This document shows positions 1 to 48,523 of a DNA stretch of 48,523 nucleotides, piece after piece. Made by a program: the position numbers and the translations under genes. Source of the DNA: Alkalibacterium thalassium (GTDB taxonomy: Bacteria > Bacillota > Bacilli > Lactobacillales > Carnobacteriaceae_A); the NCBI RefSeq assembly GCF_900101165.1, contig NZ_FNFK01000008.1, positions 14,782 through 63,304 on the forward strand, written 5' to 3'. Every line of letters starts with the position of its first letter. The stretch's first letter is position 1. The notes below the pieces were generated by a model. It ran no database searches. It had not been told where the DNA came from and saw only the letters and a program-made list of their open reading frames with translations.

Positions 1-36
1 CCTTACTCGGATGACTTTTCGCTTTGAGTGCCGGTG

Positions 37-999
37 CTATCGGGATTGCTCCCTTTTCTCCTCGACTATGCCTTTTTGAACATAGTATGTGCCCACGGAC
101 AATGCGCTCTTTTGATAATAGGTTGAAAGAATTCTCTGAATTCTTTCCTTATTGACCTTTTCACCACACCACTCATATATATTGTTGACCGTAGCTTTCC
201 TCTCAGGAAAAAGCAAAAAGTATTCCTCTATTTGACTTATAACTACTTTATCTTTAGATATTATCTGCATACAAGATTTACAGTACACCCTTCGTTGAGT
301 GATCCTTATATCAAATTTTCCACAGTACAAGCATCGTATCCCCTTCCTCAATTCCTCATAAGTATACGCCGGCCTTTTGATTTGAATGCGCCCTTCCTTG
401 TTATGTTCTTCAATCAGTTTTTCTGCCAGTCCCTTCATCTTTTTTATTCCCCATGGCTCGTCCCGCTGTCTACGATTGATTTCGGTCAGACGGGATTGAA
501 TTTGCCCATAGAAAATGAACGGGTCGGCAGGTGTCGCATGATACAGCATACATGCCGGATTGACAAACACAACATAGCCTTCGATACTCATTTTGACCTG
601 CCAGGACTGCAGCAGCTGCCTCAGAAGAGACGACGTTCGATTAAGCTGGGTGAGCGGGTTCGATATCTCCTGGCCGGCTACTGTATAGATGTCGCCGTCT
701 TTCATAATAAAGTCACCCTCGTAGTTCTTGACTTCAAAGATATACACGACTTCCGAAGTCAGGAGAACTGAATCGATCTGCACTGTGTTTCCTTTGATGG
801 TCAGCGAAAGATCCTGCAGCATCACACACTCCTGCTCCAGATACTTCTCTCCCATCTCGTCGAACTGCCTTTCACCAATTAATCCCTTCTCCATATTCAG
901 CAGATTCTGCTTCTGTTCAAATGAATATGCCTGCCTTTGGTTCAGAGCTCTCAGCACGTTGAGTTCTTTAGATGCTTCCCGCGGCTTCATTATCTTCAT
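37..999 (-). CDS. NERD-domain protein with C-terminal zinc ribbon
   Basis: A nuclease-related-domain (NERD) protein of about 320 residues, presumed cytoplasmic; family members are suspected DNA-processing enzymes but no reaction is established. The NERD core spans roughly residues 40-155 and keeps the PD-(D/E)xK-like signature: Asp76, then Glu89-x-Lys91 (FEVKN). A zinc ribbon follows (Cys223/226 and Cys240/243). The reading frame is open further upstream, but the ATG at 999 has a strong GGAGG site, and its start aligns with the paralogue at 23822-24754, so I chose it. The stop lies at 37; the gene downstream is outside the window. The family call is firm, the cellular role unknown. Confidence 0.8.
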   Translation of the reverse strand: MKIMKPREASKELNVLRALNQRQAYSFEQKQNLLNMEKGLIGERQFDEMGEKYLEQECVMLQDLSLTIKGNTVQIDSVLLTSEVVYIFEVKNYEGDFIMKDGDIYTVAGQEISNPLTQLNRTSSLLRQLLQSWQVKMSIEGYVVFVNPACMLYHATPADPFIFYGQIQSRLTEINRRQRDEPWGIKKMKGLAEKLIEEHNKEGRIQIKRPAYTYEELRKGIRCLYCGKFDIRITQRRVYCKSCMQIISKDKVVISQIEEYFLLFPERKATVNNIYEWCGEKVNKERIQRILSTYYQKSALSVGTYYVQKGIVEEKREQSR

Positions 1000-1132
1000 T
1001 GATTCTTTCCTCCAGCTGATCAATTTGTCTTCATTCATTATATTGTCCAAACGATTGAATTCTCACGAAATTGACTAGCGGCGTTTATCAAAAGCAGAAG
1101 ATTTTCGCTCAAAAAAGATCCTCACTTTTCAT

Positions 1133-1177
1133 AAAAAAATCACCCTCATGAACTGATGACAGCTCAAGAGGGTGATT
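1133..1177 (-). terminator. Intrinsic terminator after fba
   Basis: On the minus strand the arms AATCACCCTC and GAGGGTGATT are followed by seven T residues. It lies about 50 bases after the fba stop and ends the pyrG/fba-side transcription. Confidence 0.85.
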
Positions 1178-1224
1178 CTGTTGACGAGAAGGCACGGGCC
1201 CCTCGCGTCTCTATCTTATTTTAA

Positions 1225-2082
1225 TTAAGCTTTGTTTGAAGAACCGAATTCTCTCATTTTAGCTTTAGTTGTTTCAGTGATGTCTGCTTTACCAGGTCCG
1301 ATGATTTTACGAGGATCGTAAACTTTTTCGTTGGTAGCAATAACTTCACGTGTGCGCTTAGCCCATACTTGCTGAAGCTCAGTGTTTACGTTGATTTTAG
1401 TGTGACCGTATTCGATTGCTTTTTCAATCTGGTGAGTTGGGATACCTGATCCACCGTGAAGTACAAGTGGTGCACCTGTCAGTTCAGAAATTTCTTTCAT
1501 TTCGTCAAATCCAAGTTTAGGTTCTCCGTCGTAGTCTCCGTGTACAGATCCTAGAGCAGCTGCTAGGGCATCGATTCCAGCTTCGTCAACCATACGTTTA
1601 CATTCTTCTTTATCAGCGTACATTACGCCACCGACAACGCCGTCTTCTTCTCCGCCGACAGTACCGATTTCAGCTTCAACTGACGCACCTTTAGAGTGAG
1701 CATATTCAACCACTTTTTTAGTGAAAGAAATGTTGTCTTCGATTGGATCATGAGAGTGGTCGATCATAACTGAAGAGAATCCAGCATCGATCGCAGCTTT
1801 ACATGTATCAAATGATGAACCGTGGTCCAGGTGAAGAGCCACAGGAACTGTAATGTCCATTTCTTCAAGTAAAGCATTAACCATAGCAGAAACAACAGTG
1901 AATCCACCCATGTATTTAACTGCTCCTTCAGAAGCACCTAAAATTACTGGAGATTTTTCTTCCTGTGCTGCCTGTAAAATGGCTTGTGTCCATTCTAAGT
2001 TGTTGATGTTGAATTGCCCAACTGCATATTTTTCAGCCAAAGCTTTGTTCAACATGTCTGTCATACTTACTAAACGACTCAT
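1225..2082 (-). CDS. fba: Class II fructose-1,6-bisphosphate aldolase
   Basis: Cleaves fructose-1,6-bisphosphate to dihydroxyacetone phosphate and glyceraldehyde-3-phosphate in glycolysis, and makes it in gluconeogenesis; a cytoplasmic, zinc-dependent enzyme. The 285 residues match the Bacillus-type class II family. Recognisable motifs in order are the zinc-site HLDHGSS region, IDHSH, the [12 protein letters not shown] active-site loop, LHGGSGIP, and the phosphate-binding KINVNTEL segment. A GAGGAGG ribosome site precedes the ATG. It follows pyrG after a 157-base gap that contains a TATAAT-like sequence, so it probably has its own promoter. The order ywiB, rpoE, pyrG, fba resembles that of Bacillus. 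Confidence 0.95.
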
Positions 2083-2239
2083 AAATATAGCCTCCTCAAA
2101 TTTTTGCGCACTTTTTAAACCGATATACGCCCTCGGTCTCGCTTATTATTATATACAAAATTTCACAATAAAACTAGTATTAATCATTAGGTTGTCTCTC
2201 TATTTTCAATTTCTTTCATAAATCCAGCCTCATTATCAT

Positions 2240-3847
2240 TTATCTATTCTTGTTTTCTAATGACTTTTCAATAAAGGCTTTAAACAACGGCTGAGGTCTG
2301 TTCGGTCTGGAAATAAATTCCGGATGGAACTGGCATCCGACGAAATAAGGGTGATCGGCCACTTCTATGATCTCCACCAGTTTATTGTCTGGAGAAACAC
2401 CAGAGAAAATCAGCCCTTTTTCTTCAAGCAGCTCACGGTAGCTATTGTTGAATTCATATCGGTGACGATGACGCTCCTGAACGATTTCCTTATTGTCATA
2501 GGCTTCGGCAGTCACTGTACCCGGCTGCAATTGACATGGGTATAGACCCAGTCTCAGTGTTCCACCCATATCCGTCACATTCTTCTGATCCGTCATCAAG
2601 TCAATGATGTTGTGTTCAATGTCAGGATTGACTTCCGCAGATCCAGCCCCATCAAGCTTGGCTACGTTACGGGCAAATTCCACAGCTGCCAGCTGCATGC
2701 CAAGACAGATACCGAAGAATGGAATCCTGTTTTCCCGTGCATATCGAATCGCCAGCATTTTCCCTTCCAGACCGCGTTCTCCGAATCCACCCGGTACGAG
2801 GATGCCGTCCACATCATCCAGTTCTCTGACCAATTCTTCTGGAGACAGTTTTTCTGCATTGACCCATTTGATGTCGATATCCGAATCTGCAGCATAGCCG
2901 GCATGCTTCAGTGCTTCAACTACGGACAAATATGCATCCGGCAGTTCCACATATTTCCCTACAATAGCAATTCGAGTAGACGTCTTCAGGTTCAGCACTT
3001 TCTCTTCTAGCGCTTTCCATTCAGTCATATCCGCTTCCGGTACATCCAGTTTCAGATGATCGACTACAATCTGATCCAGTCCCTGTTTCTGTAAGTTCAA
3101 CGGGATTGAATAAAGCGTATCGACATCCAAAGATTCGATGACCGCTTTGGAATCCACATCGGTGAAGGATGCGAGTTTTTCTTTCGTATGCTGCTCAACC
3201 GGATATTCCGAGCGGACGATCAGCACGTTTGGCTGGATTCCAAGGCTTCGAAGTTCTTTTACGCTGTGCTGGGTCGGCTTGGTTTTCATTTCACCTGCCG
3301 CTTTAAGGTATGGAATCAGTGTCGTATGCAGATACATGACATTGTCGGACCCGACGTCACTTTTCATCTGACGCAGAGCTTCAAGGAAAGGCAATGACTC
3401 GATGTCTCCTACTGTTCCACCAACTTCAGTGATGATCACGTCCGAATCGGTCGTCTGTGCCGCACGCATGATCTTTTTCTTTATTTCATCTGTAATGTGC
3501 GGAATGACCTGAACCGTTCCGCCCAGATAATCACCGCGACGTTCTTTGTTGATCACTTCAGAATAGACTTTCCCTGTCGTGACATTTGAATACTGGTTCA
3601 AATTAATGTCGATGAACCGCTCGTAATGCCCCAGATCCAGATCCGTTTCAGCGCCATCATCCGTTACAAACACTTCTCCATGCTGATACGGACTCATCGT
3701 TCCTGGATCCACATTGATATAAGGATCAAATTTCTGAATCGTTACTTTCAGTCCTCTGTTTTTCAACAGTCGGCCAAGAGATGCTGCCGCGATACCTTTT
3801 CCGATTGACGATACCACTCCGCCTGTTACAAAAATATACTTTGTCAT
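2240..3847 (-). CDS. pyrG: CTP synthase
   Basis: Makes CTP from UTP, ATP and glutamine, the last step of pyrimidine nucleotide synthesis. The 535-residue protein has the full two-domain layout. The N-terminal amidoligase domain begins [16 protein letters not shown] and contains the [15 protein letters not shown] segment. The C-terminal class I glutamine amidotransferase domain has the Cys nucleophile in FGICLGMQ and the distal His-Pro-Glu in QFHPEF. Length is normal. The ATG follows a GGAGGG site. The 5' leader carries a GGGC transcription start and a C/U-rich terminator stem, the arrangement used for CTP-sensitive reiterative transcription in Bacillus subtilis. Confidence 0.97.
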
Positions 3848-3890
3848 AGTACTCCCTCCATAATTCTTTTAAGGAAAGGCAAAATGTCTC

Positions 3891-3937
3891 AAAAAACAGA
3901 AAACTCCCTATTCCATTTAATAAATGAAATAGGGAGC
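3891..3937 (-). terminator. pyrG leader attenuator hairpin
   Basis: On the minus strand CTCCCTATT pairs with AATAGGGAG and is followed by a T-rich tract (TTTTCTGTTTTTT). It lies between the pyrG promoter and the gene, so it must be read through for expression. The C/U-rich left arm could pair with extra G residues added at the 5' end. Confidence 0.85.
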
Positions 3938-3997
3938 GTTGAACTGTCTTACATTCTGTCTTGTTGACCCTTCATATACATAACATGTACGTAGGGT

Positions 3998-4037
3998 GCC
4001 CAATAAATAGTTTAAAGACCTAATTGCTGTAAGTCAA
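3998..4037 (-). promoter_or_regulatory. pyrG promoter with GGGC initiation region
   Basis: Read on the minus strand: TTGACT (-35, 4032-4037), a 17-base spacer, TAAACT (-10, 4009-4014), 7 bases, then GGGC starting at 4001. In Bacillus subtilis pyrG, low CTP causes polymerase to slip at GGGC and add G residues that pair with the C/U arm of the attenuator. The same parts are all present here. Confidence 0.8.
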
Positions 4038-4188
4038 GTACGAATTCTGTCAGTTTCCCCATTTGAGTATAGCAGCGGAGTTAATGATCACTGGAACCAT
4101 CCGTCCGCCATATCGATGCCCTTTTACACTTTTATTCTGCAGACGCTTTATTCGATCTCGACTATTAATCTACGAATTTTTACGTATC

Positions 4189-4226
4189 AAAAAAGCTGAC
4201 CCCGATAGACGGATGGTCAGCTTTTT
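4189..4226 (-). terminator. Terminator after rpoE
   Basis: Arms AAAGCTGACC and GGTCAGCTTT with T tracts on both sides; it lies 38 bases after the rpoE stop and looks bidirectional. Confidence 0.75.
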
Positions 4227-4263
4227 CCGACAGGCTCGGTTATCAATTAGCCCATCTCTATTC

Positions 4264-4863
4264 TTATTCGTCTTCCTCGTCTTCAAGCACATCTTCATCA
4301 TCAACGATGTTCAGACCTTTCAGCTCTTCGCTGTCCTCGTCCTCATCACCAAGATCATCAAGATCGTCTTTGTATTCTCCAAGGTCTTCTTCATCTTCGT
4401 CATCGACCATGACACCATGCTCATCGACTTCGACACGGTCCCCATACTTGACGGCTTCTTCCTCTTCTTCATCTTCTTCATCTTCTTCATCTTCTTCATC
4501 TTCTTCGACTTCTTCGTCATCATAAGCCTGATCAAATCCGGTACGGCTTCTTCGGCGTGGTCGTTCGTCCTCTGCATCGTTATCATGCGTAATTTCTTCA
4601 TCGATCGAGTCGATAGGGTACCACGCACGTAGACCCCAGCGGTTGTCGCCTAAGGAAATGAATCGCCCGTCTACATTCAGATCAGTATAAAACTGAATCA
4701 TTTCACGTTCCAATGTTTCATCATCCAGCGCCAGATAGTCTGCCACTTCTGACAGCAGGTCATTGAAATCAATCACTTGTCCAGTTGTTTCAAGGATGGC
4801 ATGAGCCACATCTACCATAGCCAGTTCGTCTTTTTCCTGACCTTTAAATTGATTTAATTCCAC
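4264..4863 (-). CDS. rpoE: RNA polymerase delta subunit
   Basis: The delta subunit of Gram-positive RNA polymerase, which speeds recycling of the enzyme and tunes sensitivity to the initiating nucleotide. The 199 residues split into an N-terminal HARE-HTH globular domain (about 1-90) and a long, almost wholly Asp/Glu tail, as the family requires. Part of the tail is encoded by a short in-frame triplet-type repeat (GAAGAAGAT units, about 4455-4515). The start is GTG, with AAAGGA upstream. It sits between pyrG and DUF1934, the conserved Bacillus order, but an IS-like relic now separates it from DUF1934. Confidence 0.95.
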   Translation of the reverse strand: MELNQFKGQEKDELAMVDVAHAILETTGQVIDFNDLLSEVADYLALDDETLEREMIQFYTDLNVDGRFISLGDNRWGLRAWYPIDSIDEEITHDNDAEDERPRRRSRTGFDQAYDDEEVEEDEEDEEDEEDEEEEEAVKYGDRVEVDEHGVMVDDEDEEDLGEYKDDLDDLGDEDEDSEELKGLNIVDDEDVLEDEEDE

Positions 4864-4894
4864 GACTGTAACGTCCTTTCTCTCATCGGTTTCA

Positions 4895-5225
4895 GTGAAC
4901 TACCCACCACTTAAATCCTTTGGATTTTGAAGTGGGAGCTTCCTACGAACTCCATTCTTGTTTGCACAAAATTCATGCAGACAGAGGAATCGGATATGGG
5001 TAGGCTCAAAAGGCAGTCCCTGCCTCATAGGTTTTCTTTTACTTGGCTAATGCCAAGGAATACTTAGTAGGCTTGGTTATCGCCTAAGTATAGACTTGGT
5101 TTTCGTCTACACAAGAAGTATACCAAATGAAACGGAAGTTCGCGACTTCAAGCTATCGCTTGACCGAAATTCATCTCCCACTTTCACTGGTGCTTCGTAC
5201 CCATACGTTTAGAAGTGGGAGACTT
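4895..5225. mobile_element. Transposase-less IS200/IS605-like relic with hairpin array
   Basis: About 330 bases with no credible reading frame lie between rpoE and DUF1934. One end has a hairpin of the CCCACTT...AAGTGGG type with an inner AAATCC/GGATTT stem (about 4902-4937). The other has TCTCCCACTT pairing with AAGTGGGAGA (5174-5222). Such subterminal hairpins are typical of IS200/IS605-family elements. The interior holds short hairpins at 5042-5057, 5068-5086 and 5091-5109. The last two have the same TTGGTTNTC loop, and their stems differ by one compensated base pair (TAGGC/GCCTA versus TAGAC/GTCTA). Neither tnpA nor tnpB is present. It may be a non-autonomous derivative, possibly retaining an omega-RNA-like part; the family call is inference. 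Confidence 0.5.
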
Positions 5226-5274
5226 CTTTCGGAATTACGTTAAACTTTCTCTTCAACTAATTTATACTACATGA

Positions 5275-5721
5275 TTACGTTGTAAAACGCAATCTAATTT
5301 GATACTCCCCTAGTTTTTGTCCATTTGCATGCAGTTTATAATCGATATAGACTCTTCCGGAAAACGGGCGGTCATAATAGCTGACTCTCAAATCGTCGGT
5401 CAGTACCTGTAGCGGAATGATTCCCGCGGGTGTGGCGTAGTTGGTTTCTGTATGTCTGTCACTGTTGAAGGTCAGACGCATCGCCCGCTCACCATTTCTG
5501 ATCAGATTCACTACTCCGTCAGGATTGATTTTGACCGTCACTGGAACTGTTGCTTCCTCATGCGTTTCTTCAAATCGAATGTAGTAACTGTTATTCATGT
5601 ACACGACTCGTCCTTTTTCTTCGAACGAATGCTGATGCGTTTCTCCATTCTGTATATAGGATGTTTCCATTTTCACTTCGGCCGGCAGACCGTTTTTCAA
5701 ATCTCTTGAAAGCACAAGCAC
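5275..5721 (-). CDS. DUF1934 (YwiB-like) beta-barrel protein
   Basis: A 148-residue, probably cytoplasmic protein of the DUF1934/YwiB family, predicted to form a small calycin-like beta barrel; no biochemical function is established. The sequence alternates polar and hydrophobic residues as expected for beta strands, with no signal peptide or membrane helix. The open frame begins at a GTG at 5721. A second GTG two codons later sits at a better distance from the AAGGAAGGGG ribosome site, so the exact start is uncertain by two codons. It neighbours rpoE and pyrG as in Bacillus, which supports the assignment. Confidence 0.75.
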   Translation of the reverse strand: MLVLSRDLKNGLPAEVKMETSYIQNGETHQHSFEEKGRVVYMNNSYYIRFEETHEEATVPVTVKINPDGVVNLIRNGERAMRLTFNSDRHTETNYATPAGIIPLQVLTDDLRVSYYDRPFSGRVYIDYKLHANGQKLGEYQIRLRFTT

Positions 5722-5890
5722 TACCCCTTCCTTATTCTCTTTTGATTGTCTGTCCTATACAGTTTATCATAAATCATATTCGGCGTCTCATTCTATATTC
5801 GACTTCTGTATCCTAACCCCGTTGATTTTTGGTATACTGAAAGAAACTGACGATGAAATAATTAATGAGACAATATGAAGGACGGACATT

Positions 5891-6730
5891 ATGACTGAAA
5901 CCCATTCTTATTTTAATGATTACACACAGCCTTATCTGCTTTATGATAAGCTGCCGGCTGATTATTCAGAGCACCGCTTCGCTCCTTTTGCGCTGACGGA
6001 TGCCTTTATCAAAGAAGCGGGAGAAAAGAAGCAGCCCATCCTGCACTTCTGGCAGACTGATCCGCTGATCATTTTAGGAATGATGGATACCAAGCTTCCA
6101 TTCCTTAGCGATGCCCTGACAGCTTTTGCGTCCGGCGGCTACGACTATCTGGTCCGAAACTCAGGTGGACTAGCTGTTGTGAGTGATAGCGGAGTGCTGA
6201 ACTTTTCCATGATCTTTCCTGAAGGCGAAGAGCGACTCTCTATAGACGAAGCCTATTCCCGAATCCATCATGTTGTTCAGACGGCCTTTTCTCGCTATAA
6301 CAAAACGGTCGATGCGTATGAAATTGCAGACTCTTACTGCCCGGGTGAATTCGATTTAAGTATCGAGGGGAAAAAAATAGCTGGTATTGCCCAGCGACGG
6401 ATCAGAGGCGGAATCGCTGTAATGATTTATCTCAGTGTATCCGGGGACCAGACCCATCGGGCAGAGATGATCCGCGAGTTCTATACCAAAGGTCTGGACG
6501 GATCCGAAACCAGATGGAGCTTTCCTGCTGTGAATCCGAACGTGATGACGACGCTGGAAGATGCCCTCGGTGTTTCCTTAACTATTGAGGAAACAAAGCA
6601 GCATCTGCTTTCTGTATTTACTCAGGCCGGTGTCACACTGGTTCAGGGCGATATGACAGCATCCATCGCCTCTGCTTACGACGAAGGCCTTCAGAAAATG
6701 ATCACCCGAAATGACAAATTACTACCTTGA
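5891..6730 (+). CDS. lipL: Octanoyl-[GcvH]:protein N-octanoyltransferase
   Basis: A LplA/LipB-superfamily amidotransferase. In the Bacillus pathway LipL moves octanoyl groups from GcvH to the E2 subunits of 2-oxoacid dehydrogenases. The 279 residues show RNSGGLAVVSD (about 89-99) and the LipL-type segment SYCPGEFDLSIEGKKIAGI. Its Cys falls at residue 150, the same number as the catalytic Cys of Bacillus LipL, with Lys161-162 nearby. This Cys argues against an ordinary lipoate ligase. The ATG follows AAGGACGG. Together with the downstream HD-domain gene it resembles the Bacillus ywfL/ywfO neighbourhood. Confidence 0.82.
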   Translation: MTETHSYFNDYTQPYLLYDKLPADYSEHRFAPFALTDAFIKEAGEKKQPILHFWQTDPLIILGMMDTKLPFLSDALTAFASGGYDYLVRNSGGLAVVSDSGVLNFSMIFPEGEERLSIDEAYSRIHHVVQTAFSRYNKTVDAYEIADSYCPGEFDLSIEGKKIAGIAQRRIRGGIAVMIYLSVSGDQTHRAEMIREFYTKGLDGSETRWSFPAVNPNVMTTLEDALGVSLTIEETKQHLLSVFTQAGVTLVQGDMTASIASAYDEGLQKMITRNDKLLP

Positions 6731-6764
6731 TCCCCCTCAGTGCTTGAGGCTAAGAGAGGAAGGA

Positions 6765-8168
6765 ATGGTCTACTTCACACAGCACCTTCTTGTTAATATA
6801 GAAGAAGATGGAGTAGAACCGACAACTATGTGTATCGACTCATTTGAAAAGCAGGACCGCCTGCCTATTGAAAAAGTATTTAAAGATCCCGTGCACGACT
6901 ACATTCATGTCCGACACAAACTGATTTTAGATCTGATCGACACCAAGGAATTTCAGCGTCTGCGTCGGATCAAACAGCTCGGGACCGCCCAGTTCACCTT
7001 TCATGGTGCGGAGCATTCGCGTTTTTCCCATTCGCTGGGCGTTTATGAATTATCCCGTCGGATAGTGGATATGTTCGAACGCAACTATCCGGATGACTGG
7101 GACTGTTCCATGCGCCTCGTCACCTTATGCGCAGCTCTACTGCATGATGTCGGGCACGGCCCCTTTTCCCATACATTCGAAAAAATCTTCAATACGGACC
7201 ACGAGTCTCTGACGACGGATATTATTTTATCCGAGGGAACGGAAGTCAATACGATCCTTAAGCGCGTATCTCACGACTTTCCTAACCAGGTGGCCAGTGT
7301 CATTACCAAGCAGCATCCGAATCCTCAAGTCGTTCAGCTGATCTCCAGCCAGATCGATGCGGACCGGATGGATTATCTGCAGAGAGACGCCTTTTTCACC
7401 GGTGCCACATACGGCGCCTTCGATCTGTCCCGCATCCTCAGAGTGATCCGTCCCTATAAAGACGGCATTGCTTTCCAGTATCAGGGCATGCATGCGGTGG
7501 AAGACTATATCGTGAGTCGTTTCCAGATGTATATGCAGGTGTATTTCCACCCGGCATCTCGGGGAATGGAAGTCACTCTCGACCGTCTTCTCTACCGGGC
7601 CAAACAGCTCTATAAAGATCAGGAGCTGTATCCGGCGTTCGACCTTCTCGATCCGTTTTTCGAAGAAGACCCGACTCTGGATGACTACCTGAAACTAGAC
7701 GACGGCGTACTTCAGACGGCCATTATTTTATGGACTGAAAGTGATGATGCCTACTTGAGCGAGCTATCTAAAATGTTCCTTCACCGCAAACCGCTGAAAT
7801 CAGTTACGTATATCGACGGAAAAGACGATGATGTGGTGGAGACTCTGAGGGATATAGTCGGGCACTTGACATACGATAAGAACCTCTATACTATGACCAA
7901 TAGCAGCTCTGATCTGCCGTATGACTATAAATTGAAAAACAAGACACCGATTCATCTTATGCAGTCGGATGGGACCCTTGTCGAACTCAGCAAGGTCAGT
8001 CCCATAGTCAAGACACTGAGCGGGAACCTGCACGGCGACCACCGCCTGTATGTCCCGAAAGAATTTCTGGAAGAACAAAGCGATAACATTAATATGTTTC
8101 AGGAGGAATACGATGCGTTCCAGCGCCACATTGTCAACGGAGCAATCATCCACCCTAATGAAACATGA
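6765..8168 (+). CDS. HD-domain phosphohydrolase (YwfO-like)
   Basis: A cytoplasmic metal-dependent phosphohydrolase of the dGTPase-like HD superfamily; YwfO relatives are linked to nucleotide hydrolysis but the substrate here is unknown. The family opening KVFKDPVHDYIHV is followed by the HD motif pieces HSRFSHSLG, LLHDVGHGPFSH and QIDADRMDYLQRD, then an extended C-terminal region. The ATG at 6765 has an AGAGGAAGG site immediately upstream; an ATG at 6831 would also keep the whole domain, so the start is uncertain. It follows lipL with a 34-base gap and is probably co-transcribed. A structured repeat begins at its stop codon. Confidence 0.82.
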   Translation: MVYFTQHLLVNIEEDGVEPTTMCIDSFEKQDRLPIEKVFKDPVHDYIHVRHKLILDLIDTKEFQRLRRIKQLGTAQFTFHGAEHSRFSHSLGVYELSRRIVDMFERNYPDDWDCSMRLVTLCAALLHDVGHGPFSHTFEKIFNTDHESLTTDIILSEGTEVNTILKRVSHDFPNQVASVITKQHPNPQVVQLISSQIDADRMDYLQRDAFFTGATYGAFDLSRILRVIRPYKDGIAFQYQGMHAVEDYIVSRFQMYMQVYFHPASRGMEVTLDRLLYRAKQLYKDQELYPAFDLLDPFFEEDPTLDDYLKLDDGVLQTAIILWTESDDAYLSELSKMFLHRKPLKSVTYIDGKDDDVVETLRDIVGHLTYDKNLYTMTNSSSDLPYDYKLKNKTPIHLMQSDGTLVELSKVSPIVKTLSGNLHGDHRLYVPKEFLEEQSDNINMFQEEYDAFQRHIVNGAIIHPNET

Positions 8169-8503
8169 GAAAAGCTTCACGTGCCGTTCAGCCTCGACAA
8201 GAAAATACCTTAGTATCTGTTTGAGCTTCAGCTCTTACAGATATACTTGAGATCGTCCGACCGGTGGGAGTAGAGGGAATTTACCCTGAATTGCTGTGAC
8301 TCTAGCATTTCAATGCGTAGAGACAGAGTATGCGGAAGAAGAGCATCATGCGCAATGGGTAAATTTATCTTTTTCTCGAGAGGCTGGTACGTCCTTACAA
8401 GTTGTAGTGCTTCAGCACGTACAACTATTGTTGTGATCGACCGACCAACGGGAGTAGTTAAGCTAGACAATATTAATTAATGCACGAAACTTATACTTTA
8501 ACA
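8168..8503 (+). repeat. Large structured repeat, copy 1
   Basis: The first of two near-identical elements (the other is at 13142-13413), same orientation. Predicted helices from outside in are: ACGT with CAGCCTC (8189-8195) pairing with GAGGCTG (8380-8386) and ACGT; a hairpin AGTATCTGT/ACAGATATACT with a GAGC-TTCA-GCTC tip; a long helix AATTTACCC/GGGTAAATT continuing to ATTGC/GCAAT; and an inner CTCTA/TAGAG hairpin. Compared with copy 2 it has about 60 extra bases near the 3' end. These repeat its own hairpin-plus-GATCGNCCGACC...GGGAGTAG module (8247-8273 resembles 8431-8457). No protein is encoded. Confidence 0.75.
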
Positions 8504-8547
8504 CTTTCAATTAAAAAATACATTGAAGCAAAGAATGGAGAACAGGC

Positions 8548-9372
8548 ATGACGATCAAACTAGTTGCCATTGATCTGGATGGCACATTACTGAATGAAGA
8601 ACATAAAATCAGTCCAGAGGTGAAGCAGGCGATTCAGGCTGCCCGACAGGCCGGCGTCAAAATCGTGATCTGCACCGGACGTCCTTTCCCAGGCGCCACA
8701 GCCTTTTTGAAAGAACTGGACCTGAGCGCTGATGATGATTATGTCATCACTTATAACGGCGGACTGGTACAGGAAGTCAAATCCGGAAAAGTAGTCGTCA
8801 GACATATGATGGATCATGACGATTACCTCACCTTGCAGGCAGCTGCTCAAGAAGCCGGTTCACATTTCCATGCTATCCACAATGAAGGAATCTTTACACC
8901 GAACAGCGACATTAGCGAATATTCTGTCCGTGAAGCCTATCTGATTGGCCTGCCGCTGTTTTACCGTAAGCCTGAAGACATGGATCCATCTGTTATCTAC
9001 AATAAAATGATGATGATCGACAAGGAACCTGTTCTGGAAGCGGCAATTTCCCGTCTTCCTAAATCCTTATGGGATAAGTATACAATCCTTCGCAGCGAAC
9101 CTTTCTTCCTTGAAGTCCTGAACAAACAGGCCAGCAAAGGAACCGCCGTTAAAGATCTGGCTGAACTACTGAATATTCCACGTGAATCCGTCATGGCTCT
9201 CGGCGACGGGGGAAATGATGTGGATATGATCGAATGGGCCGGAATTGGTGTGGCGATGGACAATGCGCGTGATGAAGTCAAGGCCGCTGCCGACCATATC
9301 ACAGCTTCCAACCGTGAGAACGGCGTAGCACAGGCACTTGAAACCTTTGTTCTCGAAACTTGCGTATCTTAA
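8548..9372 (+). CDS. Cof-type HAD-superfamily phosphatase
   Basis: A cytoplasmic HAD hydrolase of the Cof/YidA type (274 residues), members of which dephosphorylate sugar phosphates and similar small molecules; the substrate is not readable from sequence. Motif I is IDLDGTLL with the nucleophile Asp at residue 8. Motif II is ICTGRP. The conserved Lys lies in the NKQASKGTAVK region, and motif IV is LGDGGNDVDMIEWAG. The C2 cap between them is of normal size. ATG follows GGAG. It stands alone between the structured repeat and its own terminator. Confidence 0.88.
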   Translation: MTIKLVAIDLDGTLLNEEHKISPEVKQAIQAARQAGVKIVICTGRPFPGATAFLKELDLSADDDYVITYNGGLVQEVKSGKVVVRHMMDHDDYLTLQAAAQEAGSHFHAIHNEGIFTPNSDISEYSVREAYLIGLPLFYRKPEDMDPSVIYNKMMMIDKEPVLEAAISRLPKSLWDKYTILRSEPFFLEVLNKQASKGTAVKDLAELLNIPRESVMALGDGGNDVDMIEWAGIGVAMDNARDEVKAAADHITASNRENGVAQALETFVLETCVS

Positions 9373-9390
9373 AATTTGATATATATTAAT

Positions 9391-9422
9391 GAAAGGCTAT
9401 CATTTAGCCTTTCTTTTTTTTA
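9391..9422 (+). terminator. Terminator after HAD phosphatase gene
   Basis: GAAAGGCTA pairs with TAGCCTTTC and is followed by an uninterrupted T tract. Confidence 0.85.
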
Positions 9423-9465
9423 GTGCTATACTTATAGTAGACTATAGAAAAGGAGCGTTTTAACT

Positions 9466-9903
9466 ATGCCAGATAAAGTTGTTTACACTACAGCCGCAGT
9501 CAATACAGGAGCGCGAGAAGGAGAAAGTCACACACCTGATCGTTCATATGAAGTGCAGGTCGATACGCCAAAAGAAATGGGTGGATCTGGAAACGGAACT
9601 AATCCTGAGCAGCTGTTTGCTTTAGGTTATAGTGCTTGTTTCCACGCTGCTCTGGATCACTATAAAAAAGAAGAGAAGATCGACAACAAATCTCAAGTCA
9701 CCTTGACTGTTCACTTGATGAAAGACCCCGATGATGGCGGATTTAAATTAGGAGTAGAAATCGAAGTCGGTATTGAAGATATGTCTGAAGAACAGGCCCA
9801 GAAACTTGCAGATAAGGCGCACGCCTTCTGTCCTTACTCAAAAGCTACTAAGGGAAATATCGAAGCCACAGTCAAAGCTGTGCCATATGTAGACGGAAAA
9901 TAA
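9466..9903 (+). CDS. ohr: Organic hydroperoxide resistance protein (Ohr/OsmC)
   Basis: A thiol peroxidase that reduces organic hydroperoxides. The 145 residues contain both redox cysteines: the peroxidatic Cys58 in GYSACFHAAL and the resolving Cys122 in AFCPYSKAT. Arg17 and Glu49 are candidates for the usual Arg-Glu partners. The GGSGNGTNPEQLFALGYSAC region is characteristic of Ohr rather than OsmC. ATG follows an AAGGAG site. It is a single-gene unit between two terminators. No OhrR-type regulator gene is adjacent, so its control is not visible. Confidence 0.9.
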   Translation: MPDKVVYTTAAVNTGAREGESHTPDRSYEVQVDTPKEMGGSGNGTNPEQLFALGYSACFHAALDHYKKEEKIDNKSQVTLTVHLMKDPDDGGFKLGVEIEVGIEDMSEEQAQKLADKAHAFCPYSKATKGNIEATVKAVPYVDGK

Positions 9904-9920
9904 ACTCACCCCTGCATCGA

Positions 9921-9962
9921 AAAGAGCCGATCCATCAAAAGTGATGGATCGGCTCTTTTTTC
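9921..9962 (+). terminator. Strong terminator after ohr
   Basis: AGAGCCGATCCATC pairs with GATGGATCGGCTCT around a short loop and is followed by six T residues. Confidence 0.92.
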
Positions 9963-10161
9963 TGTTCTGATGATGTCTCTTAAAGGAATCAGCTGGGCTG
10001 AAAGATGTGAAACTCGCTGTTTTCGGCTCGCTTCACTCGATCTTCCGCTCTCCTTTTTTAAATACAAATATAGAAAGGCCAAATCCTTACCCCTTCCTCT
10101 TTTCAGAGCCCTTTCACCTGACTTGAAGCACCTTCATCATCTCACTACCCACGCGTTCCCC
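9963..10161. other. Intergenic region, ohr to SOS promoter
   Basis: About 200 bases between the ohr terminator and the polymerase promoter. I see no gene, hairpin or repeat in it. The full gap between the two coding regions is 325 bases, and the rest is the terminator and promoter listed separately. Confidence 0.6.
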
Positions 10162-10209
10162 TTGACGAAACGAATGTATGTTCCTATAATTAAAACAAAC
10201 ATACATTCC
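10162..10209 (+). promoter_or_regulatory. SOS promoter with two LexA (DinR) boxes
   Basis: TTGACG (10162-10167), a 17-base spacer, TATAAT (10185-10190). The spacer contains CGAATGTATGTTCC (10171-10184), and CAAACATACATTCC (10196-10209) lies just past the -10. Both resemble the Gram-positive LexA/DinR box CGAACRNRYGTTCG. Bound repressor would cover both promoter elements and the start site. Confidence 0.82.
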
Positions 10210-10228
10210 CTTAAAGGAGGTCCTTGCC

Positions 10229-11524
10229 ATGCTTCAAATAATGGATTACTCCAGAGAGCCACGTAGAGATATATTATGTATCGATGTAAAGTCTTTTTTT
10301 GCCTCGGTTGAAGCAGTTGAGAGAAAGGAACACCCCCTCAAGGCCAAAGTTGCCGTTGTCAGTAAGCCGGACAATCATGGTGGACTGGTACTAGCTTCTT
10401 CCCCCATGGTCAAAAAACTTTACGGAATCAAAACAGGGACGCGGGTATATGAAATCCCAAAAGATGCGTCGATCGACATAGTTGAACCCCGAATGGCCTT
10501 GTACTTAGAAAAAAACTTGGACATCGTGAACATTTTCAAACGCTTTGTTTCGGACGAAGACCTTCATGTCTACAGTATCGATGAATCTTTTCTGGATGTG
10601 ACACGCTCCCACAGATTGTTCGGCAGTACTGAAGATATAGCCAAGCGCATCCAGTACCTCGTATGGAAAGAAATGAAGCTAGTCGTCACTGTAGGTATCG
10701 GAGACAACCCTCTTCTGGCCAAGCTCGCTCTGGACCATGCGGCTAAACACGATCAGAAAAGCAATTTTATCGCAGCCTGGCATTATGATGATGTGCAGAA
10801 TACGGTCTGGAAAATCTCTCCTCTGAAAGATTTCTGGGGGATCGGATCGAAAACGGAGAAACACCTCGAGCGAATCGGTATTCGTTCAATCCATGACTTG
10901 TCACAGACTGATGTCAGAAAACTGAAGAAGCGGTTTGGAGTCATTGGTGAGCAGCTCTTCTTTCACTCCCACGGCATCGACCGGACCCGACTGTCTGATA
11001 CATTCACACCTAAAGAGACCTCTTTCAGTAAAAATCAGATTTTGAACAGAGATTACACCGTAAAGCATGAAGTGGAAATCGTGATACGTGAAATGGCTGA
11101 GGAGAATGCCGGGCGCCTGCGCAGACATTATCTGACGACTGGACTGGTGAAACTGAGTATCGGTTACTCAAAAGATGTCATGGACCGCGGCTTCAGTCAC
11201 CAGCTGCCGATTGAAAAAACAGACTCATCTAAAAAAATCATTGAAGGGCTCCTGATTCTCTTCCATCGTCACTACAGATCCCTTCCTGTCCGGGTGGTCA
11301 ATGTCACCTTCGGGAAAATCGAACCGAAGTCCGCACTTCAGCTCTCATTATTTGATTCCGCTGAAAAGCTGATCAACCAGGAGGATCTGGATCAGACGAT
11401 CGACTCCATCAGACATAAATATGGTTACACTTCTCTACTTCACGCCAGCAGCCTGACCAGCGGCGGGATGGCAATGTACCGGTCCAAGCTTCTTGGCGGT
11501 CATCGATCAGGTACCCAGAAATAA
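10229..11524 (+). CDS. uvrX: Y-family translesion DNA polymerase (UvrX/YqjW-type)
   Basis: An error-prone polymerase of the UmuC/DinB superfamily that copies damaged DNA. In the 431 residues the palm-domain metal ligands are visible: Asp19 in CIDVKSFFASVE and the Asp118-Glu119 pair in YSIDESFLDV. The HhH-like thumb region (WGIGSKTEKHLERIGI) and little-finger domain follow, then a beta-clamp-binding QLSLF motif at 371-375. ATG has an AAAGGAGG site nine bases upstream. The upstream promoter carries two LexA boxes, and the next gene is YolD-like, the usual partner of this subfamily. UvrX versus YqjW naming is uncertain. Confidence 0.88.
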   Translation: MLQIMDYSREPRRDILCIDVKSFFASVEAVERKEHPLKAKVAVVSKPDNHGGLVLASSPMVKKLYGIKTGTRVYEIPKDASIDIVEPRMALYLEKNLDIVNIFKRFVSDEDLHVYSIDESFLDVTRSHRLFGSTEDIAKRIQYLVWKEMKLVVTVGIGDNPLLAKLALDHAAKHDQKSNFIAAWHYDDVQNTVWKISPLKDFWGIGSKTEKHLERIGIRSIHDLSQTDVRKLKKRFGVIGEQLFFHSHGIDRTRLSDTFTPKETSFSKNQILNRDYTVKHEVEIVIREMAEENAGRLRRHYLTTGLVKLSIGYSKDVMDRGFSHQLPIEKTDSSKKIIEGLLILFHRHYRSLPVRVVNVTFGKIEPKSALQLSLFDSAEKLINQEDLDQTIDSIRHKYGYTSLLHASSLTSGGMAMYRSKLLGGHRSGTQK

Positions 11525-11608
11525 ACTGCTTTCTGTACATGCCTCAAAGAGCAAGCAGAAAAGAGTTAAATTCATACTTAAAAACTAAAATGAAAGGAGC
11601 GGATCAAC

Positions 11609-12028
11609 ATGCAGGAAGATGTAATCAAACTGTCCCCTGATGCTTTAGGGTACAAGGATCGGGGAAAAATGAAATGGATGGGCATGATGCTGTCTGACCA
11701 TGCTGAAGCATTGAAAAAGCAGAAAAAAGCCAGCCAGTCAGCCGTGATCGTTCCAAAAGAGAAACAGACACTCGAAGACATCAGCGCCTCTCTTTATAAG
11801 AGTTACACCTCAAAAAAACCATTGGCCATTCAGATCGATATGATAAAAGATGGAAACTATCTTCCCGATACAGAAGGGCTTGTAAAAGGTTTTAGAGGTT
11901 CTGTCGTATTTATTGAACGTCGTGACCGCTCGATCAGACAGATCCGACTGGAAGAAATCAGACACATCAGCTGGATAGATGCTGCTTCCTGGTTTGAAAA
12001 ATACCAGCGGCAGTCAGTTTCTTACTGA
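11609..12028 (+). CDS. YolD-like protein
   Basis: A 139-residue protein with a YolD-like domain, a family found beside UvrX-type Y-family polymerases and thought to assist or restrain them. The N-terminal signature DRGKMKWMGMMLSDHAEALKK is present. The rest predicts a beta-rich fold ending in the W-x-D segment typical of the family. ATG follows AAAGGAG. It lies 84 bases after the polymerase gene with no terminator between, so it is probably in the same LexA-controlled operon. Confidence 0.78.
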   Translation: MQEDVIKLSPDALGYKDRGKMKWMGMMLSDHAEALKKQKKASQSAVIVPKEKQTLEDISASLYKSYTSKKPLAIQIDMIKDGNYLPDTEGLVKGFRGSVVFIERRDRSIRQIRLEEIRHISWIDAASWFEKYQRQSVSY

Positions 12029-12031
12029 GCT

Positions 12032-12082
12032 AAAAAAGCCCTTCTGGATGAAAGAAGGCTATCTTCATTTCATCCAGAAGGG
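12032..12082 (-). terminator. Terminator of folT, convergent with yolD
   Basis: CCCTTCTGGATGAAA pairs with TTTCATCCAGAAGGG. The T tract lies on the minus-strand side, so it mainly ends folT transcription, though the stem may also stop the yolD transcript. Confidence 0.82.
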
Positions 12083-12136
12083 TACTGGTATCTGATTTCA
12101 TAGTATTTAATTTTAGTGACAGTACAAATGCCTTAT

Positions 12137-13096
12137 TTAATGCCGCGCCGTAGAGAATTTAGCATAAATCTTTTTCATCTGTTTATTGCCGGCAAAGAAC
12201 CGTACGGTTGCGATGCGAACGACGACCATGATGGCATTCTGAATAAGTCGAGGCGGCAGAAGAACAGCAATCGGATTTTGAGTCAGAATATGAAGCCAGA
12301 TCGTATTCAATGTCAGATTGACAAACAGAGCGATCAGCACTTCAGCCATTATGATGCGTTTCAAAGTCACGTCACGTTTGTTAAGAAACAGCCCGTAAAT
12401 AAGTCCTGTCAGAAAGGCTGACAAGGTAAAGCCAGGGAAGAATCCACCGATACCCGGACCGATGATAAAACCTAAAATATCAGCCATAACTGCCCCAAAT
12501 CCGCCTATCCATGGTCCGAAAAGCATCCCGATCAAAGCGGTTGGCAGGAAAGCGAACGTAATACGGACCACTGGTGTCGTAACGCCTACCATCCCGAGCG
12601 TAATATTCATTGCGACCAGTAGGCCAACAATGGCAATGCCTAATGTCCGGTTCTTCATTGTCCACCTGGATAAGCGGACAGCCCGGAAAACCAGCAGCCA
12701 GATATAGTATAAGAAGGCGATGCCATAAATAAGGCCATTGTCTTCATAAACTAGATTGATCTGAAACAGTTCTCTTTGAAAGAAAAGCAGAAAAGGTGCA
12801 CCTGTAACCAGGAGGCCCAGCAGCAGACTGATGAGCATACTTTCTTCTTCCAGCTGTCTGGATACAGCCACACTGATCAGCAGTAGCAGTCCTGTAAAGA
12901 ATGCAAGGAAGAGCATGTCTGTCAGAATCGTCTGTAGATCTCCAGTTCCGTCAAGCAGCTGATTGAGTCCACCCATTCCGCTTTGTGCGCGTGCGAAAGG
13001 AATGAGGAAAGCCAGGCATAAAGGTCCAGCCAGACCGATAAACCCATAGTGAATCCATTTGTTCTGGCGTCTGCCAGTATGTGGTGTTGCAGTCAT
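12137..13096 (-). CDS. folT: Folate-type ECF transporter substrate-binding subunit, N-terminally extended
   Basis: A membrane S component of an energy-coupling-factor importer, predicted to bind folate and to work with a shared EcfAA'T module encoded elsewhere. Residues about 148-305 are FolT-like: RITFAFLPTALIGMLFGP, ADILGF, FFPGFTLSAFLTGLIYGLFL and LLPPRLIQN. Unlike ordinary FolT proteins of about 175 residues, this one has about 145 extra N-terminal residues with roughly four predicted membrane helices (about 15-35, 60-80, 85-107, 122-143). The frame is open to 13135, but the ATG at 13096 has AAAGGAG nine bases upstream. The THF riboswitch in its leader supports the folate assignment; the extension's role is unknown. 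Confidence 0.85.
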   Translation of the reverse strand: MTATPHTGRRQNKWIHYGFIGLAGPLCLAFLIPFARAQSGMGGLNQLLDGTGDLQTILTDMLFLAFFTGLLLLISVAVSRQLEEESMLISLLLGLLVTGAPFLLFFQRELFQINLVYEDNGLIYGIAFLYYIWLLVFRAVRLSRWTMKNRTLGIAIVGLLVAMNITLGMVGVTTPVVRITFAFLPTALIGMLFGPWIGGFGAVMADILGFIIGPGIGGFFPGFTLSAFLTGLIYGLFLNKRDVTLKRIIMAEVLIALFVNLTLNTIWLHILTQNPIAVLLPPRLIQNAIMVVVRIATVRFFAGNKQMKKIYAKFSTARH

Positions 13097-13141
13097 ATCG
13101 AAGATCTCCTTTAATTTTAGTTCTCTTTCAGCCAACGAATA

Positions 13142-13413
13142 AGAAAAGCTTTACGTGCCCGTTCAGCCTCGACAAGAAAATACCTTAGTATCTGTTTGAG
13201 CTTCAGCTCTTACAGATATACTAGAGATCGCCGGAGCGATAGCGAGTAGTGGAAATTTGCCCCGAATTGCTGTGACTCTAGCATTTTAATGCGTAGAGAC
13301 AGAGTATGCGGCAGAAGAGCATCCTGCGCAATGGGTAAATTTATCTTTTTCTCGAGAGGCTGGTACGTGTAGCTAGACAGTATCAGCTACTACACGGAAC
13401 TTCTACTTTTCAA
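13142..13413 (+). repeat. Large structured repeat, copy 2, within the folT leader
   Basis: The second copy of the element at 8168-8503, in the same orientation on the plus strand and nearly identical over its first 225 bases. The closing helix pairs CAGCCTC (13164-13170) with GAGGCTG (13356-13362), flanked by ACGT on both sides. The long helix has ATTTGCCC opposite GGGTAAAT, a G-T wobble where copy 1 has an A-T pair. It lies between the THF riboswitch and the folT start, so the folT mRNA must carry its complement in the 5' leader. It lacks copy 1's 60-base internal duplication. Confidence 0.75.
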
Positions 13414-13492
13414 CAGACTGAAAAAGGGCATTAAACTGAGTACGGCAGCCCCAGTAAAATTAAAGAGTCCTCACTAAAAAACTATTCAGTTT

Positions 13493-13590
13493 TCAAGCGG
13501 ATGCAGAGAAAAATCGCAAAACTACCGTTTCTTCGTCTGGAGGCAACATCCCATCCACCCAGCACTTAACGTTTTCCTCTTACTCTTTTT
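13493..13590 (-). ncRNA. THF (tetrahydrofolate) riboswitch aptamer
   Basis: On the minus strand the conserved THF-aptamer blocks occur in order: CGTTAAGTG, then GGATGGGATG in the P3 loop with CTGG/CCAG arms, ACGAAG, CGGTA, and TGCATCCGCTT. A helix pairs AGAGGAAAA with TTTTTCTCT. Transcription should begin about 13592, directly at its 5' edge. Just after the aptamer, AAAACT-GAAT-AGTTTT plus T residues (about 13494-13475) is a weak terminator-like hairpin that could be the expression platform. In Firmicutes this class controls folate transport and synthesis genes; here folT follows. Confidence 0.87.
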
Positions 13591-13598
13591 CCTTCTCT

Positions 13599-13627
13599 AT
13601 TATAAGCGACTTGCCCGATATCCTCAA
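13599..13627 (-). promoter_or_regulatory. Promoter for the THF riboswitch/folT transcript
   Basis: TTGAGG (13622-13627), a 17-base spacer, and a perfect TATAAT (13599-13604), read on the minus strand. It starts transcription at the edge of the riboswitch, just after the cyclo-ligase gene ends. Confidence 0.8.
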
Positions 13628-13642
13628 TAGGGTGACGATAAT

Positions 13643-14215
13643 TTACTGATCAAGTCCAGTTTTCTTCAACCCCTGCTCGGTTATCAGAAAGTCTACCGGC
13701 ACATCATGTGCTTCAATCGGAAAAGATTCGACGATCTGATTGGAATGAAGCAGCGAGACAGTAGGCTTGTTGAAACCAGCAAGTAACCGGTCAAAATATC
13801 CGCCCCCGTATCCGATGCGGTAGCCCGCCGGTGTAAAAATCAGGCCGGGAACGATCATCAGATCCAAGTCTTCCGGTTCACGACGAGTGGTCTTTTCCGG
13901 TAAGGGTTCTTCAAGTCCGAAGTACCCTTTTTCCAGTTGTCTGAACGAACTGATTTCATAAAAATGGAGATCTTTTGTTTCGTGAATCGATTTCGGCACA
14001 CAGACCGTCTTCCCTTCGTCCCAGGCCCGTTCGATGATCGTTCGTGTGTCCCACTCCCGACCGCTTGAAACAGTCACACCGATGGAGTCAGCATTCTTCC
14101 ATAAGTCCGACTCAAACAAGTGATCGTGCAGATCGTTTTCCGTACGGTTTCTTTCGAGCCAGCCGATTTTTTCAAGAGAGAGGAGCATTCCCTTTCGTAA
14201 GTCTTCTTTCCCCAT
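13643..14215 (-). CDS. 5-formyltetrahydrofolate cyclo-ligase
   Basis: Converts 5-formyl-THF plus ATP to 5,10-methenyl-THF, returning a storage folate to the one-carbon pool. The 190 residues carry the family features: the N-terminal helix with K/R residues, VCVPKSIHE, DLMIVPGLIFTPAGYRIGYGGGYFDR (given here only as the G-rich nucleotide loop at about 132-157), and the C-terminal HDVPVDFLIT. The frame is open to 14251, but the ATG at 14215 has a perfect AAAGGAGG site eight bases upstream and avoids overlap with folD. It is the last gene of the fhs-fchA-folD unit. Confidence 0.9.
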   Translation of the reverse strand: MGKEDLRKGMLLSLEKIGWLERNRTENDLHDHLFESDLWKNADSIGVTVSSGREWDTRTIIERAWDEGKTVCVPKSIHETKDLHFYEISSFRQLEKGYFGLEEPLPEKTTRREPEDLDLMIVPGLIFTPAGYRIGYGGGYFDRLLAGFNKPTVSLLHSNQIVESFPIEAHDVPVDFLITEQGLKKTGLDQ

Positions 14216-14229
14216 ACTTTCTTCCTCCT

Positions 14230-15081
14230 TTAATCCGCACGCTGATTCCATGCAGCTTGAGCGACTTGTTCAGCCAGTATCGCGGTCGTGATCGATCCGA
14301 CTCCCCCAGGTACGGGGGTGATCGCTCCAGCTTTTTCATACACATTATCATAGCTGACATCACCCACAGGCTTGCCGTCTTTATATCCGAAGCCTACATC
14401 AATGACTATGGCGCCTTCCTTGATGTGTTCTGCTTTTACCAGTTCAACAACACCTGTCGCTGAAATCACGATATCGGCCTGGCACGTATAATGCTTGATA
14501 TCCTTCGTCTTTACGTGAACATTCGAAACAGTCGCTTCTTCATTCAGCAGCATAATGGACAATGGTTTGCCGACGACCGGACTGCTCCCGATGACGCAGA
14601 CATCTTTTCCTTCAACTGCTATTCCATAAAATTCAAGTAAAGCCATGACTGCTTTAGGCGTGCTCGGGACGAGAGTGGTCGGATCATTTTCCACTACCCG
14701 ACCAAGATTTTCAGGTGTCAGTCCATCGATGTCCTTATTTGGGTTAAGGCAACGCGCAATGTCATTGCGCGCCAAAGTGTCCGGCAGCGGCTGCATGACC
14801 AGTATCCCATGAATATCAGCTTTCTGGTTGAGTGCCTCTATCGATTGAAGGACCTCTTCGGCATCTGCTGTTTCTTTAAAAATGACAGGCTCCACTGCAA
14901 TACCAGACTGCTGCATAGTCTTTATCGCCGCATTCTCATAAGAAATGGATGATTTATCGTCTCCTACTCTTACAATGGCCAAAGTCGGATAGCAGTCAAT
15001 TTTCTTAAGGTCTTCCACCGTATTCATGGTCCGTTCCAGTAATGCCTTAGCTACAGGTCTACCTTTCAATTCTTTAGTCAT
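14230..15081 (-). CDS. folD: Bifunctional methylene-THF dehydrogenase/methenyl-THF cyclohydrolase
   Basis: Interconverts 5,10-methylene-, 5,10-methenyl- and 10-formyl-THF with NADP. The 283-residue length is normal. Motifs seen are SYENAAIKTMQQSGI near the N-terminus, HGILVMQPLP, the NAD(P)-binding VIGSSPVVGKPLS, and TPVPGGVGSITTA near the end. The YxxxK-type catalytic region is shifted slightly (SYENAAIK), placing the key Lys three residues after the Tyr in the usual pattern. A THF-forming context is provided on both sides by fchA and the cyclo-ligase. It is probably co-transcribed with them, after a 79-base gap. Confidence 0.94.
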   Translation of the reverse strand: MTKELKGRPVAKALLERTMNTVEDLKKIDCYPTLAIVRVGDDKSSISYENAAIKTMQQSGIAVEPVIFKETADAEEVLQSIEALNQKADIHGILVMQPLPDTLARNDIARCLNPNKDIDGLTPENLGRVVENDPTTLVPSTPKAVMALLEFYGIAVEGKDVCVIGSSPVVGKPLSIMLLNEEATVSNVHVKTKDIKHYTCQADIVISATGVVELVKAEHIKEGAIVIDVGFGYKDGKPVGDVSYDNVYEKAGAITPVPGGVGSITTAILAEQVAQAAWNQRAD

Positions 15082-15160
15082 AAAGTCCCTCCGTCTTTAA
15101 TGATTGATAATAAACAGGTGAACAGCACGTTTCTCCCCATGTCCTATTCACCATTGTACC

Positions 15161-15811
15161 CTAAATAGATTCCGGCCACTCATTTTTTTCCAGAAAATAT
15201 TCGATGGTCTGACGCAGCTGGCTGATTCGCTGTTTACCGGTTGACAGGCGCTCGATTGCTTTCTTCTCAAGTTCATTTCTTTCATTTTTATCTGAAAGAA
15301 GTTTCGTATTTATCGTGACATTCAAGACAGCTGTTTCAAGTACTGTCCCCATAAACAATGTCGCCACCATCAGATCATTCACGATTGTCCCTCTCATTTT
15401 CATGCGGGTCAGCTGCTCGATCAGATCGATCAAGTCGTGACTTTTTTCAAGCATCTCAAGAGGTGGCTGAGCAGCGCCTCTAATAGCTTTCTGAATTTCT
15501 TCCTGGCGTCTTTCTTTTTCATCTTCATTACCTTTGGGCAGCTTGTATGCCATCAGAACAGGCTCAAAAGCAACTGCATCATCTTTTGCCAGCTGTTCAA
15601 ATGCTTTTCTCAAATCATGTGACGCTTCCAGAGCCTGTGTAATTTCTTCTGAATAATCAGCATAGGCCTTCTTGTCTTTCTGAATATCTGCTACCATGCG
15701 GACAAGAGCAGCACTCATTGAAGCAATGTAAGCAGCGGCACTTCCTCCTCCCGGTTTTCCTTCTTTCTTCCCGAGTTCAGTCAGATAGCCTTCAATCGTC
15801 AGTTCGTTCAT
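15161..15811 (-). CDS. fchA: Formiminotransferase-cyclodeaminase family protein (FchA-like)
   Basis: A 216-residue all-helical protein of the cyclodeaminase/methenyl-THF cyclohydrolase family. The N-terminal signature GKPGGGSAAAYIASMSAALVRM is recognisable by its PGGGSA core, and length matches single-domain FchA. In acetogens and purine fermenters FchA converts methenyl-THF to 10-formyl-THF; elsewhere the domain deaminates formimino-THF. The neighbours fhs and folD favour the cyclohydrolase role, although FolD already has that activity. It lies 11 bases downstream of fhs, so coupling is likely. The exact reaction is an inference. Confidence 0.82.
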   Translation of the reverse strand: MNELTIEGYLTELGKKEGKPGGGSAAAYIASMSAALVRMVADIQKDKKAYADYSEEITQALEASHDLRKAFEQLAKDDAVAFEPVLMAYKLPKGNEDEKERRQEEIQKAIRGAAQPPLEMLEKSHDLIDLIEQLTRMKMRGTIVNDLMVATLFMGTVLETAVLNVTINTKLLSDKNERNELEKKAIERLSTGKQRISQLRQTIEYFLEKNEWPESI

Positions 15812-15822
15812 TCCTAAGCCTC

Positions 15823-17493
15823 CTAAAACAGTCCGGAAATTTTGCCATTATCGTCCACATCCACATGTACCGCAGAAGGCACTTTCGGAAGACCAGGCAT
15901 ACGCATGATATTTCCTGTCAGGACGACGATGAATCCTGCCCCTGCAGACACAGTCAAATCTCTGATGTTGACATTGAAATCTGTTGGGCGACCTAAAGCA
16001 GTCGCTGTATCTGACAAGGAATACTGTGTTTTCGCCATACAGATCGGCAGATCCCCATACCCCATTTTTTCCAGACGTTTCGCCATCGTCTTAGCTTTTT
16101 TGCTCCATTCCGTTCCTTTTCCGCCATAGACAGACTGGACGATCTTTTCTACTTTTTCTTCGATTGGGTCACTCAGTTCATAAGCGTAGCTCAGGTCAGA
16201 CTCTTCTTCGGTCATTCGGACGACTTCTTCAGCCAGTTCTACTCCGCCTTCTCCGCCTTTGGCCCAGACATCTGACTGGACAACCTTGCTTCCCGTTTCT
16301 TCAATAGCTTCCCTCAGCACATCCAGTTCATTTTGAGTATCACCAGGAAAAGTATTGATCGCAACGACAGCAGGAAGAGAGAAAGTCTCCTGGATATTTT
16401 CTATATGCTTAAGCAGGTTAGGTAGGCCTTTTTTCAAAGCCTGCGTATTCTCCTGATCCAAATCCGTTTTCTTTACCCCCCCATGCATTTTAAGCGCACG
16501 GATCGTAGCAACAATGACCACTGCATCGGGTTTGATATTTCCCAGGCGGCATTTGATGTCGATGAACTTTTCAGCTCCCAGATCAGCACCGAAGCCCGCT
16601 TCGGTTACGACATAGTCTGCATGAGCCAATGCCATTTTTGTGGCCAGCATACTGTTACAGCCATGAGCGATATTGGCAAATGGTCCGCCGTGGATGAATA
16701 CCGGCGTATGTTCCAGAGTCTGAACCAGATTCGGTTTGAGCGCATCTTTAAGCAGCGCCGATACCGCTCCTTCAGCTTGAAGTTCTCCCAGCTTCACTGG
16801 TTCATTATCGAAGGTGTAACCAATCAGACAGTTTCTCAGTTTATCTTTCATTTCAGCCATTGAACTGGACAGACACAACACAGCCATGATTTCAGAAGCA
16901 ACGGTAATATCAAACCCGTCTTCTCTTGGCATCCCGTTCGTTTGAGCGCCGATCCCGCTGACGATCGAGCGGAGCTGACGGTCATTCATGTCCATTGCCC
17001 GTCTCCAAGTCACGCGTCTCGGATCTATATTCAGTTCATTTCCCTGATAAATGTGATTATCGATCATCGCCGCTACCAGATTGTTGGCAGCCCCAATGGC
17101 ATGAATATCACCTGTGAAATGAAGGTTGATGTCTTCCATTGGAATCACCTGAGCGTATCCACCGCCAGCAGCCCCACCTTTGATTCCGAAAACCGGTCCA
17201 AGCGAGGGCTCACGCAAAGCGATGGCCGTTTTCTTGCCAATTTTCTGAAGCGCGTCTCCCAGACCTACAGAGGTCGTGGTTTTCCCTTCTCCAGCTGGAG
17301 TCGGATTGATAGCCGTCACCAGGATCAGCTTGCCGTTTTTCCCCGCATGATTATGTAGTGCACTGTAATCCACTTTCGCTTTATACTTGCCGTAATGTTC
17401 AAGAGCATTGTCTTCGATTCCTAATTTCTGAGCAATGTCTCCAATCGGGAACATATCTGTTGACTGAGCTATTTCGATATCACTTTTTACCAT
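15823..17493 (-). CDS. fhs: Formate-tetrahydrofolate ligase
   Basis: Joins formate to THF using ATP, giving 10-formyl-THF. The 556-residue size is standard. The P-loop-like motif [18 protein letters not shown] lies near residue 60, followed by [22 protein letters not shown]-type glycine-rich sequence and the monovalent-cation and folate-site segments. The frame is open to 17532, but the ATG at 17493 has GGAGG at an ideal distance and gives the family N-terminus ([10 protein letters not shown]). A perfect 9-base-pair hairpin (GGAAGTGAT/ATCACTTCC, 17552-17574) lies in the leader; its role is unknown. It is the first gene of the one-carbon unit. Confidence 0.95.
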
Positions 17494-17756
17494 TTTTTTA
17501 TCCCTCCTGCTGATGATGATAGACTGATCCATTTAACTGGACACAAGTTTCTGGAAGTGATTACACATCACTTCCGATTTTACTTTTTCAGTATAACATA
17601 GAGTGTTTATGAGCCCACTTTAATTTCTTTTTTCTATCCATTTTCACCTTTTCATAGGGGCAGGTTAAAATTATCCCCTGCTCAATGAGAAACAATCGAC
17701 ATTTTTCATTAAATTTCGTATGATTATAATATAAGAACATTTAGGAGGAGCTCATT

Positions 17757-17978
17757 TTGAAAATAATTGACCGCGCCGCACTGACATTACTTATCATCGG
17801 CGGCATTCATCTATTACTTATCGGTTTGTTCGGGTTCAATGCTGCAGAAACCTTATTCGGCAATGCTGAAGAATGGGGAACACGTATCGTTTATATACTT
17901 ATCGGCTTGAGTGCCTTATGGTGCTTCAAGTACTATTCCTTCACACCCCGGGGTGGCAGTCGGCTGAGAGACCGCTAA
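17757..17978 (+). CDS. DUF378 small membrane protein
   Basis: A 73-residue protein with two predicted membrane helices (about 8-28 and 44-62) and a basic C-terminus, matching the DUF378/YuzA family of unknown function. It starts with TTG, preceded by AGGAGG at a suitable distance. It is divergent from fhs, sharing a 260-base intergenic region that contains a TATAAT near 17724. A terminator follows directly. Confidence 0.72.
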   Translation: MKIIDRAALTLLIIGGIHLLLIGLFGFNAAETLFGNAEEWGTRIVYILIGLSALWCFKYYSFTPRGGSRLRDR

Positions 17979-17998
17979 CCTTCTGGACAAGCTGACTG

Positions 17999-18032
17999 AA
18001 AGCCCATCACCCTGTGACTGGGCTTTTTTTTC
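17999..18032 (+). terminator. Terminator after DUF378 gene
   Basis: AAAGCCCA pairs with TGGGCTTT, followed by a run of eight T residues. Confidence 0.85.
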
Positions 18033-18114
18033 AGACATTTATTGTAAGCTTCGACCTGTTTCAGACTTAAGTAGGCCTCAAATGTTATCTCCTCACAGCC
18101 CTATGATTCCTGTT

Positions 18115-18153
18115 CAAAAAACAGGAGTATGCAGATCGTTCTGCATCTCCTGT
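18115..18153 (-). terminator. Terminator after ald
   Basis: On the minus strand ACAGGAG...CTCCTGT encloses an inner GCAG/CTGC stem and is followed by six T residues. Confidence 0.85.
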
Positions 18154-18168
18154 CCCTAATCGTAAAGT

Positions 18169-19284
18169 TTATTTAGTCAGCTCTTCAAAAGCTTTGAATT
18201 CATAATCTAGATCCTTAGCCACTGCCTTATTGACCACATGTCCTTTGTATACGTTCAGACCGGCGGCGAGACCTGCATCACGTTTCAGTGCATCTTCAAC
18301 ACCCAGTTCCGCAAGCTTCAGAGCATAAGGAACCGTATCATTAGTCAGAGCCACTGTCGACGTTTTTGGTACGGCCCCTGGAATGTTGGCCACACCATAA
18401 TGGAGAATGCCGTGCCTTTCCACTACCGGTTCATCATGAGTTGTCGGCTCGCTCAACGTTTCAAAATTACCCCCCTGATCAATAGCAATATCGACGATCA
18501 CAGCTCCTTTATTCATTGACTTAACCATGTCTTCTGTCACCAGTTTTGGTGCTTTTCGTCCCGGCACAAGAACAGCACCAATCACCAGATCAGATTCACT
18601 TATAGCTTTCTCAATGTTGGCTGGATTTGAAGCTAGGGTCTGCACATTGCTTCCGAACAACTGGATGAGTTCTCTCATCCGCTGAGGATTCAGTTCGATG
18701 ATGTTTACCTTTGCACGCATCCCAACAGCCATCCGAGCAGCATTCTCTCCTGCCACTCCGCCACCGAGGATCGTTACAGTCCCCCTAGGCACACCGGTTA
18801 CTCCACCTAGGAGAATTCCTTCTCCCCCCGCATGTCTTTCAAGATAATGCGCACCGATCTGGACAGCCATTCTTCCTGCCACCTCACTCATCGGCGTCAG
18901 CAGCGGCAGCTTGCCGTTCTTTTCAACCGTCTCGTAGCCGATAGCCGTCACTTCATGATCCACCAGTGCTTGAGTCAGTTCGGGAGCAGCTGACAGATGA
19001 AGATAAGTAAAGAGGATCAGCCCTTTTCTTAAGTAAGTGTACTCCTCTTTCAGCGGTTCTTTCACTTTCATGATCATTTCAGCCTGTTTCCAGACTTGAC
19101 CGGCCGATTCTGTCAGCTCTCCACCGTTTTCAGCATACTGCTCGTCTATAAACCCACTTCCTTCCCCCGCTCCTTTTTCTACAAGGACACGGTGTCCGTT
19201 GTCTGTCAGTCGTCCGACATTCGAAGGGGTCAGAGCTACACGGTATTCATTATTTTTTATTTCCTTAGGTAGACCAATAATCAT
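18169..19284 (-). CDS. ald: Alanine dehydrogenase
   Basis: Catalyses NAD-dependent oxidative deamination of L-alanine to pyruvate and ammonia, or the reverse. The 371 residues match the family length. The N-terminal signature [20 protein letters not shown] contains the substrate-site Arg. Lys and His equivalents lie in MKVKEPL and TYLHLSA, and the Rossmann motif is [17 protein letters not shown]. The pattern [11 protein letters not shown] near residue 300 is also typical. It probably follows mgsA and the small membrane gene in one unit, since gaps are only 24 and 12 bases. Confidence 0.95.
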
Positions 19285-19308
19285 AGCGACAATCCTTCCA
19301 TTAGTTAA

Positions 19309-19506
19309 TTAAATTATAAAGTAAGCTATCATCAGAAGCAGGCCAGTAAGCATGAACAGCAGCCCGCCAATTTTCTTAAGCTGCGGGAACCATTCCGGAA
19401 ACTCCGTCTGTGCTCTACGCCCGCGCTTTCCAGGGTTAAGCTGATCTGAAAACCTGAATGACAAATAGCCTGAAATAAGCAATGCTAATCCGATAATCAG
19501 CAGCAT
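19309..19506 (-). CDS. Small two-helix membrane protein, unknown function
   Basis: A 65-residue hypothetical protein with two hydrophobic helices (about 2-18 and 46-64) separated by a basic, polar loop (NPGKRGRRAQ). I do not recognise a family. It starts at an ATG after GGGGTG and lies 12 bases after mgsA and 24 before ald, so it is likely translated from the same message. Tight packing between two metabolic genes argues that it is real rather than chance. Confidence 0.6.
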   Translation of the reverse strand: MLLIIGLALLISGYLSFRFSDQLNPGKRGRRAQTEFPEWFPQLKKIGGLLFMLTGLLLMIAYFII

Positions 19507-19518
19507 GTCAGCACCCCT

Positions 19519-19941
19519 TTAAAAATGTAGTGAATCGCGGTCCTGGCCTCTTGAGACATCTCGCCAGCTGTAAAAGCCGGCATCCAGTCCTCTAAGCAGA
19601 ACTTCAGCAGTCCCTATATTTGTAGCTAGAGGAATTTCATAGACATCACACAGGCGGAGCAATGCAGATATATCTGGCTCATGGGCCTGTGCAGTAAGAG
19701 GATCACGGATAAATATAACCAGATCCATCTTATTATCAGAGATGTAGGCACCAATCTGCTGGTCCCCGCCGAGCGGACCAGATTTAAACCGGTGGACATT
19801 CAGACCTGTTTCATCTGAAATTCGCTTTCCTGTCGTTCCTGTAGCAAAGAGGTCATGTTGTTCCAAAATGACCTTATAAGCTGCTGCAATTTTTACGATA
19901 TCATCTTTCTTTTTATCATGGGCAATCAACGCAATATTCAT
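19519..19941 (-). CDS. mgsA: Methylglyoxal synthase
   Basis: Converts dihydroxyacetone phosphate to methylglyoxal and phosphate, a bypass that relieves sugar-phosphate build-up. The 140 residues contain [12 protein letters not shown] at the N-terminus, the phosphate-binding ATGTTGKRI, the [12 protein letters not shown] segment and the catalytic Asp in [10 protein letters not shown]. These are diagnostic. It is divergent from a DJ-1/PfpI-family gene, and in front of a small membrane protein and ald. Confidence 0.94.
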
Positions 19942-20108
19942 AAAGGGAATACTCCTCCTTAAAATGTCGTATTTTTTTCATCATAACATAAAACAGAGCA
20001 GCTTATTGAATAAAAAATTGAGTATCTCTACCGTGAATCGTTTTACTTGAAGGATCTATGGTGAGTCGATAAACTGTGACTAGAATAAATGAAGGAGGAA
20101 TTACAAGA

Positions 20109-20627
20109 ATGGGCAAGAAAGTTGCAGTCGTTATAACAAAACTATTTGAAGACGTGGAATTTACTTCCCCTAAAGAAGAACTGGAAAAGGCAGGTCATAC
20201 ACTGACTACGATCGGATTTGAAGCAGGTGAAACAGTAGAGGGTAAAAAAGGAGAAGCATCGGTGACTATCGATAAAAGCATTGATGATGTCTCTCCGGAA
20301 GACTTCGATGCCCTACTGATTCCTGGGGGATTTTCTCCAGACCAGCTGCGTAAGGATGACCGATTCCTGGAGTTTACCCGTTCGTTCTCAAACGACAGTA
20401 AACCTATTTTCTCTATCTGCCACGGACCTCAGCTTCTGATCAATGCTGAAGTAGTAAAAGGAAAAGACATCACTTCAGTTAAGCAGGTGGCGGTGGATCT
20501 TAAAAACGCCGGAGCCAATTTTTATGACAAGGAAGTTGTTATAGATGACTCAGGTCTGATTTCAAGCCGTACGCCTGATGATCTTCCTGCTTTCAACAAA
20601 GCAATGGTCGATGCATTAAGTGAGTAA
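20109..20627 (+). CDS. DJ-1/PfpI-family stress protein
   Basis: A 172-residue class I glutamine-amidotransferase-like protein of the DJ-1/PfpI group (general stress protein type, YfkM-like). The nucleophile elbow SICHGPQLL places the reactive Cys at residue 104, with the acidic partner in the N-terminal EDVEFTSP segment and IPGGFSPD before it. Relatives are reported as proteases, chaperones or glyoxalase/deglycase enzymes. The frame opens at an upstream GTG, but the ATG at 20109 has AAGGAGG and is chosen. Its head-to-head position with mgsA makes aldehyde detoxification an attractive but unproven role. Confidence 0.82.
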   Translation: MGKKVAVVITKLFEDVEFTSPKEELEKAGHTLTTIGFEAGETVEGKKGEASVTIDKSIDDVSPEDFDALLIPGGFSPDQLRKDDRFLEFTRSFSNDSKPIFSICHGPQLLINAEVVKGKDITSVKQVAVDLKNAGANFYDKEVVIDDSGLISSRTPDDLPAFNKAMVDALSE

Positions 20628-20688
20628 ATTATCATTTTATTTGGATGAATGCTTAGGCAATTTTAAGGATTTTTCCAGATAGTTTTGC

Positions 20689-20897
20689 TACACTATGAAT
20701 GTGGAATTTAAGTACACGGTTCTTTTCTCCCCAAAAAGATGATGAATGTTTCCCCCGAATCATTCATCATCTTTGAAAAGATAAACACTATTTGAGACCA
20801 TTATTCTTTCTCCCCGGATTGAATGGGTTACTCAAATAAACTGAGACGTTTAGTCTTATCCCCAGCCACCTTTTCTAGAGGAAAAGGTGGCTTTTTA
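20689..20897 (+). ncRNA. Candidate C-rich regulatory small RNA
   Basis: A TACACT -10-like box (20689-20694) precedes about 200 non-coding bases with three hairpins and a terminator. Hairpin 1 has a perfect 14-base-pair stem (20735-20748 with 20761-20774), extended by CTTTTC/GAAAAG; its bulge exposes TCTCCCC (20726-20732) and its loop TTTCCCCC (20749-20756). Hairpin 2 (TATTTGAG/CTCAAATA, inner CCATT/AATGG) displays TTTCTCCCC (20807-20815). Hairpin 3 is AGAC/GTCT. A free TATCCCC (20857-20863) precedes the terminator AGCCACCTTTTC/GAAAAGGTGGCT. Unpaired UCCCC motifs aimed at ribosome-binding sites typify Gram-positive small RNAs such as RsaE and LhrC. No -35 is clear, so leader or 3'UTR origin remains possible. 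Confidence 0.6.
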
Positions 20898-20988
20898 TTA
20901 TATTCATTTCCTTATCTTCCTGATTTACTTTGAAAAAGAAAGCGGTAATTCATCATGGATTAGTCACAGTAAATTCAAATTTAAAGAC

Positions 20989-21104
20989 TATACTTTACTC
21001 ATACCCACAACAACCAACTTATTTTTGGTTACTTGCACTCCTCCAAAGTGACAAGTTACCACTCCTTTTTTGCCACCTGCTGTTCACTCAGCAGGTGGTT
21101 TTTT
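20989..21104 (+). ncRNA. Second candidate small RNA
   Basis: A TATACT (20989-20994) is followed by a hairpin with arms GGTTACTTG (21027-21035) and CAAGTTACC (21052-21060), an inner CACT/AGTG stem and a CCTCCAA loop. After an unpaired ACTCCTTTTTT comes a strong terminator, CCACCTGCTG/CAGCAGGTGG with six T residues (21073-21104). The exposed CCTCC could pair with ribosome-binding sites. The -35 is poor, and the terminator could instead serve upstream transcription. Confidence 0.4.
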
Positions 21105-21290
21105 ATCGCAGAAAACTCATGTAAAGTACAATATTGTTTCAAAAACTCTCTTTTGCCACTTACTATTTGAAAGCTACCTGAGCTTCCAAATCCTTGATTT
21201 ACCGCTTCCCATTCCTTCTTCGTCAATCACCTTCGTCTATTCCATGCTGGACATTATCTGTTTTTTATTACACATTAATGACTCATTTTA

Positions 21291-21319
21291 TTGCTTCCCT
21301 TGCTGTTCCTACATATAAT
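21291..21319 (+). promoter_or_regulatory. Probable metN promoter
   Basis: TTGCTT (21291-21296), 17-base spacer, TATAAT (21314-21319), about 50 bases before metN. I find no S-box, T-box or SMK-like sequence between it and the gene. Confidence 0.55.
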
Positions 21320-21369
21320 TGGCAGTGTTGTTTAAACAGCGACGTAAATGAAGGAGGTCTATAGACACT

Positions 21370-22107
21370 TTGATACAACTCCGTCAGATAGAAAAAACGT
21401 TTTTCAGTAAAAACCAGACACTGGCTGCACTCACGGATATCTCACTCGACATAAAGACAGGTGAAGCATTCGGTGTCATAGGTGAAAGCGGGGCAGGAAA
21501 GTCGACTCTTCTCCGTATGATCAATGCACTTGAGACACCCGATGCTGGTTCCGTAACCGTAGACGGTGTTGATTTGACTCATTTGTCAAAGAAAGACCTG
21601 CGTATGGAACAGAAGCAAATTGGCATGATTTTTCAGCAGTTCAATCTGCTCAACAATAAAACAGTAGCTGAAAATATCAGATTACCTCTGACTCTCCATA
21701 ACTATGATCAAACTCTGACCGTAGACGAAGTCCTCGATTTCGTCGGGTTGAGCGACAAGAAGCACAGCTACCCTCAGCAGCTCAGCGGGGGGCAGAAACA
21801 GCGAGTTGGTATAGCCCGTGCCCTTATTACACGGCCAAAACTACTATTATGCGACGAGCCGACATCCGCTTTGGATCAGAATACTACAGAAGACATCGTA
21901 GCTGTTTTAAAAAAGGCACACAGAGAGTTCAAAATGACCATTGTCGTTGTCACACATGAACTTCCGGTCATCAAAGCCCTGTGCACACGGGCGGCTTTAA
22001 TGGAATACGGTAAAGTCAGGCAAATTGTAGATATCACTCGTTCAGAAGACAAACTGACTGATCGACCGTATCTTGAGCGTGCAATCGAGGTGCTGACTAG
22101 TGACTGA
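21370..22107 (+). CDS. metN: Methionine-type ABC transporter ATPase, lacking NIL domain
   Basis: The ATP-hydrolysing subunit of a MetNIQ-type importer. The 245 residues contain Walker A (GESGAGKST), Q-loop (FQQFNLL), signature (LSGGQKQR), Walker B (LLLCDEPTSALD) and switch His (VTHE). Full MetN proteins are about 340 residues because of a C-terminal NIL domain that senses methionine. That domain is absent here, and the frame ends overlapping the permease start, so this is not a truncation by a local stop. Start is TTG with AAGGAGG upstream. Substrate is inferred from metI and metQ. Confidence 0.85.
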   Translation: MIQLRQIEKTFFSKNQTLAALTDISLDIKTGEAFGVIGESGAGKSTLLRMINALETPDAGSVTVDGVDLTHLSKKDLRMEQKQIGMIFQQFNLLNNKTVAENIRLPLTLHNYDQTLTVDEVLDFVGLSDKKHSYPQQLSGGQKQRVGIARALITRPKLLLCDEPTSALDQNTTEDIVAVLKKAHREFKMTIVVVTHELPVIKALCTRAALMEYGKVRQIVDITRSEDKLTDRPYLERAIEVLTSD

Positions 22108-22786
22108 CTCTATTTCGATATATATAGAACGCATCATTGAATTCGCACCGCGTCTGCTCGACAGTTTATGGGAGACAGGCATCATGCTGTTTTTCGCCAT
22201 GCTTGCTGCTATTCTTCTTGGAATACCAGTTGGCACGCTACTGTATCTGACAGCTGACACTCGGCCTATGGCTAATCGGTTCGTCAATCGCCTTTTAAAT
22301 ATTCTGGTGAATGTGATCCGGTCGTTCCCCTTCTTGCTGTTAGTTGTAGCCATGCAGCCCTTTGTCCGGCAAGTATACGGCCGAGCGACTGGCGACCCCA
22401 TTGCTGCATCATTCCCCATGGTAGTGATTGCGATTGCCTTATATGCCCGTTTCGTTGAACAGTCTCTGATGGAAGTACCAAAAGGCATCATCGAAACGGC
22501 AAAATCTATGGGCGCAACAAACTGGCAGCTGGTCTGGAAATTCCTTTACGTGGAAGCCAGGAGCAGTCTGGTCATCGGCTTTACAACTGCTGTGATCAGT
22601 TTCGTGTCCTACTCGACGATCATGGGCGTTGTCGGTGGAGGAGGGATCGGTGATTTTGCCATCCGCTTTGGCTACCAGCGTTACGAAACAGATATTATGT
22701 ATACCGCCATTGTCCTGATCATTGTACTCGTTGAGATATTTCAATGGCTCGGACTGGCTCTTGCAAGAAAACTGGATAAAAGATGA
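22100..22786 (+). CDS. metI: Methionine-type ABC transporter permease
   Basis: A 228-residue membrane permease with about five predicted helices, of the MetI/MetP family. The coupling-helix EAA region is visible as VEQSLMEVPKGIIETAKSMGA. The GVVGGGGIGDFAIRFGYQRY segment near the C-terminus is characteristic of the methionine/NlpA class. It starts at GTG, eight bases inside metN, so translation is coupled. It works with metN and the lipoprotein metQ downstream. Confidence 0.9.
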   Translation: MTDSISIYIERIIEFAPRLLDSLWETGIMLFFAMLAAILLGIPVGTLLYLTADTRPMANRFVNRLLNILVNVIRSFPFLLLVVAMQPFVRQVYGRATGDPIAASFPMVVIAIALYARFVEQSLMEVPKGIIETAKSMGATNWQLVWKFLYVEARSSLVIGFTTAVISFVSYSTIMGVVGGGGIGDFAIRFGYQRYETDIMYTAIVLIIVLVEIFQWLGLALARKLDKR

Positions 22787-22816
22787 TGAATGAAAAAGAC
22801 TTAAGGAGAGATTATT

Positions 22817-23689
22817 ATGTTCAAAAAAACCCTAATTTTAGGAAGTACTGCTCTGCTATTGGCTGCCTGCGGTGACGCCACTGAAGAAACAGTCGATGAG
22901 ATAAATGGAACAGATGAAGAAACAACAGAAGAATCGGGAAACAGCAATGGTGAAGAGGTCGTCATTGAAGTCGCTTCTCACCTTCCTCCGATGACCGATA
23001 TCGTTGAAATTGCCGGAGATGTGATCGAGGATGGATACAGTGTCGAACTTGTAGAAGTATCCGACAATATCCAGTACAACGAAGCTCTTCTTAATGATGA
23101 AGTGGATGCCAACTTCGCCCAGCACGAACCGTTCATGGAAATGTTCAACACAGAACGAGACGGTAACCTGGTAGCTATCCAGCCTATCTATAATGCGATT
23201 GTAGGCTTCTATTCTCCAGTCTATGAATCGATCGATGATATTGAAGAAGGAGCAGAAGTAGCACTTCCAAGTGACCCGTCAAACGAAGCCCGTGCTCTGA
23301 TGATTCTGGATCACTACGATTTGATCACATTGAGTGAGGATGTCAGCTTCGAAGCCACTGTAAATGATATTGAAGAAAATCCGTATGATCTGACCTTTAC
23401 AAGTATCGATCTGCTAAACTTGTCAGCTGCCTACGAAGACGGTGTGGAACTGGTATTCAACTATCCGACTTATATTGAATCAGTTGGGCTGACACCTGAA
23501 GATGCACTTATCCTGGAAGATGATGAAGACTTTACTTTCGCGATCCAGCTTGTAGCAAGAGAAGATAACCAGGATTCTGATGCTATCCAGGCCCTTAAGG
23601 ACGCCTTTACCAGCCAGGAAGTCTATGATTTCCTTGATGATCTTGCCGAAAACGGCCATCTGGAACCAGCTTTTGAAGTGAATAATTAG
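22817..23689 (+). CDS. metQ: NlpA/MetQ-type substrate-binding lipoprotein
   Basis: The extracytoplasmic receptor of the MetNIQ importer. The 290 residues open with a lipoprotein signal ending in the lipobox LLAAC (Cys18). A strongly acidic linker (Glu/Asp/Thr-rich, about 20-48) follows, then the NlpA fold beginning IEVASHLPPMTDIVEI. Segments such as NDEVDANFAQHEPFM are typical of MetQ. ATG follows AGGAGAG, 30 bases after the permease stop. The acidity of the linker is unusual and may reflect a salty or alkaline habitat. Methionine is the most likely ligand, but close relatives bind other amino acids. Confidence 0.88.
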   Translation: MFKKTLILGSTALLLAACGDATEETVDEINGTDEETTEESGNSNGEEVVIEVASHLPPMTDIVEIAGDVIEDGYSVELVEVSDNIQYNEALLNDEVDANFAQHEPFMEMFNTERDGNLVAIQPIYNAIVGFYSPVYESIDDIEEGAEVALPSDPSNEARALMILDHYDLITLSEDVSFEATVNDIEENPYDLTFTSIDLLNLSAAYEDGVELVFNYPTYIESVGLTPEDALILEDDEDFTFAIQLVAREDNQDSDAIQALKDAFTSQEVYDFLDDLAENGHLEPAFEVNN

Positions 23690-23725
23690 TTTGAACTAAA
23701 TTGACTGAACAACCAGTCAGTTTTC

Positions 23726-23800
23726 TGCCCGCCCAGTCGGATTCCAGTCCTGTACGGAGTATTTCTCCTGCAGGCTGATCCCTATGGTCGGGCATTTTTT
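23726..23800 (+). terminator. Long bulged terminator after metQ
   Basis: Outer arms TGCCCG and CGGGCA enclose GGAT/ATCC, CAG/CTG, CCTG/CAGG and GGAG/CTCC stems, and six T residues follow. Its left part, with the preceding 12 bases, shares the motif CAGTCAGTTTT...CCCAGTCGGATTCC with the trpX leader. Confidence 0.7.
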
Positions 23801-23821
23801 GTACTGCCAGTTTTGTCTTCA

Positions 23822-24754
23822 TCAGCGCCGGGGCACTGTCTGCTCATATACTCTCCCGGAAGTGGCTCCTGTCGCTGTATAGTGCTCTTTCAACACCTTT
23901 CTCATCCGTCTGAAATGAACCGCATCCCCGCACCACTCGTTTACTTTAGCCGTCGTCAGAGTGGTCTCAGGAAAGAGAAACTGCAGTTCTTCTATATTAT
24001 CCAGAATTACATCCGTTACTGCACGTTTAACGAAACAGGATTTACAGTAACAGGACCGTTGAGTAATCAGAAGATCAAAAGATCCGCAGGCATTGCAAGA
24101 TAACCCTTTCTTCAACTCCTTATAGGAATAATACGGCAGCTGATTCTGCACGGGACTGTCATCGTCATGCAGTTTGAGTATGCGTCTGGCCAGATCGTGA
24201 TGATCCCTGCTCAGCATTCGGCTTTTTGTATTGAGATCCTCCAGGTACTCATCGATCTGATTCGGCAGGATGATTGGATCCTCTACTCTCGCATTGTATA
24301 AACTGAATTGTGGATGGATAAACACCAGATGAGCTGTGACCTTCAGCTCACTTCCCCACTCTTTCAGAAGCTGACTAAGAACAGATGCCGATCTATTCAG
24401 CTGAATCAGCGGATTCGCCACCTCCTCCCCATGTATCGTACTGAAGCCTTCCATATGCCTGACGTAGCGTCCAACATAGTTCCTGATTTCGAATATATAC
24501 ACCCCGTGTGAGGCAATCAGCAGGGAGTCCACTTTAAAAGACAGTCCTTTGTTCAATAGAAGCAGATCATTCAGTACGATGGCCTGCTTATCGATATGCT
24601 TATTTATTTTATCGTCAAATGCGGTCTCTCCACTTAATCCTTTCTGCAGATTAATCAGGTAACGCTTCTCCGGCTCCTTCAATTCAAACCGTTTATCCAA
24701 GTAATTCAGTCCTCTGAGCAAGTCGGATGGTTGTCTTGCTTTTAATATCTCCAT
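23822..24754 (-). CDS. NERD-domain protein, second paralogue, altered active-site residue
   Basis: A 310-residue NERD protein colinear with that at 37-999: N-terminal alpha region, NERD core (about 40-155), and zinc ribbon (Cys220/223 and Cys237/240). The signature Asp76 and Glu89 are kept, but the following Lys is Arg91 (FEIRN instead of FEVKN), which may weaken or abolish nuclease-type chemistry. ATG has AAGGAGG at good spacing. It stands alone, convergent with metQ. Role unknown; pairing of an intact and a changed paralogue in one region could mean a duplicated or regulatory partner. Confidence 0.78.
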   Translation of the reverse strand: MEILKARQPSDLLRGLNYLDKRFELKEPEKRYLINLQKGLSGETAFDDKINKHIDKQAIVLNDLLLLNKGLSFKVDSLLIASHGVYIFEIRNYVGRYVRHMEGFSTIHGEEVANPLIQLNRSASVLSQLLKEWGSELKVTAHLVFIHPQFSLYNARVEDPIILPNQIDEYLEDLNTKSRMLSRDHHDLARRILKLHDDDSPVQNQLPYYSYKELKKGLSCNACGSFDLLITQRSCYCKSCFVKRAVTDVILDNIEELQFLFPETTLTTAKVNEWCGDAVHFRRMRKVLKEHYTATGATSGRVYEQTVPRR

Positions 24755-25173
24755 TTCGTTCGCCTCCTTACTATACTCATTGTCTTTTTATCGAAAAACT
24801 GACTAAAATTGTTTGAGTTTTTTTAACTGCTATATTTATATGGGGAGTCGCCTCGTTTAGCGTAGATTCAGCTGCAGGCTCTTAGTTTACGTGTTTTTTG
24901 AACAGACCAGGGGGATGGGGGGGGGAATCTTGTGACAAACTGAAGAAAAAAAAGAGGATTCGAGTTGGTTGTAAAACGCATCTTACAACACACTCGTGTG
25001 GATAAGACATAGCGAGTTGGCTATAAGATCCTCCCACACTACACCCAGCATCATCCCACTGACGACTTTTCACTTTTTCTATATAGACGATACTCGTCAG
25101 CTGACTAGTATCATCCTCTCAACCCTTTCAGAACGAAAAAACAGCCGATCCAGTCGGCTGTTTTCAAATCATC
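24755..25173. other. Non-coding region with G-run, hairpins and a 30-base palindrome
   Basis: A 419-base gap between NERD and amidohydrolase genes. It holds two G runs separated by AT (about 24910-24927), and on the minus strand a set of hairpins ending in a T tract (GTTGTAA/TTACAAC, CACA/TGTG, GAGGAT/ATCCTC then eight T residues, near 25050-24950). At 25086-25115 a near-perfect palindrome has 15-base arms with 13 matches centred on CAG/CTG. The amidohydrolase terminator is listed separately. No coding frame is convincing. A minus-strand small RNA or an operator is possible. Confidence 0.45.
25135..25162 (-). terminator. Terminator after amidohydrolase gene
   Basis: ACAGCCGA pairs with TCGGCTGT, with seven T residues on the minus-strand side. 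Confidence 0.88.
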
Positions 25174-26421
25174 TTATTTAGTTAAGGTGTCTTTTTCGAC
25201 CTTGCCGTCCTTGACGACATATTGAATGGTATCGGTGTCCGCCAGGCTCGCAATGTCTTCGAGGGGGTCACCTTTAACGATGACAATATCAGCCAGTTTT
25301 CCTTTCTCAAGGGTGCCGACTTTGTCTTCCCATCCTAAACACTCAGCTGCCGTTTTTGTGGTAGCCACGATTGCTTCCATCGGTGTCATCCCCACATCGG
25401 TCATGAGTTCCAGTTCCCTTAAATTGAGTCCGTGAGGCATGACTCCAGCATCAGTACCCATAGCTATTTTAACTCCTGCTTTATGAGCTTTAGTGACACT
25501 TTCCTTGTGGATCTCAATGACTTCCTTGGACTTCTCTACAGCTGAATCAGGCATCCCGGATTCTTCAGCAAGTTCCAGAACGGATACTGGCGCCAGCAAG
25601 GTCGGTACCAGGAATGTTCCGTTTTCTTTCATCAGATCAATAGCTTCGTCATCCAGAAAGATGCCGTGTTCAATTGAATGGATGCCTGCCCGGACGGCCT
25701 GTTTGATCCCTTCAGCTCCCTGAGCGTGGGCCATGACTCGCACACCTTTTCTGAAACGTGCTTCTTCCACAATGACTTTCAGTTCTTCCAGAGAAAACTG
25801 GGTAAACTCCGGATGGTCGGTCGGGCTGAGTACGCCACCCGTCGCATGGACTTTAATGACCTCAGCTCCGGCACGAAGCAGTTCACGGACTTTCTTCCGG
25901 ACTTCTTCCACACCGTCTGCCCGCCCGTCAGGCATACCCGGATAATTGGCCTGAAGCAGTTCAACCGTCTGACCAGATGTAGTATAGCCATCACCATGTC
26001 CACCGGTGATCGTCAGTGCATTGATGCTCAGCTGCAGACGCGGACCGGCGATCAATCCTTCTTCCACAGCTTTCTTCACACCTAAATCTGCCCCTAATGC
26101 ATCTCTGACAGATGTGATTCCGGCATCCAGTGTCTTCCTCATATACTGGGCAGCCTGGTAAAATCTGTAGGAAAAAGGAGTCTCCAGTCGTTTCTGAACC
26201 CCTTCAAACTCCATCATGACGTGAACATGGGCATCGATAAGTCCTGGGAGGATGGTTCCTCCTCCGGCATCGACTATCGTTTCATCTCCAGTCAATGTGT
26301 ATCCTTCCGCTTCTCCTGCGTATAGCAAGGTGTTTCCTTCAAATACAAACAGCCCATCGCTGACCGGCTGTCCGCCAAGTCCATCAATTAGACGTCCGTT
26401 GTTTATAGCTGTTTTTCCCAT
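25174..26421 (-). CDS. Metal-dependent amidohydrolase (imidazolonepropionase/Xaa-Pro dipeptidase-like)
   Basis: A 415-residue cytoplasmic hydrolase of the amidohydrolase superfamily. The metal ligands appear in order: LIDAHVHVMME (two His), a KVHATGG lysine-histidine segment, VMAHAQG, SIEHGIFL and the late GTDAGVMPHG Asp. The C-terminal beta-sandwich half (KLADIVIVKGDPLEDI) is typical of imidazolonepropionase-like and prolidase-like members. Related enzymes act on dipeptides or small cyclic amides; the substrate cannot be read here. ATG start. It follows the amidase gene on the same strand after 133 bases. Confidence 0.85.
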   Translation of the reverse strand: MGKTAINNGRLIDGLGGQPVSDGLFVFEGNTLLYAGEAEGYTLTGDETIVDAGGGTILPGLIDAHVHVMMEFEGVQKRLETPFSYRFYQAAQYMRKTLDAGITSVRDALGADLGVKKAVEEGLIAGPRLQLSINALTITGGHGDGYTTSGQTVELLQANYPGMPDGRADGVEEVRKKVRELLRAGAEVIKVHATGGVLSPTDHPEFTQFSLEELKVIVEEARFRKGVRVMAHAQGAEGIKQAVRAGIHSIEHGIFLDDEAIDLMKENGTFLVPTLLAPVSVLELAEESGMPDSAVEKSKEVIEIHKESVTKAHKAGVKIAMGTDAGVMPHGLNLRELELMTDVGMTPMEAIVATTKTAAECLGWEDKVGTLEKGKLADIVIVKGDPLEDIASLADTDTIQYVVKDGKVEKDTLTK

Positions 26422-26554
26422 AGTATCTCCCCTATTAATTAGTGTATTTACTAGTGTATACGAAGTCCAGCCGCTTTACTATAATAAGATTAAAACCAAA
26501 TGGCTTTATTCTAATTTAACCACCCTGATATAATGACCTGCTTGTCTGTACCCT

Positions 26555-28003
26555 TTACTGAATAATCTGCTCCAGAGCATAGGCCAGTTCCATTAACAGG
26601 ACATCCTCTCCGGCCTGGCCGATAAGGGTTATGCCAATAGGCTCACCGGTTGCGCGAACATATCCAGGAACGGTGACTGCTGGATAACCGGATGCGGAAT
26701 AGATAGCGGTCGCATAATTACTTAATGTCAGAAGAACATCCACGGAGTCAAAGGCTTTTTCCAGTGCCTGTCGTGTAACCGTCTGATTGGATGTGATGAT
26801 CTGAGTGATGTCTTCAGCAGTCTCTTCAACACCGGCTGACTGAATCAGCAGCTCCTGATTGAAAGGGGCCGTCTGATCTTCCCCTTCTTCTTCATTGAAC
26901 GCTCTAATTTTCTCAAGAGTCAGTGGATGGGTCCGACTCTGATTGAAAAAAGACTTGATCCCTGTATTGAATTCATACTTCAGAACCGGAACATAGTCTA
27001 CTTCAAGTGCCTTTTCATCTAAAGAATACTCAGATGGGATCGCTCCGGCTTCTTTCAGCTTCTGCCGAACATCTTCTATTATTTCTTCGTCTTCTTCTCT
27101 ATAGAGGGACTTGATCGATTCGTTTTCCAGGATACCTGTTTTCACACCTTTAAATCCTGCTTCAGACCACTCTGCTTCTTCTGAAACTGCTGACGCCATT
27201 CCCTTAAAAAGCAGATACGTATCCTTGACTGTTTTCGCTATCGGTCCTGCAGTATCATGCGTTTTAGAAATGGGAATGATGCCGTCTTGAGAGACTAGAC
27301 CAAGTGTCGGTTTAAGTCCGACCACACCATTCTGACTGGCTGGATAGATGATAGACCCGGCCGTTTCCGACCCGACGGTAACAGGGGACAGGCTCAAGGC
27401 CGCAGCAGCGGCACTTCCTGCACTCGATCCTCCAACATCAAACTGTCCCAAGGGATGCATCGTCTGTCCACCTACTGCAGAATATCCATTGGAACTGTCA
27501 GTAGACATAAAATTTGCCCATTCGGTCAAGTTTGTTTTCCCCAGAATCAGTGCCCCCTTTTCTTTAAGAAGCTGGATAAGTTCTGCATCTTCCTCAGCTA
27601 TATAATCTCTAAGAACAGCAGCCCCCGCTGTAACAGGCATCCCCTTCACACTGATATTATCTTTAACGAGGACCGGCATACCATAAAGCAGGTCATGCTC
27701 GTCATCAAAGACCAGTTCTTCAGCCTCCTGAATAATAGTCTCATTCAGAGAGATGACCGCATTGTATCTTTTCTGCCTGATTGTTTCATTCCAAAAGCAC
27801 ATCGCAATTTCGGCGTATGTAGTTCTACCTTCTCTGACTAAATTCTGAAGTGTCTGTATATCGCTCGATAGAATCTCCCGTCTCAGTTCATCGCTCAGAT
27901 GATACTCTTCATGGTCCAGATCTAATTTATACCGACTCTTCTTCGTACGAATATGCTGCTTGTCTATCTGCCCCAAAAGATAGTCTTTACTGTTAAATCC
28001 CAT
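26555..28003 (-). CDS. Amidase-signature family hydrolase
   Basis: A 482-residue amidase-signature enzyme hydrolysing a carboxamide. The Ser-cisSer-Lys triad is recognisable: Lys in PVLVKDNI, the cis-Ser in GGSSAGSAAAA, and the nucleophile Ser in SETAGSI. The absence of gatC/gatB neighbours, and ETAGSI in place of the DTGGSIR of GatA, argue for a free-standing amidase rather than the tRNA amidotransferase subunit. The N-terminal 60 residues are an extra charged helical region. It sits between trpB and the amidohydrolase, both on the same strand; co-function is possible but unproven. Confidence 0.87.
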   Translation of the reverse strand: MGFNSKDYLLGQIDKQHIRTKKSRYKLDLDHEEYHLSDELRREILSSDIQTLQNLVREGRTTYAEIAMCFWNETIRQKRYNAVISLNETIIQEAEELVFDDEHDLLYGMPVLVKDNISVKGMPVTAGAAVLRDYIAEEDAELIQLLKEKGALILGKTNLTEWANFMSTDSSNGYSAVGGQTMHPLGQFDVGGSSAGSAAAAALSLSPVTVGSETAGSIIYPASQNGVVGLKPTLGLVSQDGIIPISKTHDTAGPIAKTVKDTYLLFKGMASAVSEEAEWSEAGFKGVKTGILENESIKSLYREEDEEIIEDVRQKLKEAGAIPSEYSLDEKALEVDYVPVLKYEFNTGIKSFFNQSRTHPLTLEKIRAFNEEEGEDQTAPFNQELLIQSAGVEETAEDITQIITSNQTVTRQALEKAFDSVDVLLTLSNYATAIYSASGYPAVTVPGYVRATGEPIGITLIGQAGEDVLLMELAYALEQIIQ

Positions 28004-28133
28004 TAGTTGTCTCCCCTGTTCTATCTAAGTATTTAGTTCCTCATTTTATTATACACAAAATGAGGAAAGAGCCTTTAACATTGTTCAGCGAAGGCCCCTT
28101 CCTCTTTCAGTTACGTTCAGTCATCAAGTTGTG

Positions 28134-29300
28134 CTAGTCAAAATCACCCGAGTCAAGCAGCTCCCGGACATAGGCCACATCTTTGTCTCCACGACCAGAA
28201 ATAGTGATGATCACAGGCTCTTCAGGAGAAAATTCATCCGCCAGTTTTTTTACTAAGGCGACAGCATGGGCACTTTCTAGCGCCGGAATGATTCCTTCAG
28301 TTTCGGACAAGGTCTTGAAGGCAGACATGACCTCTTTTTTTGATACTGTATAGTATTCAGCACGTCCACTGTCTTTCAGATGACTATGTTCAGGTCCGAT
28401 TCCCGGATAGTCCAGACCGGCAGCAATTGAATAGGTTGGTGCCGGGTTGCCGTTTTCATCCTGTAGGACAAGGGTTCTGAATCCATGCAGATCCGCCGCT
28501 TTTCCCTTGCTCATCGTCGCTGCTTCTTCAGGCTCCGCCCCGATTAGACGCACATCAGTATCTTCAATATAGTGAGCAAAGGAGCCAATCGCATTGCTTC
28601 CTCCACCGGCCACTGCAACAACCGCTGCAGGCAGCCTGCCTTCTTTTTCAAGAATCTGCTTCTTCGATTCCTCGCTGATCACTGACTGGAAATACTTGAC
28701 GATGGACGGATAGGGATGCGGTCCGACGGCTGAACCGAGGAGATAAAATGTGTGATCATAATTCTCGATCAGATCTCCTAGAGCGACATCAACGGCATCC
28801 TTCAACCGCCCTTGTCCTTGCTCGACAGGAACCACTTCTGCTCCGAGCAGCTCCATCCTGAATACATTGAGTGCCTGGCGCTCGGTGTCCAGTTTACCCA
28901 TATAGATCGTACAGTCCATACCAAACATCGCGCAGGCCGTCGCAGTCGCTACTCCATGCTGTCCCGCTCCTGTCTCTGCAATAATGCGATGCGCACCCAT
29001 TCGTTTGGCCAGAAGAATTTGTCCCACCACATTGTTTATCTTGTGCGCTCCTGTATGATTCAGGTCTTCTCTTTTAAGATAGATTTTCGGGCCGCCGAAG
29101 CGTTCTGACAACCGTTCGGCGTAGGTCAGGGGATTCTCTCTGCCGACATATTCTTTTAGAATCGACTGATATTCTTTCTTGAACGCGTCATCTTCTCTAG
29201 CCTCGTCAAAAGCAGCCTCAATCTTATCCAAAGCCGCCTGAAGGTTTTCAGGGACGAAACTGCCGCCAAATGTTCCAAAAAATCCTTTTGCTGTCTCCAT
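28134..29300 (-). CDS. trpB: Tryptophan synthase beta chain
   Basis: A PLP enzyme that joins indole to serine to make tryptophan. The 388 residues are of the TrpB1 type. The PLP lysine is Lys87 (HTGAHKINN) and the catalytic Glu is Glu109 (AETGAGQHG), the same numbers as in the enteric enzyme. The phosphate loop GGGSNAIG and the C-terminal SGRGDKD are intact, so it should be active. No trpA or other biosynthesis gene is nearby. It lies 52 bases after trpZ with no terminator, making it the fourth gene of trpXYZ-B. With imported indole it could supply tryptophan by itself. Confidence 0.95.
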   Translation of the reverse strand: METAKGFFGTFGGSFVPENLQAALDKIEAAFDEAREDDAFKKEYQSILKEYVGRENPLTYAERLSERFGGPKIYLKREDLNHTGAHKINNVVGQILLAKRMGAHRIIAETGAGQHGVATATACAMFGMDCTIYMGKLDTERQALNVFRMELLGAEVVPVEQGQGRLKDAVDVALGDLIENYDHTFYLLGSAVGPHPYPSIVKYFQSVISEESKKQILEKEGRLPAAVVAVAGGGSNAIGSFAHYIEDTDVRLIGAEPEEAATMSKGKAADLHGFRTLVLQDENGNPAPTYSIAAGLDYPGIGPEHSHLKDSGRAEYYTVSKKEVMSAFKTLSETEGIIPALESAHAVALVKKLADEFSPEEPVIITISGRGDKDVAYVRELLDSGDFD

Positions 29301-29352
29301 TATCCTTGCACTCTCCTATTCATTTACTTTTCCATCAGAAATTCTATTACAG

Positions 29353-30132
29353 TTAAATAAGCTGGGCTTTTTCTTCTTCAAACAGAACAAACAGATCTTC
29401 CAGCGTCATTTGTGCTTTTTCACGGGCATTCAGATCAAGTTTGATTCTTCCATTTTCCAGAACGATCAGCCGATTGCCGTACTTCAGGGCATCTTCCATC
29501 CGGTGCGTGATCATCAGACAGGTAAGGTGATTGTCTTCAATGACCTCCTGTGTCAGTTCCATCAGCCGTTTTGCTGTTTTGGGATCCAGTGCAGCAGTAT
29601 GTTCATCCAGAAGCAGGAGCTCTGGATTTGTCAATGCAGCCATAAGCAGACTCAATGACTGTCTCTGCCCACCAGATAAATGCCCCGTAGGTGTATCTAG
29701 ATGTTTTTCAAGTCCATTTCCAACTGAGGCACACAGGTTTTGGAATGAGTCTCTTTGAGCCTTCAATTTTCTCGGCAGCAGATACCGCTTCTCCCCTCGT
29801 TTCATAGCGAGCAGCAGGTTTTCCGCTACCGTCATTCGTGGGGCAGTCCCCATTTTAGGATCCTGAAAGACCCGGGCGATATGACGTGCTCTTTTTTCTT
29901 CAGGTAGTCTGGTTACTTCCTTATCTTTAATGTAAAGCTTGCCGCTGGTCAGTTCGATCGTGCCGCTGATGCTGTTGAACAAAGTCGATTTCCCAGCGCC
30001 GTTTCCTCCAAGGACTGTAACAAACTCTCCTTTTCTGATGGTCAGATCGATATGATCTAGAATCGTCGTATTCTTATCGGATTCATTCTGGATCATTTTA
30101 GTTACCTGCTCTAAAGTCAGCAGTGTTGTCAT
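29353..30132 (-). CDS. trpZ: ABC transporter ATPase of predicted tryptophan importer
   Basis: The ATPase of a TrpXYZ-type uptake system (259 residues). Walker A is GGNGAGKST, the Q-loop lies in VFQDPKMG, the signature is LSGGQRQSLSL, Walker B is LLLLDEHTAALD and the switch His is in MITHR. The His within the Walker B stretch (EHTAALD) is characteristic of this subfamily. It starts three bases after the permease stop. Function as tryptophan import is inferred from family, the adjacent trpB and the Trp-coded leader peptide. Confidence 0.88.
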   Translation of the reverse strand: MTTLLTLEQVTKMIQNESDKNTTILDHIDLTIRKGEFVTVLGGNGAGKSTLFNSISGTIELTSGKLYIKDKEVTRLPEEKRARHIARVFQDPKMGTAPRMTVAENLLLAMKRGEKRYLLPRKLKAQRDSFQNLCASVGNGLEKHLDTPTGHLSGGQRQSLSLLMAALTNPELLLLDEHTAALDPKTAKRLMELTQEVIEDNHLTCLMITHRMEDALKYGNRLIVLENGRIKLDLNAREKAQMTLEDLFVLFEEEKAQLI

Positions 30133-30135
30133 GGC

Positions 30136-31011
30136 TTACCCCTCCTTCCTGATCAGTGTATCCAGTTTAAGCACCTGCCTGATTTGTGGGATCATCAGAC
30201 AGACAGCTAGTATGGATGCGCTGAATAACCTGATATAAGTCGTATCGAAGCCAAGTCTTATTACACCGAGAAGAAGTAGCTGATACAAAATGCTTCCGAT
30301 GACGATGGAAATCAGTCGTTCGCCCAGAGTCACGTCCTTGAAGGCCACTTCCCCAATAATCAGTGAAGCCAGCCCGATGACGATGACACCAGTTCCTCCA
30401 TTAACATCCGCATAGCCATTATTCTGAGCAATGAGAGAGCCTGCCAGCGCAATGATTCCGTTGGAAAAGACGAGCCCTATAATTTTCATGCGGTCTGTCT
30501 GAATGCCGAACGATCGAGCCATTGCTTCATTGTCTCCTGTCGCAATATAGGCCTGACCCAAGCTGGTGTAGAAGAAAAACAGTAGCAGACCAATCACCAG
30601 ACTGACTACCACTAGACCGACCACTACTGCGTCGAAATAATTGGGTAAAAAGGCCAGGCCGTTAAAGATTCTTGGATGATTTAAAAGACTCAGGTTCGGA
30701 CGCTGCATCACATACAGCATCACGGAATGCAGTGCCGTCATAACTAGAATGCCGGCAAGAATAACTGGGACTTTTCCTTTCGTATACAGGAGACCCGTTA
30801 CCAGACCCGCGCTCATCCCAGCTAGAACTGCCAGCACCATAGCCAATACGGGAGGCAGTCCATTGACAATAGCTGTAACGGCGACCGCAGCTCCTAAAGG
30901 AAATGAGCCTTCTACTGTCAGATCCGGAAAGTTCAGAATCCGATAAGTTGTGAAAATGCCGATGCCGAGCACTGCCCAAAGCAGCCCCTGTGCAATTGCT
31001 GATATGACCAT
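30136..31011 (-). CDS. trpY: Permease of predicted tryptophan importer
   Basis: A 291-residue membrane permease with about eight predicted helices, of the TrpY/ribose-type branched permease family. Conserved stretches include YRILNFPDLTVEGSFPLGAAV near the N-terminus and GDNEAMARSFGI, followed by the VFSNGIIALAGSL helix. The frame is open to 31056 inside trpX, but the ATG at 31011 has GAGGG at the right distance and leaves a 16-base gap, so I prefer it. Partner genes are trpX upstream and trpZ downstream. Confidence 0.88.
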   Translation of the reverse strand: MVISAIAQGLLWAVLGIGIFTTYRILNFPDLTVEGSFPLGAAVAVTAIVNGLPPVLAMVLAVLAGMSAGLVTGLLYTKGKVPVILAGILVMTALHSVMLYVMQRPNLSLLNHPRIFNGLAFLPNYFDAVVVGLVVVSLVIGLLLFFFYTSLGQAYIATGDNEAMARSFGIQTDRMKIIGLVFSNGIIALAGSLIAQNNGYADVNGGTGVIVIGLASLIIGEVAFKDVTLGERLISIVIGSILYQLLLLGVIRLGFDTTYIRLFSASILAVCLMIPQIRQVLKLDTLIRKEG

Positions 31012-31027
31012 AAACTGATTCCCTCTC

Positions 31028-32083
31028 TTATTCCCTAGTTTCGATGATGACGGCATCCTCCAGAATAGATTCTGGAATGGTGACGTTCAAATGTTCCGCT
31101 TTCTCCTGGTTTACCAGAATATCCCCTTCACTCAGGACAAAAACAGGGAATGTACTCGGGTCTTGTCCGTTCAGTACTTCTGCAGCCATCCGACCTGATT
31201 CGATCCCCATCTGCTTCTGATTGATTCCAACTGTGACCAGCCCACCTTGAGCGATCATCAGATCGACTGTCGGAATCAGCGGCATGTCGTAACGGTCCGC
31301 TTCACTGACCACGGTGTCGAATGCACTTGCTATCGTATTGTCAGTCGGAAGGTAGATCACATCGACTTCCTGAGACATGGATGCAACCATCTGCTGAATA
31401 TCATTCGTACTTGATACCGTATAAGTGACCGGTTCAAGCCCCATAGATTCAATCACTTCTGTCGCTCGTTTTGCTTCAGCCCTGGAATTGTCCTCACCTG
31501 AACTGTATAACAGCCCGATCGTTGAGGCTTCCGGAAGAACGGCATTCATCAGCTCCAGCTGAGCTTCGACCGGTGCTTGATCCTTCACACCTGTGACATT
31601 CGTTCCCGGCTCGTCTTCTGACTCCACCAGACCGGCACCGATTGGATCGGACACGGCACCCATGATGATTGGAATCTCACTGGTTGCATTGGCAAACGCC
31701 TGGCTAGCCGGCGTCCCGATACCGATCAGCAGGTCTGCCCCGTCTTCAACAAGAGCTTGCGCCATCGTGTTCATCAGGTTCTGATCCCCTTGAGCATTCT
31801 GAAAGTCGATCTCTGCGTTCTCTCCTTCCACATAGCCATGTTCAGCCAGCCCTTCGATTGCCCCCGCCGTAATTTCGTCCAGTGAGGGATGGCTGGTGGT
31901 CTGTAGAATACCAATTCTTACTGTTCTCTGTTCTTCATTCTCAATACCTGCTTGTTCGCTTCCGTTATCGCTCCCGCTATATGTAGCCGTGTCGTTATCT
32001 GAACTAGTCAGCGAGGCAACAAAGACTCCGATAAGTAAAACTAGAATAGCTCCTAAAGTGATGATTATACCTTTTCTTTTCAT
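31028..32083 (-). CDS. trpX: Substrate-binding protein of predicted tryptophan importer
   Basis: The receptor of the TrpXYZ system, 351 residues of the ABC_sub_bind (DUF534-type) family. An N-terminal hydrophobic helix (about 7-25) follows KRK, but there is no lipobox Cys, so it is probably membrane-anchored rather than a lipoprotein. A Ser/Asp/Glu-rich linker leads to the two-lobed domain starting RIGILQTTSHPSLDEI. GIGTPASQAFA, PIIMGAVSDPIGAGLV and VIYLPTDNTIASA are typical of the family. The GAGAGG site lies about 11 bases before ATG. It is the first gene after the Trp leader and is overlapped by a small W-D-W reading frame. Confidence 0.88.
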   Translation of the reverse strand: MKRKGIIITLGAILVLLIGVFVASLTSSDNDTATYSGSDNGSEQAGIENEEQRTVRIGILQTTSHPSLDEITAGAIEGLAEHGYVEGENAEIDFQNAQGDQNLMNTMAQALVEDGADLLIGIGTPASQAFANATSEIPIIMGAVSDPIGAGLVESEDEPGTNVTGVKDQAPVEAQLELMNAVLPEASTIGLLYSSGEDNSRAEAKRATEVIESMGLEPVTYTVSSTNDIQQMVASMSQEVDVIYLPTDNTIASAFDTVVSEADRYDMPLIPTVDLMIAQGGLVTVGINQKQMGIESGRMAAEVLNGQDPSTFPVFVLSEGDILVNQEKAEHLNVTIPESILEDAVIIETRE

Positions 32084-32162
32084 GATTGATTGGTCCTCTC
32101 TTAATTAGATTTATCCGTTTGTCAGTCAGTTTTTTATTTCGCCAGTCCCAGTCAGATTCCAT
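32004..32162 (-). CDS. Possible second leader reading frame with W-D-W
   Basis: A 52-codon frame starting at an ATG nine bases after AAAGGAG. Its first residues are MESDWDWRNKKLTDK, with Trp at codons 5 and 7. It runs through the trpX ribosome site and stops about 80 bases inside trpX in another frame. Ribosomes held at the Trp codons would leave the trpX start uncovered, while freely moving ones would cross it. The ribosome site and paired Trp codons are suggestive, but there is no independent support. Confidence 0.35.
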   Translation of the reverse strand: MESDWDWRNKKLTDKRINLIKRGPINHEKKRYNHHFRSYSSFTYRSLCCLAD

Positions 32163-32228
32163 CTGCATCCACTCCTTTAATTAAGACTCATTTGACTGAA
32201 GATTTTTTCCCATCCATTCCTAGCGGTA

Positions 32229-32278
32229 CAAAAAAAGGCAATTTCCACGAATTGAATCGAATCGTGGAAATTGCCTTA
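32229..32278 (-). terminator. Second trp-leader terminator (segments 6:7)
   Basis: A perfect 14-base-pair stem, GGCAATTTCCACGA with TCGTGGAAATTGCC, followed by seven T residues on the minus strand. It lies downstream of the first attenuator and 150 bases before trpX, so transcription must pass it for the operon to be expressed. Confidence 0.92.
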
Positions 32279-32280
32279 AG

Positions 32281-32417
32281 ATAAACAAAAACCACATAGA
32301 TAACTTATCATCTATGCGGTGTAAAAAAATCCTCGTCAAAGTGAGCCGGCATAGATACAAAATTTAGATTTGTTCTAAACGTTGTATCTATGAAAGAAAG
32401 TCTTCATCTATACAACG
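32281..32417 (-). promoter_or_regulatory. trp attenuator with alternately pairing segments
   Basis: Segments on the minus strand: 1 CGTTGTATAGATG (32405-32417, end of leader peptide), 2 CATAGATACAACG (32380-32392), 3 TTGTATCTATGCCGG (about 32346-32360), 4 ACCGCATAGAT (32310-32320), 5 ATCTATGTGGT (32291-32301). Possible helices are 1:2 (8+5 pairs), 2:3 (11 pairs), 3:4 (10 pairs with one bulge) and 4:5 (11 pairs, then TTTTTGTTT, a terminator). Segments 1:2 and 3:4 exclude 2:3 and 4:5. Segment 5 can also pair weakly with the left arm of the next terminator. Confidence 0.82.
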
Positions 32418-32478
32418 ATCTGCGCCAGCTGTTCCAAGCCATATTCAGTTGTCTGGATTGAGCAGATCGTGTAAGCAT
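32404..32478 (-). CDS. trp operon leader peptide (24 residues, two Trp)
   Basis: Starts at an ATG five bases after GGAAGG (AAAGGAAGG) and about 32 bases after the predicted transcription start. It encodes a 24-residue peptide with MAWNSW at residues 13-18, thus Trp15 and Trp18, and its last codons and stop (32404-32406) form attenuator segment 1. A ribosome waiting at the Trp codons leaves segment 1 free, while one reaching the stop covers it. This is the layout of a ribosome-mediated attenuator ahead of tryptophan-related genes. The peptide itself probably has no other function. Confidence 0.82.
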   Translation of the reverse strand: MLTRSAQSRQLNMAWNSWRRSLYR

Positions 32479-32516
32479 ACTGACCTTCCTTTCGTCTGTT
32501 TTTTAATGTGATTCTC

Positions 32517-32545
32517 ATACTACACCTATGAAATGGATCCGTCAA
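32517..32545 (-). promoter_or_regulatory. trp operon promoter
   Basis: TTGACG (32540-32545), a 17-base spacer and TAGTAT (32517-32522) on the minus strand, placing the transcript start near 32510. Confidence 0.78.
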
Positions 32546-32915
32546 CATCTTTTTTGAGAAATTTAAACTGATTTCAATTTTTTTAAATCACTGGTGGCCA
32601 GAAGGGGATTATACTGTATGTAAATCAATCTCTTTCTTTTTCCTGCTGTCCGGCCTGTTTCAACTGAGTCGGTAAAGAAAACTTCTTCAAAGCTGTCTGT
32701 CCACTGCTTGTCCTCCTGTTATTTCCTCTACTTTTACTTATGCATAATATAATATCTAATAAAACTGTTTTAATAAATTTATGTAAAAAGTATATACTGA
32801 ACATTTCCTACTTATCAAGTTATTTCAGACAACCTTTATTTTTATTCCTTCATGTTTTCTTTTTTACCAGACATGTTAAACTTGGAAAGAGAGCAAAAGA
32901 AAGGTTTGACACATT
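32546..32915. other. AT-rich divergent intergenic region
   Basis: 370 bases between the trp promoter and the FAD oxidoreductase gene. It is AT-rich, especially 32740-32800, and should hold the plus-strand promoter, but I cannot pick one confidently. No gene, hairpin or repeat is convincing. Confidence 0.5.
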
Positions 32916-34046
32916 ATGAGTAAACGCGTTGCTATAATTGGAGCAGGAGTCGTCGGTGCTTCTGCCGCTTATGAATTGAGCAAAGATCCTTCTATCGATT
33001 TGACGATATATGACGAAGGAACGGGACAGGGAACATCAGCTGCTGCAGGAATAATCAGCCCATGGCTTTCCAGACGTCGAAACAAAAAATGGTATGTCAT
33101 GGTCAAAGAAGGCGCTGCTTTCTACCCCGACTTTCTTTCTGAAGTCATGCAAGGAAAGGAAATTCCCTCTTCAGTTTACAAGAAAGTCGGCACCCTTCTG
33201 TTTAAAAAGAAGCCCGAGTATCTGACTGAAATGCTTGAAACAGGAGAAAAACGACGCCTCGACGCACCGGAAATAGGTGAGCTCGCTATTTTAACTGCCG
33301 ATGAAATAAGAGAGAAAATCCCACTCTATCAAGGGGAAAATTCAGCACTCTGGGCTTCCGGAGGGGCACGCGTTGACGGTGGCCGGTTAGTTGAGCTGCT
33401 TTTATCACGAGCGGTTGAGAATGGGGCTGCAGTGATCAAGAAAAAAGCCCGATTCAAGCGAGCAGATCAGGGCTATTCAGTCCTGACCGACCACTCTGAA
33501 GGCATTTTTGATTCTGTCGTTCTCTCCGCTGCAGCCTGGCTCCCGGATCTGCTCGATCCTGCAGGCTATCACGTTGATATCAGGCCACAGAAAGGTCAGC
33601 TGGCGGAAGTCCAGCTGGCAGATCATCATACTGAAAACTGGCCGGTCATCATGCCTGAAGGCGAAGCGGACATTATTCCATTTGAAGACGGGAAAGTAGT
33701 GATAGGCGCGACGCATGAGAATGACAAAGGATTCAATCTGACGATCGACGAAGAACTAGTCAGCACACTGATCGATGATGCCGCTGCTTTCTTTTCGACA
33801 GAACTGCATCAGGCTTCCATTACAGCTTACAGGGCTGGGACTAGAGCCTATACCTCTGACTTTGCTCCATTTTTCGGAGAAGTTCCCGATCTTCCAAACG
33901 TGTATGCAGCCAGCGGTCTTGGATCGACAGGCTTGACGGCAGGTCCTTTAGTCGGAAAATGTCTGGCGGATCTTGTTAGACATCTCTCGCCTCTGCTTCC
34001 CGTTGAAGATTATCCAATCGCTGACTATGTCAAAAAAAAGAGCTGA
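32916..34046 (+). CDS. FAD-dependent oxidoreductase, DAO family
   Basis: A 376-residue flavoprotein of the D-amino-acid/glycine oxidase (DAO) family. The dinucleotide fold begins at VAIIGAGVVGASAAYEL (GxGxxG) with the acidic residue in TIYDEG. A Thr/Ser/Ala-rich FAD segment follows (GTSAAAGIISPWL), and the C-terminal return motif is VYAASGLGSTGLTAGPL. Likely substrates are amino acids or N-methyl amino acids; the exact one is not readable. Start ATG after AAAGG. It is probably followed in the same transcript by a small membrane protein gene 75 bases on. Confidence 0.85.
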   Translation: MSKRVAIIGAGVVGASAAYELSKDPSIDLTIYDEGTGQGTSAAAGIISPWLSRRRNKKWYVMVKEGAAFYPDFLSEVMQGKEIPSSVYKKVGTLLFKKKPEYLTEMLETGEKRRLDAPEIGELAILTADEIREKIPLYQGENSALWASGGARVDGGRLVELLLSRAVENGAAVIKKKARFKRADQGYSVLTDHSEGIFDSVVLSAAAWLPDLLDPAGYHVDIRPQKGQLAEVQLADHHTENWPVIMPEGEADIIPFEDGKVVIGATHENDKGFNLTIDEELVSTLIDDAAAFFSTELHQASITAYRAGTRAYTSDFAPFFGEVPDLPNVYAASGLGSTGLTAGPLVGKCLADLVRHLSPLLPVEDYPIADYVKKKS

Positions 34047-34121
34047 CTTAATTGTCTGACTCCAGTAAGTAAGGTATACTTTTAAAGTAAGAGTGAGACA
34101 GGTAGACAAGGAGAGAGAATC

Positions 34122-34319
34122 ATGAAATCAGATAAAGTAGGCAAAATCATCGGATGGGCCGCCATGGCGATAGCCCTGATCGGATTTTTCATCTGGAATA
34201 TCCCTCTAGGGTTAGCAGCAATCATTTTAGGAACTGTCGGTCTTGCCAGCAATGAAAAAGGATTGAACTGGACAGCCATTGCTTTCGGAGCGATCGCGAT
34301 GATTATTGGTATTATATAA
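34122..34319 (+). CDS. Small hydrophobic protein with two membrane helices
   Basis: A 65-residue protein with two hydrophobic segments (about 8-37 and 47-65), Gly/Ala/Ile-rich, resembling DUF4190-like small membrane proteins; no function known. ATG follows AAGGAGAG. It lies just downstream of the FAD oxidoreductase and is followed by a terminator. Confidence 0.6.
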   Translation: MKSDKVGKIIGWAAMAIALIGFFIWNIPLGLAAIILGTVGLASNEKGLNWTAIAFGAIAMIIGII

Positions 34320-34340
34320 ACTAAATGCACTGTAGATAAA

Positions 34341-34388
34341 AGAATCCCCCATGCGAAGGACCTATGTCCTGCTGCAAGGGGGATTTAT
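34341..34388. terminator. Bidirectional terminator
   Basis: AATCCCCC pairs with GGGGGATT, with an inner GGAC/GTCC stem, between convergent genes. T-rich sequence follows on both strands. Confidence 0.75.
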
Positions 34389-35081
34389 TTACCGCTCACC
34401 TTTCTTGTACCCTTTATTCTGAAGCGAGGCACTGTAAAGTCCGATACTCAGTGAGAGAACCGCAAGCCCCAGTGAGTAGCCGCCAATGATGTCTGACGGA
34501 TAATGCACACCCAGATACACTCGGCTGATGCCGATCAGACCAATCAGTGGGATAAGTGTCAACGAAGCGATAATAACGGGTTTCCAGCTTTTACTGGCCC
34601 GAATAATCAGAAACAGGAGCGCACCATAAGTAATGATCGAACCCATGGCATGCCCACTTGGAAATGAGTAGCCGCCCTGAACAATCAGATGCTCAACGTG
34701 TGTTGGTCGTGGTCGTCTGAAGAAAAACTTGACCAGCTGGTTCACACCTCCGGCTCCGACACTGACTGTCAGAAAATACCAGACCGCCAGTCGCGTGTTT
34801 TTTCTGGAACGCCAGATATAGAGAGAAAAAAGGATCGTAAACAGTCCCACGAACCAGCCATCACCCAGACGTGTGACAAAGATGAATTCCCATGTCAGAA
34901 GAGCTCGTCTCTCTTCATGAAACTCATTCCCTATCACTTCATCCAGTAGACCGATGAATCCCCAGTCATAAAAACTCATCCAGACTAAAAAGAGAAATGG
35001 AATGCTGAGCACCATGGCCAGGATAAACAGATTTTTTGGCTTGCCGAATTTATTAACTATATATTCTTTTGCTTCTTCCAT
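34389..35081 (-). CDS. PAP2-family membrane phosphatase
   Basis: A 230-residue integral membrane protein of the type 2 phosphatidic acid phosphatase superfamily, probably acting on a lipid phosphate or undecaprenyl pyrophosphate at the outer face. The three-part signature is intact: KFFFRRPRP, SFPSGHAMGS and SRVYLGVHYPSDIIGG, giving the Arg/His catalytic set. About five to six membrane helices are predicted. The frame is open to a TTG at 35099, but the ATG at 35081 fits the AAAGGG site better. Which lipid it acts on is unknown. Confidence 0.88.
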   Translation of the reverse strand: MEEAKEYIVNKFGKPKNLFILAMVLSIPFLFLVWMSFYDWGFIGLLDEVIGNEFHEERRALLTWEFIFVTRLGDGWFVGLFTILFSLYIWRSRKNTRLAVWYFLTVSVGAGGVNQLVKFFFRRPRPTHVEHLIVQGGYSFPSGHAMGSIITYGALLFLIIRASKSWKPVIIASLTLIPLIGLIGISRVYLGVHYPSDIIGGYSLGLAVLSLSIGLYSASLQNKGYKKGER

Positions 35082-35200
35082 TATTCTACCCTTTCGCAAC
35101 CTATTTATGTTTTCAATTTACCAGTTTACCGTGTATACATCTGACTTTCAACCGTTACACTCGTGTTCGACATTCAGACATATCTAAATGCAAAGTGGCT

Positions 35201-35229
35201 TTGACATGAAGTCTGTCTTCCGGTAAAGT
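35201..35229 (+). promoter_or_regulatory. guaC promoter
   Basis: TTGACA (35201-35206), 17-base spacer, TAAAGT (35224-35229), about 80 bases before the guaC start. No purine riboswitch is seen in the leader. Confidence 0.7.
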
Positions 35230-35309
35230 AGTTTAGGGAAACTCAATTTCAACCCATGTTTTTCTCCCTACTATCTGTCTTTCAAGACGGCAAAAAAGAG
35301 GAGTACACC

Positions 35310-36341
35310 ATGAAAGTTTTTGATTATGAAGATATACAACTTATTCCGGCGAAATCGATCGTCAGAAGTCGTTCAGAATGTGACACATCCATTACATTAG
35401 GCAAGCACACCTTTGCCATGCCTGTAGTTCCTGCAAATATGCAGACAGTAGTGGACGAAGAACTGTCCATCTGGCTCGCAGAAAATAATTATTTCTATGT
35501 CATGCACCGGTTTGAAGAAGAAACACGTATGAACTTCATCCGTACTATGCATGAACGCGGTCTGTATGCTTCTATCAGTCTAGGCGTCAAAACAGATGAA
35601 TATGATTTTGTAAAAGAACTAGCTGAAGAAAATCTTGCACCCGACTACATTACAATCGATGTGGCCCACGGTCATTCTGATCTGGTCATCGATATGATCC
35701 GCCACGTGAAGCGTCATCTTCCAGAGACGTTTCTAATTGCCGGTAATGTCGGCACACCAGAAGCCGTACGTGAACTTGAAAACGCCGGTGCAGATGCAAC
35801 CAAAGTCGGTATTGGTCCAGGTAAAGTCTGCACAACTAAACTGAAAACTGGTTTCGGAACCGGTGGATGGCAGCTTGCTGCTCTTTCTCATTGTTCCAAA
35901 GCAGCCCGTAAGCCACTGATTGCCGATGGCGGTATCCGTACTCATGGAGACATCGCAAAATCCATTCGTTTTGGTGCAACTATGGTCATGATCGGTTCCC
36001 TGTTCGCAGGACACGATCAGTCTCCAGGTAAAATGGTGATGATCGATGGCAGACCGTATAAAGAATACTTCGGCAGCGCCTCTTCTCACCAGAAAGGCGA
36101 GCGTAAAAACGTTGAAGGGAAAAAGATGCTGACAGAATACAAAGGAGATATCGCTGATACACTCCTTGAAATGAAACAGGATCTGCAGTCTTCCATCTCC
36201 TACGCTGGAGGGAATGACATTGAGTCGCTTCGTAAAGTCGATTATGTTATTGTTAAAAATTCCATCATGAATGGTGAAAACTATAACGCAAGCGGAATTG
36301 ATGTGCCGGACAGCTTCGCATCGAGCAATTTCACTTCCTGA
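35310..36341 (+). CDS. guaC: GMP reductase
   Basis: Reduces GMP to IMP with NADPH, returning guanine nucleotides to the adenine pool. The 343 residues form the IMPDH/GMPR TIM barrel without CBS domains. The catalytic Cys lies in [17 protein letters not shown], followed by GGWQLAAL and the phosphate-site [16 protein letters not shown]. The GKVCTT sequence with no CBS insert distinguishes it from IMP dehydrogenase. Size matches the Firmicutes type 2 enzyme. The ATG at 35310 follows GAGGAG; the upstream in-frame extension is not needed. It has its own promoter and terminator. Confidence 0.93.
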
Positions 36342-36370
36342 ACAGAATGACAGACTAATCTGAATAGACT

Positions 36371-36420
36371 AAGCCCCACAAGTTGATTGAGAGACAGTCA
36401 GCTTGTGGGGCTTTGTTTTC
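36371..36420 (+). terminator. Terminator after guaC
   Basis: AAGCCCCACAAG pairs with CTTGTGGGGCTT and is followed by TGTTTT. Confidence 0.88.
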
Positions 36421-36585
36421 CTACTTTTTTATTTCAATTATTATAATCACTAAAATATAAAGAAAAACGAGAAATAAGGCGAGAAATAGTGTCCAGAACG
36501 GAAGGTCGAACAACAAGCTCAAAATCAGATAAATCAGCAAGGTAAAAAGGGGATACCATACAATCGTTTTTGGATCGATTTCCAT
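36421..36585 (-). CDS. 54-residue membrane protein, translationally coupled to the kinase-like gene
   Basis: A short gene of 54 codons. ATG lies three bases after the kinase-like stop, with GAGGA seven bases upstream. The product begins MEIDPKTIVWYPLF and is almost wholly hydrophobic (two helices, about 12-27 and 31-49), ending in two lysines. It is preceded on the same strand by the guanylate-kinase-like gene and an UppS-like gene. I recognise no family. The clean start, tight coupling and amphipathic ends make it credible. Confidence 0.6.
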   Translation of the reverse strand: MEIDPKTIVWYPLFTLLIYLILSLLFDLPFWTLFLALFLVFLYILVIIIIEIKK

Positions 36586-36588
36586 AGG

Positions 36589-37161
36589 CTAGTCCTCGTT
36601 TTCAGTCATAGGCTGGTCTGATTTCTTGCTAATTAGACTCAGGATCTTATCAACAGTATTCTCAACAGACTTGTTTTCAATAATCAGATCTGCTTCTTCC
36701 AATGGTTTCAGTTCATCTGTCTGTCTGCTGAAAGATAGACGTTCACAAATTTTCTGTTCACTGTCTCCACGATTTCTCATTCTCTTTTTCATCTCTTCAG
36801 TTGAAACATATATAAAGACTACGACAGTTTCTTTTGGAAAAGTCTCTTTCATGGCACGCGCTCCATTTTTATCCAGAGAAACGTGGACGACTCGCTTATT
36901 TTTCAGCGCTTCAGTCACTTCCTTCTTTGTCAGACCGTAAAGTTTCTGATTATAGACAGTCTGTTCAACAAAATCATCCGAGTCCAGCTCCTCAACTTTT
37001 CTGAAATAGTAATCAACTCCATCTATCTCTCCTTCGCGAGGCTCACGGGTTGTCGTCGTCACCAGTTTCGGTATCCCTCTCTTTGTCAGAAGGTCCCCCA
37101 CTGTCGTTTTACCGCTCCCACTTGGTCCAACCAGGACGATGATCCGATTATCGTTCGTCAT
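36589..37161 (-). CDS. Guanylate kinase-like protein, divergent
   Basis: A 190-residue P-loop kinase of the guanylate kinase fold. Walker A is GPSGSGKTT, and the GMP-binding arm is seen as TTTTREPREGE with GVDYYF. The later helices are shorter and more divergent than in housekeeping Gmk: the usual E-V-Q-G motif is replaced by SLDKNGA. It is therefore likely a paralogue, possibly with another substrate or regulatory role. A 79-base gap containing a hairpin separates it from the UppS-like gene. It is followed immediately by a tiny membrane protein. Confidence 0.75.
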   Translation of the reverse strand: MTNDNRIIVLVGPSGSGKTTVGDLLTKRGIPKLVTTTTREPREGEIDGVDYYFRKVEELDSDDFVEQTVYNQKLYGLTKKEVTEALKNKRVVHVSLDKNGARAMKETFPKETVVVFIYVSTEEMKKRMRNRGDSEQKICERLSFSRQTDELKPLEEADLIIENKSVENTVDKILSLISKKSDQPMTENED

Positions 37162-37240
37162 TATATGCTCAGTCTCCTCTTTATGAAAAGAGAATAGACC
37201 GAATCGGTCTGCTTACTCTCTTCACTGGTTATATCTATAG

Positions 37241-37903
37241 TTATCCGCCTAGCGTGACATCAGTCTCCTGATACCATTCCAGTGCTTCATGCAGATGCTC
37301 AACTTTATAGTTCGGCCAGTATTCATCAATGACATAGATATCAGAGTAAATAGACTGGATCGGCAGAAAACCGCTCAAGCGTCTTCGTCCGCCCCATCTC
37401 AGGACCAAGTCCATACGGGAAATACCTTTAGATGCTATATGGTCGATGACATTATTATCACTAGAAGCTTCTCCATTTTTCAGTCCATAATTCAGATCCC
37501 AGTTCCAACCGTAATTGACGAGGAAATTGACTTTCATTCTGCCTTCGCCGAATTTTGTCCGCTTCATTGCATAAGGAAGCAGTTCTTTAGGAAATACTTT
37601 GGAATCCGTATTTCCTATGACGAGTAAATCTGCGTCACGTTTTTTCAGTTCATTCACTGAATCGACACATGCTTTCTGAAACGCTTTTGTCTGAAGCGAA
37701 GGTCTCTTGACATTATCCATAGTAAAGCCATAATAGGTCATTTCTTCTACACCGAGCTCAAGGCAGGCTTCGTATAATTTGAGCCCAGGTCCGATCCCAT
37801 GATCATACCCATCATGTTTTTTTAACCCTTTATGGACGGCCCATCTCCTGTTGCCGTCTGGAATCACGCCAATGTGTTTTGGTAAACGTTTATAGTTTTT
37901 CAT
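37241..37903 (-). CDS. Undecaprenyl-diphosphate-synthase-like protein, altered catalytic site
   Basis: A 220-residue member of the cis-prenyltransferase family, which normally builds polyprenyl diphosphates. The active-site Asp is kept in HIGVIPDGNRRWA (Asp16), and the C-terminal RLSGFLPIQSIYSDIY matches the conserved RxSxFxxxQSxYxE block. However, the usual Glu of RTGGE is replaced by Arg (RWGGRRRLSG), and the FSTENW-type loop reads FTMDNV. In Escherichia coli UppS that Glu helps bind magnesium. It is shorter than normal UppS (about 250). A non-canonical paralogue is most likely; substrate unknown. Confidence 0.78.
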   Translation of the reverse strand: MKNYKRLPKHIGVIPDGNRRWAVHKGLKKHDGYDHGIGPGLKLYEACLELGVEEMTYYGFTMDNVKRPSLQTKAFQKACVDSVNELKKRDADLLVIGNTDSKVFPKELLPYAMKRTKFGEGRMKVNFLVNYGWNWDLNYGLKNGEASSDNNVIDHIASKGISRMDLVLRWGGRRRLSGFLPIQSIYSDIYVIDEYWPNYKVEHLHEALEWYQETDVTLGG

Positions 37904-38187
37904 TAATCTAAAAGTCTCCCTCTAATTGTATTGCAAACATTCCAGAATCAATGGATAAAATGCTTACTACTATCATACCGTTTTTTAGACGGATTCATCA
38001 ACTAAGAGAACAGTTTTCATTGAAAAAGTTCTGTATAAACAACATTATTAAGAATTCTTCTTCAGTAATCGAAAAGTTTCTTTCTTGCACTATAAAAGTG
38101 ACCCTTTAAGTTTTAACTTGTTCATGTTTTATCAATATAATTAAGCTATGTTGTAATTATAATTTAAATGTATAGCACACTTTGTGA
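37904..38187. other. Divergent intergenic region upstream of adhP
   Basis: About 284 bases, AT-rich, between the UppS-like gene and the adhP promoter (348 in all between the genes). I see no gene or strong hairpin. A possible TTGTGA half-site near 38183 could suggest a Rex-type redox repressor but lacks a clear second half. Confidence 0.4.
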
Positions 38188-38216
38188 TTGAACGATCAAT
38201 ATAGTTCATATATAAT
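38188..38216 (+). promoter_or_regulatory. adhP promoter
   Basis: TTGAAC (38188-38193), 17-base spacer, perfect TATAAT (38211-38216). An ATTGA...TCAAT dyad overlaps the -35. Confidence 0.75.
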
Positions 38217-38251
38217 AACAGTAAGAATTTAACAAGAAAGGAAGAAAAAAT

Positions 38252-39262
38252 ATGAAAGCGGCAGTTGTAACGAGCGACAAGACAGTTGAAGTGAAAGACA
38301 AGGATATCAGAGCGATTCGTTCAGGAGAAGCACTCGTTGATGTGGAATTTTGTGGTGTTTGCCACACCGATCTTCACGTTAAAAATGCAGACTTTGGTGA
38401 CAAGACAGGCGTTACCCTCGGCCATGAAGGAATTGGTGTTGTCAGAGAAGTAGCAGATGATGTCACTAGTTTAAAAGTCGGTGACCGCGTCAGTATTGCC
38501 TGGTTCTTCGAAGGCTGCGGCCACTGTGAATACTGTGTGAACGGCCGTGAAACGTTATGTCGTGAAGTAAAGAATGCCGGTTATTCTGTGGATGGCGCGA
38601 TGGCCGAACAGTGTATTGTGACCGCTGACTATGCAGTAAAAGTTCCAGATGGGCTGGATCCTGCTGCTGCAAGTAGTGTGACCTGTGCAGGTGTGACAAC
38701 TTATAAGGCTATAAAAGAGTCTAAAATCAAACCGGGCCAGTGGATTGCGATTTACGGTTTAGGTGGTCTGGGCAACCTTGCTCTGCAGTATGCCAAAAAT
38801 GTCTTCAATGCTAAAGTCGTAGCGATCGATGTCAACGACACACAGCTTGATTTTGCTAGAGAAGTGGGTGCAGATCTGATCCTCAACCCGACAAAAGAAA
38901 ATGCTGAACAAGTTATGCAGGAAAAAATTGGTGGAGCCCATGCAGCTATAGTAACAGCTGTAGCAAAATCCGCCTTCAACTCTGCCATTGACTGTGTTCG
39001 TGCAGGTGGTGTTGTCGTCGCAGTCGGACTCCCACCGGAAGCCATGGACTTGAGCATCCCTCGTCTCGTACTGGATGGAATAGAAGTCGTCGGCTCTTTA
39101 GTCGGTACCCGTGAAGACCTGCGTGAAGCATTTGACTTTGCAGCTGAAGGACTGGTCGTCCCTAAAGTTGAAAAACGTCCGATCGAAGACATTAATGATA
39201 TCTTCGATGAAATGATAGAAGGTAAATTCAAAGGCCGCATGGTCATTGATATGAATATGTAA
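38252..39262 (+). CDS. adhP: Zinc-dependent alcohol dehydrogenase
   Basis: Oxidises primary alcohols or reduces aldehydes with NAD. The 336 residues are of the medium-chain, zinc type. The catalytic zinc ligands appear in CGVCHTDLH and GHEGIG. The structural-zinc cysteines form a cluster in [15 protein letters not shown]. The Rossmann motif is [14 protein letters not shown]. This AdhP/AdhA class handles acetaldehyde-ethanol and other short alcohols. ATG follows AAAGGAAG. It is a single gene with a strong promoter and terminator; redox control is plausible but the operator is unclear. Confidence 0.92.
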
Positions 39263-39280
39263 CTAAGAACTTATGTACAC

Positions 39281-39321
39281 AGGCTGTTCTGATAACACAT
39301 TCAGAACAGCCTTATTTTTTT
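39281..39321 (+). terminator. Terminator after adhP
   Basis: AGGCTGTTCTGA pairs with TCAGAACAGCCT, followed by TATTTTTTT. Confidence 0.88.
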
Positions 39322-39385
39322 CACAGAATTATCGCGGCCCACGGGTATTAAGGACCTATCAGACTATCAGATGCCTGTTATGTGT

Positions 39386-39474
39386 AAAAAAGACCCTCAC
39401 AGCTATAGTGACCTTTAAAAGTTAGAACCGAAAAATCTAACTTTTTGGGGCTGCACACAGCTGAGGGTCTTTAC
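39386..39474 (-). terminator. Long two-stage hairpin after dsdA
   Basis: Outer stem AAAGACCCTC(AC)AGCT/AGCT-GAGGGTCTTT and inner stem AAAAGTTAG/CTAACTTTT, separated by 12-base strands that can pair in part (GTG/CAC, CC/GG). On the minus strand six T residues follow, so it terminates dsdA. Its size and complex build are greater than an ordinary terminator, and it may be a mobile palindromic repeat reused for that role. Confidence 0.75.
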
Positions 39475-39483
39475 TTTATTCAT

Positions 39484-40830
39484 TTAATTGATGGAATACG
39501 CTTTGCTTTCTTCAAGAAAAGCAGCTCGGTCTTTTTCAGGGACCATTGATCCGCCTGTTGCCCAGGCAATATGAGTAGCCTGATCCATTTTATCAGACAG
39601 ACCTGATGATTCGATGTAGCCTTTGCCATTATCAGTCGTCATCAGACGATAAGGCCCGACCAGTCCAGCGACTGCAGCTGGCTCAAGGAAAATCGATTCA
39701 GTGTCATACAAGCTGAAAAGCAGCCCTTTAAACACATCATCTTGAACTGAGTATCCACCGCTGAAGAACGTTCTCATCAGTTTAGCAACCAGGCCTGATG
39801 TACGAGGAACAGCCAGACCATCAGCGATAGTCAGTCCCCCCAGCTGGAAGTCAAAGACAGATACATCATCATATTTTTCAGTCAGCAGCCCGACAAGCAT
39901 GCTCGGCATTTTAGTCGGTTCTGCGAAAAAGCAATGCACATGTTCGCCGAAAGCCTGCTTCAGACCAAATGTGATCCCACCTGGAGACCCGCCGATCCCA
40001 CAAGGCAGATAGACGAACAACGGGTGGTCAGCATCAACAGTGATGCCTTCTCTTTCAAGCTGCTTCTTCATTCGGTAACCACCTACTGTGTAGCCTAAGA
40101 AGAGCTCCACTGAATGCTCATCATCTACAAAATAGCTGTTAGGATTCGCATCTGATTCAGCACGACCATTTTCTACAGCCTTGGAGAAGTCTGTGTCGTG
40201 CTCGATAACTTCGACACCTTTGTCTCTTAGATAGTCTTTCTTCCACTGCTTGGCTTCTACTGACATATGAACCGTTACGTTAAATCCAAGTTTACGCGCC
40301 ATCGTGCCTACGCTGATTCCCAGATTCCCTGTCGTTCCTACAGCAATATGGTAGGCGGAGAAAAATTCATTAAATGCTTCACTTGCAAATACAGCATAGT
40401 CTTCTTCGGTACTTTCGAGCATTCCTTTTTGAAGCGCAAGATTTTCTGCATGCTTAAGCACTTCATAAATCGCACCACGTGCCTTGATCGTTCCGGATAT
40501 AGGCAGCAGATCATCACGTTTAAGTAACAATTTGCCACCTAGAGTCGTTTCAAGTGTGTCATTCAAGTAGCTCTTCATGTCTGAAATTTCTGACACCGGT
40601 GATTCTATTATCCCATCAGTGGCTTCAGTTTCCGGGAAAGCTACACGGATGAAAGCTGCAAATCTCTGCAGACGCGCCTCTGCATCCTCAATATCGGCCA
40701 CCGAGTACTTAGTCTGTTTCATTGCTTCTTCAACAGGAAGATACATTAAATTGTTCCAAAAAATTTCTTCACTGTTTCTGATGTCAGTCAGTAAAGGGTT
40801 TGATGCAATAAGTTGTTCTATATCTGTCAT
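39484..40830 (-). CDS. dsdA: D-serine dehydratase
   Basis: A PLP-dependent D-serine ammonia-lyase giving pyruvate and ammonia; used to detoxify or consume D-serine. The 448 residues match the family. The PLP lysine is Lys116 in ISGTIKARGAIYEVL, the glycine loop appears as AVGTTGNLGISVG, and GIGGSPGGITFGL follows. Sequence and length fit DsdA rather than the threonine dehydratases. ATG after AAAGGAAGCAGG. Alone on its transcript. The neighbouring ThrE-like exporter may relate to serine handling, but the genes are separated by recQ. Confidence 0.92.
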   Translation of the reverse strand: MTDIEQLIASNPLLTDIRNSEEIFWNNLMYLPVEEAMKQTKYSVADIEDAEARLQRFAAFIRVAFPETEATDGIIESPVSEISDMKSYLNDTLETTLGGKLLLKRDDLLPISGTIKARGAIYEVLKHAENLALQKGMLESTEEDYAVFASEAFNEFFSAYHIAVGTTGNLGISVGTMARKLGFNVTVHMSVEAKQWKKDYLRDKGVEVIEHDTDFSKAVENGRAESDANPNSYFVDDEHSVELFLGYTVGGYRMKKQLEREGITVDADHPLFVYLPCGIGGSPGGITFGLKQAFGEHVHCFFAEPTKMPSMLVGLLTEKYDDVSVFDFQLGGLTIADGLAVPRTSGLVAKLMRTFFSGGYSVQDDVFKGLLFSLYDTESIFLEPAAVAGLVGPYRLMTTDNGKGYIESSGLSDKMDQATHIAWATGGSMVPEKDRAAFLEESKAYSIN

Positions 40831-41010
40831 AATTGTTCCTGCTTCCTTTCATAAAAAAGCTTCTCTGATTCATTCAAACTCGTTTATTGTAGCATATTCA
40901 ACCTGATGAAAAAACCTTAAGGACGGCCTTCTCATCATAAGATAAGGAGGCTTTTACTATTCTGTAAATAAATCGTCACGCTTAAGGGCTTATTATGCGG
41001 TGGTCCGTTT

Positions 41011-42789
41011 TCAGGATTTGTTCGCCAAGTAGTCAGTGATCAGTTCCAGAAAGTCCTCACCGTATTTTTCCAGCTTCGCCTCTCCCACTCCATGAACGGA
41101 AAGGAAATCTGCTGGTGTCTGTGGGAATACGGCCGCCATACTCATCAATGCCTTATCTGTAAACACAACAAACGGGGGTTTCCCGATTTCCGCAGCAATG
41201 TCTTTCCGTAACGCTCTAAGCTGCTCAAACAGCGTTTCATCGTATTCTTCTACATCAGCTTGCTTGGCTTTTGTTCGCTCAGCCTTCTGATGTCTGGTCA
41301 TTAAAAGCTGGCTGCGGGCATGTAGCAGATCCACAGACTTCTCCGTGAATTTCAGGATTGGATACTGGTCCCCTCCCACGTGAAGAAACTGCTCGCTCAC
41401 CATAAGCGCAATGATGTCCTTGATTTCCTGATCAGCTGACTCTTTCATGATGCCGTAAGTCGAAAGGTCATCGAACCCCTGCGCTCTGATCCTCGCATTA
41501 TCTTTCCCTCTCAAAACATCCGTCACTAGTCCCATCCCGTACTGCTGATTCATTCTGTAGATGCAAGACAAAATTTTCTGGCAGGCTTTGGTCACATCGA
41601 CAAGTTCCGTTTCTCCATTACAGTTCGAGCAGTTGTCACATGTCTCAAACTGCGGTGTTTCATCGAAATAATCCAGAATGATTTTGCGGAGACACTGGCC
41701 CGTTTTGCAATAGGAAATGATCGTATTCAGATTCTTCTTTGCATGCGGGTGATTCCCCTGTTCGATCAGTAAATTATTCGTAATGATATCCTGACTCGAA
41801 TAAAACAGGACCGCTTCAGCAGGTACTCCATCTCGTCCGGCACGACCGGCTTCCTGATAGTAACTTTCCATATCAAGCGGCATATTGTAATGGATAACGC
41901 GACGCACATTACTTTTGTCGATGCCCATTCCAAAGGCATTTGTCGCAACTATGATCGGGGTCTTATCATACAAAAAGTCTTCCTGATACCGGGTTCGCTC
42001 TTCTGGAGTCAGTCCGGCATGATAATACCCGACACCGTACCCCTTTTTCTTTAGAAACGCATGGACCCGTTCTACATTCTTTCTTGTGTTGCAGTAAATT
42101 ACACTGGATTCTTTATCTTTAAGCAGATCAAGCAGCTTCTGCTGTTTTTTCTTGGGGTGCACAATGGAAAATGTCAGGTTTGGTCGGTCAAAACTGGCTG
42201 TAAAGGCGTAAGGATCGTCCAGTTCCAGTTTTTCCGCAATATCTTCTCTGACTTTCTGAGTTGCCGTGGCAGTAAAGGCAGCAAAAGGCGGATACGTCGA
42301 ACAGTATGCCCGGACTTTTGGAATCGCCTGATAACTTGGACGGAAATCATGTCCCCACTGTGAAATACAGTGAGCTTCATCTACAGCAATCAGATTGATG
42401 TTCATCTGACTCAGACGGCTCAGAAAATAATCGTTTTCCAGTCGTTCAGGAGACACATAAAGCAGATCGACCTCGCTTCTGATTGCCTGTCTGATAATCT
42501 CATTCTGCTGATCAAGAGAGAGCTGGCTGGTCAAAAATCCTGCCCGGATGCCCATTGAAAGCAGCCCATCCACCTGGTCTTTCATCAGAGAAATAAGTGG
42601 AGAGATAACGAGCGTCAAGCCGTCCATTTCGACAGCAGGAATCTGGTAGCATAGTGATTTCCCTCCACCAGTCGGCATGATTCCCATGACATCCCGACCG
42701 CTCATGATCGCTTCAATGATTCCCTGCTGACCGGGGCGGAAAGAGGTATAGCCATAGTATTGCTTGAGTGTTTGATTAATTGTGTTCAC
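41011..42789 (-). CDS. recQ: ATP-dependent DNA helicase RecQ
   Basis: Unwinds DNA 3'-5' in recombination and repair. The 592 residues carry the helicase motifs GIMPTGGGKSLCYQ (Walker A), DEAHCISQWGHDFRP (DEAH box), FTATAT, and QEAGRAGRDG. Four zinc-binding cysteines follow (the first in GQCLRK and CDNCSNC). The RQC domain is next, then an HRDC-like C-terminus (ALRKDIAAEIGKPPF). The frame is open to an ATG at 42807, but the GTG at 42789 has AGGAG seven bases upstream and is preferred. Confidence 0.93.
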   Translation of the reverse strand: MNTINQTLKQYYGYTSFRPGQQGIIEAIMSGRDVMGIMPTGGGKSLCYQIPAVEMDGLTLVISPLISLMKDQVDGLLSMGIRAGFLTSQLSLDQQNEIIRQAIRSEVDLLYVSPERLENDYFLSRLSQMNINLIAVDEAHCISQWGHDFRPSYQAIPKVRAYCSTYPPFAAFTATATQKVREDIAEKLELDDPYAFTASFDRPNLTFSIVHPKKKQQKLLDLLKDKESSVIYCNTRKNVERVHAFLKKKGYGVGYYHAGLTPEERTRYQEDFLYDKTPIIVATNAFGMGIDKSNVRRVIHYNMPLDMESYYQEAGRAGRDGVPAEAVLFYSSQDIITNNLLIEQGNHPHAKKNLNTIISYCKTGQCLRKIILDYFDETPQFETCDNCSNCNGETELVDVTKACQKILSCIYRMNQQYGMGLVTDVLRGKDNARIRAQGFDDLSTYGIMKESADQEIKDIIALMVSEQFLHVGGDQYPILKFTEKSVDLLHARSQLLMTRHQKAERTKAKQADVEEYDETLFEQLRALRKDIAAEIGKPPFVVFTDKALMSMAAVFPQTPADFLSVHGVGEAKLEKYGEDFLELITDYLANKS

Positions 42790-43011
42790 TGTATCGCTCC
42801 TAAACATTCAGTTGTGTCACTGTGCATAAACAGACTGATCTATTCTAACATAATAACAGCAGGCCTCAAAGGTCTCATCAAGTGTTCTACGTATATATTA
42901 TCTTTTCATGCTAAAACTCATTATTTTAATCTCCTCTCATCAACTTCTATTCGCAAAATTCAAGAAAACTCGTTATACTTAGCGTATTGAACACATTCAG
43001 GAGGAGTAGAA

Positions 43012-43770
43012 ATGCAGAAGTATCCCGTAGCTGATATCCTTGATGTCTGCGTCGAAGCCGGGCGAGTTATGCTCGAAAATGGGGCTGAAACGTACAGAGT
43101 TGAAGATACCCTTTACCGTATAGCGAAAAGTTACAACCTTGTCTACATTAATGTTTTCGTTGTGCCCACAGCACTTATACTGACCGTACAAGGTGAAGAT
43201 GGCCAGGACCATACTGAACTTCTGAGAATGACTGATCGACAGACAAATCTTGAAAAGGTCTCGATGGTAAATGATCTGTCCAGACAGCTGGCTCAGCGTG
43301 CACTGGCTCCAGACAAAGTTAAACTTAAATTGACCAATATAAAAAATACGCCACGAAATTTTTCAACCTTGCAGCGCAACCTGGCTATTGCATTTGCCTG
43401 TGGCAGCTTTCCACTTCTGTTCGGCGGAACCTATGACGATATGCTTCCCGCCTTTATCGCAGGCGGACTGGGACATATCCTGTTCGAAGTGATCAACGAC
43501 TGGACGAATGTCAGCTTCTTTGCTGAAATGGTGGCATCATTTTTCATTGGGCTGCTGGCTCTGCTCTTTACGACCTCAGGTTTTGGAGATGATGTCAATA
43601 TCATTATCATCGGCAGTGTCATGTCTCTTGTTCCCGGTATGGCTATCACAAACAGCTTCAGAGATCTGATGGCCGGTCATCTCCTCGCTGGAGTGGCTGT
43701 ACTTGCCAAAGCCTTTTTGACCGCCGGAGCTATAGGCATAGGGATCGCAATGGTCTTGACATTTTTATAA
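43012..43770 (+). CDS. Threonine/serine exporter, ThrE N-terminal half
   Basis: A 252-residue membrane protein of the ThrE/DUF1212 family. An N-terminal soluble region with the signature ILDVCVEAGRVMLENGAETYRVEDT leads into five predicted helices. In split ThrE systems this half pairs with a second membrane protein, encoded directly downstream here (19-base gap). ATG follows AGGAGGAG. Predicted to export threonine and serine; the substrate is inferred from the family only. Confidence 0.82.
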   Translation: MQKYPVADILDVCVEAGRVMLENGAETYRVEDTLYRIAKSYNLVYINVFVVPTALILTVQGEDGQDHTELLRMTDRQTNLEKVSMVNDLSRQLAQRALAPDKVKLKLTNIKNTPRNFSTLQRNLAIAFACGSFPLLFGGTYDDMLPAFIAGGLGHILFEVINDWTNVSFFAEMVASFFIGLLALLFTTSGFGDDVNIIIIGSVMSLVPGMAITNSFRDLMAGHLLAGVAVLAKAFLTAGAIGIGIAMVLTFL

Positions 43771-43788
43771 CAGATAAGGAGTTTTCAG

Positions 43789-44256
43789 ATGAATTTGAAT
43801 CATTTAACCTACTTTATAGCTGCACTTGTCGCCACATTTGGTTTTGGTGTGCTCTACAATGTTCCAACACGAACCTTATTTGCTTCCAGTTTTGCAGGAG
43901 CGATCGGCTGGATCGTCTATTATATCCTGTCTTTCCAGCTAGAACTCGACTTATTTGTAGGTGTCGGCGTAGCAGCTTTTTTAGTGGCCTATTTCAGCCA
44001 ATGGTATGCTAGACATTTTAAAATGCCAGTAATCGTCTTTGCTATCCCCGGAATTATCCCTCTTGTTCCAGGAGGTTCTGCCTACAATATGATGCGAGCA
44101 TTTATCGAGGGCAGCTCAGAAATGGCGCTCATGTACGCCACGGAAACCTTTCTGATTTCAGGTGCGATTGCTTTAGGCCTTTCGGTAAACAGTGGACTGT
44201 TCCAGGTCTTTTCTAGTCAGGCATTTGAAAAACGCGACAAACGGTACCTCCCTTAA
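43789..44256 (+). CDS. Threonine/serine exporter, ThrE C-terminal half
   Basis: A 155-residue membrane protein of the ThrE_2/DUF3815 family with about five hydrophobic segments and the conserved IPLVPGGSAYNMMRAFI stretch. It lies 19 bases after its partner, after an AAGGAG site, and ends before a strong terminator. The two together equal one full ThrE. Confidence 0.82.
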   Translation: MNLNHLTYFIAALVATFGFGVLYNVPTRTLFASSFAGAIGWIVYYILSFQLELDLFVGVGVAAFLVAYFSQWYARHFKMPVIVFAIPGIIPLVPGGSAYNMMRAFIEGSSEMALMYATETFLISGAIALGLSVNSGLFQVFSSQAFEKRDKRYLP

Positions 44257-44306
44257 CACCCACTTTTACTCAAGTCAGCATATATCATTTTCATAAGTAC
44301 AACTAA

Positions 44307-44354
44307 AAACCGGGAGCATCTCACGTGTTACTTGAGAGGCTCCCGGTTTTTTAG
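44307..44354. terminator. Strong terminator between convergent genes
   Basis: AAACCGGGAGC pairs with GCTCCCGGTTT, followed by T residues on the plus strand; ends the ThrE-type operon and probably also the M23-peptidase gene. Confidence 0.85.
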
Positions 44355-44389
44355 TTTAATGTCTTTTTTTATTCGTCTAATGTCAGTGA

Positions 44390-46072
44390 TTAATACCCGC
44401 TGACGTAGTTCAGTGGATTGACAGGTTGGCCATTTTTATGAATTTCAAAGTGAAGGTGGACACCTGTTGAATCTCCAGTCGTTCCCATCGTACCGATTCT
44501 CTGTCCTTGAGACACTGACTGACCTCTTGATACCAGCATGTTCGGCTGCAAGTGAGCGTACCGGCTTGCGTATCCGCCACCGTGGTCGATGTCAATATAG
44601 TAGCCTAGTGCTCTGTTGAATCCCGCTGTTCTGACTGTTCCAGAACGTGTCGCAGTGATTGCTCCACTACCGGCAATGTCGATTCCACTGTGGAATCTAC
44701 GTGTTCTGAAAATCGGGTGGATTCTGAACCCAAATGGTGAAGTCAGACGTCCGCTTGCCGGTCTGCTCCAGCTTACGCTTGATGGCGTACTGCTTGAGCT
44801 TGGACTTGGACTAGAACTCGATCCACCACTTTGAGATGAAGTGGCTGCGGCTGCTTCCTGTTCTCTTCTTTGGGCTGCAGCTCTTGCTTCTGCTTCAGCC
44901 TGACGACGCGCTTCATCTTCACGTTGTTGAGCCGCTGCTCGCTGACGCGCTTCTTCTTCACGTTGCTGAGCCGCTGCTCGCTGACGCGCTTCTTCTTCAC
45001 GTTGCTGAGCCGCTGCTTGTTGACGGGCTTCTTCTTCACGCTGTTGAGGGGCTGCATGCTCGCTAGACTCGGCTTCACGGTGTTCTGCCGCTGCCTGTTC
45101 ACGAGATTCGGCTTCACCACGCTCTGCCGCTGCCTGCTGACTCGCTTCTTCTTCGGCACGTGCTTGTTCTTCACGCTCTGCTTCCAGTCTAGCTGCTTCA
45201 GCGATTGCCTGACGTTCAGCTTCTTCTTCTGCTCTGCGACGCTCTTCTTCTTCACGTCTGCGTTGCTCTTCAAGACGACGTTCTTCTTCAATTCGTTCTT
45301 CTTCAGACTGAATTTCAGAAGACAAGGTCATCGCCTGTTGCGCCAGAACGTACTGTTCACTGATAAATGATTCTTTCTCTTTTTCATTCATTTCATACAA
45401 TTCAGCGACGTGCATAATTTCATCATCGAGCGCCACCTGCTGAGAACTCAACTGTTCACGAGTTGCTTCCATTTCGTTAAGTGTATTCTGTACTTCTACT
45501 CGCTCAGCTTGTACCTGCTCTTCAGATTCTTTTACAAGCTGCTGGTCACGAATCTGGTCTTCAATAATAGAACGGTTAGCAGATACTAACTGGCTGACAA
45601 TACCCATACGACCGATCAGATCTGACAAATTTTCTGCTGACAGAATGATATGTATGATTCTCGTCGGGTTCCACTGGGTTTGTGTGGAACGAGCTTGCTG
45701 CATTAGTTTTTCGTTACGCTGTTCAATCAGTACATTTAAGTGATCGATCTGTTCATTTAAACGGTCAATTTCTTTATTTGCAGCATCCAGACGATCATTC
45801 TGGTCAATCAAATCTTCTGTCAATTCTGAAATGCTGATTTGAAGTGCCTGAATACTCGCTTCAAGTTCTTCTCTTTCGCGAGCCAGCTCTTCCATTTCCT
45901 GTTCAGTGTTTTCAATGTTACCGTCTAATTCACCTGAACGATTTTCAACTTCTTCTTTTTCTTGTTTTAATTCATCAAGCAAATTTTCAGCCTGGACCGG
46001 TGAGCCGACAATAGGGAACGAACCAGCGAGCATGACAGAGGCTAATAAGCCAAGTGTAAACTTCTTCTTCAA
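44390..46072 (-). CDS. Secreted coiled-coil peptidoglycan hydrolase with M23 domain
   Basis: A secreted cell-wall enzyme of the PcsB/CwlO-like type. After a signal peptide (KKKFTLGLLASVMLAG, cleavage near VQA-EN) comes a long coiled coil with PcsB-type features (about 25-250). An Arg/Glu/Ala-rich tract includes 13-residue repeats, then a Ser-rich linker. The C-terminal LytM/M23 peptidase has zinc ligands in RFHSGIDI and GVHLHFEIH. Such proteins are usually activated by FtsEX for cell elongation or division. The frame runs from 46093, but the TTG at 46072 follows GGAGG and gives a normal signal peptide. A WalR box lies upstream. Confidence 0.88.
   Translation of the reverse strand: MKKKFTLGLLASVMLAGSFPIVGSPVQAENLLDELKQEKEEVENRSGELDGNIENTEQEMEELAREREELEASIQALQISISELTEDLIDQNDRLDAANKEIDRLNEQIDHLNVLIEQRNEKLMQQARSTQTQWNPTRIIHIILSAENLSDLIGRMGIVSQLVSANRSIIEDQIRDQQLVKESEEQVQAERVEVQNTLNEMEATREQLSSQQVALDDEIMHVAELYEMNEKEKESFISEQYVLAQQAMTLSSEIQSEEERIEEERRLEEQRRREEEERRRAEEEAERQAIAEAARLEAEREEQARAEEEASQQAAAERGEAESREQAAAEHREAESSEHAAPQQREEEARQQAAAQQREEEARQRAAAQQREEEARQRAAAQQREDEARRQAEAEARAAAQRREQEAAAATSSQSGGSSSSPSPSSSSTPSSVSWSRPASGRLTSPFGFRIHPIFRTRRFHSGIDIAGSGAITATRSGTVRTAGFNRALGYYIDIDHGGGYASRYAHLQPNMLVSRGQSVSQGQRIGTMGTTGDSTGVHLHFEIHKNGQPVNPLNYVSGY
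44922..45038 (-). repeat. 39-base tandem repeats within the M23 peptidase gene
   Basis: Three nearly identical 39-base units in frame, each encoding a 13-residue QREEEARQRAAAQ-type block, with decayed units on both sides. Such tracts can change in number by slippage and would lengthen or shorten the linker between coiled coil and peptidase. Confidence 0.85.
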
Positions 46073-46170
46073 AATAGTTCCTCCAAAATTCAAAATAGTC
46101 TCGTTTAATATGCTAAAATTATCATAATCAATAAGTTCATGTTTAATCGCTTTTATTTTTTAAGCTAAAC

Positions 46171-46228
46171 TTATAATAGCATCAAACTGAATTTTGTTAA
46201 GCTATATGATGATTACAGTTATATTACA
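46171..46228 (-). promoter_or_regulatory. M23 peptidase promoter with WalR box
   Basis: On the minus strand TGTAAT-ATAAC-TGTAAT (46212-46228) exactly fits the WalR consensus TGTWAH-N5-TGTWAH. Twelve bases downstream is TTAACA (46195-46200), with TATTAT/TATAAG at the -10. This is the activator arrangement seen for cell-wall hydrolase genes of the WalRK regulon. Confidence 0.78.
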
Positions 46229-46603
46229 CTTGTATTTAGTCAAAATATAGACAAATTATAGACAAATTATGCAGTTCTTATAATCCCAAAAAAACGCATA
46301 TCATTTGACTTCTTAATTTTTACACAGACTTAAACAGCTTGAATTGAACAGGGATCCGCTGCCTCTCTGTGCTTGATCAATCAATTAATTTAACTCGATA
46401 AATTAGTTCTCTGTCATAAGGTACATCTATTTATCCTCTTATACCAGTAGTCTTATTTTGGAACTGTTAGTAATAGTTATAATTTAATGATTTAAAGTGT
46501 GATTGAAATATCTTCATCATTTGAAATTTATGACCAGCTAAAAAACAATCAGAAAAAAAGTTACTGACTAATTATTAACGAAAGGCAATTTCTAAAGTAT
46601 ATA
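46229..46603. other. AT-rich intergenic region
   Basis: About 375 bases between the WalR site and the HerA gene stop, visibly richer in A and T than the rest of the window. It has two copies of ATAGACAAATTA (about 46247-46270) and no convincing gene or terminator. It may be the flank of acquired DNA. Confidence 0.5.
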
Positions 46604-48127
46604 CTATTGGCGAGATTGCTTCCTCATTGAATTAATTGAGGTAGAGATAGTTGTGGGCGTAGTTCTGTCGGACCATTCATCCCAAAAGTCAATCGTTCCT
46701 GACGTTGGTTTTAATGTCGGTTCTTGTACTTTTATTCTACTTGGTAACAAAGATGAATCCCCAACTACTATAGCTTCCCCGATATCTAATACTGGGAGTA
46801 ATTCCGCAAAGTTTCCCAAACTGTCCGGTAATAATCTTTTTACAACATTTTGATCATCCACGTTTGTAAGTCTCAATGCTACGAAATTATTACATTGACT
46901 AAGTACAGTTCTATTAACTTCTGATGGACGTTGGCTAATCACTACTAGGGCTACTCCATATTTTCTTCCTTCCTTTGCAACCCTTTCAAAAGTTTGATTA
47001 GCGTGATTATCTAGAGTATTATCAGAGCTCGAGGGTATATATAAATGAGCCTCATCACAAAAGAGTGCAACCGGGTGTCTATTTTCTCTAATAGTCCATT
47101 GTTGGATACTAAAAATGAGTCTTGTCACTAAACCAATAATCAAAGGTAGTATATCCGAAGGAACTTCTGAAAAATCGATAATTTTCACTCCTGAAGTCTC
47201 ATTCGATGACCAGCCAATTAACTTTTCAGCTAATTCATCTAAGTAATCCAATTTTAGCAAATCATTGGACTCATTAAATAAAAAAGAAAGCCTTTTGTCA
47301 CTCATTTTAGCATTGAGTCTTTGGATGAACCTAGTTAATTTTCCATTGAACGGCCCTTGTTTCGGTCCTCTTGAACCTTCTACCATTTCTAGATCTTTTA
47401 TTTTTAGAAATTCTAAAACATTTTCTAGCTTATATGGAATTGGACTATCCAACGTAAAATTTTCATATTCTTGTAAAAGATCATTCTCCTTAAGCAAAGA
47501 TTCTTTTTCGATAAGAACACTATTTGAAAAAATCATTGCTTGATTAGGAGCATTATTGTCTGAGCGGTCTAAAAGCATTGATAACATTTCTTCGTATGTT
47601 AATAGCCAATAAGGTAAAAATATAACGTCATTTTTAGGCTTATCATTAGGACCTGCTACTTTGTAGTGAACAAAACCAGCGGATTCTAAAGATTTGTATT
47701 CCCCATGGATATCAAAGACAACTGCATTAGAAGCATTTAACTCGGATACTTGTTCCAATAACCTTGCTACAGACCAAGATTTACCTGAGCCAGTGCTTCC
47801 AACGACTACAGCATGTCTTTGAAAAAATTTGTTGCCATCCAACCATGCTTCTGCTTCTTCATCAAGTATATATTTACCTAGAGATAAAGGGGATTTTGAA
47901 GATGATGATTGATTCGATATCGCCTGCATAAAACTAGTTAGTTTGTCTCCATTCAGAACAAAGCACTCTGAATTTATCTCTGGGACACTTTCGAGTGTAC
48001 GTTTAAAAATATTCGTACTACTTCCTATTTTATTTACATGAGTTCCTATCAATGTAGCTTTAATAACATTTTCAACTGAGACTTGATCTTCCTCATCAGA
48101 TACAAATTCAAGTAAGGATTTTCTCAT
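46604..48127 (-). CDS. HerA/DUF87-type ATPase
   Basis: A hexameric HerA-FtsK superfamily ATPase, 507 residues from the ATG at 48127. Walker A is VVGSTGSGKSW (residues 108-118), the Walker B Asp-Glu is in VALFCDEAHLYIP, and VVISQRPSEV is a typical sensor. HerA works with NurA-type nucleases in end resection, or with SIR2 and DUF4297 proteins in phage defence; no partner is in the window. There is no ribosome site at this ATG. In the same frame 23 further residues upstream (NLIAIVSKI...) look like the start of the usual N-terminal barrel, so translation probably begins earlier, perhaps at an ATT at 48196 that has AGAGG eight bases upstream. The gene is AT-rich and has different codon use from its neighbours. 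Confidence 0.78.
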   Translation of the reverse strand: MRKSLLEFVSDEEDQVSVENVIKATLIGTHVNKIGSSTNIFKRTLESVPEINSECFVLNGDKLTSFMQAISNQSSSSKSPLSLGKYILDEEAEAWLDGNKFFQRHAVVVGSTGSGKSWSVARLLEQVSELNASNAVVFDIHGEYKSLESAGFVHYKVAGPNDKPKNDVIFLPYWLLTYEEMLSMLLDRSDNNAPNQAMIFSNSVLIEKESLLKENDLLQEYENFTLDSPIPYKLENVLEFLKIKDLEMVEGSRGPKQGPFNGKLTRFIQRLNAKMSDKRLSFLFNESNDLLKLDYLDELAEKLIGWSSNETSGVKIIDFSEVPSDILPLIIGLVTRLIFSIQQWTIRENRHPVALFCDEAHLYIPSSSDNTLDNHANQTFERVAKEGRKYGVALVVISQRPSEVNRTVLSQCNNFVALRLTNVDDQNVVKRLLPDSLGNFAELLPVLDIGEAIVVGDSSLLPSRIKVQEPTLKPTSGTIDFWDEWSDRTTPTTISTSINSMRKQSRQ

Positions 48128-48199
48128 TATTTTTGAAACGATAGCTATTAAATTTTGATTTGTTTTTGAACTTCTAATAACTAATAAATCCTGAATTAT

Positions 48200-48523
48200 T
48201 CATACCTCTAAATGTGGATAACTATTTCTATTAAACTCACTGCTTTTTTAGACATTTTTAAGTATTAACTGTCTATCATGCCACTTTATATCCTTCTCGA
48301 TTAGATCGAAAACAAAAAGATGAAAAAAAGAGTATAAAGACCCCTTGGTCTTACAATCGTCAAAAAATTAATATGATCTTCTGGAGTAGCTAATGCAACA
48401 GAACCAGCTGTTGAATATTCTCCAATATTGTCCAGAACAGTGAAGAGAAAACGTAACCTGTGGACAAGCGGACTTTTATTTTACGCGCATGTCGTGTCAG
48501 CCTTCCAGCAATGTGGAAAACTT
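48200..48523. other. Right-end non-coding region with DnaA-box-like motifs
   Basis: No gene is seen. TGTGGATAA (48213-48221) is a perfect DnaA box; TGTGGACAA (48459-48467) and TGTGGAAAA (48512-48520) each differ by one base. A weak minus-strand hairpin AAGACC/GGTCTT (48337-48352) with a T tract eight bases away may end a gene beyond the window. The motifs suggest, but do not prove, nearness to a replication origin. Confidence 0.45.

Follow-up and report, generated by a model that had tools for sequence, protein, structure and literature searches.

A putative ribosome-mediated Trp attenuator before trpXYZ-trpB of Alkalibacterium thalassium and its relatives with His, Phe/Tyr and Leu leaders

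The leader region of trpXYZ-trpB in Alkalibacterium thalassium is very probably a ribosome-mediated transcription attenuator that senses charged tRNA-Trp via translation of a short leader peptide. The region lies on the minus strand of a 48,523-nucleotide stretch of contig NZ_FNFK01000008.1 (assembly GCF_900101165.1; the whole stretch is called the window below), and its core is the RNA catalogued in Rfam as RF04312, the trpB ncRNA motif. The anatomy of the locus, its conservation and the match between leader codons and downstream genes are directly observed. A single RNA chassis (RF04312 plus a leader) would take its specificity, i.e. Trp, Phe/Tyr, His or Leu, from the codon run. We also consider it likely, with somewhat less assurance, that this is one homologous chassis in Lactobacillales and Clostridia, re-addressed by codon-run swaps with matching downstream-flank changes that keep the codon-zone helix, and that it acts as a three-partner attenuator, open only with a ribosome on the regulatory codons.

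Anatomy of the leader region

The features of the locus, in the order in which they would be transcribed, are as follows (window positions).

32517-32545, minus: promoter-like site TTGACG-17-TAGTAT, 9 of 12 consensus matches, weak alone
Upstream of the leader ORF, minus: SD-like sequence AAAGGAAGG
32404-32478, minus: leader peptide ORF of 24 codons, MLTRSAQSRQLNMAWNSWRRSLYR, with Trp15 at 32436-32434, Trp18 at 32427-32425 and stop codon TGA at 32406-32404
32418-32430, minus: segment 0, which includes Trp18 and has 3L as its partner when no ribosome is present; new here
32403-32416, minus: segment 1, which overlaps the stop codon and pairs with segment 2
32381-32394, minus: segment 2, partner of 1 or 3 and 5' arm of RF04312 P1
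32280-32394, minus: RF04312 match, segments 2 to 5, 65.6 bits (gathering 59)
32344-32360, minus: segment 3 with its 3' flank (L), together 3L, with three partners (0, 2 and 4)
32308-32320, minus: segment 4, which pairs with 5 as the 5' arm of terminator 1 or with 3 in the antiterminator
32291-32303, minus: segment 5, the 3' arm of terminator 1, with a T-rich run behind it
32235-32277, minus: terminator 2, formed by segments 6 and 7; a T-run continues from it as far as about 32229
31028-32083, minus: trpX, tryptophan ABC transporter substrate-binding protein (NF041285, 406.8 bits, cut-off 390)
30136-31056, minus: ABC permease in the trpY position (PF02653)
29353-30132, minus: ABC ATPase in the trpZ position (PF00005)
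28134-29300, minus: trpB, tryptophan synthase beta subunit (TIGR00263, 559.5 bits, cut-off 392.45)

A first-pass annotation made from the letters alone had described the promoter, the 24-codon ORF with Trp15 and Trp18 and a set of alternating segments, and all of these are present where it placed them on the minus strand. Sites that match the promoter consensus at this level number six, against 2.3 expected. Segment 1 begins eight bases after the Trp18 codon rather than the "about seven" given there, and the CATAGAT/ATCTATG core from which all segments were said to be built recurs in segments 2 to 5 and, with one change, in segment 1, but not in segments 6 and 7. The alternating pattern itself is no product of chance, as is evident from the RF04312 score, from matches in 11 of the 12 genomes sampled in the genus, among them that of the window, and from helices that are better natively than when re-paired.

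Helix 0:3L joins 32430-32418 to 32356-32344 with 12 of 13 positions paired (-15.7 kcal/mol), and helix 1:2 joins 32416-32403 to 32394-32381 through 11 pairs around a 2x2 internal loop (-10.9 kcal/mol). The remaining helices are 2:3 (11 bp, -12.6 kcal/mol), 3:4 (8 bp, -7.5 kcal/mol), 4:5 (13 bp, -16.7 kcal/mol), 5:6 (4 bp, -5.7 kcal/mol, as weak as the first reading had judged it) and 6:7 (16 bp, -25.3 kcal/mol). A pattern scan of 32100-32900, which reaches loops of up to 8 and is blind to 6:7 with its loop of 11, returned 4:5 as the sole terminator-like site (0.2 expected). Terminator 4:5 and antiterminator 3:4, the latter the weakest of the main helices, are predicted to be mutually exclusive.

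In the mechanism that we propose, 3L would have three competing partners. With no ribosome on the codons, zone 0 would pair with 3L around the 1:2 hairpin, segment 3 would be locked and terminator 4:5 would form. When Trp is plentiful, a ribosome at the stop codon would cover 0 and 1, the free segment 2 would take 3, and 4:5 would again form. When Trp is scarce, the ribosome would wait on Trp15 or Trp18, covering 0 and leaving 1 free; 1:2 would then form, the free 3L would pair with 4, and polymerase would read into trpXYZ-trpB. Terminator 6:7 may be passed likewise through the weak 5:6. The starvation response and the real order of co-transcriptional folding are what we infer here.

Several other features of the window were seen. 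A second small ORF with Trp codons (32162-32142, minus) lies between terminator 2 and trpX; in the window's family the motif M-x-[STA]-D-W-[DEN]-W with an SD is found in 14 of 16 readable Trp loci (L001 to L017 minus the duplicate L008; the ORF is absent from L003 and L011), and its start codon mostly lies inside a palindrome, CAGAT-NNN-ATCTG. This ORF could be a second, translational Trp sensor; a search for a conserved structure of it with the trpX ribosome site found none. After trpB, on the same strand, come an amidase-like ORF (26555-28003, minus; below curated cut-offs) and an amidohydrolase-like ORF (25174-26421, minus; assigned by eye), either of which may belong to the transcript. A THF riboswitch aptamer lies at 13493-13589 (minus, 67.2 bits). 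Matches in the window to the Rfam families CopA, rox2, a miRNA, and Enterococcus EF3314_EF3315 and RefA1 were all below gathering and were rejected.

Helix conservation and folding by ribosome position

We read 264 loci: 145 RF04312 hits and, among the matches listed, 119 pattern hits, drawn from at least 119 found by a genome scan for the P1 core in which the leader was not used. The RF04312 hits comprise 22 from the family, 67 from the order, 17 from the class or phylum, and 21 and 18 from two clostridial samples; the order's 67 consist of 27 taken automatically and 40 picked by genus before their leaders were seen, and 9 more of the order's matches came in with the class sample. Removal of 9 exact duplicates (leaving 255) and of 30 repeats between the two sets gave 225 distinct loci; in these repeats the anchors are one base apart, 30 of the 119 listed pattern hits being the same places as RF04312 hits. 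For the helix tests 13 loci were dropped as false by eye (RF04312 hits L058, L059, L061, L065, L066, L089, L123, L265, L272 and L273; pattern hits L183, L200 and L242), together with L145 and L228, where no terminator or ORF was placed, and L210 and L229, which have no called leader; of the 255 loci 238 remain, 150 of them at less than 80% identity.

Across these 150 loci the native duplex energies of 0:3L, 1:2, 2:3, 3L:4 and 4:5 beat 500 of 500 between-locus permutations, a test that is inflated by shared ancestry. Two pairings outside our proposal, of the codon zone with 2 and of the segment-1 zone with L, likewise outdid each of 200 permutations when all loci were taken together, with z of -5.7 and -8.7, to be set beside -16 to -34 for 0:L, 1:2, 2:3 and 4:5 and -7.8 for 3:4; within the Phe/Tyr loci 3:4 was matched by 11 of 500 permutations.

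The first-pass annotation had a ribosome choose between 1:2 with 3:4 and 2:3 with 4:5, and every one of these helices is present. Its scheme lacks 0:3L, and without this helix one would expect read-through of transcripts that carry no ribosome. Helix 0:3L is better native than permuted, in 129 and later in 150 non-redundant loci, both overall and within each class tested (Trp, Phe/Tyr and His). The conserved GGCU or GGUU after P1 pairs with the regulatory codons. Judged from the sequences, 0:3L covaries in the Phe/Tyr class: across 45 loci 90.2% of cells are paired, with two-sided changes at 8 of 11 pairs (48 cells), compared with at most 47.6%, 7 pairs and 27 cells in slid controls and at most 82.7% paired in shuffled columns. 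The 0:3 part beside the stop codon is nearly invariant in this class (91.5% vs 91.2% shuffled) and so carries no covariation support of its own. The covariation is thin in the Trp class, a point in favour of the scheme without 0:3L: in 83 loci 77.9% of cells are paired (no slid control above 44.0%, no shuffled one above 75.7%), the two-sided changes at 9 pairs and 59 cells hardly exceed the 6-8 pairs and 16-44 cells of slid versions, and 28 pair types were counted where one slid version has 31. The Rfam structure of RF02863, a family discussed below, draws the same outer helix around 1:2. On this evidence we regard the scheme without 0:3L as unlikely and retain the three-partner reading.

The favoured fold for each ribosome position was computed. 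The RNA left free ahead of the ribosome was folded up to the end of segment 4, with the leading edge of the ribosome 12 nt beyond the A-site codon's first base; the calculation is an equilibrium one on truncated RNA and not one of co-transcriptional kinetics. In the window the predicted probability of 3:4 is 0.74, 0.78, 0.86 and 0.77 with the A site at codons 15 to 18, 0.49 at codon 14, 0.16 at codon 19, 0.10 at codon 20 and 0.00-0.02 from codon 21 on, with a lower bump of 0.35-0.42 at codons 5 to 7; it is 0.008 once the ribosome stands at the stop codon, and ribosome-free RNA gives 0.05.

Over the 150 loci the mean values at the best stalled position, at the stop codon and in free RNA are 0.39, 0.08 and 0.15; by class they are 0.48, 0.10 and 0.19 (Trp), 0.28, 0.03 and 0.07 (Phe/Tyr), 0.33, 0.06 and 0.13 (His), and 0.27, 0.01 and 0.20 (Leu, 5 loci). 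The best stalled position exceeds the stop codon in 134 of 150 loci and free RNA in 141, and fails to do so in 16 and 9, respectively. When the codon zone and segment 1 were shuffled the three means fell to 0.05, 0.04 and 0.04, and the best position still exceeded the stop codon in 97 of 150 loci, so it is the sizes of the differences that count and not the tallies of loci. Footprints of 9 and 15 gave the same picture. The regulatory codons outrank on average 79% of the other placements on the ORF, not all of them; the value is small by the final codon of the run in three classes (0.08 for Phe/Tyr, 0.08 for His and 0.01 for Leu), and the Leu class (n=5) stands barely above its upstream background (0.28 vs 0.17-0.22). 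On average, then, and by folding, a stalled ribosome is predicted to favour the antiterminator and a ribosome at the stop codon is not.

A second terminator-like hairpin, as described for the window in the first reading, is common elsewhere: Trp loci have it in 44 of 83 cases, Phe/Tyr loci in 29 of 44, Leu loci in 2 of 5 and His loci in 1 of 17 (8 of 1490 shuffles). At L021 and L098 the scan behind these counts shows a short first stem that is wrong or partial. Because many loci have none, 6:7 is best seen as an add-on. Helix 5:6 is better than 500 permutations in 76 loci (mean -9.17 vs -6.76), with the same caveat of shared ancestry.

Leader peptides and the genes that follow them

A blind rule was used to call leaders, namely an SD-led ORF of 8 to 40 codons that ends near P1, with a codon run defined as at least two Trp, HHH, at least four Phe/Tyr, or LLL within the last 14 codons. 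An SD-led short ORF lies upstream of 137 of the 145 RF04312 hits, compared with 16.9% of shuffled upstream regions, and 101 of the 145 have a codon run, compared with 1.2% of shuffles. For the 119 listed pattern hits the numbers are 114 and 109 (shuffles 16.9% and 1.1%); without repeats they are 133 and 97 of 141 RF04312 hits, and 84 and 80 of 89 listed pattern hits. Loci dropped from the helix tests stay in these counts. Trp makes up 140 of 1162 residues in frame, against 8 and 3 in the other two frames, and His 65 of 238, against 3 and 8, figures to be read beside the shuffle counts since the frame had been chosen by score. Class counts likewise lean on a scoring that favours codon-run ORFs, whereas the shuffle comparison applies one rule to real and shuffled regions alike; the blind caller chose a wrong overlapping ORF at the window, L002, L070 and L176. 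A short SD-led ORF that looks translated hence appears to be a regular feature before the terminator.

The codons of the leader agree with the genes downstream, as listed for the 225 distinct loci with gene clusters named from representatives. Trp leaders (n=121) precede TrpX-like genes in 112 cases, TrpB in 5, a symporter in 1, an unrelated ORF in 1 and no ORF in 2; the single symporter locus, L223, was classed as Trp on one Trp codon, lies before a symporter of the Phe/Tyr clade and was kept in the counts. His leaders (n=25) precede HisZ/HisS-like genes in 18 cases (representatives L053, HisZ-like and below cut-off, and L126, HisS and over cut-off), amino-acid ABC proteins in 3 and 2, a permease by eye in 1 and no ORF in 1, so that each of the 24 with a downstream ORF has behind it either a hisZ/hisS-like gene (18) or a transport gene (6, one of these by eye). 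The 8 Leu leaders are followed by sodium symporters (6) or no ORF (2). The 55 Phe/Tyr leaders are followed by binding proteins (11), symporters (21), ABC-permease-like proteins with weak family matches only (11), livcs carriers (8), AroE (1), a false match (1) or no ORF (2). The other 16 of the 225 listed loci, mostly false matches, have no called leader or one of another kind.

Seen from the genes, the 125 distinct TrpX-like loci have 112 Trp leaders, 11 Phe/Tyr leaders and 2 uncalled ones (L092, whose ORF has Trp but no strict SD, and L210, cut at a contig end), and a Trp leader stands at each of the 5 loci immediately before TrpB. Relatives that keep the helices and lose the Trp codons, which the annotation had named as a refutation, are hence not the pattern found, and its reading of a Trp-codon attenuator is supported by the comparative evidence. 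A tree of 86 non-redundant binding proteins separates the Trp-linked (75) from the Phe/Tyr-linked (11) by one branch, with 1 change of leader class vs 10.5 when shuffled; in a tree of 31 symporters the 9 Leu-linked ones lie on one side of one branch, with 2 changes vs 9.0. The Phe/Tyr-linked binding proteins of L019, L020, L021, L056 and L060 score 289, 319, 320, 384 and 269 bits, all below the TrpX cut-off of 390, and the Trp-linked ones of L055, L077, L062 and L005 score 468, 476, 465 and 406 bits, which like the window's 407 pass it. By these comparisons the regulatory codons appear to be those of the amino acid that the operon handles.

Two arrangements were seen among these loci. In one genome a Trp attenuator with a TrpX-like gene (L097, contig position 58375) and a Phe/Tyr attenuator with aroE (L098, 55393) share a strand and are separated by about 3 kb. 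At L023 a mobile-element reverse transcriptase-like ORF (by eye), 439 bases after the Trp attenuator, replaces trpX.

The codon-gene match bears on the published view of RF04312. The paper that introduced the motif reports more than 900 examples in Firmicutes and Fusobacteria and rates it a strong riboswitch candidate without a known ligand, the authors' working guess, while leaving a classic attenuator open (Nucleic Acids Res. 2024, PMC11109978). On such a reading RF04312 would bind a metabolite, tryptophan or an amino-acid-related ligand, with the P1 hairpin as aptamer and the ORF incidental, and the conserved letters that the Rfam consensus has within P1 would fit an aptamer. The same core, however, stands before Trp, His, Phe/Tyr and Leu genes with ORF codons that track the gene, the SD-led ORF recurs as counted above, and pairing with the codon zone accounts for the conserved bases that follow P1; we consider a riboswitch very improbable. 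The window element and the published model share segments 2 to 5; the model is without segments 0 and 1 and without the leader peptide, which was left out because the model starts at segment 2.

A TnaC-like arrest peptide, in which a nascent W-Q-S/N-W would sense free Trp in the ribosome tunnel, has in its favour the W-Q that 68 of 83 Trp leaders retain. The S/N, the second Trp, the Arg and the stop codons (though not the Gln codon) are explained by pairing with 3L, in which the W-R-R-stop codons of Trp loci take part, and the N-termini of the leaders vary. In Leu leaders the same AGCUA sits in a different reading frame, so it is the RNA rather than the peptide that is kept, and we find an arrest peptide scarcely credible. 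The W-x-x-W that had been expected to be conserved in homologous leaders is found in 53 of the 83 non-redundant Trp leaders; a further 29 carry only one Trp. A Q-L-N or similar stands a few codons before the regulatory codons in many Trp and Phe/Tyr leaders (e.g. L005, L020 and L110), and L-N occurs anywhere in the leader in 30 of 83 Trp and 27 of 45 Phe/Tyr loci.

Control by a T-box or TRAP, or plain constitutive terminators, is hardly to be entertained: a tested T-box acts on trpX in Streptococcus suis (PMC9382623) and elsewhere in this genome T-boxes are matched 15 times (6 over cut-off), but the leader and alternative helices are conserved, RF00230 has no match in the window at gathering and none in 32080-32560 at E up to 10, and the TRAP gene (PF02081) was not found in the one genome searched (a draft, 99% complete), with a positive B. 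subtilis control.

Distribution and relation to known systems

At E ≤0.001, RF04312 is matched in 19 of the 27 genomes from the window's family (11 of them over gathering), 160 of 295 of the order (52 over gathering), 20 of 398 of the class (11), 5 of 398 of the phylum (2), 1 of 5 in the family of G323, and 12 of 59 and 20 of 391 in a distant clostridial group (none over gathering); the genome samples overlap, and matches outside the order are mostly below gathering and some are false.

From the codon zone onward, some Phe/Tyr versions fall under a second Rfam family, RF02863 (Enterococcus sRNA 2410). This family is above gathering at 2 of 11 scanned Phe/Tyr loci, L098 (the same as the overlapping L097) and L060, and has no match in the window at E up to 10. 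We tie it by name alone to sRNA_2410 of E. faecium, an RNA of 195 nt reported from RNA-seq and Northern blot with two transcripts (Sci Rep 2017, PMC5593968) and described in the part of that paper available to us as an sRNA, not a leader. The two transcripts would fit two terminators or read-through, and the reported Enterococcus sRNA is probably a terminated leader.

As far as our literature searches go, the union of RF04312 and RF02863 in one attenuator class is new, as are the Trp, Phe/Tyr and Leu forms and helix 0:3L. In the open-licence literature a search for the trpB motif by names and codes returned PMC11109978 alone, and no description of the Trp, Phe/Tyr or Leu versions was recognised. 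Our reading offers an answer to the orphan riboswitch candidate RF04312: the molecule to test would be charged tRNA, acting through the ribosome, and not a small ligand. It also suggests that leader-peptide attenuation is a broad, re-programmable mechanism in Firmicutes, where T-boxes are expected, and it offers clues to function (Trp, His, Phe/Tyr, Leu) for downstream transporters whose annotation is poor. Leader attenuators for branched-chain amino acids are reportedly known from Staphylococcus and Listeria.

The T-box (RF00230) acts on the same genes in a relative, S. suis trpXYZ (PMC9382623), and shares with the proposed mechanism the logic by which uncharged tRNA gives read-through; in the window element it is the ribosome that would read the codons. 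His leader attenuators in Firmicutes, reported in 2010 (PMC2965389) and 2022 (PMC9413887), share runs of His codons before hisZ/hisS, and the latter paper includes Terrisporobacter among its examples; two Terrisporobacter his loci carry the present element (L174 and L196). These reports concern his genes, and the portions available to us connect them neither with the trpB motif nor with Trp, Phe/Tyr or Leu leaders nor with 0:3L.

Viewed as a whole, the class shares with enteric trp and his attenuators, a type described in PMC9413887, a leader peptide with regulatory codons, the position of the ribosome picking terminator or antiterminator. RF00514 (trpL) has no match in the window, and the class as we read it differs from the enteric one by two extra segments: its codon zone would pair with the far-downstream 3L, and a second hairpin pair (1:2 and 2:3) would read the ribosome at the stop codon.
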